From IMG/VR virus record IMGVR_UViG_3300005288_000010, positions 1 through 39,177 of that record: a DNA stretch of 39,177 bases. One strand, written 5' to 3'. This DNA is from a virus. Below are positions 1-39,177 of this stretch, piece after piece. Both the position numbers and the translations under genes were made by a program. How positions within the stretch are numbered: position 1 is the first letter of the stretch; the number at the start of each line of letters is the position of its first letter. The notes below the pieces were generated by a model. That model saw nothing but the letters and a program-made list of their open reading frames with translations. It did not search any database and had not been told where the DNA came from.

Positions 1-86
1 CGCCAACCAGATGCTTGCGCTGATAAAAGCAGTAGCAACTATCGCGAACCTGCTCATATTGGTTGTTTTCCAGGCGATAAGCACGC
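1..86. repeat. 86-bp direct terminal repeat (left copy)
   Basis: Bases 1-86 are identical to bases 39092-39177. This shows that the window is a closed unit of 39,091 bp cut open inside the gp10-like gene. It is either an assembler overlap of a circularly permuted headful genome or a genuine short terminal repeat. The P22-type gene set favours circular permutation. Confidence 0.97.
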
Positions 87-1033
87 TCAGCCCACAACTG
101 CGTAGCTGCATCATAGGCCCATGTCTTCTTTGCAGTCGGGAACGTAATCACATAGAACGAATGACCGCTTTGCTGGTAGCTGTAGGCGATAGCATCATCC
201 AGGCGCGGATACTTCCGAATTTCCTCTTCAAGAGCATGCGTGCTGGTACGCGCTGGGCTGTAACCATTGGCACGCCAGATCATCGCACCGCCTCGCTTAT
301 CATTGCCAAGCCAGTAAAGCGTGTTGTCCATTGGAGCAATAGAACCAGCGGCAGCGCAACCAGTCTCTTGCACTGCGCCACTGATAGCCTCAAAAGCTGC
401 CGATGCAGATGCAGATGGCGAAAACACATCAAGAGACTTCTCACCGAATAGCCATATTTCGTTATGGTCGCGAATCGCACGAACAACCTTATCCGGGGTT
501 GACTCACCAGTAGCAAAGTCAAGTGGATCAAGAGTAAGTGCATAAGCTCCAGACCAGTAAAATTGCCCAGTACCTGGCCTATTAAATATAAAAAACCCGT
601 TCAGGAAATCTACATAATCTGAGCCATACCAGCCAGCGCCGGACATTGATCCAACAGCTAGGGTAGATAGGTTGAATGTTGGCGCCGTAGTCGATCCGTC
701 AACGAACACGGCAGACAATCCATTGTCGGAGCCATAAACGCGAGTGGCAGAATTCCCTAGCGACGCAACAAATACCCAATCCGTCCCGGAAAGGCTATAC
801 AGGCCCGAGCCACGAGCGGCGAATAGTTGGCCCTTGCTAGTTTCGTAGATTCCACGGATTGCGCCAGTACCAGGCACAGTAGACCAAAGCTTACGGCCTG
901 GCGTGCTGTAGAACGTCATTGGCGCAGCAGCATCCGGCGTACCAATCTCAGGATACAAGTTTATGCAGCGCTGGGCATTGGAAATTACCGAGCGCGTCTT
1001 GTTTGATGCTGATAGGAAGGATATACGCGGCAT
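1..1033 (-). CDS. P22 gp10-like packaged DNA stabilisation / tail hub protein (N-terminal part, continues across the circular junction)
   Basis: The reading frame starts at ATG 1033, is open without a stop to base 1 and continues in the same frame from 39091 down to 38709. The joined gene is 1,416 nt and encodes 471 aa, almost the length I recall for P22 gp10 (472 aa). The N-terminus has an MPRISFLSAS opening and a CINLYPEIGTPDA segment followed by STPGRKLWSTVPGTGAIRG. The C-terminal half has ENGNIYELDLDTYTDNGA and a WSDDGGNTWSSP motif typical of the family. In P22, gp10 plugs the portal after packaging and attaches tailspikes. Its start overlaps the stop of the gp4-like gene as TGATG, so the two are translationally coupled. 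On the linear sequence it is split and would be missed or called as two fragments. Confidence 0.9.
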   Translation of the reverse strand, partial: MPRISFLSASNKTRSVISNAQRCINLYPEIGTPDAAAPMTFYSTPGRKLWSTVPGTGAIRGIYETSKGQLFAARGSGLYSLSGTDWVFVASLGNSATRVYGSDNGLSAVFVDGSTTAPTFNLSTLAVGSMSGAGWYGSDYVDFLNGFFIFNRPGTGQFYWSGAYALTLDPLDFATGESTPDKVVRAIRDHNEIWLFGEKSLDVFSPSASASAAFEAISGAVQETGCAAAGSIAPMDNTLYWLGNDKRGGAMIWRANGYSPARTSTHALEEEIRKYPRLDDAIAYSYQQSGHSFYVITFPTAKKTWAYDAATQLWAERAYRLENNQYEQVRDSCYCFYQRKHLVG

Positions 1034-1704
1034 CAGCCTACTACCTCAAAGCAGATTGGCGCAGTCTCAGCAGCATAGGCAAGCATTAGCTGTCGGCGCT
1101 GCAAGAAGCGGCGTTCAATGTCCTGGCGATCAGCCATAGGCACGCTAAACTTTACAGCGCACTCATTGGCCACCCACAGGCCAAGACCGCCGATCCATGC
1201 TTGCGCAACGTCCGGCACGGTGGATACGGTCGCATCCATTTCGATTGCCTGATACGTCAGTTGCAGAAATGGGTTGGCGGAGGGGATGGGCCACAGGTAG
1301 CCCACGTTGTTCGGCGCAATGTAGATACGCTGCGGCTCAAGCGAGGGATTCGCAATCGGGTCGATATAGTCGTATTGCAGACGGTCGTATTCCGCCTTGG
1401 CGATCACGTAGACAGGCGGATGGCCACCGTTCACAGTGCGCGTGAAAGCAGGCGCACCGTAGTAATCGGCCGGCATAGCGACCACGCCAGGCGTCAGCGC
1501 AGACCACGCGAGCGCGACAGGCGCAGGCGTGATCTTTGGCCATACCACGCCGTGAAGCGGAAGCTCTTTCAGGATATTCTGCAACCCTGTCAGCACCTTC
1601 TGATAATCATCAGCCGGCGCCGTCTGACCTTGCGCCAACACGCCCATGATTTCGAGCGCATCGGTAAGGATGCCTTGGGTCGGGAGCGTGTAGGAGGTGG
1701 ACAT
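1033..1704 (-). CDS. P22 gp4-like head-to-tail adaptor (tail accessory factor)
   Basis: This 223-aa protein lies between the coat block and the gp10-like gene, the position of gp4 in P22. The N-terminus (TQGILTDALEIMGVLAQGQT, then DDYQKVLTGLQNILKELPLHG) is helical and resembles phage adaptor proteins that bind the portal ring. The middle contains PADYYGAPAF and a YLWPIPSA segment often seen in this family. It is longer than P22 gp4 (166 aa). It starts inside the stop codon of the preceding gene (TAATG) and ends in TGATG with gp10. Function is assigned from family resemblance and gene order. Confidence 0.8.
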   Translation of the reverse strand: MSTSYTLPTQGILTDALEIMGVLAQGQTAPADDYQKVLTGLQNILKELPLHGVVWPKITPAPVALAWSALTPGVVAMPADYYGAPAFTRTVNGGHPPVYVIAKAEYDRLQYDYIDPIANPSLEPQRIYIAPNNVGYLWPIPSANPFLQLTYQAIEMDATVSTVPDVAQAWIGGLGLWVANECAVKFSVPMADRQDIERRFLQRRQLMLAYAAETAPICFEVVG

Positions 1705-1970
1705 TAGACGGCCGAAACGCTGATGTTGAAACGGGGGATCTTGATAGGCGCTTTGTCGGCGCCAACGGTATCGACCACGGTATTGCGCAGGATTTCAATC
1801 ACGCCCTCAGGAACGATCACTTCTTTGTCACGCTGGATCAGGTACGAATGATAGTTGTGGCCAACGAAAACATCACTACGGCCTTCTGCGCTGTCTTCGG
1901 CGGCAATGGTCAGCTTGAACATCTTTGGCGCGTCTTCCGCACCGAATTCATCTTTTGCAATCTTGGTCAT
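1704..1970 (-). CDS. hypothetical protein in the head-tail block
   Basis: This 88-aa protein has a good ribosome binding site (AAGGAGAT, 5 bases before ATG). It is predicted to be mostly beta/alpha mixed with no membrane segment. It contains KMFKLTIAAEDSAEGRSDVFVGHNYHSYLIQRDKE and a C-terminal IPRFNISVSAV. It lies between the putative decoration protein and the gp4-like adaptor and is coupled to the latter by TAATG. A structural or assembly role is inferred from position only. Confidence 0.7.
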   Translation of the reverse strand: MTKIAKDEFGAEDAPKMFKLTIAAEDSAEGRSDVFVGHNYHSYLIQRDKEVIVPEGVIEILRNTVVDTVGADKAPIKIPRFNISVSAV

Positions 1971-2012
1971 TCTTATCTCCTTGAAAGAAAACCCGCCGAA
2001 GCGGGCCGAAAC

Positions 2013-2336
2013 TTAGCCGATGGCTTCGTAGGTGAAAACTTTCGATGCAACCAGAGTTGCCGCTTTTACTGTAAAACCACTTGCCGAAGGAGTGACGCCG
2101 GAGCTTGTGACCAAAGTACGTGTACCAGCTGCAACGGTCAGGATAGCCGAATCGTCGGCCATGCCTTCAAACCATTCGATGGTGCTGCGGTCGGTCAGGT
2201 TGATGAAGCGCACTACTCGAGGACGATAGCCCGTGACGAAGAGCGTGTCAGCAGCGGCGCCCGCATCGGAGGTAACTTGGCCGATGGTCTGGTTTCGTAC
2301 CTGGTGCATGGTGTTGGTATTGATGGTGTATGCCAT
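2013..2336 (-). CDS. small head protein (possible decoration or stabilising protein)
   Basis: This 107-aa, beta-rich protein is encoded directly after the coat gene with its own ribosome binding site (AAGGAAACATC before ATG). Small genes in this position after an N4gp56-type coat often encode capsid decoration or stabilising proteins. No catalytic motif is visible. It contains GYRPRVVRFINLTDRSTIEW and ends in ASKVFTYEAIG. The function is inferred from position; the gene itself is well supported by start signal, spacing and composition. Confidence 0.65.
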   Translation of the reverse strand: MAYTINTNTMHQVRNQTIGQVTSDAGAAADTLFVTGYRPRVVRFINLTDRSTIEWFEGMADDSAILTVAAGTRTLVTSSGVTPSASGFTVKAATLVASKVFTYEAIG

Positions 2337-2384
2337 GATGTTTCCTTTGATGTTAGCGGGCCGAGTTTCCCCGGCCCTGATTCA

Positions 2385-3374
2385 TTACAGGCTAGCCCCG
2401 GATTCGACGCGCAAAAGCCATGCGTCGTTCAAAATACGCGTAGTAGTCGTCGCTTTCCAGCCCACGGTCGAGCGCTGGTTCAGCGGGTCAGCCGTACCAG
2501 CCGAGCCGAGCGGCTTGACTTCGGTCATCATGCCAGCACCAGCCAGTGGGATGACAGCGTAGGCGTCAGCGCCAAAGATCATGGTTGCGTACACGTCGAA
2601 GTTAGCGCCGTTGTTTTTCAGTACGGTCGTGCCAGCAGCGCCAGCGCCTGAGAAGATCTTGGCATTGGTCGAGGAAACGAAGCGGATATTCTTGTACGCG
2701 CCGATTTCATCTTCCATTACGCCGTCCATCGAGCCGTAATCGCTCACTGCGCGGTAGCCAGTGATTGATTCCAGATCGAATTCAACGTCAGGGTGTGCCA
2801 CAGCGATGAAAGCCTTGCGAACGGCGCCAGTGCCGACATTTTGCGACGACGACAGGCCTTCCTTCATGAACTTGGTATTCTGCACCTTCAGGAAGCGAAT
2901 GGCGCGATCCAGATCGGTTGCGGTAATCTTGGCGGCCACCAGCGCACGGGATGCCACGCCCGAAGCGTATGCGACGTTGGTGCCGGTAACGAGAACATCG
3001 CGGCGATGCTGATCGATGGTCGTACCTGCTTGGTCACCCAATACGTCAGTGGCTTCGGTCACGACAGGATCTTGATTGGTCATGCTGACCATATCGGTCA
3101 GGGTGACGTAATCGCCGAACTGTTGCAGCGTCGCCAGAATGTCCGTCACTGCCAGTTGCGAACCGGCAGGCGTGACGCCTTCCGTCAGCGGGGTCGATGC
3201 TGGCGCCAGTTGCGAGTAGCGGCGAAATTTGATCTGATTGCCGGATCGTTGCGACAATGGACGCTTTTGGCCGAAACGGCCATAGACTTCGGCCGGCTGT
3301 GCACGGCGCAGCAGATTGCGGTCATAGAACGCTTGGGTGCCTGGTGGCAGGGTAGTAAGATTGGTCAAAGCCAT
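2385..3374 (-). CDS. major capsid protein, N4gp56 family
   Basis: This 329-aa protein has the hallmarks of N4gp56-type coat proteins (HK97 fold). It opens with NLTTLPPGTQAFYDRNLLRRAQP. It has QIKFRRYSQLAPASTPLTEGVTP near residue 50, and LQQFGDYVTLTDMV shortly after. A central AVAHPDVEFDLESITGYRAVSDYG segment is followed by DEIGAYKNIRFVSS. The C-terminal QRSTVGWKATTTTRILND is typical. It follows the scaffold gene by about 20 bases and has its own ribosome binding site (AGGAG). This is the main shell subunit of the procapsid and head. Confidence 0.92.
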   Translation of the reverse strand: MALTNLTTLPPGTQAFYDRNLLRRAQPAEVYGRFGQKRPLSQRSGNQIKFRRYSQLAPASTPLTEGVTPAGSQLAVTDILATLQQFGDYVTLTDMVSMTNQDPVVTEATDVLGDQAGTTIDQHRRDVLVTGTNVAYASGVASRALVAAKITATDLDRAIRFLKVQNTKFMKEGLSSSQNVGTGAVRKAFIAVAHPDVEFDLESITGYRAVSDYGSMDGVMEDEIGAYKNIRFVSSTNAKIFSGAGAAGTTVLKNNGANFDVYATMIFGADAYAVIPLAGAGMMTEVKPLGSAGTADPLNQRSTVGWKATTTTRILNDAWLLRVESGASL

Positions 3375-3397
3375 GGTAGTGCTCCTATCGGATTAAA

Positions 3398-4186
3398 TTA
3401 ATAGCCTTTAACTCGGCGGACTTCCTTTTCGAAATCTGCGTCGCTCATGTTCAGGATGCGCTTTGCTGCGTCCGCATCTACGTCGGGGGCTTGCCGTTGC
3501 TGACCACCACCGCCCGGAGTTGGTACGCTCATTGCGCTTTTTTCTTGTTGCTTTGCGTGTTCAGCGGCGAATCGTTCTGTCGCCTTACGCACTGCATACA
3601 ATTCTTTCTCTGCCGCGATTTCCCGGATTACGTTCAAAGGGTTGTGCACATCTTCGCCAAGAGCTTTCAAGCGATCAGCAATTGCAGTTTCAAGCTGCGG
3701 GTCAATGGCTGGGTCGAAGATGCCAGGATGCGCCGCCTCGATTGTTGCTTGCCATTGCTGCTGCCGCTCTTGCGCTGCGATCTGCGGCGCCGGATTATTG
3801 ACAACGTGACGGATGGCCTCAGCCAGTTCAGGGTTGTCGTCCAAGATTGCCGGCTTGGTCGCCTCACGCTCGCGCTGTTCACGCTCACGCTTCAATGCGG
3901 CCAATTCCTGCGCCTGCTTGGTTCCCCAAGCCTGGTTATCGCGCGCCTGCTTTTCTGCCTTCTCTGCCTTTGCCCGCCATTCTTCGACGGTTTCAGGCGC
4001 CTTATCTTCTGGCTTTGCTTGTGCATCGACTGGCTTGGCTTCTGGCGCGGCTTCGACAACCTTTTCAGGCTCCTTTGCCGGTGCGGTAGTGGCTTCAGGC
4101 TTTACGCCGTTTTCCGCCGCGTCCAGTGCTGCTGTCGCTTCGTCATATTCCTTTTTGTACTGCTGTTCCGGGGTCAATTCTGGCAT
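3398..4186 (-). CDS. scaffolding protein
   Basis: This 262-aa, highly charged protein is directly upstream of the coat gene, as in P22 (gene 8 before gene 5). Residues about 25-70 are rich in Ala, Pro, Glu and Lys. Residues about 70-120 form a strong predicted coiled coil (KAEKAEKQARDNQAWGTKQAQ and KREREQREREA). A structured part follows (AAHPGIFDPAIDPQLETAIA). The basic C-terminal tail (FEKEVRRVKGY) would suit binding to coat subunits, as in P22-type scaffolds. It guides procapsid assembly and is expected to leave before DNA packaging. The start has a TAGGAGC ribosome binding site. Confidence 0.85.
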   Translation of the reverse strand: MPELTPEQQYKKEYDEATAALDAAENGVKPEATTAPAKEPEKVVEAAPEAKPVDAQAKPEDKAPETVEEWRAKAEKAEKQARDNQAWGTKQAQELAALKREREQREREATKPAILDDNPELAEAIRHVVNNPAPQIAAQERQQQWQATIEAAHPGIFDPAIDPQLETAIADRLKALGEDVHNPLNVIREIAAEKELYAVRKATERFAAEHAKQQEKSAMSVPTPGGGGQQRQAPDVDADAAKRILNMSDADFEKEVRRVKGY

Positions 4187-4230
4187 TTTTACTGCTCCTA
4201 AGCGGGCCTGTTAAGGTAATCCGTAGTTGG

Positions 4231-4494
4231 TCAAAACTCTATTAACGCCCCACTTTGCGCGCCCTCATCGGGTAGTGCGGTCAGTGATTGGCGCTCTTGC
4301 TGCAACTGCTGGGGCAAATCCAATAAGCTTTGGTACGCTTTGATTTCACCCCTTACTTGTTCGTCATTCGTTTGAATGAGTTGAACAATCTTCGCCTTCA
4401 TGCGCGATTCTATCTCATAAACAACGTGCTTGTAACATTTTTCAAATGCCGCAAGCGCATCGTCTATTTCTTTTAGCCGATTTTTATCTTCCAT
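4231..4494 (-). CDS. hypothetical coiled-coil protein before the scaffold
   Basis: This 87-aa, mostly helical protein begins MEDKNRLKEIDDALAAFEKCYKHV and continues with EIKAYQSLLDLPQQLQQERQ, a likely coiled coil. The ribosome binding site is weak (ATAGGC). It lies between the SGNH gene and the scaffold in the virion block. No function is recognised. Its end is 44 bases before the scaffold start. Confidence 0.65.
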   Translation of the reverse strand: MEDKNRLKEIDDALAAFEKCYKHVVYEIESRMKAKIVQLIQTNDEQVRGEIKAYQSLLDLPQQLQQERQSLTALPDEGAQSGALIEF

Positions 4495-4502
4495 ATAGCC
4501 TA

Positions 4503-6062
4503 TCAGCCAATCACTTTGCGGAAAACAGCTTGACGCACAGTAACGGTGACGGCATTCCCGCTTACTGTTCCGTCAAGGCCAATTTCAAGCCTGAGAAGTT
4601 GCGTGTTAGCAGCAGTAGCAGTTGCCACGGGAGTTTCAATGACGCCAGCCCATGAATTATTGGGCATATAAAGGCCGGTAGATTCTGCCAACCCAGTCGA
4701 GAGAGCAGCACCATCTGTCGCTACTAACTTTACATATCGCAATGAATCAGCACCAATACCTGAAATTGTAACGTGCATTGCCCCAAAGAACTTTTCCCCA
4801 ATGGCCATTGAGATAGCGGCGACTTGATAAAATCTAAATACCTCCGTGGACGATCCACCTGGCGCCGACATTGAAATAATTTGCGTTGTAACTACATTGT
4901 CGTCATCAAGATTAAATGTTCCCTTTGAACAGACTGCCGCACCAGTTGTCCCGCTTTGACGGGACATGGTCCAATTAGTTGCAACGGTGCCAGATGCGCC
5001 AGCTAATACAGTGCCGGTTGTACCTTGCATCATAGGATTAAGCATCATGCTGCCGATTGGGTTTTCTGTGGCGTTGTAAAGGTCTGCCGCGCTATAGCAA
5101 ATCTGCGGGATCTTGGCTAATTTAGCCTCAACAGCACTGAAGAATCGCCTGCCCACTTTGAACGCACCTCGGCATGACCAGTGCAATCCGTCGATAGTAT
5201 CGGCAACAGCACGAGCGGCAATCTCAAGCGCAGTTCCGCCAGTAGGTGGAGTTCCGCCAATAGGCGAGCCATCAGACAAATTAGGGTCGGAAAGTGCCAT
5301 CGTAGGGTCAAAGATTATTACGCCTGGGATCTCTTGCGCAGCCTTCCTTAGCAGATCATTTGCTTGTTGATGGCGCTGCGTGACGGTAGCCGTCATTTGG
5401 TATGAACGTGGCGTGATAGGAAACGCGATGGGAGTGATGCCGGCAGCAAGCAAGAGGTTATAGCAGGCCACTAAGTTCGAAACTATAAGCGACGATGGAA
5501 TGATTGGCGACGTGCTAGAGATATCGTTTGTACCGCCATGCACCGAACAGAATTTTATGTTCGCAGCCTTCATCAACATGATTGCGTTAGGCAATCGAGA
5601 CAAGATTTGCGCAGTAGTTTCACCGGCAACGCCAAAGTTAAACTCATTTTTGAAGCCGATGCGGCCCTCAGAAAGAACGCTTGCCCACACCATGAAGCCA
5701 ATGGAGCGAGAAAGAATTGGGCTGCCATATGTGTTTTGGTAAGTAAGACTGTCACCAACTGCCGCAAATTGATAGGACTGCGCCTGGTCAACTGATACAC
5801 CAGAAACAACCAATGGGAGTCCAGGAATAACCAAATTGGTTGCCGTGGCCCTGTCTCCAAAAGCTGTTACAGAATAAATCCCGGCAGAATACGGGCCAAA
5901 CACTTTTGTCTGGTTGAAGATAGGGCCGATTACCGTTCCGGGAGTAAGACTCATACCGGATACCGACGCCAAAGTGGCCGCCTCCCTTGTGGTTATTGAG
6001 ATTGACTCGCCATCTTGAACTTGTGTGGTGATTGTGCTGCCAGGATCTACGATAAGGCCCAT
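4503..6062 (-). CDS. SGNH/GDSL-type esterase, probable virion protein
   Basis: With ATG 6062 as start the protein is 519 aa; this start has AGGAG within the portal's last codons at good spacing. A frame extension upstream to 6236 lies inside the portal gene and is rejected. The N-terminal 95 residues look like a beta-rich virion domain (VDPGSTITTQVQDGESISIT). Then come SGNH blocks: block I AAVGDSLTYQ with S105, block II NFGVAGETT, block III VHGGTND with N179-D180, and block V DGLHWS with D291 and H294. The last 200 residues are beta-rich and could be a carbohydrate-binding or attachment domain. The family hydrolyses acyl esters, often O-acetyl groups on polysaccharides. Its place between portal and scaffold is unusual for a P22-like map. 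Confidence 0.82.
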   Translation of the reverse strand: MGLIVDPGSTITTQVQDGESISITTREAATLASVSGMSLTPGTVIGPIFNQTKVFGPYSAGIYSVTAFGDRATATNLVIPGLPLVVSGVSVDQAQSYQFAAVGDSLTYQNTYGSPILSRSIGFMVWASVLSEGRIGFKNEFNFGVAGETTAQILSRLPNAIMLMKAANIKFCSVHGGTNDISSTSPIIPSSLIVSNLVACYNLLLAAGITPIAFPITPRSYQMTATVTQRHQQANDLLRKAAQEIPGVIIFDPTMALSDPNLSDGSPIGGTPPTGGTALEIAARAVADTIDGLHWSCRGAFKVGRRFFSAVEAKLAKIPQICYSAADLYNATENPIGSMMLNPMMQGTTGTVLAGASGTVATNWTMSRQSGTTGAAVCSKGTFNLDDDNVVTTQIISMSAPGGSSTEVFRFYQVAAISMAIGEKFFGAMHVTISGIGADSLRYVKLVATDGAALSTGLAESTGLYMPNNSWAGVIETPVATATAANTQLLRLEIGLDGTVSGNAVTVTVRQAVFRKVIG

Positions 6063-6063
6063 T

Positions 6064-8217
6064 TTATTGCTCCTGATTAATTTGCTCTGGCGGCGCGATA
6101 GGCTGCTCTGGCATAGGTTGCGGTTCCATTTCTGGTGCTGGTTGCTGCATTTCTTGCGGGGCCGGTTCTGGCTCTGGCATTTCAGGCTGCTGCATGGCAA
6201 CAGGAGCGCCAACAGACGGCGGCTCAATAGTCTCACCCTGCATTTGCTCCTGCTGTTCCTCGATCACATCAAGGCCCATGTTCGCAGCAATGACAACCGC
6301 CAGTTGGCCAGGCATTGTTGGATAGATCAGCTTCAAGCGGTCAGTTTCCTTGCCATATCGCTCCAGCAAGATCTTGTCGCGCTCGTTACTCTTGTCCGCT
6401 TCAAGCTCGTTGTACTTCTGCCCGATTTCCTCAAGCGACGCCTCAAGCATCTTGATCTGCTCTTGTGCCTGATGCATCTGCTGCTGGACTTGAGGCGGGA
6501 TCTTGGCGCCGTCATCCTCTTTGAGAATCGGACTTTCTTTGCCGATCTGCATAACGTCCCACACCTGGTTAAGCAACTCACGCGGGTCGATAAGCGGAGC
6601 AGTAAGCTCATTCCCCATCGCAAAATCAGCAAATGCCCGAACTTTATTCGCCAATACTTCCTTTTGCATGAATGAAGCAGTGCCAGTTGCCTTCCATTCG
6701 ATGAAGGAAGTTTTGCCAAAGGCCTTAATCTGCTCCCACTTCTTGCCTGCCTCTTCACCATGGATCTTAGTGACGGTTTCGACGCTCATATACTTGATCG
6801 CCCATACGACAACCTCGCCAACGATCTTCTCTATCCAATCTTGGTCGATGTGCTGGATGACTTCTTTGATAGGCAGCGAGGACGCCGACATAATCATGCT
6901 GATGCCGGTGGCCGTCTTGTTCAGGTTGCGCGAGTCGTCGCCTTGGGTGTACTTGGTAATTCCTGTGTCGTCATCGCTCATCTGCTCAGATACGCGCATG
7001 ACATCCATCCAGCCGCCAGTGATATCAGGCTGAACGAACTCTTGAATGGCAGCTTTCTTGGCGTCTGGCGATAGGCCAGGCTTGAACTGGTACACCTTAC
7101 CAGGGAACTTCTTGAAGTCCTCATTCGGCATGAAGGCGCTACGATCAACAGCGCTCGTTCCAAGCAGCGCCATGCCCTTGCCCTCCATGAACAGACGGAA
7201 AGCAGCATTCGTGACCTTCTGATGCGGCGCGTTGTTCTCTGCTACACCGACACCCCACATCTCGTGTGGCTCCTCTTCGTAGGCTGCACGCTTGGCTGGC
7301 TCCATGCCATCGTATGGGCTTTTGTTCTCTTTGACGATGACGCCACCAGCCATGATAACGACAGCATCAACCATTTCGCCATCGTCTGCCTCGGCCATCG
7401 TATCAGGTGCGCCGCCTGCCAACATGCGCTTCGGAACCTTGCCGAAGAAGCGCGCTACCTTAATCCGGTCATTCTTGTACCAGTATTGCACATTGGCACG
7501 CATCTGGCTTGCACGGTCGCTGCCAGTCTCTTCGCCATTGTCGCCAGGGCTAATCAATGCCTCGCTGATGTTCTTGTAGCTCTTATCGCGCTTCCAGGCT
7601 TCGACCGTGTGCTTGCTCTCCATCGTCACCCAGAAGATACCGGCGCCTTTGCCTAAGCGGCGTGCTTCAGGATCTGGATAGCAATCAAGCGTATTGCCCA
7701 GCTCATAGTATGGCAAGTCGAACTCGTACTTATCTTCCTTCAGGCCAGCGCTGCTATCGATAACCGTTTCGCGCAATACCTCTCGACGCACGAATGGGCC
7801 GAAGATGAAGCCAGTGCCATAGGTAGCCAGCGTATCCACGCCATCGTTGAGCAGGTCACGGAAGCACATACGCTCCAGGATATCGGTTACGAGGTCCTCT
7901 GTGACGTCAGCGAATGGGGCAAGCTCCTCATTGCTCGGGCTAGTGTCAAATGGGAGCTGCCCATTGCCAAACAGCGCATCCGTGATCTTTGCGCGTGCTG
8001 CGCGTATCTTGTTGCGTGTCGAGCCAAGGAACAAGCCTTGCGTCTTGCGTGCACGGGCAGCGCCGCTGCCTGCCGTGTCTTCCTGGCGTGGGATGCGAAG
8101 CTTGTCTTGATAGCAGTCGAGCATCTTCAGCTCCTGCGTCTTGCGTGCGTCGTCCCACTGCTGCAGCCGCGCATTAAGCAAGTTGGCCAGGCCGGAGTTT
8201 CGTAGTGTATCGCTCAT
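6064..8217 (-). CDS. portal protein (P22-like)
   Basis: This 717-aa protein has about the length of P22 gp1 (725 aa) and sits directly after the large terminase, coupled to it by TAATG. Features typical of P22-type portals are the helical N-terminus (LLNARLQQWDDARKTQELKML), the ARAKITDALFGNGQLPFDT segment, GTGFIFGPFVRRE, and IQHIDQDWIEKIVGEVV. Residues about 580-640 form a long helix or barrel-like coiled coil (QVQQQMHQAQEQIKMLEASL). The last 60 residues are low-complexity Pro/Gln/Glu/Met (EPEPAPQEMQQPAPEMEPQP). The dodecameric portal is the DNA channel at the head vertex. Confidence 0.92.
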   Translation of the reverse strand: MSDTLRNSGLANLLNARLQQWDDARKTQELKMLDCYQDKLRIPRQEDTAGSGAARARKTQGLFLGSTRNKIRAARAKITDALFGNGQLPFDTSPSNEELAPFADVTEDLVTDILERMCFRDLLNDGVDTLATYGTGFIFGPFVRREVLRETVIDSSAGLKEDKYEFDLPYYELGNTLDCYPDPEARRLGKGAGIFWVTMESKHTVEAWKRDKSYKNISEALISPGDNGEETGSDRASQMRANVQYWYKNDRIKVARFFGKVPKRMLAGGAPDTMAEADDGEMVDAVVIMAGGVIVKENKSPYDGMEPAKRAAYEEEPHEMWGVGVAENNAPHQKVTNAAFRLFMEGKGMALLGTSAVDRSAFMPNEDFKKFPGKVYQFKPGLSPDAKKAAIQEFVQPDITGGWMDVMRVSEQMSDDDTGITKYTQGDDSRNLNKTATGISMIMSASSLPIKEVIQHIDQDWIEKIVGEVVVWAIKYMSVETVTKIHGEEAGKKWEQIKAFGKTSFIEWKATGTASFMQKEVLANKVRAFADFAMGNELTAPLIDPRELLNQVWDVMQIGKESPILKEDDGAKIPPQVQQQMHQAQEQIKMLEASLEEIGQKYNELEADKSNERDKILLERYGKETDRLKLIYPTMPGQLAVVIAANMGLDVIEEQQEQMQGETIEPPSVGAPVAMQQPEMPEPEPAPQEMQQPAPEMEPQPMPEQPIAPPEQINQEQ

Positions 8218-9488
8218 TAGAAGTAAATCCCGGCTTCGTCTGGTTGAGGCTGCTCAAGCGGGGCCATCTTGCCCCAGTCGTCGTTTGTCATATCTTCCGC
8301 ATTCACTGCCACGTAGCGCAGATTGTCGGCGCCGTGTGACCATTCGTCATGCAACGGTGCGCCCGGCTCCTGCGTCTGCTGGTTGATGCTGCGCCGATAG
8401 CGCTTGGCGCATTGCATCAGCCGCTCACACTTCACCTTGTCCACGTACATGCGGCCAAGCGTCATGCGCGTCATCTTAATTCCGTCCTCGATACTCATGT
8501 TCGGGGTAATCTTCACCGTCCATCCAAGTTCAGTCATGATTTGTTCGGCGCTCTTACCTGTTTTGTAGTCTTTTGTTCGGCCATCATGAGGCAAGTACAC
8601 ATTTCCCCAATTGTAGCGCTTTTCTTTAAGCATGTTGGAATAATAGTCTAGCGTCTTGAACGATTCTTCGTGATATTCGAATATTCGTATCTCAGATGCG
8701 TGTTTCTGCGCAAGACTAATAGCCATGGCATCATTCCACCCCAAATCGAATATAACGTGAACTTTCAGCATTGGATCGTATGGAACGTTGCAGATACGCT
8801 TCTGCTCCTCCATCGCCGTCATTTCGTTGAAGTAGATAGCACCGGCTACAGCAGGCATACACTTGCCCTCCCAAACGTTTTGATACTCGGCATTGGTCAT
8901 GGTCTTCTTGGCGTGTAGGCGCTCAGCCTCCAACTCGGCAGGGAACCATGGATTGTCGCTGTGGTTCATTTCAACGATTTCACAGCTTTCAGGCGGATTC
9001 GCCACGAAGCGGTCGAATGTGTCGTCGGTCTCTAGCTCAGGATTGAATGTCAGGCAGATTTGCGAGCCAGGCTTACGAATTGTCGGGATCAGGATCTTCC
9101 AGGACTTCTTGCTGATAGACTGGGCTTCCTCCACCCAAACGAAATCGCAGCCCTCAAAGCTCTTGATACTGTCCGCCGTCTGGTCGCTCAGACCACTGAA
9201 GGAGAACTCCGTACCGTTCTTGCCGCGTATCTCAGTGTCCAGCACCTGATAGAAGCGTTGCAGCCCTAGCGCCTCAATCTGGTCCTTCAGCAGCTTGTGA
9301 ACGGACTGCTTGATTGACTTCTGCACCTCACGCGTACAGAGGAAGCGCATACGCCTCGTCGTGCCCAGGATAAGCATGATGCGCGCAATAGTCCAAGACT
9401 TAGCGCTTCCCCTGCCACCACGAGCGCCGATGTACCGCGCCTTGCTGGTCAGCATGAACATCAGCTTTTCAGGGATATCAACTCGCAT
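8217..9488 (-). CDS. terL: terminase large subunit
   Basis: This 423-aa protein is the DNA packaging motor. The ATPase domain shows Walker A GARGGRGSAKS (residues 21-31) and Walker B CDFVWVEEAQ (114-123), with the C-motif-like LTFNPE near 147. The nuclease domain has VIFDLGWND (D248, D253), HDGRTKDY (302) and HGADNLRY (D388), which fit the RNase H-like metal-binding acidic residues. It belongs to the PBSX/Terminase_3 type. The start overlaps the small-subunit gene by 11 bases. With the P22-type portal this predicts headful packaging. Confidence 0.95.
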   Translation of the reverse strand: MRVDIPEKLMFMLTSKARYIGARGGRGSAKSWTIARIMLILGTTRRMRFLCTREVQKSIKQSVHKLLKDQIEALGLQRFYQVLDTEIRGKNGTEFSFSGLSDQTADSIKSFEGCDFVWVEEAQSISKKSWKILIPTIRKPGSQICLTFNPELETDDTFDRFVANPPESCEIVEMNHSDNPWFPAELEAERLHAKKTMTNAEYQNVWEGKCMPAVAGAIYFNEMTAMEEQKRICNVPYDPMLKVHVIFDLGWNDAMAISLAQKHASEIRIFEYHEESFKTLDYYSNMLKEKRYNWGNVYLPHDGRTKDYKTGKSAEQIMTELGWTVKITPNMSIEDGIKMTRMTLGRMYVDKVKCERLMQCAKRYRRSINQQTQEPGAPLHDEWSHGADNLRYVAVNAEDMTNDDWGKMAPLEQPQPDEAGIYF

Positions 9489-10017
9489 TGGAGACTGCCG
9501 CGACGGCGTTGATTGTCCAGTTCATCTGGCCAGGCTCATCAAGCTCACCGGCCTTCTCTTTGTTAGCCTTGAGCAAGTCTCTGGCAATCTCGCTGGAACT
9601 ATTGGCCAAGTTGGTCAGGGCATTGATGCCGCGCACCTTGGCGATAGACGCGTCGTCAGTAGGGTCGAACGTACTCATGCCAATAGCCATAGTTCGGGCC
9701 AGGCTCGATGCATGCGATGCCGTGTAGGCCCCATTGGTAGCTGCGTTTGCCAGATGAGCGCTCATAGCCCGGAGCTGGTCAGCGAGACTTATTGCGGTCA
9801 ATTGTTGCGCAACAGGTAAATCACGCAAAGCGTCCTCCGCTGCAACCAATTGATTTGCAACGGCTTTAACGTTTCGCACCTGTTGCGAAAGCCTGCGAGT
9901 GATGGCTGCACGGTCGATTTTGAACTCAGCAGCCAAGCGCGCTGGGGTCTCGCCAGCATGGATGCGCTTTTCTATCTGCGCCCATTGGGCTTCACTGAGT
10001 TTGGAGGGGCGTCCCAT
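9478..10017 (-). CDS. terS: terminase small subunit
   Basis: The start ATG 10017 (MGRPSKLSEAQW) is preferred, giving 179 aa; the upstream extension to 10116 lacks a ribosome binding site, while 10017 has AGGA about 9 bases upstream. Residues about 8-50 form a helix-turn-helix (WAQIEKRIHAGETPARLAAEFKIDRAAITRRLS) expected to recognise the pac site. The remaining part is helical and would form the oligomer ring. It overlaps terL by 11 bases. The pac site is usually within or close to this gene, but I cannot locate it by eye. Confidence 0.87.
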   Translation of the reverse strand: MGRPSKLSEAQWAQIEKRIHAGETPARLAAEFKIDRAAITRRLSQQVRNVKAVANQLVAAEDALRDLPVAQQLTAISLADQLRAMSAHLANAATNGAYTASHASSLARTMAIGMSTFDPTDDASIAKVRGINALTNLANSSSEIARDLLKANKEKAGELDEPGQMNWTINAVAAVSNAS

Positions 10018-10087
10018 GTTCGTATTCCTGCTATTGACATGGGAGCGATGATACAACAGAACGTTGCGTAATGGATTTATCAGATGA

Positions 10088-10447
10088 TTACATGAGCCAC
10101 ATCCCAAGCGCGCCAAGGATAGCTCCTATAGCTGCAAAGCTCAAATTCTCGGCCAACCATGTTTCTTTAGCGCGCTTCTTGTTTGACCTTAGCTCATCAA
10201 TCTGCATGCGAAGATCCATCATCGACATAGCTGCCATTCCTTGCTCGTGAAGTCGGGCCATATCCACAGCCGACTCAACAGCTTTCTCCCAGCCGCCACA
10301 ACGCGTTAGGGCGGCATCCATATCCTGCTGCACGATTGATTCATAAATCTTTTGGTATGCGCTAGCTGCCTCTTGTGGCAATGGAATAGCCCCTAATGAT
10401 TGTAGGTGGCTCATTGCGGCCTCGTGGGCGCGCTGTTCGATATTCAT
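10088..10447 (-). CDS. hypothetical protein with C-terminal membrane segment, first gene of the late operon
   Basis: This 119-aa protein has a TATAGGAGTCATCA leader with GGAG before ATG 10447. It is helical and charged in the first 90 residues. The end is a hydrophobic segment (LSFAAIGAILGALGMWLM) that is a likely single membrane anchor. No family is recognised. It precedes the small terminase gene by 70 bases. Confidence 0.7.
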   Translation of the reverse strand: MNIEQRAHEAAMSHLQSLGAIPLPQEAASAYQKIYESIVQQDMDAALTRCGGWEKAVESAVDMARLHEQGMAAMSMMDLRMQIDELRSNKKRAKETWLAENLSFAAIGAILGALGMWLM

Positions 10448-10649
10448 TGATGACTCCTATAGTTGAGTGAGTCAATGCCCGAAGGCCCGGCGCTTCCCAG
10501 CGTGCGGTTTGCTTGAATGCTACCTATTGCTGTCCCACCTGTTGGTTTAGATGCTTTAGGCTTCAAGCGCGCTACGCTACCGATACCCCTGCGTCATGAG
10601 GTTGGAGGTCACGCCCGGAGGCGGCCGCATCGGCTGCGGCGAGTTTACC

Positions 10650-10725
10650 TGGAGCATCACACTGGATTCGAACCAGCATCAGGCGGAATAGAACTCCGCT
10701 GCATTATCCGTTATGCTAATGACGC
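10650..10725 (-). tRNA. tRNA-Arg (anticodon UCU)
   Basis: Read on the minus strand, all arms fold. The acceptor stem is GCGTCAT with GTGATGC (7 bp, two G-U). Positions 8-9 are TA. The D-arm is GCAT-AACGGATA-ATGC with GG in the loop. The anticodon arm is GCGGA-GTTCTAT-TCCGC, which places TCT at 34-36. The variable loop is CTGAT. The T-arm is GCTGG-TTCGAAT-CCAGT. Discriminator T is followed by an encoded CCA. UCU reads the AGA codon, which is rare in many proteobacterial hosts. Encoding the CCA end and an intact T-loop suggest a functional gene. Confidence 0.95.
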
Positions 10726-10918
10726 GTTAAAACTAGTGTGGCAATGCTGCTAGTTCCTCATTTACCCTCATTTAACCGACAGCCTCACTATGTCGGCACA
10801 TTAACCACACGACTGATGACTGATTTGGCAGTCTTCCTGCGCTAACTCTAATGAGTCAATAGCCCTCAATCATCATGCGTGTGGTGACTCGTGCGTGAGC
10901 CACTCTAGAAACTGATGC

Positions 10919-10998
10919 GCGCTTGGGAGTTGCACCCGGCCGCTAAGCCATCCTCCAGCTTAAAATAGCTGGCGCTCTCTACTGAGCTAAGCAACGCG
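10919..10998 (-). other. degenerate tRNA-like sequence
   Basis: The minus strand carries a near-consensus D-arm (TTAGCTCAGTAGAGAGC, 10974-10990). The expected single base follows, then a stem CCAGC/GCTGG enclosing an 8-nt loop TATTTTAA (10955-10972). About 17 nt of variable region leads to GGG-TGCAACT-CCC (10925-10937), a T-loop differing from consensus only at position 55. The outer two T-stem pairs fail, and the acceptor pairs only with a bulge (CGCGTTG with CAAGCGCG). No CCA is encoded. This is best read as a decayed tRNA or tRNA mimic. Confidence 0.4.
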
Positions 10999-11107
10999 TT
11001 GATCTTTGGGATTCTCACACCCCTGTACCTCTTAGCATATAGCAGCTTGCCCCTGGTAGAGCGTATTTCAGCAGCCCAGCCATTCCGGCGGTCAAGCTGA
11101 TGAAAGT

Positions 11108-11272
11108 ATCCGGCGCTAACCCGGATTGAGGAAGCACGCGTAAGCCGTGCAAGGCTGCCTTTCGGCGGGTTTGCCGCAGCGCATTCGCCTTGGCCTGTGG
11201 CGCGGATGGGTTTTCGGCCATCCCCGTTATCACGTCGTCACTACTGCTGTTCTTGCCGGGTTTTCACCGGCA
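11108..11272 (-). other. cluster of short hairpins (possible structured RNA)
   Basis: Five inverted repeats follow one another: ATCCGG/CCGGAT (11108-11126, 7-nt loop), GCACG/CGTGC (11134-11150, 7-nt loop), GCTGC/GCAGC with an inner GGC/GCC (11154-11180), GGATGG/CCATCC (11204-11223), and TGCCGG/CCGGCA (11254-11272, 7-nt loop). Read on the minus strand, two loops contain GAAAA and a third contains AAAC. Short hairpins with GAAAA loops recall boxB sites of lambdoid antitermination, or HK022 put RNA. A role upstream of the late operon is inferred only. Confidence 0.35.
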
Positions 11273-11401
11273 CCGCGCTTATCCCGAAGTTACGCGCTGC
11301 TTGGCAATGTACGCAGTTTCTGTCCGTCTCCCGTTAGGGCATTGCGCATTTGGACTTAACCTTTTTAGGGGCATCACCAAGCAATAACTTTACCACAAAT
11401 A

Positions 11402-11599
11402 TCAGAAATGTTCTTGGAAAATAGCGCTGATACGCTCCACAATTTTTTCGCTGAATTGCGACGTATCGCAGTGCTCGCTTTGTCCATTACAAGCTGCCGT
11501 ATGCCACGTATGAATGTCCACGAAGTTCTCGCGGCCTACGTCCTTCAATGACAGCTCTTTGATTGCGGCAAGCTGGGCGCCTAGGGATGGGTGTTTCAT
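11402..11599 (-). CDS. hypothetical protein, last gene of the leftward early operon
   Basis: This 65-aa protein begins MKHPSLGAQLAAIKEL and has a strong ribosome binding site (GGAGGAGCAA). Its ATG overlaps the stop of the preceding tiny gene as ATGA. It contains DIHTWHTAACNGQSEHC, with two Cys and two His. No family is recognised. It is followed by the gene-poor region. Confidence 0.6.
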   Translation of the reverse strand: MKHPSLGAQLAAIKELSLKDVGRENFVDIHTWHTAACNGQSEHCDTSQFSEKIVERISAIFQEHF

Positions 11600-11691
11600 T
11601 TGCTCCTCCGTATTCCCCGCCATCTTGGGCAGTGGTCAAGCGAGTGCGGGCCTTTGCACATTGGGCAGATATCGTAGGCGGCGTAGGTCAT
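11596..11691 (-). CDS. 31-aa cysteine-rich mini-protein
   Basis: The frame MTYAAYDICPMCKGPHSLDHC encodes 31 aa. It has a CPMC...HC arrangement that could bind zinc, followed by a basic tail (RWRGIRRSK). Both ends show ATGA overlaps with neighbours, and GGAGGC lies just before the start. The coupling supports translation even though the gene is short. Confidence 0.5.
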   Translation of the reverse strand: MTYAAYDICPMCKGPHSLDHCPRWRGIRRSK

Positions 11692-11876
11692 GACTGCCTC
11701 CGATGCAAGTGTTTGACTGTTGCGCGCAGGTCAGCGATTTCCTGCTCATGGATGGCCACGAGGTCAGGATGGCGCTCACCACGCGGCATGTGGCGGATGA
11801 TGACGCACTGCTCGCGCTGGATTGCGTGGGCGTTGCGCGCCGCGGCTAGGGCGCGCTCTACTGGTTCGCGTTTCAT
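11688..11876 (-). CDS. hypothetical small basic protein
   Basis: The chosen start, ATG 11876 (MKREPVERALAAARNAHA), overlaps the preceding stop as ATGA; it gives 62 aa. The protein is helical and rich in Arg, His and Ala (EQEIADLRATVKHLHRRQS). No function is recognised. It lies in a chain of overlapping small genes typical of phage accessory modules. Confidence 0.55.
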   Translation of the reverse strand: MKREPVERALAAARNAHAIQREQCVIIRHMPRGERHPDLVAIHEQEIADLRATVKHLHRRQS

Positions 11877-12205
11877 GTTTTGCACTCCGGCTTAATGTAC
11901 TGTGGGTTTCGTAAGGACTGCATGGCTGAAGCCGTTTCGCATTCATCAACAACCTTTCCCCAGTCGTTATGATGCACCGATACAGGACCCACAGGAACGG
12001 CGGCAAGGCATGCTTTGAACAGCTCGGCGCGCATGCATTGGTCATATTTTGCATGCACTGGAGCATCACACCCAGAGCATAGCAGCGCCACTATAACCAG
12101 GAGAAAGAGAATTCCCGGGCGGAACACGAACGACCACTTACGGAAGCCTACCCGCTCGACAGACATGCAGGCGAAGAAGCCAACCAGGATCAGCAGCAGC
12201 TTCAT
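11873..12205 (-). CDS. putative membrane protein or lipoprotein
   Basis: This 110-aa protein has two hydrophobic N-terminal stretches (MKLLLILVGFFACMS and GILFLLVIVALLCSGC). The second ends in LLCSGC, which resembles a lipobox. The remaining part has four further cysteines (CMRAELFKAC, DEC and the last Cys near the end) and would be periplasmic if exported. ATG 12205 overlaps the stop of the upstream gene. It might be an envelope-associated accessory protein such as a superinfection factor; that is speculation from topology. Confidence 0.6.
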   Translation of the reverse strand: MKLLLILVGFFACMSVERVGFRKWSFVFRPGILFLLVIVALLCSGCDAPVHAKYDQCMRAELFKACLAAVPVGPVSVHHNDWGKVVDECETASAMQSLRNPQYIKPECKT

Positions 12206-12438
12206 GGCTTCTTACCCTCACCGCAGAACGGCTCCAGATCGGCGCATGGCTTGCTGTCGACCTCGTGCACCATGCAGCGGCGCTGCTTCTCGTCTTCCTT
12301 GGCCCGGTCGTCGTCCTGGGGCTGGCTGTTGGCCTCGTTGATGCGGCGGCGCGCTTCCATGACGTTCAGCAGGATGATGATGCCGATGATGATGGCCACG
12401 AGGATTGCGAACTCGATGCCGGTGATGATCTTTTCCAT
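12202..12438 (-). CDS. small single-span membrane protein
   Basis: ATG 12438 is chosen because it has AAGGAGAACATC directly upstream; it gives 78 aa. The N-terminal MEKIITGIEFAILVAIIIGIIILL region is one membrane span. It is followed by a charged tail (EARRRINEANSQPQDDDRAK) and two Cys near the C-terminus. It is coupled to the next membrane protein gene by ATGA, so the two may act together. No family is recognised. Confidence 0.65.
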   Translation of the reverse strand: MEKIITGIEFAILVAIIIGIIILLNVMEARRRINEANSQPQDDDRAKEDEKQRRCMVHEVDSKPCADLEPFCGEGKKP

Positions 12439-12478
12439 GATGTTCTCCTTTAAGCCGCGAGGCCGTCGCGGTGGCGGG

Positions 12479-13141
12479 TTACGTCTGCTCGTTACTCCCA
12501 ACGAACGAATCGCTATTCAGCAAGCTTGGCTTTGCTGTCCCGTTCGATAATGCCCGCTCCAGCTCCTTCACGCGGGCTTCGGCTTTCTTCAGCGCCTTTT
12601 CCGCCGCATGGCGCTGGGTGATTTCATAATTCATTTCACCCACTAGGATTACAGCGGCAGCATCAGCTTTGGCAATGTCGGCTTCGGCTTTCTCGGCCCA
12701 CTCGCGCCGTGAGACGGCAAGCTTCAGCAGGTTGTCGCGTTCTTGCTGAAACCGGATTACATCAGCTTCGGCTTTCTCGGCGCGCTGGCGCAGTTCATTG
12801 GCCAGGTATTTTGCATCTTTGGCTTGCTGATGCGCTTGATCTACTGCCAATACAACGGATTGCTCCACCTTCAATTTCTCCGCTTCCCGCTGCTGCGCGC
12901 CCCAGGCGAGAATTCCAGCATATCCTGCGCCATCTGCTGTCTGCATCCCCTGTAGCGCCTTGTCCAGGCCTTCCGTATCCACGCTCCCCGCAGCTACTGG
13001 CGGGGCGATGGCTTCGATTGCCGACAGCGCTTCATCTGCGCAGCGCGTCACGCCACAATCGCCATCCCAGCCAAACGTCCAGGTAGAAACGTCTTCAAGT
13101 GCTTTGATGGCGATTTTCAGTTTCTCTTCATTGGTATCCAT
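12479..13141 (-). CDS. coiled-coil accessory protein (Ea22-like style)
   Basis: From ATG 13141 (TGATG overlap with the previous gene) the protein is 220 aa. The N-terminal part contains ALEDVSTWTFGWDGDCGVTRC and AIEAIAPP. Residues about 90-200 form a long coiled coil (KYLANELRQRAEKAEADVIR, EWAEKAEADIAKADAA, HAAEKALKKAEARVKELERA). Such mosaics are common in early accessory regions of lambdoid phages (Ea22/Ead type). Function is unknown. Confidence 0.65.
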   Translation of the reverse strand: MDTNEEKLKIAIKALEDVSTWTFGWDGDCGVTRCADEALSAIEAIAPPVAAGSVDTEGLDKALQGMQTADGAGYAGILAWGAQQREAEKLKVEQSVVLAVDQAHQQAKDAKYLANELRQRAEKAEADVIRFQQERDNLLKLAVSRREWAEKAEADIAKADAAAVILVGEMNYEITQRHAAEKALKKAEARVKELERALSNGTAKPSLLNSDSFVGSNEQT

Positions 13142-13344
13142 CACATCCCCTTCACTTCATTCAATCCCATCCGCCGCACCACTTCAGCATGGATCAGGCG
13201 TGACTTTGGCTTGTATTGTACGAATGGCTGCTGTTCGAACGATGCTTCGATTTCAGCATACAGCCGGTAATATTCCGCCTGCTTCGCCTTGGTAGGTTCT
13301 GGCATCGCGCCTTGTGCTACATTGTCGTGGTCGGTCAGATTCAT
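13141..13344 (-). CDS. hypothetical protein
   Basis: ATG 13344 (MNLTDHDNVAQGAMPEPTKA) is preferred because AAGGA lies 5 bases upstream; it gives 67 aa. The C-terminal half (QPFVQYKPKSRLIHAEVVRR) is basic. No recognised family. It ends with a TGATG coupling to the next gene. Confidence 0.55.
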   Translation of the reverse strand: MNLTDHDNVAQGAMPEPTKAKQAEYYRLYAEIEASFEQQPFVQYKPKSRLIHAEVVRRMGLNEVKGM

Positions 13345-13345
13345 T

Positions 13346-13546
13346 TCATTCCTTCTCGCCCGTGGGCGCTGGGGTTGAGCAACTTGGGCAAAAATCCTTA
13401 TGCCCTTTGCGCGTCCAACCTTCACGGCTTGCGAACATGGCGCGTGCTGAAAACTTTCGCGGTGGCGTTGTGGAAGTCACCCCGGCAATCCAATTCGGGC
13501 ACTCTGCACCATCGCAAAATACATCAGCCGTGTAGACGACGCTCAT
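13346..13546 (-). CDS. small zinc-ribbon-like protein
   Basis: ATG 13546 overlaps the preceding stop (ATGA) and gives 66 aa starting MSVVYTADVFCDGAECPNW. Paired cysteines CDGAEC and CPSC (near the C-terminus) could form a zinc ribbon. Between them is a basic SREGWTRKGHKDF segment. Similar small Cys4 proteins are frequent in phage accessory regions. Function is unknown. Confidence 0.6.
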   Translation of the reverse strand: MSVVYTADVFCDGAECPNWIAGVTSTTPPRKFSARAMFASREGWTRKGHKDFCPSCSTPAPTGEKE

Positions 13547-14397
13547 GATGCCGCCTTGGCAGCGATAGCGGCGCTGGCAGCTGCTAGCCATTTGTCTATG
13601 TCGAACGCCTCTTCCCATCCCTCTCGGGGGAATGTCTTCTGGTCTTTGAAGTAAATATAATAACTTCCTGTCGTATCGACATTATCGATAAGAGTTGCAA
13701 GAAGCTTTTCAACATCGCCCTGCGCTGCTGGGGCGGTGGGAGCGGCTGCAAGCATGCGTTTCCACACATCGCGGTGAATACGTGCCACCTTCCCGTCTGT
13801 GCGTAGGGCGCCGGGGCCAAGAATCATTGCGTCAGTTGGCTCAACCGGCACCAGCTTCCAGCCATCCGGCACGGCCACGGGCTGCGCCGGGGCGGGGAAA
13901 GTGCCGTTGTCGATGTATTCGCGCACGGCAGCGCCACGGCCCATCGCATGACCTGCTTTGAACCAGTGCTTTGCGCTTTCGACGGCATCAGCATTTCCGA
14001 ACATACAGCCCGCCGCCGCGATGCTAAATGCGTCGTCAATGTCGGCCACCGGCTCTTGCGCCTGCACCGGGGCGGCTGCGCGGTGGGGCGAGCAGTCCAG
14101 CAAGGCATTCTTGGCCCAGGCCATCAAGCCAGCGGGATACGTGGGGCGGTAGCATTCGAATTCGGTAATCAGCAGCGTTTGCAATTCAGCCGCTTCGATG
14201 CCGTCTTGCTTCTTCTGCTCATCCGCTACCACTTGGGGCGCGGCGGCGGACAAAATTGCCTCAATATCAGATAGCAACAATTCAACTCCGCAATCAGGCC
14301 CAACATCAAAGCTATGAACATGTTCAACATCAATGCCGCGTGATTTTTTACGGCGCGCAATGTATTCTTCAACACGTTTTACTGATTCTTTACTCAT
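13543..14397 (-). CDS. mosaic accessory protein
   Basis: ATG 14397 (MSKESVKRVEEYIARRKKS) is chosen because GGAGAAGAGA precedes it; it gives 284 aa. It has AILSAAAPQVVADEQ, VADIDDAFSIAAAGCMFG, GWKLVPVEPTDAMI, VWKRMLAAAPTAPAAQGDVE and a C-terminal GWEEAFDIDKWLAAAS. The GWKLVPVEPT-to-MLAAAP module recurs in many phage early proteins. Its architecture parallels the plus-strand gene at 23625. No enzymatic motif is seen. Confidence 0.65.
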   Translation of the reverse strand: MSKESVKRVEEYIARRKKSRGIDVEHVHSFDVGPDCGVELLLSDIEAILSAAAPQVVADEQKKQDGIEAAELQTLLITEFECYRPTYPAGLMAWAKNALLDCSPHRAAAPVQAQEPVADIDDAFSIAAAGCMFGNADAVESAKHWFKAGHAMGRGAAVREYIDNGTFPAPAQPVAVPDGWKLVPVEPTDAMILGPGALRTDGKVARIHRDVWKRMLAAAPTAPAAQGDVEKLLATLIDNVDTTGSYYIYFKDQKTFPREGWEEAFDIDKWLAAASAAIAAKAAS

Positions 14398-14436
14398 TCT
14401 CTTCTCCAATGTGCGGCCCGAAGCGCGGGCCGACGG

Positions 14437-14916
14437 TTATTGCCTGGACAATTCAGCCCGAACGTTCGTTGTGTTGACGCCATGTCGGATGCGCCGGATT
14501 ACTTCATCTGCCGCACGCTCTAAATCGATTGCACGGACGTTTTCTACCTGGGCATCGTGCGCAGCCAATCCAGCATTGACAGCTTGCAACTCTTCACCAG
14601 TGAAGCCAAAGCGCCCCGATTTCATAAACCGCTTGCCACATTCGCAAAGCGCGTCACGGGCATCGATCATTTCAGCGCGGAACTCGTTTCCGATTCCCTG
14701 CTCACACATTACGTTACCCATGTTGATCGCACCAACCAAACGATCCCAATCTGCTTTTGTCCCGCTACCGTGGCAAATATTCACAATCGCGCCATGGTTA
14801 ATCAGGTTCAACTTTACCAATTCGTCCGCATGATGCCCACTCATGCCGCCGAAGAATGTAGCCATCGGATTTCGTGCAACGTATTTCGGCACGTATTTCT
14901 TGCGCGGCTTTTTCAT
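14437..14916 (-). CDS. conserved phage hypothetical protein
   Basis: ATG 14916 overlaps the stop of the upstream HTH gene (ATGA) and gives 159 aa. A longer frame to 15174 exists but overlaps that gene. The basic N-terminus MKKPRKKYVPKYVARNPMA is followed by a helical body (HHADELVKLNLINHGAIVNI, KADWDRLVGAINMGNVM) and ends in EVIRRIRHGVNTTNVRAELS. I recognise the pattern as a widespread phage hypothetical family in betaproteobacterial phages. Function is unknown. Confidence 0.65.
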   Translation of the reverse strand: MKKPRKKYVPKYVARNPMATFFGGMSGHHADELVKLNLINHGAIVNICHGSGTKADWDRLVGAINMGNVMCEQGIGNEFRAEMIDARDALCECGKRFMKSGRFGFTGEELQAVNAGLAAHDAQVENVRAIDLERAADEVIRRIRHGVNTTNVRAELSRQ

Positions 14917-15068
14917 TTCTGCGCCGCCTTGATAGCCAAGAGCCACTTGGCCCGGTAGATGCTCGATGGATCGACCTTGCATTTTTTCGCCAAGGCTTTG
15001 ACGTTCGTCTCGCCGGCCATGTAAAGGCGCTGGGCCTTGTCCATGGCGGCTGTTTGCTTTGATGGCAT
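14913..15068 (-). CDS. 51-aa helix-turn-helix protein
   Basis: ATG 15068 has an excellent ribosome binding site (GGAGGAATT). The protein is 51 aa and contains ETNVKALAKKCKVDPSSIYR, a helix-turn-helix of the phage regulator or transposase-helper type. The upstream extension lacks a start signal. It could be a small DNA-binding regulator; direct repeats at 15394-15417 are a nearby candidate target. Confidence 0.65.
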   Translation of the reverse strand: MPSKQTAAMDKAQRLYMAGETNVKALAKKCKVDPSSIYRAKWLLAIKAAQK

Positions 15069-15115
15069 AATTCCTCCAATGTGCGCGCCAAGGCTTAAAT
15101 TGGCGCGCAATAAAA

Positions 15116-15328
15116 TTATGCTTGAGCGCGCTTGCTATCGAAATGAGCGCGAATAATTGTGCCATAGCCGCCAAATTTACTGTCAGCTTGTTTCATGCTG
15201 TCGCGCAGCATCTGGCGAGAGGTACGAGTTCCGCCCTTGGAATCCTTGTTGATATTTTTTACTGCCAAATTCGAAACAGCGCGGCGCGATTTGTAGTCTT
15301 GAAAATTTTCAGTTGCTTTACGTTCCAT
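15116..15328 (-). CDS. hypothetical basic protein
   Basis: This 70-aa protein starts MERKATENFQDYKSRRAVSN with AAGGAGAGTAAAA before ATG. It is rich in Lys, Arg and Ser (KNINKDSKGGTRTSRQMLRD) and has no cysteine. It is the first gene downstream of the promoter at 15377-15405. No function is recognised. Confidence 0.6.
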   Translation of the reverse strand: MERKATENFQDYKSRRAVSNLAVKNINKDSKGGTRTSRQMLRDSMKQADSKFGGYGTIIRAHFDSKRAQA

Positions 15329-15376
15329 TTTTACTCTCCTTGTTTGGCATCACAGTATGCTCTGCCTATGGGTAGA

Positions 15377-15405
15377 ACTATAGCGCATCAAGAATGCGTT
15401 TGCAA
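15377..15405 (-). promoter_or_regulatory. sigma70-like promoter for the accessory genes below 15328
   Basis: On the minus strand a TTGCAA -35 element (15405-15400) is followed by exactly 17 bases and a TATAGT -10 element (15382-15377). It would start transcription near 15370, about 40 bases before the ATG at 15328. The -35 overlaps the direct repeats at 15394-15417, so a bound protein could block it. Confidence 0.6.
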
Positions 15406-15417
15406 CATGCGTTTGCA
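15394..15417. repeat. two perfect 11-bp direct repeats over a promoter -35 (operator candidate)
   Basis: ATGCGTTTGCA occurs at 15394-15404 and again at 15407-15417, a 13-bp period. The first copy covers the -35 of the promoter on the minus strand. Two in-phase half sites over a promoter are typical of an operator. The binding protein is not known. Confidence 0.5.
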
Positions 15418-15418
15418 T

Positions 15419-15586
15419 TTATTTTTCGTCTTTATGTAGCGATGGGCGATACTCGTACAGGCCGCACTTCTCGCACCAGTACTCGCTGCGATTTCCGCTA
15501 CGGTAGTTGATTTCATCGCCATGAATGTTCCGCTCAAAATTCCAGCGATGACGACAAAACAACAAAGCCCAAATCATTTTCAACAT
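15419..15586 (-). CDS. 55-aa protein with a CxxC motif (DUF1660-like)
   Basis: ATG 15586 has GAAGGAGAGC upstream and yields MLKMIWALLFCRHRWNFERN to EYWCEKCGLYEYRPSLHKDEK. The hydrophobic start, CRHRW and the later CEKCG resemble small prophage proteins of the DUF1660 type. Together Cys-His and Cys-Cys could bind a metal. The gene is below the usual length cutoff but the start signal is strong. Confidence 0.6.
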   Translation of the reverse strand: MLKMIWALLFCRHRWNFERNIHGDEINYRSGNRSEYWCEKCGLYEYRPSLHKDEK

Positions 15587-15588
15587 GC

Positions 15589-15774
15589 TTAGCTCTCCTT
15601 CTGTTTTTCAATGCCTAGCGCCTCATGCGCAAGGTCAACTTGTATTGGTGATAAGTCTTTTGCCTTGCGCTCAAAGCGATAAATGATGCGCTTGGCCCAT
15701 GCCTTGTGGTCTGTTCGGTCGGTCAGGTGAAATGGAAACGCCGCTTCTGCTTCGGATCGGAGTGCGTGAGTCAT
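15589..15774 (-). CDS. hypothetical protein
   Basis: This 61-aa protein overlaps the stop of the preceding replication gene as ATGA. It has DHKAWAKRIIYRFERKAKDL and a helical C-terminus. The coupling to the helicase-loader-like gene places it in the replication operon, but no function is recognised. Confidence 0.6.
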   Translation of the reverse strand: MTHALRSEAEAAFPFHLTDRTDHKAWAKRIIYRFERKAKDLSPIQVDLAHEALGIEKQKES

Positions 15775-16418
15775 GGTTTAGCCGCTTTCAAAGTAAGGAG
15801 CAAGGAGGCAAGGCGCTTCTTGCCTTCTGGTGATGGGCCAGCAAGAAGTGGATGATTTTTCACGCCCAGCATCTTGACCAGATCGTATGCGTGTTCTGGC
15901 AGAGCATCGGTAGCCACGCCAATAGCGATGTGGCCTGCTGTAACGGCGCTGGCTAGCATTGAAAGCCTTCCCTGTACGTCAGTACCAAACGATGGGAAAT
16001 AAACCGGCTGACGGCCTTCTAGCTTCGCTTTCTCGACAAGGCGCGTGTATGCATCCCGGAACGCCATGCGCGCCGCAACCTTGTCGCCCATTTGCAGCAG
16101 GTCGGTGGCCGATGCCATGGCCTGCGCAATCTCTTCGGTCATCAGTGCTGAATCGGCCTCTGACTTAGGCATCAGCGCCCAAGCTTCATCTGCACCAAGC
16201 CAGTTCCCATCCAGTTGCGTTTTGCATCGGTCAAGAATATCTGACAGTTGCGGCTTGAACTTGCTCGTGTCGATGAAGTTGCTTACGGCGCGAGTTACGA
16301 CGCCAGCAGGAAACACGCCAAGCTTGGCCATCCAAATCTGGATGCGCTCTGGCGCGAACTCTGGCAAGTCAAACTCTGCTGTCAGTACCGCAATTGCTTT
16401 TGCTATTTCTACACTCAT
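15771..16418 (-). CDS. putative replication protein / helicase loader (lambda P position)
   Basis: This 215-aa helical protein is encoded directly after the DUF1376 initiator with an ATGA overlap, the usual order for an initiator followed by a helicase loader. The N-terminal part (VLTAEFDLPEFAPERIQIWM, then ISNFIDTSKFKPQLSDIL-like spacing) resembles loader or primosome accessory domains. A later stretch is ATDLLQMGDKVAARMAFRDA. No Walker A motif is present, so it is not a DnaC-type ATPase. Function is inferred mainly from context. Confidence 0.55.
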   Translation of the reverse strand: MSVEIAKAIAVLTAEFDLPEFAPERIQIWMAKLGVFPAGVVTRAVSNFIDTSKFKPQLSDILDRCKTQLDGNWLGADEAWALMPKSEADSALMTEEIAQAMASATDLLQMGDKVAARMAFRDAYTRLVEKAKLEGRQPVYFPSFGTDVQGRLSMLASAVTAGHIAIGVATDALPEHAYDLVKMLGVKNHPLLAGPSPEGKKRLASLLLTLKAAKP

Positions 16419-17242
16419 GATGGATTTTCCTGTAAGTAACGTTCCAAGTTGGTCAATGTTTTTTGCTGATTCACGGTGCGCCCTGTCTGCTGCGGCCCTC
16501 GATCAGCAATTGCCATGAACTTGTCAACCTTTGGGCCATCGCGGCAAATCAGCTCAATGTCGTCATAAACCGTTTGGCGGTCATTGGCTCCCTGGCTGAA
16601 CGGATCGTACTTGCAGCCATCAACAGCTCGGCATAGCTGGCTCACCGTGTAGCCGTCCTTCAAGCGTGCGCCGATGTTCTTGCTTCGCTTGGCGTCCAGT
16701 TGTGCCGCTGGGTGATTCATGACCTGCTTCCAGTATTCGAAAACCTCGGCCGTCTCGGCGGAAGCCGGGACAGTGGGTTTGACCTTAGATGGTGGTTTAT
16801 GGTTAATGGTTAATGGTTTATGGTTAGCTTGTGATCCGCTTTCTTGTAGGTTGCAATCCGGTTGCAATCCGGTTCCGTCTTGCATCCCGCTGGCAACCGG
16901 CAAGGAACCGGATGGGTTATTTTTCCTTGGCCTTCCACCTTTTTTCCCATTATCTCTTGCCTTTTCTGCATTGGAACGATAGGAATCAAGTTCCTTTTCA
17001 CAGCGATCATGAACCCATCCGGTTTCTCCTTGGTTAAACTTAAGGCGCAATATTTTTGCAACAGATTTAACTTCATCGTCAGTTGCTCCGATGCTGTCGC
17101 ATATATCTTGCATATCTAGAGGCAATGGCGATTCCTTGTCGTAGTACACGTCAAGCATGTCGCGGTAGAGCCAGCGCTCTTGCCGTGACATATTCGATGT
17201 ACCAGACCGAAAATCCCCGATGTGGTGTTTGTAGTAGTACAT
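16415..17242 (-). CDS. replication initiator, DUF1376 (YdaU-like)
   Basis: ATG 17242 (MYYYKHHIGDFRSGTSNMSR) is chosen over 17263 because the conserved domain begins there; the product is 275 aa. The DUF1376 domain spans residues about 1-100 (ERWLYRDMLDVYYDKESPLP, VKSVAKILRLKFNQGETGWV). A low-complexity linker follows (KKGGRPRKNNPSGS, NHKPLTINHKP). The C-terminal domain contains VFEYWKQVMNHPAAQLDAKR and ARLKDGYTVSQLCRAVDGC. The linker DNA carries tandem repeats that look like origin iterons, as in lambda O. It lies downstream of the nucleotidyltransferase gene and upstream of the loader. Confidence 0.8.
   Translation of the reverse strand: MYYYKHHIGDFRSGTSNMSRQERWLYRDMLDVYYDKESPLPLDMQDICDSIGATDDEVKSVAKILRLKFNQGETGWVHDRCEKELDSYRSNAEKARDNGKKGGRPRKNNPSGSLPVASGMQDGTGLQPDCNLQESGSQANHKPLTINHKPPSKVKPTVPASAETAEVFEYWKQVMNHPAAQLDAKRSKNIGARLKDGYTVSQLCRAVDGCKYDPFSQGANDRQTVYDDIELICRDGPKVDKFMAIADRGPQQTGRTVNQQKTLTNLERYLQENPS
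16793..16827. repeat. five tandem 7-bp repeats inside the initiator gene (iteron candidate)
   Basis: Five head-to-tail copies of TGGTTWR occupy 16793-16827 (TGGTTTA, TGGTTAA, TGGTTAA, TGGTTTA, TGGTTAG). They encode the NHKPLTINHKP linker. Short tandem repeats inside an initiator gene suggest an origin of the lambda O type. Confidence 0.5.
16849..16872. repeat. tandem 11-bp repeat next to the iterons
   Basis: GGTTGCAATCC occurs at 16849-16859 and 16860-16870, followed by a partial third copy GGTTCC. It lies 22 bases from the 7-bp repeats, inside the same linker region, and could be a second part of the origin. Confidence 0.45.
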
Positions 17243-17310
17243 TGAAATTCCGATACAATCCAAATTCGGCAGGCGAATACCTGCCGACAGTCAGCCAAAT
17301 GCGTATTGCA

Positions 17311-18198
17311 TCAGTCACCAAATGGGAAACTGACTGGAGCGGGCGGCGCAGGTGGAGCGGTGACATAAGGAATCTTGTCATCCTTAGGAATTTCGCCATC
17401 AGGAATCATGCGGACGCCTATCTTATGCAGCAATTCATCGGCACTCCCAGGCATTTCTTCTGGATCGGAATGAACCATAATGTCCGTGTTATCGAAGATT
17501 TTCAGGGCTGCATCCATGGTGAAAGGCTCAGATTCATCAATCTTTGCCTTCTCGCCGTACTGGCCACCTATGGCTCGAGCAAGGTCATCCCAAGATGACA
17601 ATGGAATTTCATGGCAGCACAGCGCTATGCGCAACAAATCACCCTTGCCGATAGAATAGCCGCGCTCTTGATATTTGAGGACGCGTACAAGCGAACCAAA
17701 GGGATAGCGGGTACCGCTATGGAAGCGTAGGAAGCGCTGAGCAGCATGTTTCAGGAAGTCATTGTGCAGCACGAAAGTTTCTGCGTCGATATCGTATGCG
17801 GCCATACATATAGTAAAATCAAAGGCATCAAAAATCTCTTCTGGATTCTTGAAGAAATCAAAGTGCATGAGTTGAATGATGTGCTCATTCGATGCGAAAG
17901 TTACGGCGCGATCAGTCGCAGCAAGACACCACATACCATTGTCATAGGCATCTTCAACAGCCTGAATGAACGACTCTTTCGATTTAAAATAAAGGTCAAT
18001 ATCTTTGATTGGCTGCTTGGTAAATGCGCTAGTCAGTGCTCCGCCAGCAATGAAAGCGCCCGCTGGCAGAAATTCGTCAGCCGCTTCCTTTATGCGCTTG
18101 AGTTCTTGAAGATGGTTACGGATAGAAAGTTTCGATTTTTCTGCGCCAGCATCGCGCTGTTCGGTAAGGAAGTTGATTACTTGGTCTAAGTTGTTCAT
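17311..18198 (-). CDS. nucleotidyltransferase-fold protein
   Basis: This 295-aa protein has the nucleotidyltransferase signature FIAGGALTSAFTKQPIKDID, with GG at 52-53 and D66-x-D68 as probable metal ligands. A third acidic residue could be in HFDFFKNPEEIFDAFDFTI near 115-130. The helical remainder ends in a Pro-rich tail (PPAPPAPVSFPF). The substrate (tRNA, other RNA, protein or nucleotide) cannot be told. ATG 18198 lies only about 16 bases after the U-run of the structured RNA on the same strand and has no clear Shine-Dalgarno; the nearest GGAG is inside the RNA terminator stem. Expression may therefore depend on that element. Confidence 0.75.
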   Translation of the reverse strand: MNNLDQVINFLTEQRDAGAEKSKLSIRNHLQELKRIKEAADEFLPAGAFIAGGALTSAFTKQPIKDIDLYFKSKESFIQAVEDAYDNGMWCLAATDRAVTFASNEHIIQLMHFDFFKNPEEIFDAFDFTICMAAYDIDAETFVLHNDFLKHAAQRFLRFHSGTRYPFGSLVRVLKYQERGYSIGKGDLLRIALCCHEIPLSSWDDLARAIGGQYGEKAKIDESEPFTMDAALKIFDNTDIMVHSDPEEMPGSADELLHKIGVRMIPDGEIPKDDKIPYVTAPPAPPAPVSFPFGD

Positions 18199-18213
18199 TT
18201 TTTAAATGCCCAT

Positions 18214-18298
18214 AAAAAAAGGCTTCTCCTGCACCGTCCCTTCGTGAAAAGGGTTGGACGAACGGGTCAGTAACCCGCCACGATGCATGAGAAGCCTT
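18214..18298 (-). terminator. terminator stem-loop of structured RNA 2
   Basis: A 10-bp stem plus 4 bp beyond a mismatch is followed by a run of seven T on the minus strand. It would stop transcripts from the promoter at 18330-18358 just before the nucleotidyltransferase gene unless read through. The loop is unusually large and is itself folded. Confidence 0.7.
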
Positions 18299-18325
18299 AC
18301 TGATTTAGTTGCCGTCCAAGGCAAG
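18214..18325 (-). ncRNA. structured RNA 2 (paralogue of the plus-strand RNA at 24903)
   Basis: Read on the minus strand: hairpin P1 is TTGCC-TTGGAC-GGCAA (18324-18309), followed by an A-rich linker. A long stem P2 has AAGGCTTCTC and TGCA (18298-18284, one internal mismatch) pairing with 18233-18219. Inside P2 are a hairpin CGGGT-tactg-ACCCG (18263-18277), the segment CGTCCAA (18254-18260) and a second hairpin CCCTT/AAGGG (18238-18253). CGTCCAA is complementary to TTGGACG of the P1 loop and flank (7 bp), giving a pseudoknot or kissing contact. P2 ends in seven U (18220-18214). It has its own promoter and lies between two terminators. The NTase gene starts about 16 bases further on. Confidence 0.7.
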
Positions 18326-18329
18326 ACAA

Positions 18330-18358
18330 ATTGTGCCACCTCTATATCCGATTAGCAA
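18330..18358 (-). promoter_or_regulatory. extended -10 promoter for structured RNA 2
   Basis: The minus strand shows TTGCTA (18358-18353), a 17-base spacer and CACAAT (18335-18330), with TGG directly upstream of the -10 (extended -10 motif). The predicted start is about 18324, the first base of hairpin P1. Each hexamer matches four of six consensus bases. Confidence 0.5.
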
Positions 18359-18394
18359 GAATTATCGGAGGAAATTTGTAACAGTGGCGTAAAG

Positions 18395-18415
18395 AAAAAG
18401 CCCCACGAAGGGGCT
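18395..18415 (-). terminator. intrinsic terminator after the ninG operon
   Basis: AGCCCC (18399-18404) pairs with GGGGCT (18410-18415) around a 5-base loop, followed on the minus strand by a T run. It lies 24 bases beyond the stop of the ASCH-like gene and separates it from structured RNA 2. Confidence 0.8.
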
Positions 18416-18438
18416 AGAAGAGGGGCGACTGGCGAGTG

Positions 18439-18714
18439 CTACGCTACGACAGGGATAGCGAAGACCTCAACAAGATCAGGGCCAAAGTGTGGATGCAGAA
18501 GATCGCGCACGGCATAGCCACGATATGGGAACTCCAGGCGCCGGCTTGCGTCATCCTTCTTCGGGTAGCCAAGAGTAATCACTACTTTATCGTAATGCTG
18601 GCCTAGTAGGCGCTTATACCAATAATCGGTGGTAAGGCGGTATTCACAATCTTTCAGGCCATCTCGGATCTGTTCAAAATAGATACGTTTTACTGGCAAA
18701 GTCAAAATTCTCAT
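18439..18714 (-). CDS. ASCH-domain-like small protein
   Basis: This 91-aa protein begins MRILTLPVKRIYFEQIRDGL and has KDCEYRLTTDYWYKRL, VVITLGYPKKDDASRRLEF and HPHFGPDLVEVFAIPV. The pattern KxxYFEQI-G-K-x-EYR is that of phage ASCH proteins, a beta-barrel fold related to PUA and thought to bind RNA or modified nucleosides. The start directly follows the stop of the upstream gene (TAAATG). It is the last gene before the terminator at 18395-18415. Confidence 0.75.
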   Translation of the reverse strand: MRILTLPVKRIYFEQIRDGLKDCEYRLTTDYWYKRLLGQHYDKVVITLGYPKKDDASRRLEFPYRGYAVRDLLHPHFGPDLVEVFAIPVVA

Positions 18715-18993
18715 TTATTTCTCCAATAGTTCAATTTGTCTAGGATCATTCGGCGGCGCAACGTAGATGATGCGCTTGCCGGGATCGGTGGGGGCTTCAC
18801 AGTCGCGTTGACCAGCGCGGATAGCGAGAGCGCAGGCCTCGCGGCAGATTGCAGCTCTCTGGTGGCGGAACAGACAGCCATTGCACGTATCCGCCTTGCC
18901 GTCCCGCTCCACCGCTAAAAACAGCATTGCGGCAGGCGAAAGCGCATCGCCATGCAGGCCAAGCCAGTCAGCTACTGCGACGAGCGCAGACAT
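18715..18993 (-). CDS. hypothetical cysteine-containing protein
   Basis: This 92-aa protein has LVAVADWLGLHGDALSPAAM followed by CNGCLFRHQRAAICREACAL, a four-Cys cluster with one His that could bind zinc or an Fe-S cluster. The C-terminus (DPGKRIIYVAPPNDPRQIEL) is typical of phage hypotheticals. It is coupled to the upstream gene through TAATG. Confidence 0.6.
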   Translation of the reverse strand: MSALVAVADWLGLHGDALSPAAMLFLAVERDGKADTCNGCLFRHQRAAICREACALAIRAGQRDCEAPTDPGKRIIYVAPPNDPRQIELLEK

Positions 18994-19169
18994 TATTTTG
19001 TCGTGTCTTTGACATTCTTCATCACCTTTTCCAGCGCTTCCGCTGTGTAAGGCTTGTCCTTGTCAGTCATTGCGCCGCCCATGGTGATAACGTCAGCGAC
19101 GAGAGCAACAGGCGTTTCGACAACAACACCAATCACGGCTTTGGTCAGGCTAAACAGATTTGAAAACAT
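18993..19169 (-). CDS. 58-aa conserved phage protein
   Basis: The frame MFSNLFSLTKAVIGVVVETP continues with VALVADVITMGGAMTDKDKP and ends VMKNVKDTTK. It has a ribosome binding site (AAAGGG) and a TAATG overlap with the next gene. The pattern of a hydrophobic N-terminal half and charged end is one I associate with small phage proteins of unknown function, perhaps membrane-associated. Confidence 0.6.
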   Translation of the reverse strand: MFSNLFSLTKAVIGVVVETPVALVADVITMGGAMTDKDKPYTAEALEKVMKNVKDTTK

Positions 19170-19170
19170 T

Positions 19171-19761
19171 TTATTTCCCTTTCAGTTCCCGAAGCTTGGC
19201 GGTATAGGTGGCCTTGATGGCCTTGAGTTCATCAATCGAATACTTCTTAGGCGGCACTTCCATTTCCAACATTTCAACGCTCGCCAGGCCAATACGCCGG
19301 ATCAGCTCCTTGCGGTAGTTCAGCGCGTTTCCTGATAAATGAACATTACAGGGCTGGCATTGCAACCACACGTTCAACTCGTTAAACCGATGCGTAGGAT
19401 GCGCGCCAACACTGAGAAAATGCCCCGCATGATTCTGGCCTTGATGATGCCTGCCACAACTTACGCATGGCAGGCCAGCAGCCTCATCACGAGCGCGGCA
19501 GAAGGCGTTAAAAGCCGTCTGCGCCTCCTTCATCCAATCAGCGCGCCGCTTGAGCTTGGCAAGCCCTTCCTGGCGCTCCTTGCGGTCTGTGCGCTCACGT
19601 TCCAGCTTGGCGAATGCAGCGCCGCACTCAGGCGAGCAAACCTTGTGCGTCATGCTGCGCGGCTGGAATGGCGTACGGCACGTTTTCACCGCGCACTTGC
19701 GAAGGCGAATCTTTGGCTCCTTTGCTGGCTGGCGCTTGAATTCTGAACGTTTGAGTGTCAT
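19171..19761 (-). CDS. ninG: NinG / Rap-like recombination nuclease
   Basis: This 196-aa protein matches the NinG family (lambda Rap). It has an N-terminal zinc-binding pattern (CAVKTCRTPFQPRS, VCSPECGAAFA). A coiled coil with ERTDRKERQEGLAKLKRRAD follows. The core has CRARDEAAGLPCVSCGRHH, NHAGHFLSVGAHP and FNELNVWLQCQPCN, an HNH-like layout. In lambda, Rap processes branched DNA and Holliday junctions during Red recombination. It overlaps ninB by ATGA, as is common. Confidence 0.9.
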   Translation of the reverse strand: MTLKRSEFKRQPAKEPKIRLRKCAVKTCRTPFQPRSMTHKVCSPECGAAFAKLERERTDRKERQEGLAKLKRRADWMKEAQTAFNAFCRARDEAAGLPCVSCGRHHQGQNHAGHFLSVGAHPTHRFNELNVWLQCQPCNVHLSGNALNYRKELIRRIGLASVEMLEMEVPPKKYSIDELKAIKATYTAKLRELKGK

Positions 19762-20228
19762 TTAGCTCCTTTCGGTTCAGTCCATTTGATATCCAGTTCA
19801 GCGCCAAGCGCATAGAGCCACTCAATGAAAACGATGGCCAGGCGAAGCGGGAACTTCTTCGACTGCACGCCAAGCATCACCACGCCAGAGCCATCGAACG
19901 CTGGGGCTATCTCTACCTGGCCCATGCCATGCCACAGCGGCGCTATGTCCGGGTCTTTGTGCGTGTCTCGCTTGAACTGGTCGATAAGGATGCGCTTCAT
20001 ATCGTCCTGATGCCAGCGCTTGCCGCAATGCTCGTACTGCCTGGCAATGTCGCCGATCATCGCATGGTATTTTTGCTCTTGATCGCGGCTCTTCTTAGGC
20101 AATGGCCGGTCAAGCACAAAGCGGATCGGGTTGTCAGCATCCAGCGGTGCGCGGCTGATAGCCTCAATTGCCCGCTGCACCTGCTCCGGCGTGCGCAGCA
20201 TAACGGTGCGCTCTTCGAAGTCGATCAT
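19758..20228 (-). CDS. ninB: NinB (lambda Orf) recombination mediator
   Basis: This 156-aa protein fits NinB (about 146 aa in lambda): VQRAIEAISRAPLDADNPIR, RPLPKKSRDQEQKYHAMIGDI, WHQDDMKRILIDQFKRDT and the C-terminal RLAIVFIEWLYALGAELDIK. It binds single-stranded DNA/SSB and assists annealing-type recombination. It lies upstream of ninG and on the opposite arm from Bet and Exo, so the recombination functions are split between two transcripts. Start ATG overlaps the upstream stop. Confidence 0.9.
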   Translation of the reverse strand: MIDFEERTVMLRTPEQVQRAIEAISRAPLDADNPIRFVLDRPLPKKSRDQEQKYHAMIGDIARQYEHCGKRWHQDDMKRILIDQFKRDTHKDPDIAPLWHGMGQVEIAPAFDGSGVVMLGVQSKKFPLRLAIVFIEWLYALGAELDIKWTEPKGAK

Positions 20229-20422
20229 TTCCCAGCCTCATGACACGTTTTGCACTTGTAGATGCGGCGGCGAGCGCTTGGGCTAGGCATGGACTTGCGG
20301 CCAAGGATTGATTTAAAGATTCCGCAGACGCCACATGAGAACGTCGAGCTAGGCCCAGGCGACATTGTCAGCGTGCGCTCCCGGTACGATCCGGCAGAGT
20401 CGAAAATGTGGCGGCTGCTCAT
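20225..20422 (-). CDS. small zinc-ribbon protein
   Basis: This 65-aa protein has CGVCGIF and CKTC near the C-terminus, a Cys4 zinc-ribbon layout separated by a basic stretch (GRKSMPSPSARRRIYK). ATGA overlaps join it to both neighbours. Function is unknown; it could be a DNA-binding accessory to NinB. Confidence 0.6.
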   Translation of the reverse strand: MSSRHIFDSAGSYRERTLTMSPGPSSTFSCGVCGIFKSILGRKSMPSPSARRRIYKCKTCHEAGK

Positions 20423-20652
20423 TCTGCTATCTCCAAGTCATATAGCCGATGGCGCACTTTGAATTCCTTGCCGCGATTTCCTCGTTTTTGCCATGTGATC
20501 CAGTAATACACACTTGTATATCGCGCGTGTTCAAAGACTTGAATCGAATCAACAATTGCAACTCTGTCTTTTGTCTTTTTTTGATATTCAACCAGATAAC
20601 CATTAGGGTCTTTCAGACGGACGCAGCTGCCGACTTTAATTTCGCTCATCAT
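20419..20652 (-). CDS. hypothetical protein
   Basis: ATG 20652 follows GGAGGGGAA and overlaps the upstream stop; it yields 77 aa (MMSEIKVGSCVRLKDPNGYL). The body is beta-rich (DRVAIVDSIQVF, YTSVYYWITWQKRG, FKVRHRLYDLEI) and could be a small SH3-like barrel. No family is recognised. Confidence 0.6.
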   Translation of the reverse strand: MMSEIKVGSCVRLKDPNGYLVEYQKKTKDRVAIVDSIQVFEHARYTSVYYWITWQKRGNRGKEFKVRHRLYDLEIAE

Positions 20653-21044
20653 TTCCCCTCCAGCGTATCGCATGCGTCTAAATAGCTACGGACACGGGCG
20701 ATTTCCAGCACTTCGGCCACTTCCAGCCCGCGATCTAAGTATTCCTTGGCGCGAGAATCAACCGCTTCCAGAACCTCGCGCAGCAGCGCACGGGCGGCAT
20801 TGAGTTCGGCTTTGGCGGCGTCACGTTGATCCTGAAGATCAATCATCGGCTTGATGAAATTATCTCCAATCCGCTCAAGTGAGCCCGTATCTATTCCTTC
20901 GCATGCGTTCCAGGCGGCAGCAAGGCGGCGCGCAATATGATGATCTTTAACATCAATATCCTTTCTTCCTAGTCGTATGACGCTGAAAAAGTAATCGCTA
21001 CCCGTATCTGTAACGGTCATGCGCCCCTTGGTATGCTCGCTCAT
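20649..21044 (-). CDS. conserved phage hypothetical protein
   Basis: This 131-aa protein has the pattern HTKGRMTVTDTGSD followed by HHIARRLAAAWNACEGIDTG and a C-terminal coiled coil (DQRDAAKAELNAARALLREV). The ARRLxAAWNACEGI core is widespread in phages of proteobacteria. Function is unknown. It is coupled at both ends by ATGA overlaps. Confidence 0.65.
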   Translation of the reverse strand: MSEHTKGRMTVTDTGSDYFFSVIRLGRKDIDVKDHHIARRLAAAWNACEGIDTGSLERIGDNFIKPMIDLQDQRDAAKAELNAARALLREVLEAVDSRAKEYLDRGLEVAEVLEIARVRSYLDACDTLEGK

Positions 21045-21433
21045 TTCGTACCTTCCTGCGCCTTGATTTCGGCTTCGATTTCTCCATCAATATTGGCAAG
21101 ATTTTTTGCCGCCTCAAGCTCATAGTCTGCACGCAATGCCTCAAGCGCAAGCAAACGCGTGCTGTACAAAGACCTTGAATTCTGCGATGCGCTTGCATAT
21201 CTTGCTTTGGATGGGTCTGGCGCTGGGCCATGCCCATTTACTACACAGCCTGACCATGCATCCCATACACGAATGCTGTTGACGTTATAGTCAAACCCTG
21301 AAGTGTATGCATTCGTGCCAGATGGCGGGGCAACATCACGCGCTGGCTTTTTGGTAAAGCGGAATGCCTTAGCCACCAAAAGGGAGCGCTTCAATTCGGC
21401 CATTTCCGCCAACTCTTTTTTGTTCATCGCCAT
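21041..21433 (-). CDS. hypothetical protein
   Basis: This 130-aa protein starts MAMNKKELAEMAELKRSLLV with GGAGAG upstream and is coupled to a 24-codon frame by TAATG. It has RVWDAWSGCVVNGHGPAPDP and a helical C-terminus ending DGEIEAEIKAQEGTK. No family is recognised. Confidence 0.6.
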   Translation of the reverse strand: MAMNKKELAEMAELKRSLLVAKAFRFTKKPARDVAPPSGTNAYTSGFDYNVNSIRVWDAWSGCVVNGHGPAPDPSKARYASASQNSRSLYSTRLLALEALRADYELEAAKNLANIDGEIEAEIKAQEGTK

Positions 21434-21507
21434 TATTTACTCTCCTGTTGCGCCTTGATGCGCTTCCATGCTTCGATTGTCATTACTTGGGGTGGGTGGT
21501 CGGTCAT
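21433..21507 (-). CDS. 24-aa coupled mini-ORF
   Basis: ATG 21507 overlaps the upstream stop (ATGA) and TAA overlaps the next ATG (TAATG). The peptide is MTDHPPQVMTIEAWKRIKAQ plus four residues. The double coupling suggests translation, perhaps only to carry ribosomes to the next gene. Confidence 0.4.
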   Translation of the reverse strand: MTDHPPQVMTIEAWKRIKAQQESK

Positions 21508-21884
21508 TCGCTAGCCTTTCCAAACAGGGCCGCAACGAGGTAATCCCTGCCCATGCCCATGTTGACAGCCTTCACCACGCGGCGCGAAAGCTCGTGTACG
21601 CCAGATGGCTTGCGGTCATCGCCGTAGGACGGGATATTAAGCACGGGATACGGCTTGTCGGTGACCGTGTAGTACAGCGTGCCGACGCGCTTGTTATCAC
21701 CCTCTGGCGCCTTTGCATAGCTCACATGGCCCATGTCCACAAGATTCTGCATCCACTTCTTGCAGCTATCTTTGCGAAGGCCGCTAAGGTCAGCAGCTTC
21801 CATTAGGCACATGACGCCATGCTCGGCCAGGGTACTGTGAAGCTCGCGCATCTTGAGCGTCGTTGCGATTGTCATGTTAGTCAT
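21504..21884 (-). CDS. winged-helix-like regulatory protein
   Basis: This 126-aa protein has LKMRELHSTLAEHGVMCLME, then LSGLRKDSCKKWMQNLVDMGHVSYAK, which reads as a winged-helix domain (recognition helix followed by a wing with VGTLYYTVTDKP). The C-terminal part is GVHELSRRVVKAVNMGMGRD. It follows the XRE-type regulator gene, so the two may form the immediate-early control pair. The DNA-binding role is inferred from fold pattern. Confidence 0.55.
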   Translation of the reverse strand: MTNMTIATTLKMRELHSTLAEHGVMCLMEAADLSGLRKDSCKKWMQNLVDMGHVSYAKAPEGDNKRVGTLYYTVTDKPYPVLNIPSYGDDRKPSGVHELSRRVVKAVNMGMGRDYLVAALFGKASE

Positions 21885-21886
21885 GG

Positions 21887-22132
21887 TTATTCCTTAGTGC
21901 CGCGCAGCTTAGGCAACTGAGCAAGAATTTCCTTGATCGTCCAGCCAGTAAGCTCATGAGTACGAATCACCAGAGTTGCGCCAAATGCCAAGCGACCATG
22001 GCGCAGCTTGCTAATTACTGGCGCCGTAACGTCCAGCGCACGAGCCAAAGCGGCATCGTTTTTCAGGCGCAGATGGCCCATGGTCAGATCGAGGAATTTG
22101 TTAGTCTGAATGCTGTTGATAGATGCGGCCAT
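21887..22132 (-). CDS. XRE-family small regulator (Cro/CI-like)
   Basis: This 81-aa protein has a helix-turn-helix at about 25-60 (KNDAALARALDVTAPVISKL followed by RHGRLAFGATLVIRTHELTG). It is the first gene of the leftward arm, with an AAGGAGC ribosome binding site. A nearby palindrome at 22185-22203 is a likely operator. Such proteins act as Cro-like repressors; no long CI-type repressor with a peptidase domain is present in the window. Confidence 0.8.
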   Translation of the reverse strand: MAASINSIQTNKFLDLTMGHLRLKNDAALARALDVTAPVISKLRHGRLAFGATLVIRTHELTGWTIKEILAQLPKLRGTKE

Positions 22133-22184
22133 GTGAAGCTCCTTGTTTCGTGGAATCCGGATTGGATGAGCAAAGTCTATCGCA

Positions 22185-22203
22185 CTAGAAACGTTTCGTC
22201 TAG
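22185..22203. promoter_or_regulatory. operator candidate (palindrome)
   Basis: CTAGA (22185-22189) and TCTAG (22199-22203) are perfect inverted half sites around AACGTTTCG, itself containing the palindrome AAACGTTT. It lies 53 bases before the leftward regulator gene. Confidence 0.5.
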
Positions 22204-22232
22204 TTATTTCTCATATAAATTCCACCTATGAA

Positions 22233-22240
22233 CACTAGTG
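22233..22240. promoter_or_regulatory. second operator-like site
   Basis: CACTAGTG is an 8-bp palindrome whose left side (ACACTAG) resembles GCACTAG of the first site. The two sites are about 48 bases apart. It may be a second repressor site. Confidence 0.35.
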
Positions 22241-22351
22241 AATATGGTTGATAAATAATACTTGAAAAAGTTGTTGCATTTGGTAATCCAGTGGAGTACA
22301 GTTCTTCTACCGGCTGCAACCGCAGCACGTAACCACAAGGAGAAATTCAAT

Positions 22352-22561
22352 ATGAGCAATTCGTCTTCATCATCTGGCGGTATCGGCGTTCTCGGATTAC
22401 TGGGCATCGTCTTCGTCACCCTCAAGCTGCTCGGCATCACCGCCGTGGCTGGCTGGTCGTGGTGGTGGGTAACGGCGCCGTTTTGGGGCGGCATTGCGCT
22501 GGTTATGGCAATCGCTCTGGTCGTCGGAATCCTTTCGATCATCATATCGATGATGAAATGA
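22352..22561 (+). CDS. small two-span membrane protein
   Basis: ATG 22352 is preferred because AAGGAGAAATTCAAT precedes it; it gives 69 aa. The Ser-rich N-terminus (MSNSSSSSGGIGVLG) leads to two hydrophobic segments (GLLGIVFVTLKLLGITAVAG and WGGIALVMAIALVVGILSII) around SWWWV. It is the first gene of the rightward arm. A role at the membrane early in infection, such as host-envelope modification or exclusion, is a guess. Confidence 0.65.
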   Translation: MSNSSSSSGGIGVLGLLGIVFVTLKLLGITAVAGWSWWWVTAPFWGGIALVMAIALVVGILSIIISMMK

Positions 22562-22755
22562 ATACTTCCAACGCCATCCTCGCCACGCTGCAAGACAGCG
22601 GCCCGGCCGAAATCTGCGAACTCCATGCAGTGATCGCGCATCGTAGCGAGTTCGATCAAGAGCCACGGGCACGAGAGCATGTGGAGCTGGAACTTCACGG
22701 GCTGATTCGTCAAAGCCGCGTAGCCGTTTCGTGCGGCATCTACAGCGCAGTTTAA
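22558..22755 (+). CDS. hypothetical 65-aa protein
   Basis: ATG 22558 overlaps the previous stop (ATGA). The product MNTSNAILATLQDSGPAEIC continues with EFDQEPRAREHVELELHGLI and looks like a small helical, possibly winged-helix protein. No family is recognised. Confidence 0.55.
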   Translation: MNTSNAILATLQDSGPAEICELHAVIAHRSEFDQEPRAREHVELELHGLIRQSRVAVSCGIYSAV

Positions 22756-22797
22756 CCAACAGCCGGGCCGCGTGGCTCGGCATAACGAGGGGGATTT

Positions 22798-23289
22798 ATG
22801 AGCAAAACAATACAAGAAGCACTGGTAAATTCTGGCGCAGCAAAGCCAAGAATTGGGCCTGTAACCCCACAGAATCCATCACGTAGCGCCACGGCGCGGG
22901 TTAAGAACCCGTTGCCCGCGCCAGTTGAATGCCCATGCTGTGGCAGCGCTGTAGTGTTGGTCAACAACAGCGTAATTTATGGCCGCTCATACGGCGAATG
23001 GCCATGGGCCTACAAATGCACGGATGACGACTGCGACAGCTATGTCGGCCTGCATCCTTTCACTGGGATACCGCTCGGCACACTGGCAAATGCCGAAACG
23101 CGTGAGGCACGTAAAGCCGCTAAATCAGCATTCAACCCTATTTGGCAGAAGGGCGGAATGTCACGCAGTGCTGCATATGCATGGTTGGCAGAAAAGTTGG
23201 GCATTGCCGATGCTGGCACCTGTCATATCGGATGGTTTGACGTTGAAAATTGTATCCGTGTGGTTGAAGTATGCCGAGGTGCCAAATGA
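22798..23289 (+). CDS. zinc-finger-containing DUF3268 protein
   Basis: This 163-aa protein matches the DUF3268 pattern: CPCCGSAVVLVNNSVIYGRS, CTDDDCDSYVGLHPFTGIPL, GTLANAETREARKAA, FNPIWQKGGMSRSAAYAWLA and HIGWFDVENC. Four cysteines form a zinc ribbon. The family is common in phages, with unknown function. ATG has a weak GAGGGGGA upstream. Confidence 0.85.
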   Translation: MSKTIQEALVNSGAAKPRIGPVTPQNPSRSATARVKNPLPAPVECPCCGSAVVLVNNSVIYGRSYGEWPWAYKCTDDDCDSYVGLHPFTGIPLGTLANAETREARKAAKSAFNPIWQKGGMSRSAAYAWLAEKLGIADAGTCHIGWFDVENCIRVVEVCRGAK

Positions 23290-23414
23290 TCCGCTACCGC
23301 ACGCAATCGCGCTTCAAGCCCCTGCGCGACTTTATCCGCCAGCCAGCGCTGCATGCTGCAATCGCAGTTATCGCGGCTCTGGCCGTTATCGAATACTTTT
23401 CTAAGGCGCCATGA
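23286..23414 (+). CDS. 42-aa membrane peptide
   Basis: The frame from ATG 23286 (ATGA overlap) encodes MIRYRTQSRFKPLRDFIRQP followed by a hydrophobic stretch ALHAAIAVIAALAVIEYF. It looks like a single membrane span with a basic cytoplasmic start. It overlaps the next gene too. Confidence 0.5.
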   Translation: MIRYRTQSRFKPLRDFIRQPALHAAIAVIAALAVIEYFSKAP

Positions 23415-23590
23415 TGAGCAAGGACTGGACTTCAACTACGCAGAAACTTCCACCAGAAGATAAGGTTGTCGAAACAATGGATTCAGGTGGCCATGTGCAA
23501 GACCTTATTCGCCAAGGGCATCTTTGGTGGTTTGACGATATGAGCATGTACGTTTATTACGTGCCGAAATTTTGGCGCCTGCCTGATTGA
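23411..23590 (+). CDS. 59-aa DUF551-like protein
   Basis: ATG 23411 overlaps the previous stop. The product has WTSTTQKLPPEDKVVETMDS and ends in FWRLPD. The W-x-S-x-x-x-KLP-P-E opening and W-x-LP end match the DUF551 layout, a short beta-rich phage domain of unknown role. It is complete in this short form. Confidence 0.55.
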   Translation: MMSKDWTSTTQKLPPEDKVVETMDSGGHVQDLIRQGHLWWFDDMSMYVYYVPKFWRLPD

Positions 23591-23624
23591 GCCGCGCCCC
23601 ACAACCAACAGCAAGGAGAATGAC

Positions 23625-24302
23625 ATGGAAGTTTGCAAAGTTTGCCGTAATACAGGCATGCGCCCGTTGAGCACTTACCTGGATTGCACTGATTGCAATT
23701 CAGCAGTCGAGCGCGCAGCCTTCAACAAATGGCGCGAAACTGAACTGAACAGCATTGGAACAGAAAACGATGACTGGGCCATCCACCAGCGGGCGCTTGC
23801 CATGGCGCCGAAGCAGGAAGCGCCAGCCGTGCCGACTGACGCAGACCTGAACCATGCTTTCGATTATGTCACGAAGCATTGGGCGTATGTGCGCAACGAG
23901 AACATTTTGCGCGCCCGGGCCTACTTCAAGGCTGGCTACAGGTACGCCTCTGAATCAGCGCCACACCCTCAAATGTCAAGCGCTGACATCGCCGCCCCGG
24001 CGGCCGCCAATGGCGCGCTGACGGATGCGCAGATTGATGCGGCATGGGATAGCCTGCCAGGCGCCAATATCATCCAAGGGCAAAATTCCATGAACTGGAA
24101 TAGCCTCATCCGCCGCGCCTTTGCTCGATCCATCCTCGCTGCCGCTGGCCCTGATGCTGCGCTGGTGAAGGCGCTGGAGAAGATCATGCGGCCCTACGGA
24201 ATCTACGATGTGGCCGTATCGAACGCAGGAGCCTTGCAACTCGACTTTATTGAAATCGGGCAGCAAGTACGTGTCGCCCTCTCTGGCGCTAAGGGGAATT
24301 GA
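23625..24302 (+). CDS. mosaic accessory protein with zinc-ribbon start
   Basis: This 225-aa protein has AAGGAGAATGAC before its ATG. The N-terminus MEVCKVCRNTGMRPL to CTDCNSA holds Cys-x2-Cys pairs. Then come FNKWRETELNSIG, ADLNHAFDYVTKHW and a C-terminal module with MRPYGIYDVAVSNAGALQLD. The layout resembles the minus-strand gene at 13543-14397 and other phage Ea-type mosaics. Function is unknown. Confidence 0.65.
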   Translation: MEVCKVCRNTGMRPLSTYLDCTDCNSAVERAAFNKWRETELNSIGTENDDWAIHQRALAMAPKQEAPAVPTDADLNHAFDYVTKHWAYVRNENILRARAYFKAGYRYASESAPHPQMSSADIAAPAAANGALTDAQIDAAWDSLPGANIIQGQNSMNWNSLIRRAFARSILAAAGPDAALVKALEKIMRPYGIYDVAVSNAGALQLDFIEIGQQVRVALSGAKGN

Positions 24303-24303
24303 T

Positions 24304-24678
24304 ATGGGCGAATTCTACCTGCAGGACAGCCGCAGCTATGTCGGCAACGATATGCTGTTTTGGGCTAAGAATGGCAATGGCTACACGACTGATCTTCGGC
24401 TTGCTCACGTCTACACCAAAGATGAAGCAGTAAGACAGCACCAGAGCCGCGAAACGGATATCCCTTGGCCAAAGGCCTATATTGATGCGAAGACGCGCCC
24501 AGCAGTCGATATGCAGTATGTGAAGCGCGAAGAGGCGCTGGCTGGAACTGGCATTGTGCTGATCGTACCAAAGAAGTATCGAAAACCAGTAGAGCGCTGC
24601 TATCGCTGCGGATGCTTCCTGAGCCAAGAGCAGGTCATGTTTGAATGTCCAAAGTGCGGCGCGGAGAACCGACCATGA
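24304..24678 (+). CDS. protein with C-terminal zinc ribbon
   Basis: ATG 24304 follows the previous stop by one base and gives 124 aa (MGEFYLQDSRSYVGNDMLFW). The beta-rich N-terminal half includes FYLQDSRSYVGNDM and VYTKDEAVRQHQSRE. The C-terminal CYRCGCFLSQEQVMFECPKC pattern is a Cys4 zinc ribbon. Function is unknown. Confidence 0.65.
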   Translation: MGEFYLQDSRSYVGNDMLFWAKNGNGYTTDLRLAHVYTKDEAVRQHQSRETDIPWPKAYIDAKTRPAVDMQYVKREEALAGTGIVLIVPKKYRKPVERCYRCGCFLSQEQVMFECPKCGAENRP

Positions 24679-24866
24679 TCGAGCCAGATTTCCTCGCCAA
24701 AGCCTGCGCCCGTGAAAGCGCAGACGAAGAGGCCGCGATGTATGCCGAGATTTACGCGGAAGTCAAGGCAGAGCGCGAAGCCCAGGACTTGCCGCCAGCG
24801 CCGATCATGGTGGCGGCTGAGGCCGGAAGGAGACTGCGCCAAGAGTTGAGCATTCGCAATAAATAG
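24675..24866 (+). CDS. hypothetical helical protein
   Basis: ATG 24675 overlaps the previous stop and gives 63 aa, acidic and helical (MIEPDFLAKACARESADEEA, then AEVKAEREAQDL). It is the last gene before the structured RNA. No function is recognised. Confidence 0.55.
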   Translation: MIEPDFLAKACARESADEEAAMYAEIYAEVKAEREAQDLPPAPIMVAAEAGRRLRQELSIRNK

Positions 24867-24867
24867 C

Positions 24868-24896
24868 TTGCGGAATAACAAACAACTGCGTAGAAT
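24868..24896 (+). promoter_or_regulatory. sigma70-like promoter for structured RNA 1
   Basis: TTGCGG (24868-24873), a 17-base spacer and TAGAAT (24891-24896) form a good promoter. The predicted start is near 24903, three bases before hairpin P1. It begins just one base after the stop codon of the upstream gene. Confidence 0.6.
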
Positions 24897-24902
24897 CTGT
24901 TT

Positions 24903-25008
24903 TGTCGATGGGCCAACATCGAAGTAATAAGCCTTTGTTTTCTGTTTCTCTAGCGGCATGACCGCAACCTGTTGGCCCAGGGAGAGCAGAAAACAAAGGC
25001 TTTTTTTT
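24903..25008 (+). ncRNA. structured RNA 1 with pseudoknot and terminator
   Basis: P1 is CGATG-GGCCAA-CATCG (24906-24921). After a short A-rich linker, P2 is a perfect 16-bp stem (24929-24944 with 24987-25002), ending in eight T. The P2 loop contains the hairpin GCGG-catga-CCGC (24953-24965) and TTGGCC (24972-24977), which is complementary to the P1 loop; the pairing extends to 10 bp if P1 opens (24909-24918 with 24970-24979). The layout equals that of the minus-strand RNA at 18214-18325, though the sequences of the stems differ. It lies 300 bases upstream of the Bet gene. I do not recognise an Rfam family. Confidence 0.72.
24929..25008 (+). terminator. terminator stem-loop of structured RNA 1
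   Basis: A perfect 16-bp stem with a 42-base folded loop is followed by TTTTTTTT. It should stop most rightward transcription before the recombination operon unless overcome. Confidence 0.75.
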
Positions 25009-25308
25009 CGTCTGTACTCATCGACTAGCAAGCATACCGGCAAGGCAGGCAACAGGGTAGTTTGTGAAAGTGGAACTGGTGGCATAGCTCATGAAACACC
25101 ACACATAACGGCGTCGAAGTCAGCACCGTTTGAGCGAAAGGCTGACGAGTCAATGCGATTCCCACAGGATAGTGTTGTAAAGGACTCCGGCTATGTCTGA
25201 GTCCGCTCAAGCCCTAGGATATACCTGTAGAAGCATGATGTAGAAGTATCCCCTTAGAAGCAATCAACCTTACCTAATGCTGGCATAGTCTCAGCGGAAA
25301 GTTATCAA
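25009..25308 (+). other. structured leader of the recombination operon
   Basis: No gene is seen in these 300 bases. Three hairpins are clear: TGGTG/CACCA (25077-25101), GTCAGC/GCTGAC (25119-25146) and GGACTC/GAGTCC (25182-25204). Further on, GTAGAAG occurs twice (about 25227 and 25241) with TTAGAAG at 25254. This may be a long 5' untranslated leader with regulatory folding, or hold a second promoter that I cannot identify. Confidence 0.4.
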
Positions 25309-26091
25309 ATGACAAGCGCACTCGTAGTACAGCAAGTAACACAACTGGCCGAGCAATTCGGCATTCCTGAATCTGACGAACTGACTTCCGTATTGAAGGC
25401 AACTGCTTTCAAGGGGCAAGTGAGCGACGCTCAAATGTCGGCGCTCTTGATTGTGGCGCAACAATACGGCCTGAACCCTTGGACCAAAGAAATATATGCA
25501 TTCCCCGACCAAAATAACGGCATCGTCCCTGTTGTCGGCGTTGACGGCTGGTCACGCATCATCAATTCGCATCCTCAATTTGACGGCATGGATTTTGAGC
25601 AAGATGACGAGTCCTGCACATGCATTATCTATCGCAAAGACCGTACACGCCCTGTGCGCGTTACTGAGTACCTGAGCGAGTGCAAGCGCGGCGTCAAGCC
25701 TTGGCTGAGCCATCCTAAGCGCATGCTGCGCCACAAGGCACTGATTCAGTGTGCGCGCCTGGCATTCGGCTATGTCGGTATCTACGATCTGGACGAAGCC
25801 GAGCGCATCGTGGAAGTCAATCCGTCGCCAGCATATACGGCACGGCCAAAACCACGGAATGCAGCAGACGTTGCACAGCAAGCGCAAACGGTCGAATTCA
25901 GCGATAGCCATGAAAGCCTGCTTGCTGACTTGCTGGCCGTTGCTGAAACTGGTTCTACGGCGCTGGAAGAATCATGGGGCCGCATCACCAAGGACGAGCG
26001 CAAAGCTTTGGCGTCGCACCTCAACAACTTGAAAGCGATTGCCGCCGAAGTTGACTCAAAAACCATCGAACAAGGAACCGAAAATGATTGA
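25309..26091 (+). CDS. bet: Bet/RecT-type single-strand annealing protein
   Basis: This 260-aa protein matches the lambda Red beta family (261 aa). It has FGIPESDELTSVLKATAFKG, VSDAQMSALLIVAQQYGLNP, WTKEIYAFPDQNNGIVPVVG, VDGWSRIINSHPQFDGMDFE, and HPKRMLRHKALIQCARLAFG. It anneals complementary DNA strands in phage recombination. The C-terminal part with HESLLADLLAVAETGS is the variable tail that contacts host SSB in homologues. It overlaps the exonuclease gene by 8 bases. The start has only a weak GGAAAG. Confidence 0.93.
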   Translation: MTSALVVQQVTQLAEQFGIPESDELTSVLKATAFKGQVSDAQMSALLIVAQQYGLNPWTKEIYAFPDQNNGIVPVVGVDGWSRIINSHPQFDGMDFEQDDESCTCIIYRKDRTRPVRVTEYLSECKRGVKPWLSHPKRMLRHKALIQCARLAFGYVGIYDLDEAERIVEVNPSPAYTARPKPRNAADVAQQAQTVEFSDSHESLLADLLAVAETGSTALEESWGRITKDERKALASHLNNLKAIAAEVDSKTIEQGTEND

Positions 26092-26728
26092 GCGTCAATC
26101 CAACCAAGGCGGCGCGGCATGGCTTAAAGACCGCGCCGGACACGCTACCGCCTCGCGCTTCTGCGATATTCTCGCTGTCAGTAAACGCGATGGCAAGCCG
26201 CTCAAAGCGCGCGAAGACTACCTGATGGATTTGGTAGTTGAACGCATCACCGGCGAACCAAAAGACAGCGCCAGCAGCTTTGCGATGCAATGGGGAACAG
26301 ATGCCGAGCCATATGCCAGGGCTGAATACGAAGCCGTCACCGGCAACATGGTGCGCGAAGTTGGCTTCGTAAAGCACAAGCTGCACAAGTGGGTGGGCGC
26401 ATCGTCTGATGGCCTTGTGGGGGCGACTGGCGGCGTTGAAATTAAATGCCCGTTCAACAGTGCCATTCATCTGCAAACATGGTCTGACGGCGCCATGCCA
26501 GAGCATCACGCAGCGCAAGTGTTCGGACAAATGTGGATTCTGGATCTGGAATGGATTGACTTTTGCAGCTTCGACCCTCGTATGCAGAACGGCGGCGAAC
26601 ACTTGAAGCTTTTCACGACGCGCATTGAGCGTGACCAAAAGGCGATTGATGATCTTGAATCCGAAGTACTGGGATTCCTTTCCGAAGTTGAACGTAAAGT
26701 AGCCGCCTTCATGGCGATGGGGAAATAA
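26084..26728 (+). CDS. exo: YqaJ / lambda Exo-type exonuclease
   Basis: ATG 26084 has CAAGGAACCGAAA upstream and gives 214 aa (lambda Exo 226 aa). The YqaJ signature is visible: GAAWLKDRAGHATASRFCDI, MQWGTDAEPYARAEYEAVTG and the active site D109 (ASSDGL), E119 and K121 (GGVEIKCP), plus a later QVFGQMWILDLEW. It degrades the 5' strand of double-stranded DNA and partners with Bet. The overlap with bet supports co-translation. Confidence 0.93.
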   Translation: MIERQSNQGGAAWLKDRAGHATASRFCDILAVSKRDGKPLKAREDYLMDLVVERITGEPKDSASSFAMQWGTDAEPYARAEYEAVTGNMVREVGFVKHKLHKWVGASSDGLVGATGGVEIKCPFNSAIHLQTWSDGAMPEHHAAQVFGQMWILDLEWIDFCSFDPRMQNGGEHLKLFTTRIERDQKAIDDLESEVLGFLSEVERKVAAFMAMGK

Positions 26729-26729
26729 A

Positions 26730-27857
26730 ATGACAACCGAAATCATCGACGCACCAAAAAGCGAAATCGCAGCATTCAGCCCTTTCTATGCCGACTTGGC
26801 GACGCTGGAAAAGGATAACGCGGCTACCGTGTTCGACTATGAATCCAAGGGCGGCAACAAGGATGCGCGCAGCCACGTACACAAGCTGCGCAAGACCAAG
26901 GGCGCGCTGGAAAAGGTGCGCAAGGAAGCAAAGGCCGACTATCTGCGCTTGGGCCGCGCCGTGGATTCGGAAGCCTCCGATATTGAAGCGCGTATCGAAG
27001 CCATGATCGCGGTTCATCAGGTCAAACTGGACGAGATCGAGCAGCGCGAGGCTGTGCGCGTGTCAGCCCTGCAAACGCGCCTCAGCGCAATTTCCCCAGG
27101 CATCGAGAATTATGAAAGCTCCGATGCTGTTCGCCAAGCAATCGCGGCTGTTGAGGCCATCGCCATTACCGCCGACTGGGAAGAGTTCATGGCCCAGGCA
27201 GCGACGACGAAAGAGCAGGTTTTGGCGCGCTTGAATGTCAATCTGCTGTCGGCTATCAAGGCCGAAGAAGACGCGGCCGAACTGGCCCGCCTTCGCGCCG
27301 AAACGCTCGCTCGTGAACAAGCCGACCGTGATGCGGCGATTGCTAAAGCCGCTGCCGATAAGGCGCACAAAGAAGCGGAAGAGAAGGCCGCTCAAGAGGC
27401 CGCCAAAGCTCGCCAGGCACTCCTTGATGCGCAGGCAGAGGCAGACCGCAAGGAAGCAGCGGCAGCGCTTGCTTTGAAGCAGGAGCGCGAGCGCGCACTG
27501 GCCGAGCAGGAGGCCGCAGCACTGCGCGAATCGCAACTCAAGATTCAAGCGCAACAGGCCGAGCAGCGCCGCATTGCGCAAGAGCAGCAGGCCGAGCAAG
27601 ACCGCAAGGCCGCTATTGCCAAATCCGAGCAGCAAGCCGCTATGGCTGTTGAAATGGAAAAGCGGCGTGTAGCAGCGATTGCGGAAGCAGCAGCCGCCGA
27701 GCAAGCCAAGCGCGAACGCAACCGCGCCCATAAGGCCAAGATCAACAGCGCCGCGCTTTCTGCCTTCGTGGCTGGCGGCATGACTGAAGAATGCGCCAAG
27801 CAGGCTGTAACGCTGATAGCATCAGGCAAGATTCCAGCCGTAGCCATCGCCTACTAA
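26730..27857 (+). CDS. long coiled-coil protein of the recombination operon
   Basis: This 375-aa protein follows exo by one base. The N-terminal domain (residues about 1-150) has ATLEKDNAATVFDYESKGGN, HKLRKTKGALEKVRKEAKAD and AIAAVEAIAITADWEEFMAQ. Residues about 170-330 are a very long Ala/Glu/Lys/Gln/Arg coiled coil. The end is a small domain, INSAALSAFVAGGMTEECAK with AVTLIASGKIPAVAIAY, which recurs at the end of similar phage proteins (DUF1351-like context). A role supporting Red recombination or DNA end handling is inferred from position. Confidence 0.75.
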   Translation: MTTEIIDAPKSEIAAFSPFYADLATLEKDNAATVFDYESKGGNKDARSHVHKLRKTKGALEKVRKEAKADYLRLGRAVDSEASDIEARIEAMIAVHQVKLDEIEQREAVRVSALQTRLSAISPGIENYESSDAVRQAIAAVEAIAITADWEEFMAQAATTKEQVLARLNVNLLSAIKAEEDAAELARLRAETLAREQADRDAAIAKAAADKAHKEAEEKAAQEAAKARQALLDAQAEADRKEAAAALALKQERERALAEQEAAALRESQLKIQAQQAEQRRIAQEQQAEQDRKAAIAKSEQQAAMAVEMEKRRVAAIAEAAAAEQAKRERNRAHKAKINSAALSAFVAGGMTEECAKQAVTLIASGKIPAVAIAY

Positions 27858-27900
27858 CCCCTCACCGCGCTGGCTACCGCTGGCGCAAAGGAAGAATGAA

Positions 27901-28161
27901 ATGACGCCATATGAATTGATAATTATCTTGAATGCCCATGCCTCACCAGCGCAGCCATATGATCGTAAAGAGGCACCCATTTATCATGAAACGATGGGCA
28001 ATTTGGTAGGGCTTGGCCTTTTTGTAACCACAGGAAGCGAATTGGCTAATGATTATGCGCCAACAGAAAAATTGCATGCTTATGCAAAATGTCTCTGCAT
28101 GATGCCTTTGCCAGTGCAAAACTGGACGATTCCAGGTGCAACTTTCTTTGCGGTCGCCTAA
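27901..28161 (+). CDS. hypothetical protein
   Basis: This 86-aa protein begins MTPYELIIILNAHASPAQPY and includes LHAYAKCLCMMPLPVQNW. The ribosome binding site is AAAGGAAGA. It is AT-richer than its upstream neighbour. Short proteins with this EL-x-LxxHA start and LPVQ-x-W end are common in phages; the function is unknown. Confidence 0.65.
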   Translation: MTPYELIIILNAHASPAQPYDRKEAPIYHETMGNLVGLGLFVTTGSELANDYAPTEKLHAYAKCLCMMPLPVQNWTIPGATFFAVA

Positions 28162-28268
28162 TGATCGCCACCCTCCAAGCAGCCCAAGCACGCCGCAGCC
28201 GATGGGCAGTCCGCATTGCAATCTTCGCGTGGGGGCTGCTGGCCCTGGCTTATGCTGTTAGCTACTGA
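28161..28268 (+). CDS. 35-aa membrane peptide
   Basis: ATG 28161 overlaps the previous stop (TAATG). The peptide MIATLQAAQARRSRWAVRIA is followed by IFAWGLLALAYAVSY, a single membrane span with a basic start. It is too short for standard cutoffs but is coupled. Confidence 0.45.
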   Translation: MIATLQAAQARRSRWAVRIAIFAWGLLALAYAVSY

Positions 28269-28279
28269 AAGGAATGATG

Positions 28280-28477
28280 ATGAAGTATGTAGCCGGATTT
28301 CTAGTTTCAACCTTGTTCATTTCAATAATCGGCCTTGTTAATGCTCTTGCAATGGAGAACGCACGCAATATGGTATATGACGAGTGCTCCATGAATGGAA
28401 AAGCGCCGATTCCTGGCGTTGGCTGGATTCAATGCGCGCCAATCACTGCAACTGTAAGCGTCACCATCCGAAATTAA
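28280..28477 (+). CDS. small exported or membrane-anchored protein
   Basis: Three ATG codons follow in a row; the third (28280) has AAGGA at the best distance and gives 65 aa. MKYVAGFLVSTLFISIIGLV is a signal or anchor segment. The remaining part has CSMNGKAPIPGVGWIQC with two cysteines that could form a disulfide outside the cytoplasm. Confidence 0.6.
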   Translation: MKYVAGFLVSTLFISIIGLVNALAMENARNMVYDECSMNGKAPIPGVGWIQCAPITATVSVTIRN

Positions 28478-28484
28478 CGGCCCA

Positions 28485-28507
28485 CCGGGCGCCGATCTGC
28501 CCGGAGA
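28485..28507 (+). repeat. hairpin repeat before ribosome binding site (copy 1)
   Basis: CCGGGC (28485-28490) pairs with GCCCGG (28499-28504). Its right arm is part of GATCTGCCCGGAGA (28494-28507), which recurs exactly at 28664-28677. It ends 4 bases before the AAGGA of the next gene. Confidence 0.5.
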
Positions 28508-28521
28508 AAAAAGGAAATATC

Positions 28522-28647
28522 ATGGATCAGCAATTGATTATCGAAACCCTGCAACATGCATTGAAGGAAATGGTCGCACTGCCCACAAAGCAAGAGCGCG
28601 ATGACTATGCCGGCTATATCGGCAGCATCACGGGCCTGTCCATCTAA
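28522..28647 (+). CDS. 41-aa hypothetical protein
   Basis: ATG 28522 follows AAAAAAGGAAATATC. The protein MDQQLIIETLQHALKEMVAL is helical and acidic, ending YAGYIGSITGLSI. No family is recognised; the strong start signal supports it. Confidence 0.55.
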   Translation: MDQQLIIETLQHALKEMVALPTKQERDDYAGYIGSITGLSI

Positions 28648-28652
28648 TCCAC

Positions 28653-28658
28653 TATAAT
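28653..28658 (+). promoter_or_regulatory. consensus -10-like TATAAT
   Basis: A perfect TATAAT occurs 44 bases before the ATG at 28702, but no -35-like hexamer is present at the right distance. It may be a weak internal promoter for the last rightward gene. Confidence 0.25.
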
Positions 28659-28677
28659 CGGGTGATCTGCCCGGAGA
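28659..28677 (+). repeat. hairpin repeat before ribosome binding site (copy 2)
   Basis: CGGG (28659-28662) pairs with CCCG (28670-28673), and GATCTGCCCGGAGA (28664-28677) repeats the first copy. Here too the element lies just before an AGAAGGAAA ribosome binding site. Confidence 0.5.
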
Positions 28678-28701
28678 GCGCGAGAGCGCAGAAGGAAACA
28701 C

Positions 28702-29043
28702 ATGAACAAGATTGAACTGGAAGCCGCTGTTGCAGCAGCAAAAGCAAACCTTTGCGCTGCTGAAAAAGAATTGAGCGACTTCATCGCATCGCCACTGAAT
28801 AACGTGTTCGACAGCCTGGATTCGGCATCGGGAGAGCTGGAAGAACGCCTGCGCAATATTGCACATGAGGATTGCGAAGGTGCGGGCAATTGCGGCATGG
28901 AAGAATACGAGCAAGAATTCATCGTTGACGGCGTGCATTACCTCGGCAAGTTGTCGGTGGAATATGACCGCCACGACAAAACGTATTACTACATCGACCG
29001 TGCACGCTTCACATACGAGCCCGTAGACCGCGACGGTGCATAA
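28702..29043 (+). CDS. hypothetical protein, last gene of the rightward arm
   Basis: This 113-aa acidic protein begins MNKIELEAAVAAAKANLCAA, a helical segment, and continues HEDCEGAGNCGMEEYEQEFI and GKLSVEYDRHDKTYYYIDRA, a beta-rich part. The ribosome binding site is GAAGGAAACAC. The terminator follows 3 bases after its stop. Confidence 0.65.
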   Translation: MNKIELEAAVAAAKANLCAAEKELSDFIASPLNNVFDSLDSASGELEERLRNIAHEDCEGAGNCGMEEYEQEFIVDGVHYLGKLSVEYDRHDKTYYYIDRARFTYEPVDRDGA

Positions 29044-29045
29044 AG

Positions 29046-29075
29046 AAAAAGCCCGGCTTCGAACCGGGCTTTTTT
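29046..29075. terminator. bidirectional intrinsic terminator
   Basis: AGCCCGG (29050-29056) pairs with CCGGGCT (29064-29070), flanked by an A run on the left and a T run on the right. It serves both converging transcripts: the rightward arm ends at 29043 and the late operon at 29104. Confidence 0.93.
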
Positions 29076-29103
29076 CAACTATTCAGCAATCCTTAATGGT
29101 TCG

Positions 29104-29625
29104 CTACTTTCCTACCAGCGCCAGCAGCGCGCTCTTGGCCTTCCCGCCTGCCGTGCTCCCAAAGAAGTAGGAGAATATCGAGGCGACAGCAGTGCCGAGC
29201 AGGAAGCCAAGCACCGTATTGGCGATTGCTTTTCCAGATTCTGACTGCGGCGGCCAGAACGTGATCGCGCTGATGTAGAACATTGTGAACAGGGACCATG
29301 CCGCCGCGAAGTAGTAGACGAAGCGCTTGCTGAAAATATCGTCTTGCTGGAGCGCCACTTCTTGCATGTGGCGTGCGCTGGCTTTATCGGCCAGCTCAGC
29401 CTTTCGAATATCCGTTTCGGCCGCCAGTATCGACTGCTGAAATTCAAGCACCTTTTGCGGATCTGCCTTGAGCATGTCAAATGCACCGGCAGGGCTTGCA
29501 GCGCCAGTTACTGCCTGCGCAATCTCAATCACCTTGCCGGCCACTTCCGGGCCCGCTGCGCTTTCCAGCAACTGCGGCGCGAAGCTGGCGGCAATCTTCA
29601 ACGCGGCGAGAATGAGCGGCGCCAT
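29104..29625 (-). CDS. Holin_3TM-like membrane protein of the lysis cassette
   Basis: ATG 29625 has GGAGGTGGTG upstream and a TGATG overlap with the endolysin stop; the product is 173 aa. A helical N-terminal part (LILAALKIAASFAPQLLESA) and a charged coil (QQSILAAETDIRKAELADKA) precede two hydrophobic spans (FVYYFAAAWSLFTMFYISAI and ANTVLGFLLGTAVASIFSYF), ending FFGSTAGGKAKSA. The end is the pattern of the GTA-type three-span holin family. It may be a holin or antiholin acting with the endolysin. Confidence 0.6.
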   Translation of the reverse strand: MAPLILAALKIAASFAPQLLESAAGPEVAGKVIEIAQAVTGAASPAGAFDMLKADPQKVLEFQQSILAAETDIRKAELADKASARHMQEVALQQDDIFSKRFVYYFAAAWSLFTMFYISAITFWPPQSESGKAIANTVLGFLLGTAVASIFSYFFGSTAGGKAKSALLALVGK

Positions 29626-30161
29626 CACACCACCTCCACACGATTAGCCATCCAGCCGAAAAAGAAATCCTCGTTAGCCTGGCGCGCCTCGGTGATTTCC
29701 AAGTAGCGCACCGCCTGCAATGCATTCAGGCCGCGCAGCAGCACAGTGGCGCCCAGCTCGCCGCGCTTCTTGAGCAGGGCCGCCAGTGCCGCCAGGGTAG
29801 CTGGACCGACCTTGCCATCGACGGCCAGATCAGGCCACGCCGTGCCGCGCTGGTTCAGCGCATTGAGCAGGCGTTGCAGCCATGGGCCAGGAACAGCAGC
29901 GCCCATGTTCACAGCCGTGTCGATCAGCTCCTCGGCCACGCCGGCGTGCATGGCGAGGATCGGCTCAAAGCCTGGCTTCTTGATGTAGGCATTGGAATAG
30001 ACCGCGACGGCGAAGTCGCGCGGCAGGTTGCGCATGTCACCAGCATAGCCAGAAGCACGCGCCACGGCTTCGGTGATACCGTACATTGTCTTGCCGCCCT
30101 TGTCGGCCGGGTTGTCGCTGTAGCCGCCCTCGCGCGCAATCAGGTCATCGATGATCTTCAT
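29625..30161 (-). CDS. endolysin, N-acetylmuramidase (GH108 with peptidoglycan-binding domain)
   Basis: This 178-aa protein has the GH108 active region AREGGYSDNPADKGGKTMYG with catalytic Glu at residue 11. The second half (DLAVDGKVGPATLAALAALL, then EDFFFGWMANRV) fits the peptidoglycan-binding domain that follows in this family. It hydrolyses the glycan strand of the host wall. There is no signal peptide, so release depends on a holin. The neighbours on both sides encode membrane proteins. Confidence 0.92.
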   Translation of the reverse strand: MKIIDDLIAREGGYSDNPADKGGKTMYGITEAVARASGYAGDMRNLPRDFAVAVYSNAYIKKPGFEPILAMHAGVAEELIDTAVNMGAAVPGPWLQRLLNALNQRGTAWPDLAVDGKVGPATLAALAALLKKRGELGATVLLRGLNALQAVRYLEITEARQANEDFFFGWMANRVEVV

Positions 30162-30162
30162 C

Positions 30163-30411
30163 CTATTCCTTCAGGCTTTCGCCGTTTTCCAGCATGCGCT
30201 GGTAGATTTTCAGTTTCACCGCATTGATGCGGCGCACGTACAGGCCGACGATGCAGCCGATTACCAGGGAGGTAATACCGAGAGCCGTTTGCACTTGGGC
30301 CAGTACGGCGCCGGAACCAAGACCGATAGTCGCGGCTGCGACAGCTGATGCCACTTTAGGGTGGCCCGCTGCCGCCTCGAGGACTGTCCTTACGTTTTCT
30401 TGATCGCTCAT
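30163..30411 (-). CDS. two-span holin candidate
   Basis: This 82-aa protein has two hydrophobic spans (VASAVAAATIGLGSGAVLA and ITSLVIGCIVGLYV) with a short polar turn and a basic C-terminus (RRINAVKLKIYQRMLE). Size and topology fit a class II holin. Its start overlaps the upstream stop (TAATG), and the endolysin gene follows after one base. This is the likeliest holin of the cassette. Confidence 0.7.
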   Translation of the reverse strand: MSDQENVRTVLEAAAGHPKVASAVAAATIGLGSGAVLAQVQTALGITSLVIGCIVGLYVRRINAVKLKIYQRMLENGESLKE

Positions 30412-30839
30412 TAATGCGCCTCTTTATGATGAGATTCTGCGCCCAGCCAATAACGACTGCGAACCAGATGCAGCCCCATAGGATTAACATCGCTGTCATA
30501 GCGGCTATCCACGAGTAATAGTCTGATAAATTGCACATAGGTCACGGCCGCCATCAGCAAGTTGTAAGTTGCTGGCGGGACATAGGCCAGGTACAGAATC
30601 CATCCACTGAAATTGATGATGATCGACAGCAGGCAGAACACCTGCATGTCGTCACAGAGTTTTCCCGATGCCAGCTTGCCGCAAGCGAACAGCAGCAGCA
30701 AGTCGAGCATGGAGGCGCTCCCGTGATAAGCCAGCATCCATTCGCGCGTGTTGGGCCATGGATAAGCTATCTCATCGTGCGCCCAGCCTACCGAGTAAAA
30801 CAGCAGGCCAAGCAGCAGGCGGGAGCGCCAGCCGTTCAT
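30411..30839 (-). CDS. multi-span membrane protein of the lysis cassette
   Basis: This 142-aa protein has about four hydrophobic stretches (LLLGLLFYSVGW, MLDLLLLFACGKLA, VFCLLSIIINFSGWILYLAY and LLMAAVTYVQFIRLLL). It could be an additional holin, antiholin or a structural membrane protein. Its ATG overlaps the previous mini-gene and it has only a weak start signal, so it seems to be translationally coupled. Confidence 0.6.
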   Translation of the reverse strand: MNGWRSRLLLGLLFYSVGWAHDEIAYPWPNTREWMLAYHGSASMLDLLLLFACGKLASGKLCDDMQVFCLLSIIINFSGWILYLAYVPPATYNLLMAAVTYVQFIRLLLVDSRYDSDVNPMGLHLVRSRYWLGAESHHKEAH

Positions 30840-30922
30840 TTCTTCGGCTTCTTGGGTGGCGTGGTTTTCTTGTCCTGCGGCTGTTCCTTGCCTTTGCCGC
30901 CAATTTCATAGATCGATTTCAT
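30836..30922 (-). CDS. 28-aa lysine-rich peptide
   Basis: ATG 30922 has AAAGGAAACACC upstream. The peptide MKSIYEIGGKGKEQPQDKKT ends in TPPKKPKK and has a strongly basic tail. It overlaps the next gene by ATGA. A separate start signal and coupling support it; function is unknown. Confidence 0.5.
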   Translation of the reverse strand: MKSIYEIGGKGKEQPQDKKTTPPKKPKK

Positions 30923-30947
30923 GGTGTTTCCTTTCGTGGTTAAAAAT

Positions 30948-32966
30948 TTAGCTGATTGTAATTGAAACTGCATCCAAATAACCCTTTGGCGCGCCAGACG
31001 TTACACCAAAAAGGCTAACGGCAACACGATATTTCCGTGCGCCCTGTGGTGCTGCGAATGGAAGACCGCCATTTACTTTTGTCCAGGTTGCGACATTTCC
31101 AGTAACGGCTACGAGTTGCTGACCAGTCCCAAGGACAGCCCCGTTTTTATCTGCAAAAGATGCCTCGATGTAAAACGTACCACCCGTCCCAGCAAGGGAA
31201 TCTGTGAAATAAAACAGTTCAACAGCTGCCATATCACCAGGCTGGCAATCAACCTCCGCAGTGGCGCGGCAAGTTACCCCAGCCCCAGGAAGAGGAGCAA
31301 GTTGAAGGCAATATGTACCTTCGTACGGGGTAACAGTATTTACCCTTGTGGGCAATTGGGTGCCTTGCAAAGTCCAGTCCGCCGTAAAATTCGCCGATTC
31401 AAAAGACGGATACGAAAGCAAATTTTGATAGGAGCTAGTAAGCATCGCACATGTTGATAAGCCATGGCTAATGTCCTTTATCTTTGTTCGGCCGCCGCCC
31501 AAAACCATACGAACAGAGAAGGAATTATTCCCGCCGACGACCTTCCATCCACGTCCAATAATTCCTCCACGGGTGCAATTATCATCACAGTAAAAGATTG
31601 GGAAATTAGTGCGGTTTGCAGATATGGTAATGACGTGGCTAGGAGAAATAGTCAGTAATGTGTCGATACCAGATACCTGATACCAAGTAGAAATATCAGA
31701 TGAACCTTCCGTGTGGCCGCCAACAATGGCTACTGCCCCGCCGGAAATCGTCATGATGGTTTTGCCGACATAATCGAAACTGCAATTATTAAAGAAAGTA
31801 TCGGCATTCGGGTTAGTTTGATCAAAGATCAGTTGTCGTCCACCAAACAAGCAGGTATCAAAAATATTCCGCTCACCAGAATTTGTTGCGGTCGTGATTT
31901 GAATGCCGGCAGTCGTATCGGTGCCGACACCAGGGATGCCCTGGAAGTTGCAATATGCAAAGGTAGTGAAAAACGCACCCTTCCTAAATACGACTTCGAT
32001 AGCCCATCCTTGGAAAACGCAATGCTTGAAGGTGTTGCCAGCATTTACATTTTCCGAAACAGAGCAGTCAATAGAAACGCATGAGACGCTCGTAACGGCA
32101 AAGCCTGGGCCGCGTAGAACAAAGTTCTCAAATGTATGAAGTTGGGCCAATCCAGTCCGAAGATTTACATCAATACCGGATTGCGTAGGGGCGAGAAATA
32201 TGCCCGACGTTAAGGCCATCCCGTTCAGGGTTGCACCGCGGCCAATGAAGCCAACACGGGTTGAATCCCAGGTGAATCCCGAAAGGAGTGTGTACGTTGC
32301 GCCAGCACGGAATGCCAGATGCTGTCCACCTGGCGTAGCCGATGCGACTGCAATTGCTGAGGTGACAGCGGGCTTGGAATCCGCCGCGCCAAATGCGCCG
32401 AACCAGTCAACTTCTATTGGGCCTGTAAATTGACGCTTCCAGCGCATACCATTTGATGCCACAATAACAGTTCCGCCATTGTCAATGCTGGCCGTATCAT
32501 TAGGGTCGGGCACAAACCATCCGGATATTCCACTTGGCGAGGATCCAGCCAAGTATCCTGTAATATACACAGATTTTCGAGGCCCAACATATGCACGTAA
32601 GGCACCGTAATCAGCAAGCTGCAAAGCATTAAACGACTGTGCGACGGTCTCGCCGCCATTACCTATCATTTCAGAGCCATTTGATGCCGAAAGGTCAACA
32701 ATACTTATATTGTCACGGTCATAAATTGTATTGTCAAATGAGTCTTTAAGGATTACGCGATAGTTACCGCTGCCATACATTACTACTTCGCCGCGTGCAT
32801 TTGCCACAACTGGGTTTGTATTCTCAATGGTCAGAGCTTGGTCTTGATACGTTTTCTTCGGCGTCAGTGATCCAGCTGAATATGTGAAAATCTTCCCGGC
32901 AAAAAGTGGATCACCAATATCGTTCAAAAACTGCTGCTTTGGCTCTGGTAGAAGGCTGCCTGGCAT
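30948..32966 (-). CDS. tailspike with P22-type head-binding domain
   Basis: ATG 32966 with AAAGGATTTACC is chosen (672 aa). Residues about 1-110 resemble the P22 tailspike head-binding domain (PKQQFLNDIGDPLFAGKIFT, GSGNYRVILKDSFDNTIYDR). Residues about 150-520 look like a right-handed parallel beta-helix (EVDWFGAFGAADSKPAVTSA, NTFKHCVFQGWAIEVVF, NNCSFDYVGKTIMTISG), the fold of receptor-depolymerising tailspikes. The last 150 residues (LSYPSFESANFTADWTLQG) look like a carbohydrate-binding module. It binds, and probably cleaves, host surface polysaccharide; the specificity is not readable. Confidence 0.87.
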   Translation of the reverse strand: MPGSLLPEPKQQFLNDIGDPLFAGKIFTYSAGSLTPKKTYQDQALTIENTNPVVANARGEVVMYGSGNYRVILKDSFDNTIYDRDNISIVDLSASNGSEMIGNGGETVAQSFNALQLADYGALRAYVGPRKSVYITGYLAGSSPSGISGWFVPDPNDTASIDNGGTVIVASNGMRWKRQFTGPIEVDWFGAFGAADSKPAVTSAIAVASATPGGQHLAFRAGATYTLLSGFTWDSTRVGFIGRGATLNGMALTSGIFLAPTQSGIDVNLRTGLAQLHTFENFVLRGPGFAVTSVSCVSIDCSVSENVNAGNTFKHCVFQGWAIEVVFRKGAFFTTFAYCNFQGIPGVGTDTTAGIQITTATNSGERNIFDTCLFGGRQLIFDQTNPNADTFFNNCSFDYVGKTIMTISGGAVAIVGGHTEGSSDISTWYQVSGIDTLLTISPSHVITISANRTNFPIFYCDDNCTRGGIIGRGWKVVGGNNSFSVRMVLGGGRTKIKDISHGLSTCAMLTSSYQNLLSYPSFESANFTADWTLQGTQLPTRVNTVTPYEGTYCLQLAPLPGAGVTCRATAEVDCQPGDMAAVELFYFTDSLAGTGGTFYIEASFADKNGAVLGTGQQLVAVTGNVATWTKVNGGLPFAAPQGARKYRVAVSLFGVTSGAPKGYLDAVSITIS

Positions 32967-33044
32967 GGTAAATCCTTTACTGTTTCGTGCTACATTACGT
33001 TGATTAACCACGAGGATATCACATGGAATTCAACCCTATTTTGC

Positions 33045-33063
33045 TAGGCTACTTGGTAGCCTA
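33045..33063. other. 8-bp perfect inverted repeat between ejection and tailspike genes
   Basis: TAGGCTAC (33045-33052) and GTAGCCTA (33056-33063) are separated by TTG. The minus strand beyond it reads GCAAAATAGGG, without a T run, so it is more likely an RNA processing or pausing hairpin than a terminator. Confidence 0.4.
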
Positions 33064-33079
33064 TATCATCACTGCCTGG

Positions 33080-35263
33080 CTACTCCCCGAAGTCCCTTAA
33101 TCGTTTTTTCTCTTCTCTATCCTGCTCTGCGGCCCCTACCCCAATGACTGCAGATGGCATACTACGCAGACGGTTTGCGGGTACGGAGGAAGGCGTATCC
33201 GCAGCAATAGCGGCTGGGGCATTCAGTGCCCGCTTAGATCCGATGCCGATGGAAATGTTCTGTACAGGCTGTTGTATTAGGCCACCCGCTGGGATCTTAC
33301 TCAGCAAGGCGCTACCTGCAATCCGGTCAAGAATATTCGACATTAAGACCGCGCCAGTATTCGAATTGCCCACTGCGCTACCACGCGGCTGAACCTGCTC
33401 ATAGGAAGCAACTCGACCAAGAGCCTTAAGCTGGTCGATATCCTTCTGCGGGAACCAGATAGCCAAACGTTCATCGCCGATATCCTTCAATGCCTTGTTG
33501 AATGCAGACTGGCTCACGTTGCCGATTTCATCCGATGCGCGGCCAAGTGCTTTTGCCTTCAAGTGCTCGATGATTTGTTCGCGCACAGTCGTAACAGCTA
33601 GGGGATCGCCCTTAATGGACGACCGAAGCGCCTTCTGCGCGGCGATAGTCGAATCCTTGCCATTCCCGGTTATGTAGGTATTGACGAACTTGTCAGGCTC
33701 TACGCCATCGCGCACGGCGGCAAGTGCCGGCGTTTTCTCCACAATCTGCATGTACGATCGGTTCAGCTTACGCGCGCGTGTGAATGCGTTGATGGCCTCT
33801 TGGCCGATATCTTGGCCTGGGAGCAGCGGAGTTTCATCAAGCGCCTGGCGTACATATCCAAGCGCCTTACGCTCTGCCGCATCGGTAGACGCGCGCTGAA
33901 GGCCCGCAATGCTGGTCTTGAACTGTTCAGCCATATCCACAGTCAGAGGGGCCGCAGCAGGTGCTGGAGCGCCTGGAACTGGCAGCTTGCCATCGTTGAT
34001 AACCTGCGTCCACTTCTTGTTCAAAATATTGCGCACAGCAGCCGGGATCTTGTCGCCAAGCAGCGCTTCATCAATCAGGCTGTTTGCGCGCGTAACAAAT
34101 GCGTCGGGGTCAAGTTCAGCACTTCGGCCATTGGCAGCCCGTGCCTGCGAATAGCGAGAACTGATTAGCGCCTGGGCGCGTGCGTCCCTAGCGCCAAGAG
34201 TCCCGCTAATAGTCGTGCCTGCGCCTGCTGGGGTAGCTGGAGCGGCTGAACCAAGCTTATTCATGCCGCTGATAATCTCGCGGTTATTCGCGTTCTCGGT
34301 TTGCCCAAGCTGTTGCGCTGCAGCGTCTTTGCTGTTGATGCCTTGCTTTGCCAAGTTCTTTTGCTGACTGATATCTTCTGGCTTAAGCGACAGAGTTGCT
34401 TTCGTCGGCGTCAGACCAGTAAGGCGATAGTCTGCCAGGCGGCGCAATTCGTCCGGCTTGAGGTCGTCGCTGATCTTGAGCGCAGCCGCAACGTCATCGC
34501 GGATGCCCTGAGCAACCTGCGGCACCATGTTTTCAATCTTGATACCATTTGGTGCTATAGCTGAGTTGATTTTTACGTCAAGTTCATCTGGCGTATAGGT
34601 CGGTGTGCGCGTACCAATACGGCCAGCAAGCTGTGCTATCTTGTTTGCGGCCAAGGGCGTAGCCACACCAGCACCAAGCGCCGCAACGAATTGGGACAGC
34701 GCATTGCCGCCAGTCTCACGCACATAGCCGCCAGCGCCTCCTGCTGATGCCGCAGATGCCAATTGCGTAGCAGGAGCGGCCGCCAGTGAGCGAGCGACAG
34801 CATTTGTAACGCCAGTAGTTCCTTGGGCTACCCTGCCAGCAAAAGCAATAGGCGCGGCTGCGCCAGCTACAGTCTCACCAATATCACCAACAACACGCTC
34901 AGTCGCATTACGCGGCACCGGAAGGCCTAGCGAATTCGACAGCATGCGGCCAATGCCGGGCTTCATCTGTTGACTAGCGGGTAGAACAAGATTACCAGCA
35001 GCACGGATAGGCGTCCCGACCAAATCAACAATATTGCCAAGCCCTTGCAGGCCTGCGCGAGCTGTCAAGCCGATTTGGCGAGGAACGTCGGCGATAGACT
35101 CATTCAACTGCTCACCAAATGGTTTTGAAGGAGCTGGCGCAGACTCCACAGCCGATTGCGCACGCGTCTGCTGATACGCCTTCGAGACGATATCGAATTC
35201 TGGCGTACCTTTCTTATCGGCGTTCTTGACGATCCAGGCTGCGTATTCTTCGGAAGTTGCCAT
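33080..35263 (-). CDS. P22 gp16-like DNA ejection protein
   Basis: ATG 35263 with AGGAGGCAATTG is chosen (727 aa; P22 gp16 609). The TGATG overlap couples it to the gp20-like gene. The N-terminus (SEEYAAWIVKNADKKGTPEF) is helical. A Gly/Ala-rich amphipathic region (LTARAGLQGLGNIVDLVGTP, AATPATQLASAASAGG-like) suits membrane insertion. The remainder is helical (AKQGINSKDAAAQQLGQTEN, IVEKTPALAAVRDGVEPDKF). Three consecutive ejection-protein genes and the tailspike follow the P22 order. Confidence 0.8.
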   Translation of the reverse strand: MATSEEYAAWIVKNADKKGTPEFDIVSKAYQQTRAQSAVESAPAPSKPFGEQLNESIADVPRQIGLTARAGLQGLGNIVDLVGTPIRAAGNLVLPASQQMKPGIGRMLSNSLGLPVPRNATERVVGDIGETVAGAAAPIAFAGRVAQGTTGVTNAVARSLAAAPATQLASAASAGGAGGYVRETGGNALSQFVAALGAGVATPLAANKIAQLAGRIGTRTPTYTPDELDVKINSAIAPNGIKIENMVPQVAQGIRDDVAAALKISDDLKPDELRRLADYRLTGLTPTKATLSLKPEDISQQKNLAKQGINSKDAAAQQLGQTENANNREIISGMNKLGSAAPATPAGAGTTISGTLGARDARAQALISSRYSQARAANGRSAELDPDAFVTRANSLIDEALLGDKIPAAVRNILNKKWTQVINDGKLPVPGAPAPAAAPLTVDMAEQFKTSIAGLQRASTDAAERKALGYVRQALDETPLLPGQDIGQEAINAFTRARKLNRSYMQIVEKTPALAAVRDGVEPDKFVNTYITGNGKDSTIAAQKALRSSIKGDPLAVTTVREQIIEHLKAKALGRASDEIGNVSQSAFNKALKDIGDERLAIWFPQKDIDQLKALGRVASYEQVQPRGSAVGNSNTGAVLMSNILDRIAGSALLSKIPAGGLIQQPVQNISIGIGSKRALNAPAAIAADTPSSVPANRLRSMPSAVIGVGAAEQDREEKKRLRDFGE

Positions 35264-36546
35264 CAATTGCCTCCTAAGATTGCATCAGCCTGGTCGAATA
35301 TATTTCCGCCACCTGACGGCTCAGCATCAAATGCGGCTCGGCCTGCATTCTTTTTAAGGCCTTGGATGGCAAGCTTCCTGTTTTTGCTTTTCTGCTCGAT
35401 CACGCCTTTACCATCGCCAGGCTGCGGGAAATACTGCTTCCTTGCGTTGTCAAACTCGCTTGCACCAATAGCCGCGCCAGATTCTTGACGCAGAACAGCA
35501 TTGATGAAGTCGCGCTGCGCTTGCTCAGCTCGTTGGTCGCTGTCGTTCAATGCGAACTTATTGGCAGCGGAACCAAGAATGCCGCCAATAAGAGGCGTGT
35601 TCTCAACCGACGTTTTTGAGTTGATAGCAGCAGGGCTGTACTTGCCAGTGAGGCCAGCCAGAACCTTATCTGCCTCTTCAGCACGCGCGCCAAACGCCGC
35701 CGACTTGCCTTGAAACTCGGTAGGAGCTTTGGCCGAAGTAACTGGCTTACCATCGCGCATGACAGGCTGAGATTGGCCAGTGCGAGGGTCAACCAAGATC
35801 GGCCCCGTGTCAGTCTGAACAACTTGCCCGCGCGGCGCCTGGCGATCAAAGCTAAGCCGTTGCTGGGCCAATCCAAGGTTTCCACGAGATACAGCAAGTT
35901 GGCCGGCAGCGTTGGCTTCACTGGCCTTATTGGAGCGGACAGTTTCGCCAAATGTTTGTTGTTGCTGACGGGCAGCAACTTGCTCTTTGGCGCTCATCGC
36001 TGCATTGCGCTGCTGGTCAAGCCATGCGGGAATCTGCGCAGGGTCTTGCGGGGCGGAAGCTAGAACTTTATCAACCATTTCTGGCTTAATGACGCCGATA
36101 TCGGAAAGATGGCCTAAGGCGCGCTGAATCATCACAGGATTGGCGCCGCCTGGGACAGCCTGCAAAGATCCAAGAGTCGATGCAATGCTATCAAATGCGC
36201 TTTTTGCGGCCTTACTTTGATTTTCTTGAGCCTCAGCTTCTGCCTTCTTCAAATCGGCGGCCGCTTTCTTCTGATCTTGTGCTGTCTTCTGATATGCCAC
36301 TGCCTGACTGCCAAAGCCACCACTAGCAAGCCCAGATACAATATCTTCGCCAGACTTTCCGGATGCCAGCAGTTGAGCAAGCGAAGAATCTGCAGCCTGT
36401 GATCGAGCGCGATCTTGGAAGGCCATATCAGCAATCCGGTTTTGATTTCGTGCCGTCTGAACCTGAGCTACACGAGCGTAGGTATCCAGCGGGCTATCAA
36501 GTTGGACGCCACGGGCTTGAAGGATTATGTTCGGGTCAAGTGCCAT
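35263..36546 (-). CDS. P22 gp20-like DNA ejection (transfer) protein
   Basis: This 427-aa protein (P22 gp20 471 aa) has a helical, Gln/Ala-rich body (AQVQTARNQNRIADMAFQDR, KKAAADLKKAEAEAQENQSK). A conserved C-terminal part reads APTEFQGKSAAFGARAEEAD, FINAVLRQESGAAIGASEFD and RKQYFPQPGDGKGVIEQKSK. That part is common to phage DNA-transfer proteins. It is packaged in the head and released into the host with the DNA. The start follows the gp7-like gene by 13 bases. Confidence 0.8.
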   Translation of the reverse strand: MALDPNIILQARGVQLDSPLDTYARVAQVQTARNQNRIADMAFQDRARSQAADSSLAQLLASGKSGEDIVSGLASGGFGSQAVAYQKTAQDQKKAAADLKKAEAEAQENQSKAAKSAFDSIASTLGSLQAVPGGANPVMIQRALGHLSDIGVIKPEMVDKVLASAPQDPAQIPAWLDQQRNAAMSAKEQVAARQQQQTFGETVRSNKASEANAAGQLAVSRGNLGLAQQRLSFDRQAPRGQVVQTDTGPILVDPRTGQSQPVMRDGKPVTSAKAPTEFQGKSAAFGARAEEADKVLAGLTGKYSPAAINSKTSVENTPLIGGILGSAANKFALNDSDQRAEQAQRDFINAVLRQESGAAIGASEFDNARKQYFPQPGDGKGVIEQKSKNRKLAIQGLKKNAGRAAFDAEPSGGGNIFDQADAILGGN

Positions 36547-36559
36547 TATTATTCCTCAA

Positions 36560-37273
36560 TCAAGGCGAGTAGCCGGGGCCATACGTATTGAAATTAGCTG
36601 TTTGGCTTGTCGCGCCCTCTGTGATTGGGCTGTAGGTGCTGCCATTCAGCAATGCATTCTGCGTGTACCAGTTAGTAGCCTGGCCCAGCGAGTTTGTCAG
36701 CGCGTTACCAGTGGCCACGTAGCCAGATGCACGTGCATTACCAGCTGCGAGCTGGTTGCTTGAAACTTGCTGCGCCATGTTCTGGCCTGCATTCCCAATG
36801 GCGTTAGTAGCCACTTGGCCGACTCCAGCCAAACTCGCCAGACGATTGTTATTCGTGTTACTGGTCGTCAAGGCTCGATTGTATGCATCGTTGAACTTGG
36901 TTGATGCGTAGTCTGTGTTGTACTGACTCGCCGCCTTCAATGCAGCACCGGACAACAAACCGCCGCGAGCCGCTGCACTGTTCGTAACGCCTGCTTGCCC
37001 CTGCTGTAATCCAAACTGATAGCCAGGGTCTGTGGCGACGTTAGAGCCGTCAAACGAAAAAGCAGGCGCGGCTGCAAGTTTATTGATCGCAGTCACGCCA
37101 ACTTGTCGGAATGGCTCTTGGTCAGCGCGATTCTGATTGTACTGTGCCATCGAAGTATCTGTGGCTTGCTGCGATGCTTGCGTTTGCGCATTAGCTGCTT
37201 TGCTAGCCGACTTTGATGCCACCACACCGCCTACAACCGCGCTGCCTACTACTGCTGCTGCTACCCAAGACAT
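36560..37273 (-). CDS. P22 gp7-like DNA ejection protein
   Basis: This 237-aa protein (P22 gp7 229 aa) starts with a hydrophobic Ala/Val/Gly segment (MSWVAAAVVGSAVVGGVVAS). It continues with SKAANAQTQASQQATDTSMA, EPFRQVGVTAINKLAAAPAF, GYQFGLQQGQAGVTNSAAAR and SGAALKAASQYNTDYASTKF. The pattern is typical of the DNA transfer protein next to gp20. It overlaps the upstream gene by 13 bases. Confidence 0.8.
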   Translation of the reverse strand: MSWVAAAVVGSAVVGGVVASKSASKAANAQTQASQQATDTSMAQYNQNRADQEPFRQVGVTAINKLAAAPAFSFDGSNVATDPGYQFGLQQGQAGVTNSAAARGGLLSGAALKAASQYNTDYASTKFNDAYNRALTTSNTNNNRLASLAGVGQVATNAIGNAGQNMAQQVSSNQLAAGNARASGYVATGNALTNSLGQATNWYTQNALLNGSTYSPITEGATSQTANFNTYGPGYSP

Positions 37274-37707
37274 GGCAAACCTCCTGCGCCTTCCAGCGCC
37301 TCAAAACTTTCTGCGATCAAGTCTGCCTCGATCTTGGTTATATCTGTTTCATTGGTTCTGAAAACGTTGACGAAAACCGTATCCTCGTGCGCCAAGCCTA
37401 CCTTTTGCATGCCGGCCGGCGACGTTACCATGTAGCCACCTTGGGCACGGATTTCTCCCGTTTCAGTGGCAATGCTAATGTCTCCACTCAGAACAATATT
37501 CACGCATGGCTTCTTGTGGATCTTGCCCATCAAAAGAACGCCTTTTGGGATGAATATTGTCCGCGTGTACAGGCCGTAAGCCAATGTTTCCTCATGCCGG
37601 ATTTCGACCTGCTCAACAGCCGCCATGCGCTCATGAAGAGCGGAAATCTCTAACCTCACATGAAGGGGATCAGCGCTTGATCCAAAGATTTCAGAAAGTT
37701 GGCTCAT
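37261..37707 (-). CDS. cupin-fold virion-region protein
   Basis: Two starts are possible: GTG 37713 (overlapping the previous stop) and ATG 37707 (148 aa); the ATG is listed, but the choice is open. The core reads RTIFIPKGVLLMGKIHKKPC, NIVLSGDISIATETGEIRAQ and GGYMVTSPAGMQKVGLAHED, a cupin-like double-stranded beta-helix with only a few metal-type histidines. Similar proteins occur in the tail regions of podophages. Role is unknown. Confidence 0.65.
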   Translation of the reverse strand: MSQLSEIFGSSADPLHVRLEISALHERMAAVEQVEIRHEETLAYGLYTRTIFIPKGVLLMGKIHKKPCVNIVLSGDISIATETGEIRAQGGYMVTSPAGMQKVGLAHEDTVFVNVFRTNETDITKIEADLIAESFEALEGAGGLPCLG

Positions 37708-37709
37708 AT

Positions 37710-37976
37710 TCACATTGGCAAAAAGGTTATTGTAGGCGCAACCAAGTATGTAAAACGGATTTTATCACCAGCAGCCATAGAAATTGGGCCAGAAGCAATG
37801 CCAGCGGCGAAGAATGTACTGCCTCGTCCGTATTCTACCAGCGAAACTGTACCACCCGATATAAAGATAATGCCGTTAGACGGGGCCGTGAAAACGTATC
37901 CCGTTCCTGATGGCGTGATTACACGAGAGCTTCCACGACCTAGAGGGTAATCAATTTTTTCGCCAAGGTGCGGCAT
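37710..37976 (-). CDS. hypothetical beta-rich virion-region protein
   Basis: This 88-aa protein (MPHLGEKIDYPLGRGSSRVI, then GTGYVFTAPSNGIIFISGGT, AAGIASGPISMAAGDKIRF) looks like a small beta-sandwich. It is coupled to the upstream gene through TAATG. Position in the late operon suggests a tail or head-surface protein. Confidence 0.6.
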   Translation of the reverse strand: MPHLGEKIDYPLGRGSSRVITPSGTGYVFTAPSNGIIFISGGTVSLVEYGRGSTFFAAGIASGPISMAAGDKIRFTYLVAPTITFLPM

Positions 37977-38311
37977 TAGCTAATCTCGCGCACGCTGATA
38001 CGCAGAACAAGGGAAGATGCCACCGTGCCAAGCGTGCTAATGAAGTCGCCAGCGTTGAGGATCTGACCTACCATTTCCGGGCACGTGTATGTCGGGTCGG
38101 TAGAGGTAAATGTCTTCGGCTGCATGATGATATTAGAAACGCCAGCAGTACCGCCGCTTGGGACAATCTTCATTGTCGCCGCAGATGCTGCGCCAGTTGG
38201 TGGTGTAATGGTGCATTTGTCGATGATGCAGCGGACTGGTGCCGTGTATTGCGTAGTCTCTGCTGCCTCCATGTATTTTGCTTCGACTGCGCATTTAGCT
38301 GTGACGGTCAT
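37976..38311 (-). CDS. hypothetical virion-region protein
   Basis: This 111-aa protein begins MTVTAKCAVEAKYMEAAETT and has VRCIIDKCTITPPTGAASAA and GQILNAGDFISTLGTVASSL. It is beta-rich with several cysteines and has an ATGA overlap with the preceding gene. The pattern resembles short adhesin-like or decoration proteins, but I cannot assign a family. Confidence 0.6.
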   Translation of the reverse strand: MTVTAKCAVEAKYMEAAETTQYTAPVRCIIDKCTITPPTGAASAATMKIVPSGGTAGVSNIIMQPKTFTSTDPTYTCPEMVGQILNAGDFISTLGTVASSLVLRISVREIS

Positions 38312-38709
38312 AATATTACCCCTTGTTCTAAGTCGTTAATCCTGCGCTCCAGAATAGTAATTCGCTCTTGTGCGCTTCTGATCTGTGTTTCCAAATATTC
38401 TATGGTCTGCTCCTGGCTTATGGGAGGTGATTGCGAATCTTGCGCGGCCGGCTGTTGGCAGTTAGGCGGCAATGAACCGAAGTCGGATGAAACTGTTGCC
38501 ACTACAATATCTTGGCTTTGAGCTGGCGGCGAAACATCAAGATAATCAACCCTCTCAATTACAGTTGTAACCCCTTCTACTACTTGGGGAAGAGTGGGGG
38601 CGCCAACCTCAGTCCCAACTTGCGTATAAAGGTGGCGTAGCGCGTCAATGGCCACGCGGTCAAATCCCATCTGAAAAAGCATGGCCTCATTGAGTTTGAC
38701 TATAGCCAT
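38308..38709 (-). CDS. hypothetical protein with C-terminal coiled coil
   Basis: This 133-aa protein has a helical start (MAIVKLNEAMLFQMGFDRVA) and IDALRHLYTQVGTEVGAPTL. A Ser/Pro/Gln linker follows (PPNCQQPAAQDSQSPPISQE), then a coiled coil (YLETQIRSAQERITILERRI). It starts inside the stop of the gp10-like gene (TAATG). In P22 the needle gp26 follows gp10, so a needle- or tail-associated coiled coil is conceivable but not shown. Confidence 0.6.
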   Translation of the reverse strand: MAIVKLNEAMLFQMGFDRVAIDALRHLYTQVGTEVGAPTLPQVVEGVTTVIERVDYLDVSPPAQSQDIVVATVSSDFGSLPPNCQQPAAQDSQSPPISQEQTIEYLETQIRSAQERITILERRINDLEQGVIL

Positions 38710-39177
38710 TAGCTTCCAAGCTCCAAATCGAGGAATGCGCCCTGCAGAACGATAGGGCCAATAGCGGTTGTTGATACCTCAAATACTCTATCACGGCCAC
38801 GCCCCAGGCGATCAAAGAATGGCTTCAGACTATATTCACCAGCCCTCCCAAGCGAGGTAACAAGTGGCGATGACCACGTGTTACCCCCATCATCAGACCA
38901 GCGCAACCAAACTTTAGGATCTTGCTCCAACTCACTACCGATTCCAACCTGCATATCCAACGTCATGCGGCGAAAAAACTGAATCACGTTCGCCTGGCTG
39001 ATGTGCTGGAATGATTTAACACGCGGAATCACGGCGCCATTATCAGTGTACGTATCGAGGTCAAGTTCATAAATATTTCCATTCTCTCGGTCGCCAACCA
39101 GATGCTTGCGCTGATAAAAGCAGTAGCAACTATCGCGAACCTGCTCATATTGGTTGTTTTCCAGGCGATAAGCACGC
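38709..39177 (-). CDS. gp10-like protein, C-terminal part (continuation of the gene at 1-1033)
   Basis: This is the rest of the 471-aa gp10-like gene, in the same frame from 39091 down to the stop at 38709; the last 86 bases of the window duplicate bases 1-86. It contains ENGNIYELDLDTYTDNGAVI, RVKSFQHISQANVIQFFRRM and WSDDGGNTWSSP. An apparent separate frame starting at a GTG at 39032 is simply an internal start in this gene. Confidence 0.9.
   Translation of the reverse strand, partial: RAYRLENNQYEQVRDSCYCFYQRKHLVGDRENGNIYELDLDTYTDNGAVIPRVKSFQHISQANVIQFFRRMTLDMQVGIGSELEQDPKVWLRWSDDGGNTWSSPLVTSLGRAGEYSLKPFFDRLGRGRDRVFEVSTTAIGPIVLQGAFLDLELGS
39092..39177. repeat. 86-bp direct terminal repeat (right copy)
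   Basis: This copy is identical to bases 1-86 and marks the circular junction. The reading frame of the gp10-like gene is uninterrupted across it. Confidence 0.97.

Follow-up and report, generated by a model that had tools for sequence, protein, structure and literature searches.

A compact unit on the plus strand of an IMG/VR virus record, at positions 24903-25008 of the window (the whole 39,177-base stretch of DNA analysed here), combines a promoter, a hairpin and a terminator whose interior is complementary to that hairpin. The question raised by this locus is what such an arrangement, which contains more than a terminator needs, would control, and which of the sequences downstream it serves. 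The first-pass annotation had recognised a structured RNA, had listed an attenuator among the possible classes and had placed the element at the head of a Bet/Exo operon.

The promoter, the 5' hairpin (P1), the terminator and the self-complementary inner loop were all found on reading the sequence, much as first described. The promoter (24868-24896, plus strand, as are all features below unless stated) comprises a -35-like TTGCGG at 24868-24873, a 17-nt spacer and the -10 box TAGAAT at 24891-24896. The 17-base spacing stands, but the -35 box is weak; the promoter matches 8 of the 12 consensus letters and was missed by a strict 9-of-12 promoter scan. The transcription start is predicted at ~24903-24904, next to segment A (GTCGATGGG, 24904-24912), which is the 5' strand of P1. 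P1 itself (24905-24922) has the stem TCGATG/CATCGA, conserved across the module family, and the loop GGCCAA (24911-24916). This loop and its flanks make up segment B (TGGGCCAACA, 24909-24918), the complement of segment B' (TGTTGGCCCA, 24970-24979) over ten bases if P1 opens.

The terminator stem is a perfect 16-bp helix with its 5' arm at 24929-24944, delimited by sequence, folding and family covariation, and its 3' arm at 24987-25002, running into a U-tract of eight T at 25001-25008. Two small hairpins are enclosed by it: P2a (24953-24965, GCGG-CATGA-CCGC, from folding) and the 4-bp P2b (24968-24981, CCTG-TTGGCC-CAGG). A 4-bp hairpin and the sequence TTGGCC, complementary to the P1 loop, had both been noted previously; what had not been seen is that TTGGCC (24972-24977) occupies the loop of another 4-bp hairpin, so that the contact would be a loop-loop ('kissing') pairing, extendable to 10 bp. 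Beyond the U-tract lies segment A' (CTCATCGAC, 25017-25025), a complement of A and its second possible partner, with a calculated A:A' duplex energy of -12.1 kcal/mol. The unit folds at -46.3 kcal/mol (z = -6.1), and none of 200 shuffles was equally stable; 24903-25008 has the stable hairpin and directly following U-tract by which an intrinsic terminator is recognised in sequence. When the two stretches of the window were subjected to mononucleotide shuffling, a complementary run of at least 10 arose in 0.14% and of at least 9 in 0.6% of cases, and exchange of 5' regions against terminator interiors between loci gave a run of 10 in 0 of 1806 combinations. The conservation seen in relatives weighs far more as evidence than any such probability from a single sequence.

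Comparison with Rfam, at gathering thresholds and at E values up to 5, assigned the unit to no credible family. C4 antisense RNA, P4 immunity RNA and isrK all went unmatched in 24700-25400 at E 5 or below, the window element matched no known riboswitch family, the motif is absent from Rfam 15 and no description of the module was found in the part of the literature covered. The search did reveal an Rfam RNA directly downstream, RF02932 (Betaproteobacteria-1 RNA; 25028-25150, 58.2 bits against a gathering threshold of 49.4, E 2.2e-8), which had been missed by the first-pass annotation, as had the A:A' pairing. It begins ~20 nt past the U-tract on the same strand as the module, and no gene lies between. 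The match concerns 25028-25150 only and the unit falls outside that model. It represents the 5' part of a longer conserved RNA, the 3' continuation of which (25151-25240), also outside the Rfam model, was located by alignment with a relative, L003, and is present in phage RF02932 loci. The bet gene (25309) and then exo lie downstream of RF02932.

The first relatives were loci encoding a related Bet protein, among which the region was found only in L002, a 98.8% copy, and in L003, a divergent version with ~70% identity. Both the P1 loop and its partner are altered in L003 (GGGTGGAGC / GCTCCACCC, against GGGCCAAC / GTTGGCCC in the window), as are one pair of the stem and the small hairpin, P2a showing a compensatory change to GCCG/CGGC. 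Matched loops were seen again (GTGTGGGC / GCCCACAC) in L157, from a bacterial genome found via RF02932. A pattern scan with GTCAATGCGATT..CCCAC was discarded; it returned only two true relatives and its remaining matches were due to chance. A pattern taken from the RF02932 core recovered 118 IMG/VR contigs, many with the module upstream. The same layout was present in ~40 non-redundant units beside RF02932 and in 63 (partly overlapping) found via the terminator-stem sequence alone, and the module, its letters differing from case to case, is found in well over a hundred virus contigs.

The specificity of the loop pairing was assessed by exchanging partners between loci. For 43 non-redundant units adjacent to RF02932 the longest complementary run was 7.4 nt with the unit's own partner and 5.4 nt with exchanged partners, and the sum of runs was 318, compared with a mean of 235 and a maximum of 260 over 20,000 permutations. 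A second set of contigs was sought by terminator-stem sequence only, which avoids selection on RF02932 or on the loops. The larger group of this set, 54 non-redundant units, gave 7.1 nt against 4.8 nt and a sum of 383 against a permutation maximum of 293. Every one of these 54 units has a 7- or 8-nt exact loop match, drawn from 18 distinct loop sequences.

Alignment by MAFFT alone placed the pairing loops one column off in part of the family, and fixed-register rows were used instead; L359 and L408, in which the inner arm is one base longer and fully paired in a shifted register, were left out of these. In 26 distinct rows of one subgroup the pairing helix was 100% paired, falling to 28-46% when slid out of register, and the whole-structure score was 0.569 as opposed to 0.204 in shuffles. 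Changes on both sides were found in 5 of the 7 pairs of this helix, a count that is inflated by kinship among the sequences, which raises the exchanged-pair values as well. Both-side changes with no broken pairs are hard to explain other than by real pairing, and the loop pairing is, on this comparative reading, not a product of chance. Unpaired drift of the P1 loop and of TTGGCC in homologues, the outcome that would speak against the pairing, was looked for, and the relatives were found to have kept the pairing by covariation.

The terminator stem also covaries, 13 of its 18 consensus pairs having changed on both sides, and the T-tract is conserved in all aligned units. Of 65 family promoters, 37 have the -10 box 12 nt ahead of the pairing loop and 20 more have it 13 nt ahead (57/65); the window has the modal distance of 12 nt. 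The mean -10 match across the family is 4.8 of 6 letters, compared with 3.0 in shuffles. Comparison among relatives establishes the anatomy, the covariation of B with B' and of the stem, the fixed promoter position and the tie to RNA-like stretches downstream. The description of a structured RNA exceeding a simple terminator is upheld. These data indicate that the module is a real, covariation-supported RNA motif, and apparently an undescribed one.

The proposed link to the Bet/Exo operon did not survive. A covariance model of the module (R1) recovered the window and L003, both of which had been used to train it, and found no module in 82 further loci chosen for their related bet gene. At E below 0.01 it hits 38 of 94 loci, almost all of them obtained through the RF02932-core scans, and since it misses L157 it is not exhaustive. 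As 82 bet loci are without the module, which recurs before RF02932 or RNA-like stretches amid unrelated genes, it is not tied to Bet/Exo, and a Bet/Exo-specific leader was ruled out. The sequence just before bet, at 25268-25311 of the window (around GCTGGCATAGTCTCAGC...AAGTTATCAAATG), is conserved in bet loci that have no RNA module; bet therefore has a leader signal of its own. A model of the unit matched none of 294 bacterial genomes, but it was run with strict filters and no positive control, which makes this negative uninformative.

The genes neighbouring the module vary (helicase and primase, methyltransferase/ParB, terminase, primase/helicase). RF02932 was single copy in all 37 phage contigs tested, and its occurrence as one copy per phage in varied places weakened a further candidate, that RF02932 is an operon-wide antiterminator of the put type. 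Three RF02932 matches, two of them above the cut-off, were seen in one bacterial genome (G696; L162, L167, L168), in contrast to the single copy in phage contigs. Some RF02932 loci have no module, many of these with an upstream gene ending 12-18 nt before RF02932, and the module is thus not required for RF02932 in every phage.

RF02932 is, in turn, not the only sequence that follows the module. By profile search, only 8 of 83 newly found module contigs with enough sequence had an RF02932-like match downstream; the remainder run into different recurrent, non-coding-looking sequences, mostly starting within ~20 nt of the U-tract. Short anchor motifs divided 149 module loci into 70 RF02932-like, 66 in five other groups and 13 others. 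At least five non-RF02932 groups follow the module, with the motifs GTACTCC-CACG, GACTCGGACA-CATGCGG, CGGACTCCATCCG, GTCAG-GCGCGTTAGCT and CCTCAGAGCGGGTTAGCTAA (example loci L361, L362, L366, L367, L369, L376, L378 and L419). Searched against Rfam, 19 non-RF02932 module loci gave no match except tRNA and int-alpA elsewhere on the contig. Judged by their appearance these stretches are likely to be structured RNAs; consensus folding of the downstream RNAs from MAFFT alignments gave poor results in the two largest groups.

Several further features of these loci were recorded. The RF02932 RNA continues ~105 nt past the Rfam model to a ...GTCCACCA motif (for example in L171, L175, L170 and L178). 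In its 3' domain, the 7-11 nt after an internal GGCTCC are the same as the 7-11 nt following CACCA outside the conserved RNA, with letters that differ from phage to phage (6.8 nt own against 4.0 nt exchanged; sum 299, permutation maximum 210); to judge from the letters, the stretch beside GGCTCC looks like an internal copy of flanking sequence. Some contigs have tRNA genes a short way upstream of the module (L366:896-1060, L421:330-683), and nearby tRNA genes have been reported for the GOLLD and ROOL RNAs. The phage record of the window also contains a tRNA gene, at 10653-10725 on the minus strand. When the window stretch was compared at nucleotide level with known phages and plasmids, nothing was found, and searches of known phages with the relatives gave only partial matches, one to Acidovorax phage AP1 and others to two phage records from spring water. 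The genome of AP1 (L438, OM049504.1), an isolated phage, has an unannotated RF02932-like stretch at ~11895-11984, with a primase on one side and a gene annotated as glycoside hydrolase on the other; the module was not found in AP1, and is carried by another of these known-phage matches, L439. No paper naming RF02932 or Betaproteobacteria-1 RNA was found in the portion of the literature covered.

Many members of the family carry sequence past the U-tract that is complementary to the 5' arm and loop of P1. This pairing comprises 16 pairs, including one G-U, in L003 (GTCGATGGGGTGGAGC / GCTTCACCCCATCGAC; the window counterpart is GTCGATGGG / CTCATCGAC) and 13 pairs in L433. Own partners again exceeded exchanged ones (sum 294, permutation maximum 267), with a weaker signal in the RF02932 set, and only some members of the family show the pairing clearly.

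The order in which these pairings could form was followed by folding RNAs of increasing length. In the predictions for the window, P1 forms at 24 nt and opens in favour of B:B' at 78-85 nt. The terminator stem, with P1 re-formed, takes over from 92 nt, A:A' appears at 128 nt, and B:B' holds at 14 of 24 lengths. In a test in which B was picked as the longest complement, favouring its detection, and only nested folds were admitted, 41 of 42 units passed through some intermediate length at which B:B' had the lowest energy, and the terminator won in 41 of 42 finished RNAs. Within nested folds, then, an alternative pairing is predicted to form before the terminator is complete and to compete with it, as in an attenuator. 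Such predicted folding is what a timed attenuator should show and lends support to one, short of proof.

Taken together, the observations make it somewhat probable that the element serves as a control module at the 5' end of a phage RNA, in which a promoter and an intrinsic terminator act as a self-pairing attenuator for the RF02932 RNA. The attenuator is the best supported of the classes suggested at the outset, and we infer control of termination from it. The RNA would begin at segment A and P1 would fold first. Once B' had been made, the P1 loop (B) would pair with it, and this would be the most stable nested fold until the 3' arm of the terminator appeared; the long stem would then displace B:B' and P1 would re-form. 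Polymerase could stop at the U-tract, releasing an RNA of ~106 nt. On read-through, A and part of B would pair with A' just beyond the U-tract, closing a domain joined to RF02932. The balance between B:B' and the stem would set the amount of full-length RNA, the target being RF02932 and whatever is transcribed after it. On this reading termination would be partial, B:B' would delay rather than aid the stop, and some signal would set the balance.

Of the other readings the most durable, although unlikely, is that the terminated ~106-nt RNA is the active product, a trans-acting immunity-type RNA that pairs through B or B' with nascent copies and forces or relieves termination, like the CI RNA of P4. 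The letters of B and B' would then be a recognition code, which would explain why they differ between relatives; many distinct B sequences do occur among close relatives (18 in 54 units), always matched in cis, and the succession of a short terminated RNA and a read-through RNA complementary to it resembles P4 and IsrK (PMC4825925). Against this, neither C4 nor isrK was matched in Rfam even at E 5, and pairing in cis accounts for the data without a trans step. A broader version of the idea is rather improbable: a widespread, undescribed phage RNA control system in which one 5' module, with its promoter, kissing-loop terminator and hypervariable self-matched recognition sequence, drives several large phage RNAs, the sequence serving as a trans immunity or incompatibility code by which each phage regulates only its own RNA.

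An independent small RNA with its own terminator, in which B:B' merely shapes the molecule or hides a seed and RF02932 is an unrelated neighbour, seems improbable too. A promoter and terminator do bracket a compact unit, which also precedes stretches other than RF02932, but in most members only a short gap separates it from the downstream RNA, and its 5' strand shows covariation with sequence past the U-tract, for which a separate small RNA would have no need. Since nested folding programs cannot score a pseudoknot, B:B' and the full stem might coexist rather than compete, and a compact pseudoknotted terminator could strengthen or time the stop. By estimate, P1 and the pairing helix (~12-14 bp) with a short linker roughly match the length of the stem, so coexistence is feasible; the stem, however, is already very strong alone (-46 kcal/mol for the whole unit) and a constitutive stop right before a conserved RNA makes little sense, and this reading is quite improbable. 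Chance juxtaposition of an ordinary terminator and an ordinary hairpin, for which only the shuffles of the window sequence with runs of at least 9 could speak, is refuted by covariation in independent loci and deserves practically no credence.

The comparison made here turns a hunch from a single sequence into a covariation-supported motif of well over a hundred virus contigs. It supplies an orphan Rfam RNA, RF02932, with a candidate promoter, start and regulatory element, and the same module fronts other unclassified RNA-like stretches. Because the loop sequences are matched, they can be mutated and re-paired directly, which makes the role of the large phage RNAs testable. The module is apparently an undescribed form of transcription attenuator attached to phage RNAs, with a regulatory action that would follow from its pairings.

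Among known systems, RF02932 lies directly downstream of the module in the window and in many relatives; its Rfam model omits the upstream module and the conserved 3' part, and the module also precedes other RNA-like stretches. GOLLD and ROOL are large structured phage RNAs of unknown function (PMC7567579), and Rfam matched neither of them in the window or in 19 further loci that carry the unit. The put RNA of HK022 is ~70 nt long, forms two stem-loops in a phage leader near the promoter and affects termination through polymerase, at distant terminators as much as 10 kb from it (PMC9378689). The module is likewise a phage leader RNA near a promoter, but its layout differs, and kissing-type loop pairing does not figure in the part of the put description covered here. 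In the Gifsy-1 prophage, one promoter gives rise to the short terminated IsrK and to a read-through RNA, with an effect on translation of the latter (PMC4825925). The predicted RNAs of the module share this layout, one short and terminated and one from read-through; the effect on translation sets IsrK apart, and the locus of the module has no isrK match in Rfam. The C4 RNA of P1 and P7 is a short RNA from the start of a phage transcript, and complementary segments in the same transcript control termination. In P4 immunity, too, a short RNA (CI RNA) comes from the start of the phage transcript, and complementary segments of that transcript (seqA/seqC) control termination (PMC4825925). The module resembles both in having a short RNA at the transcript start and complementary segments in the same transcript, and departs from them in placing the complementary partner both within the loop of the terminator and beyond it.
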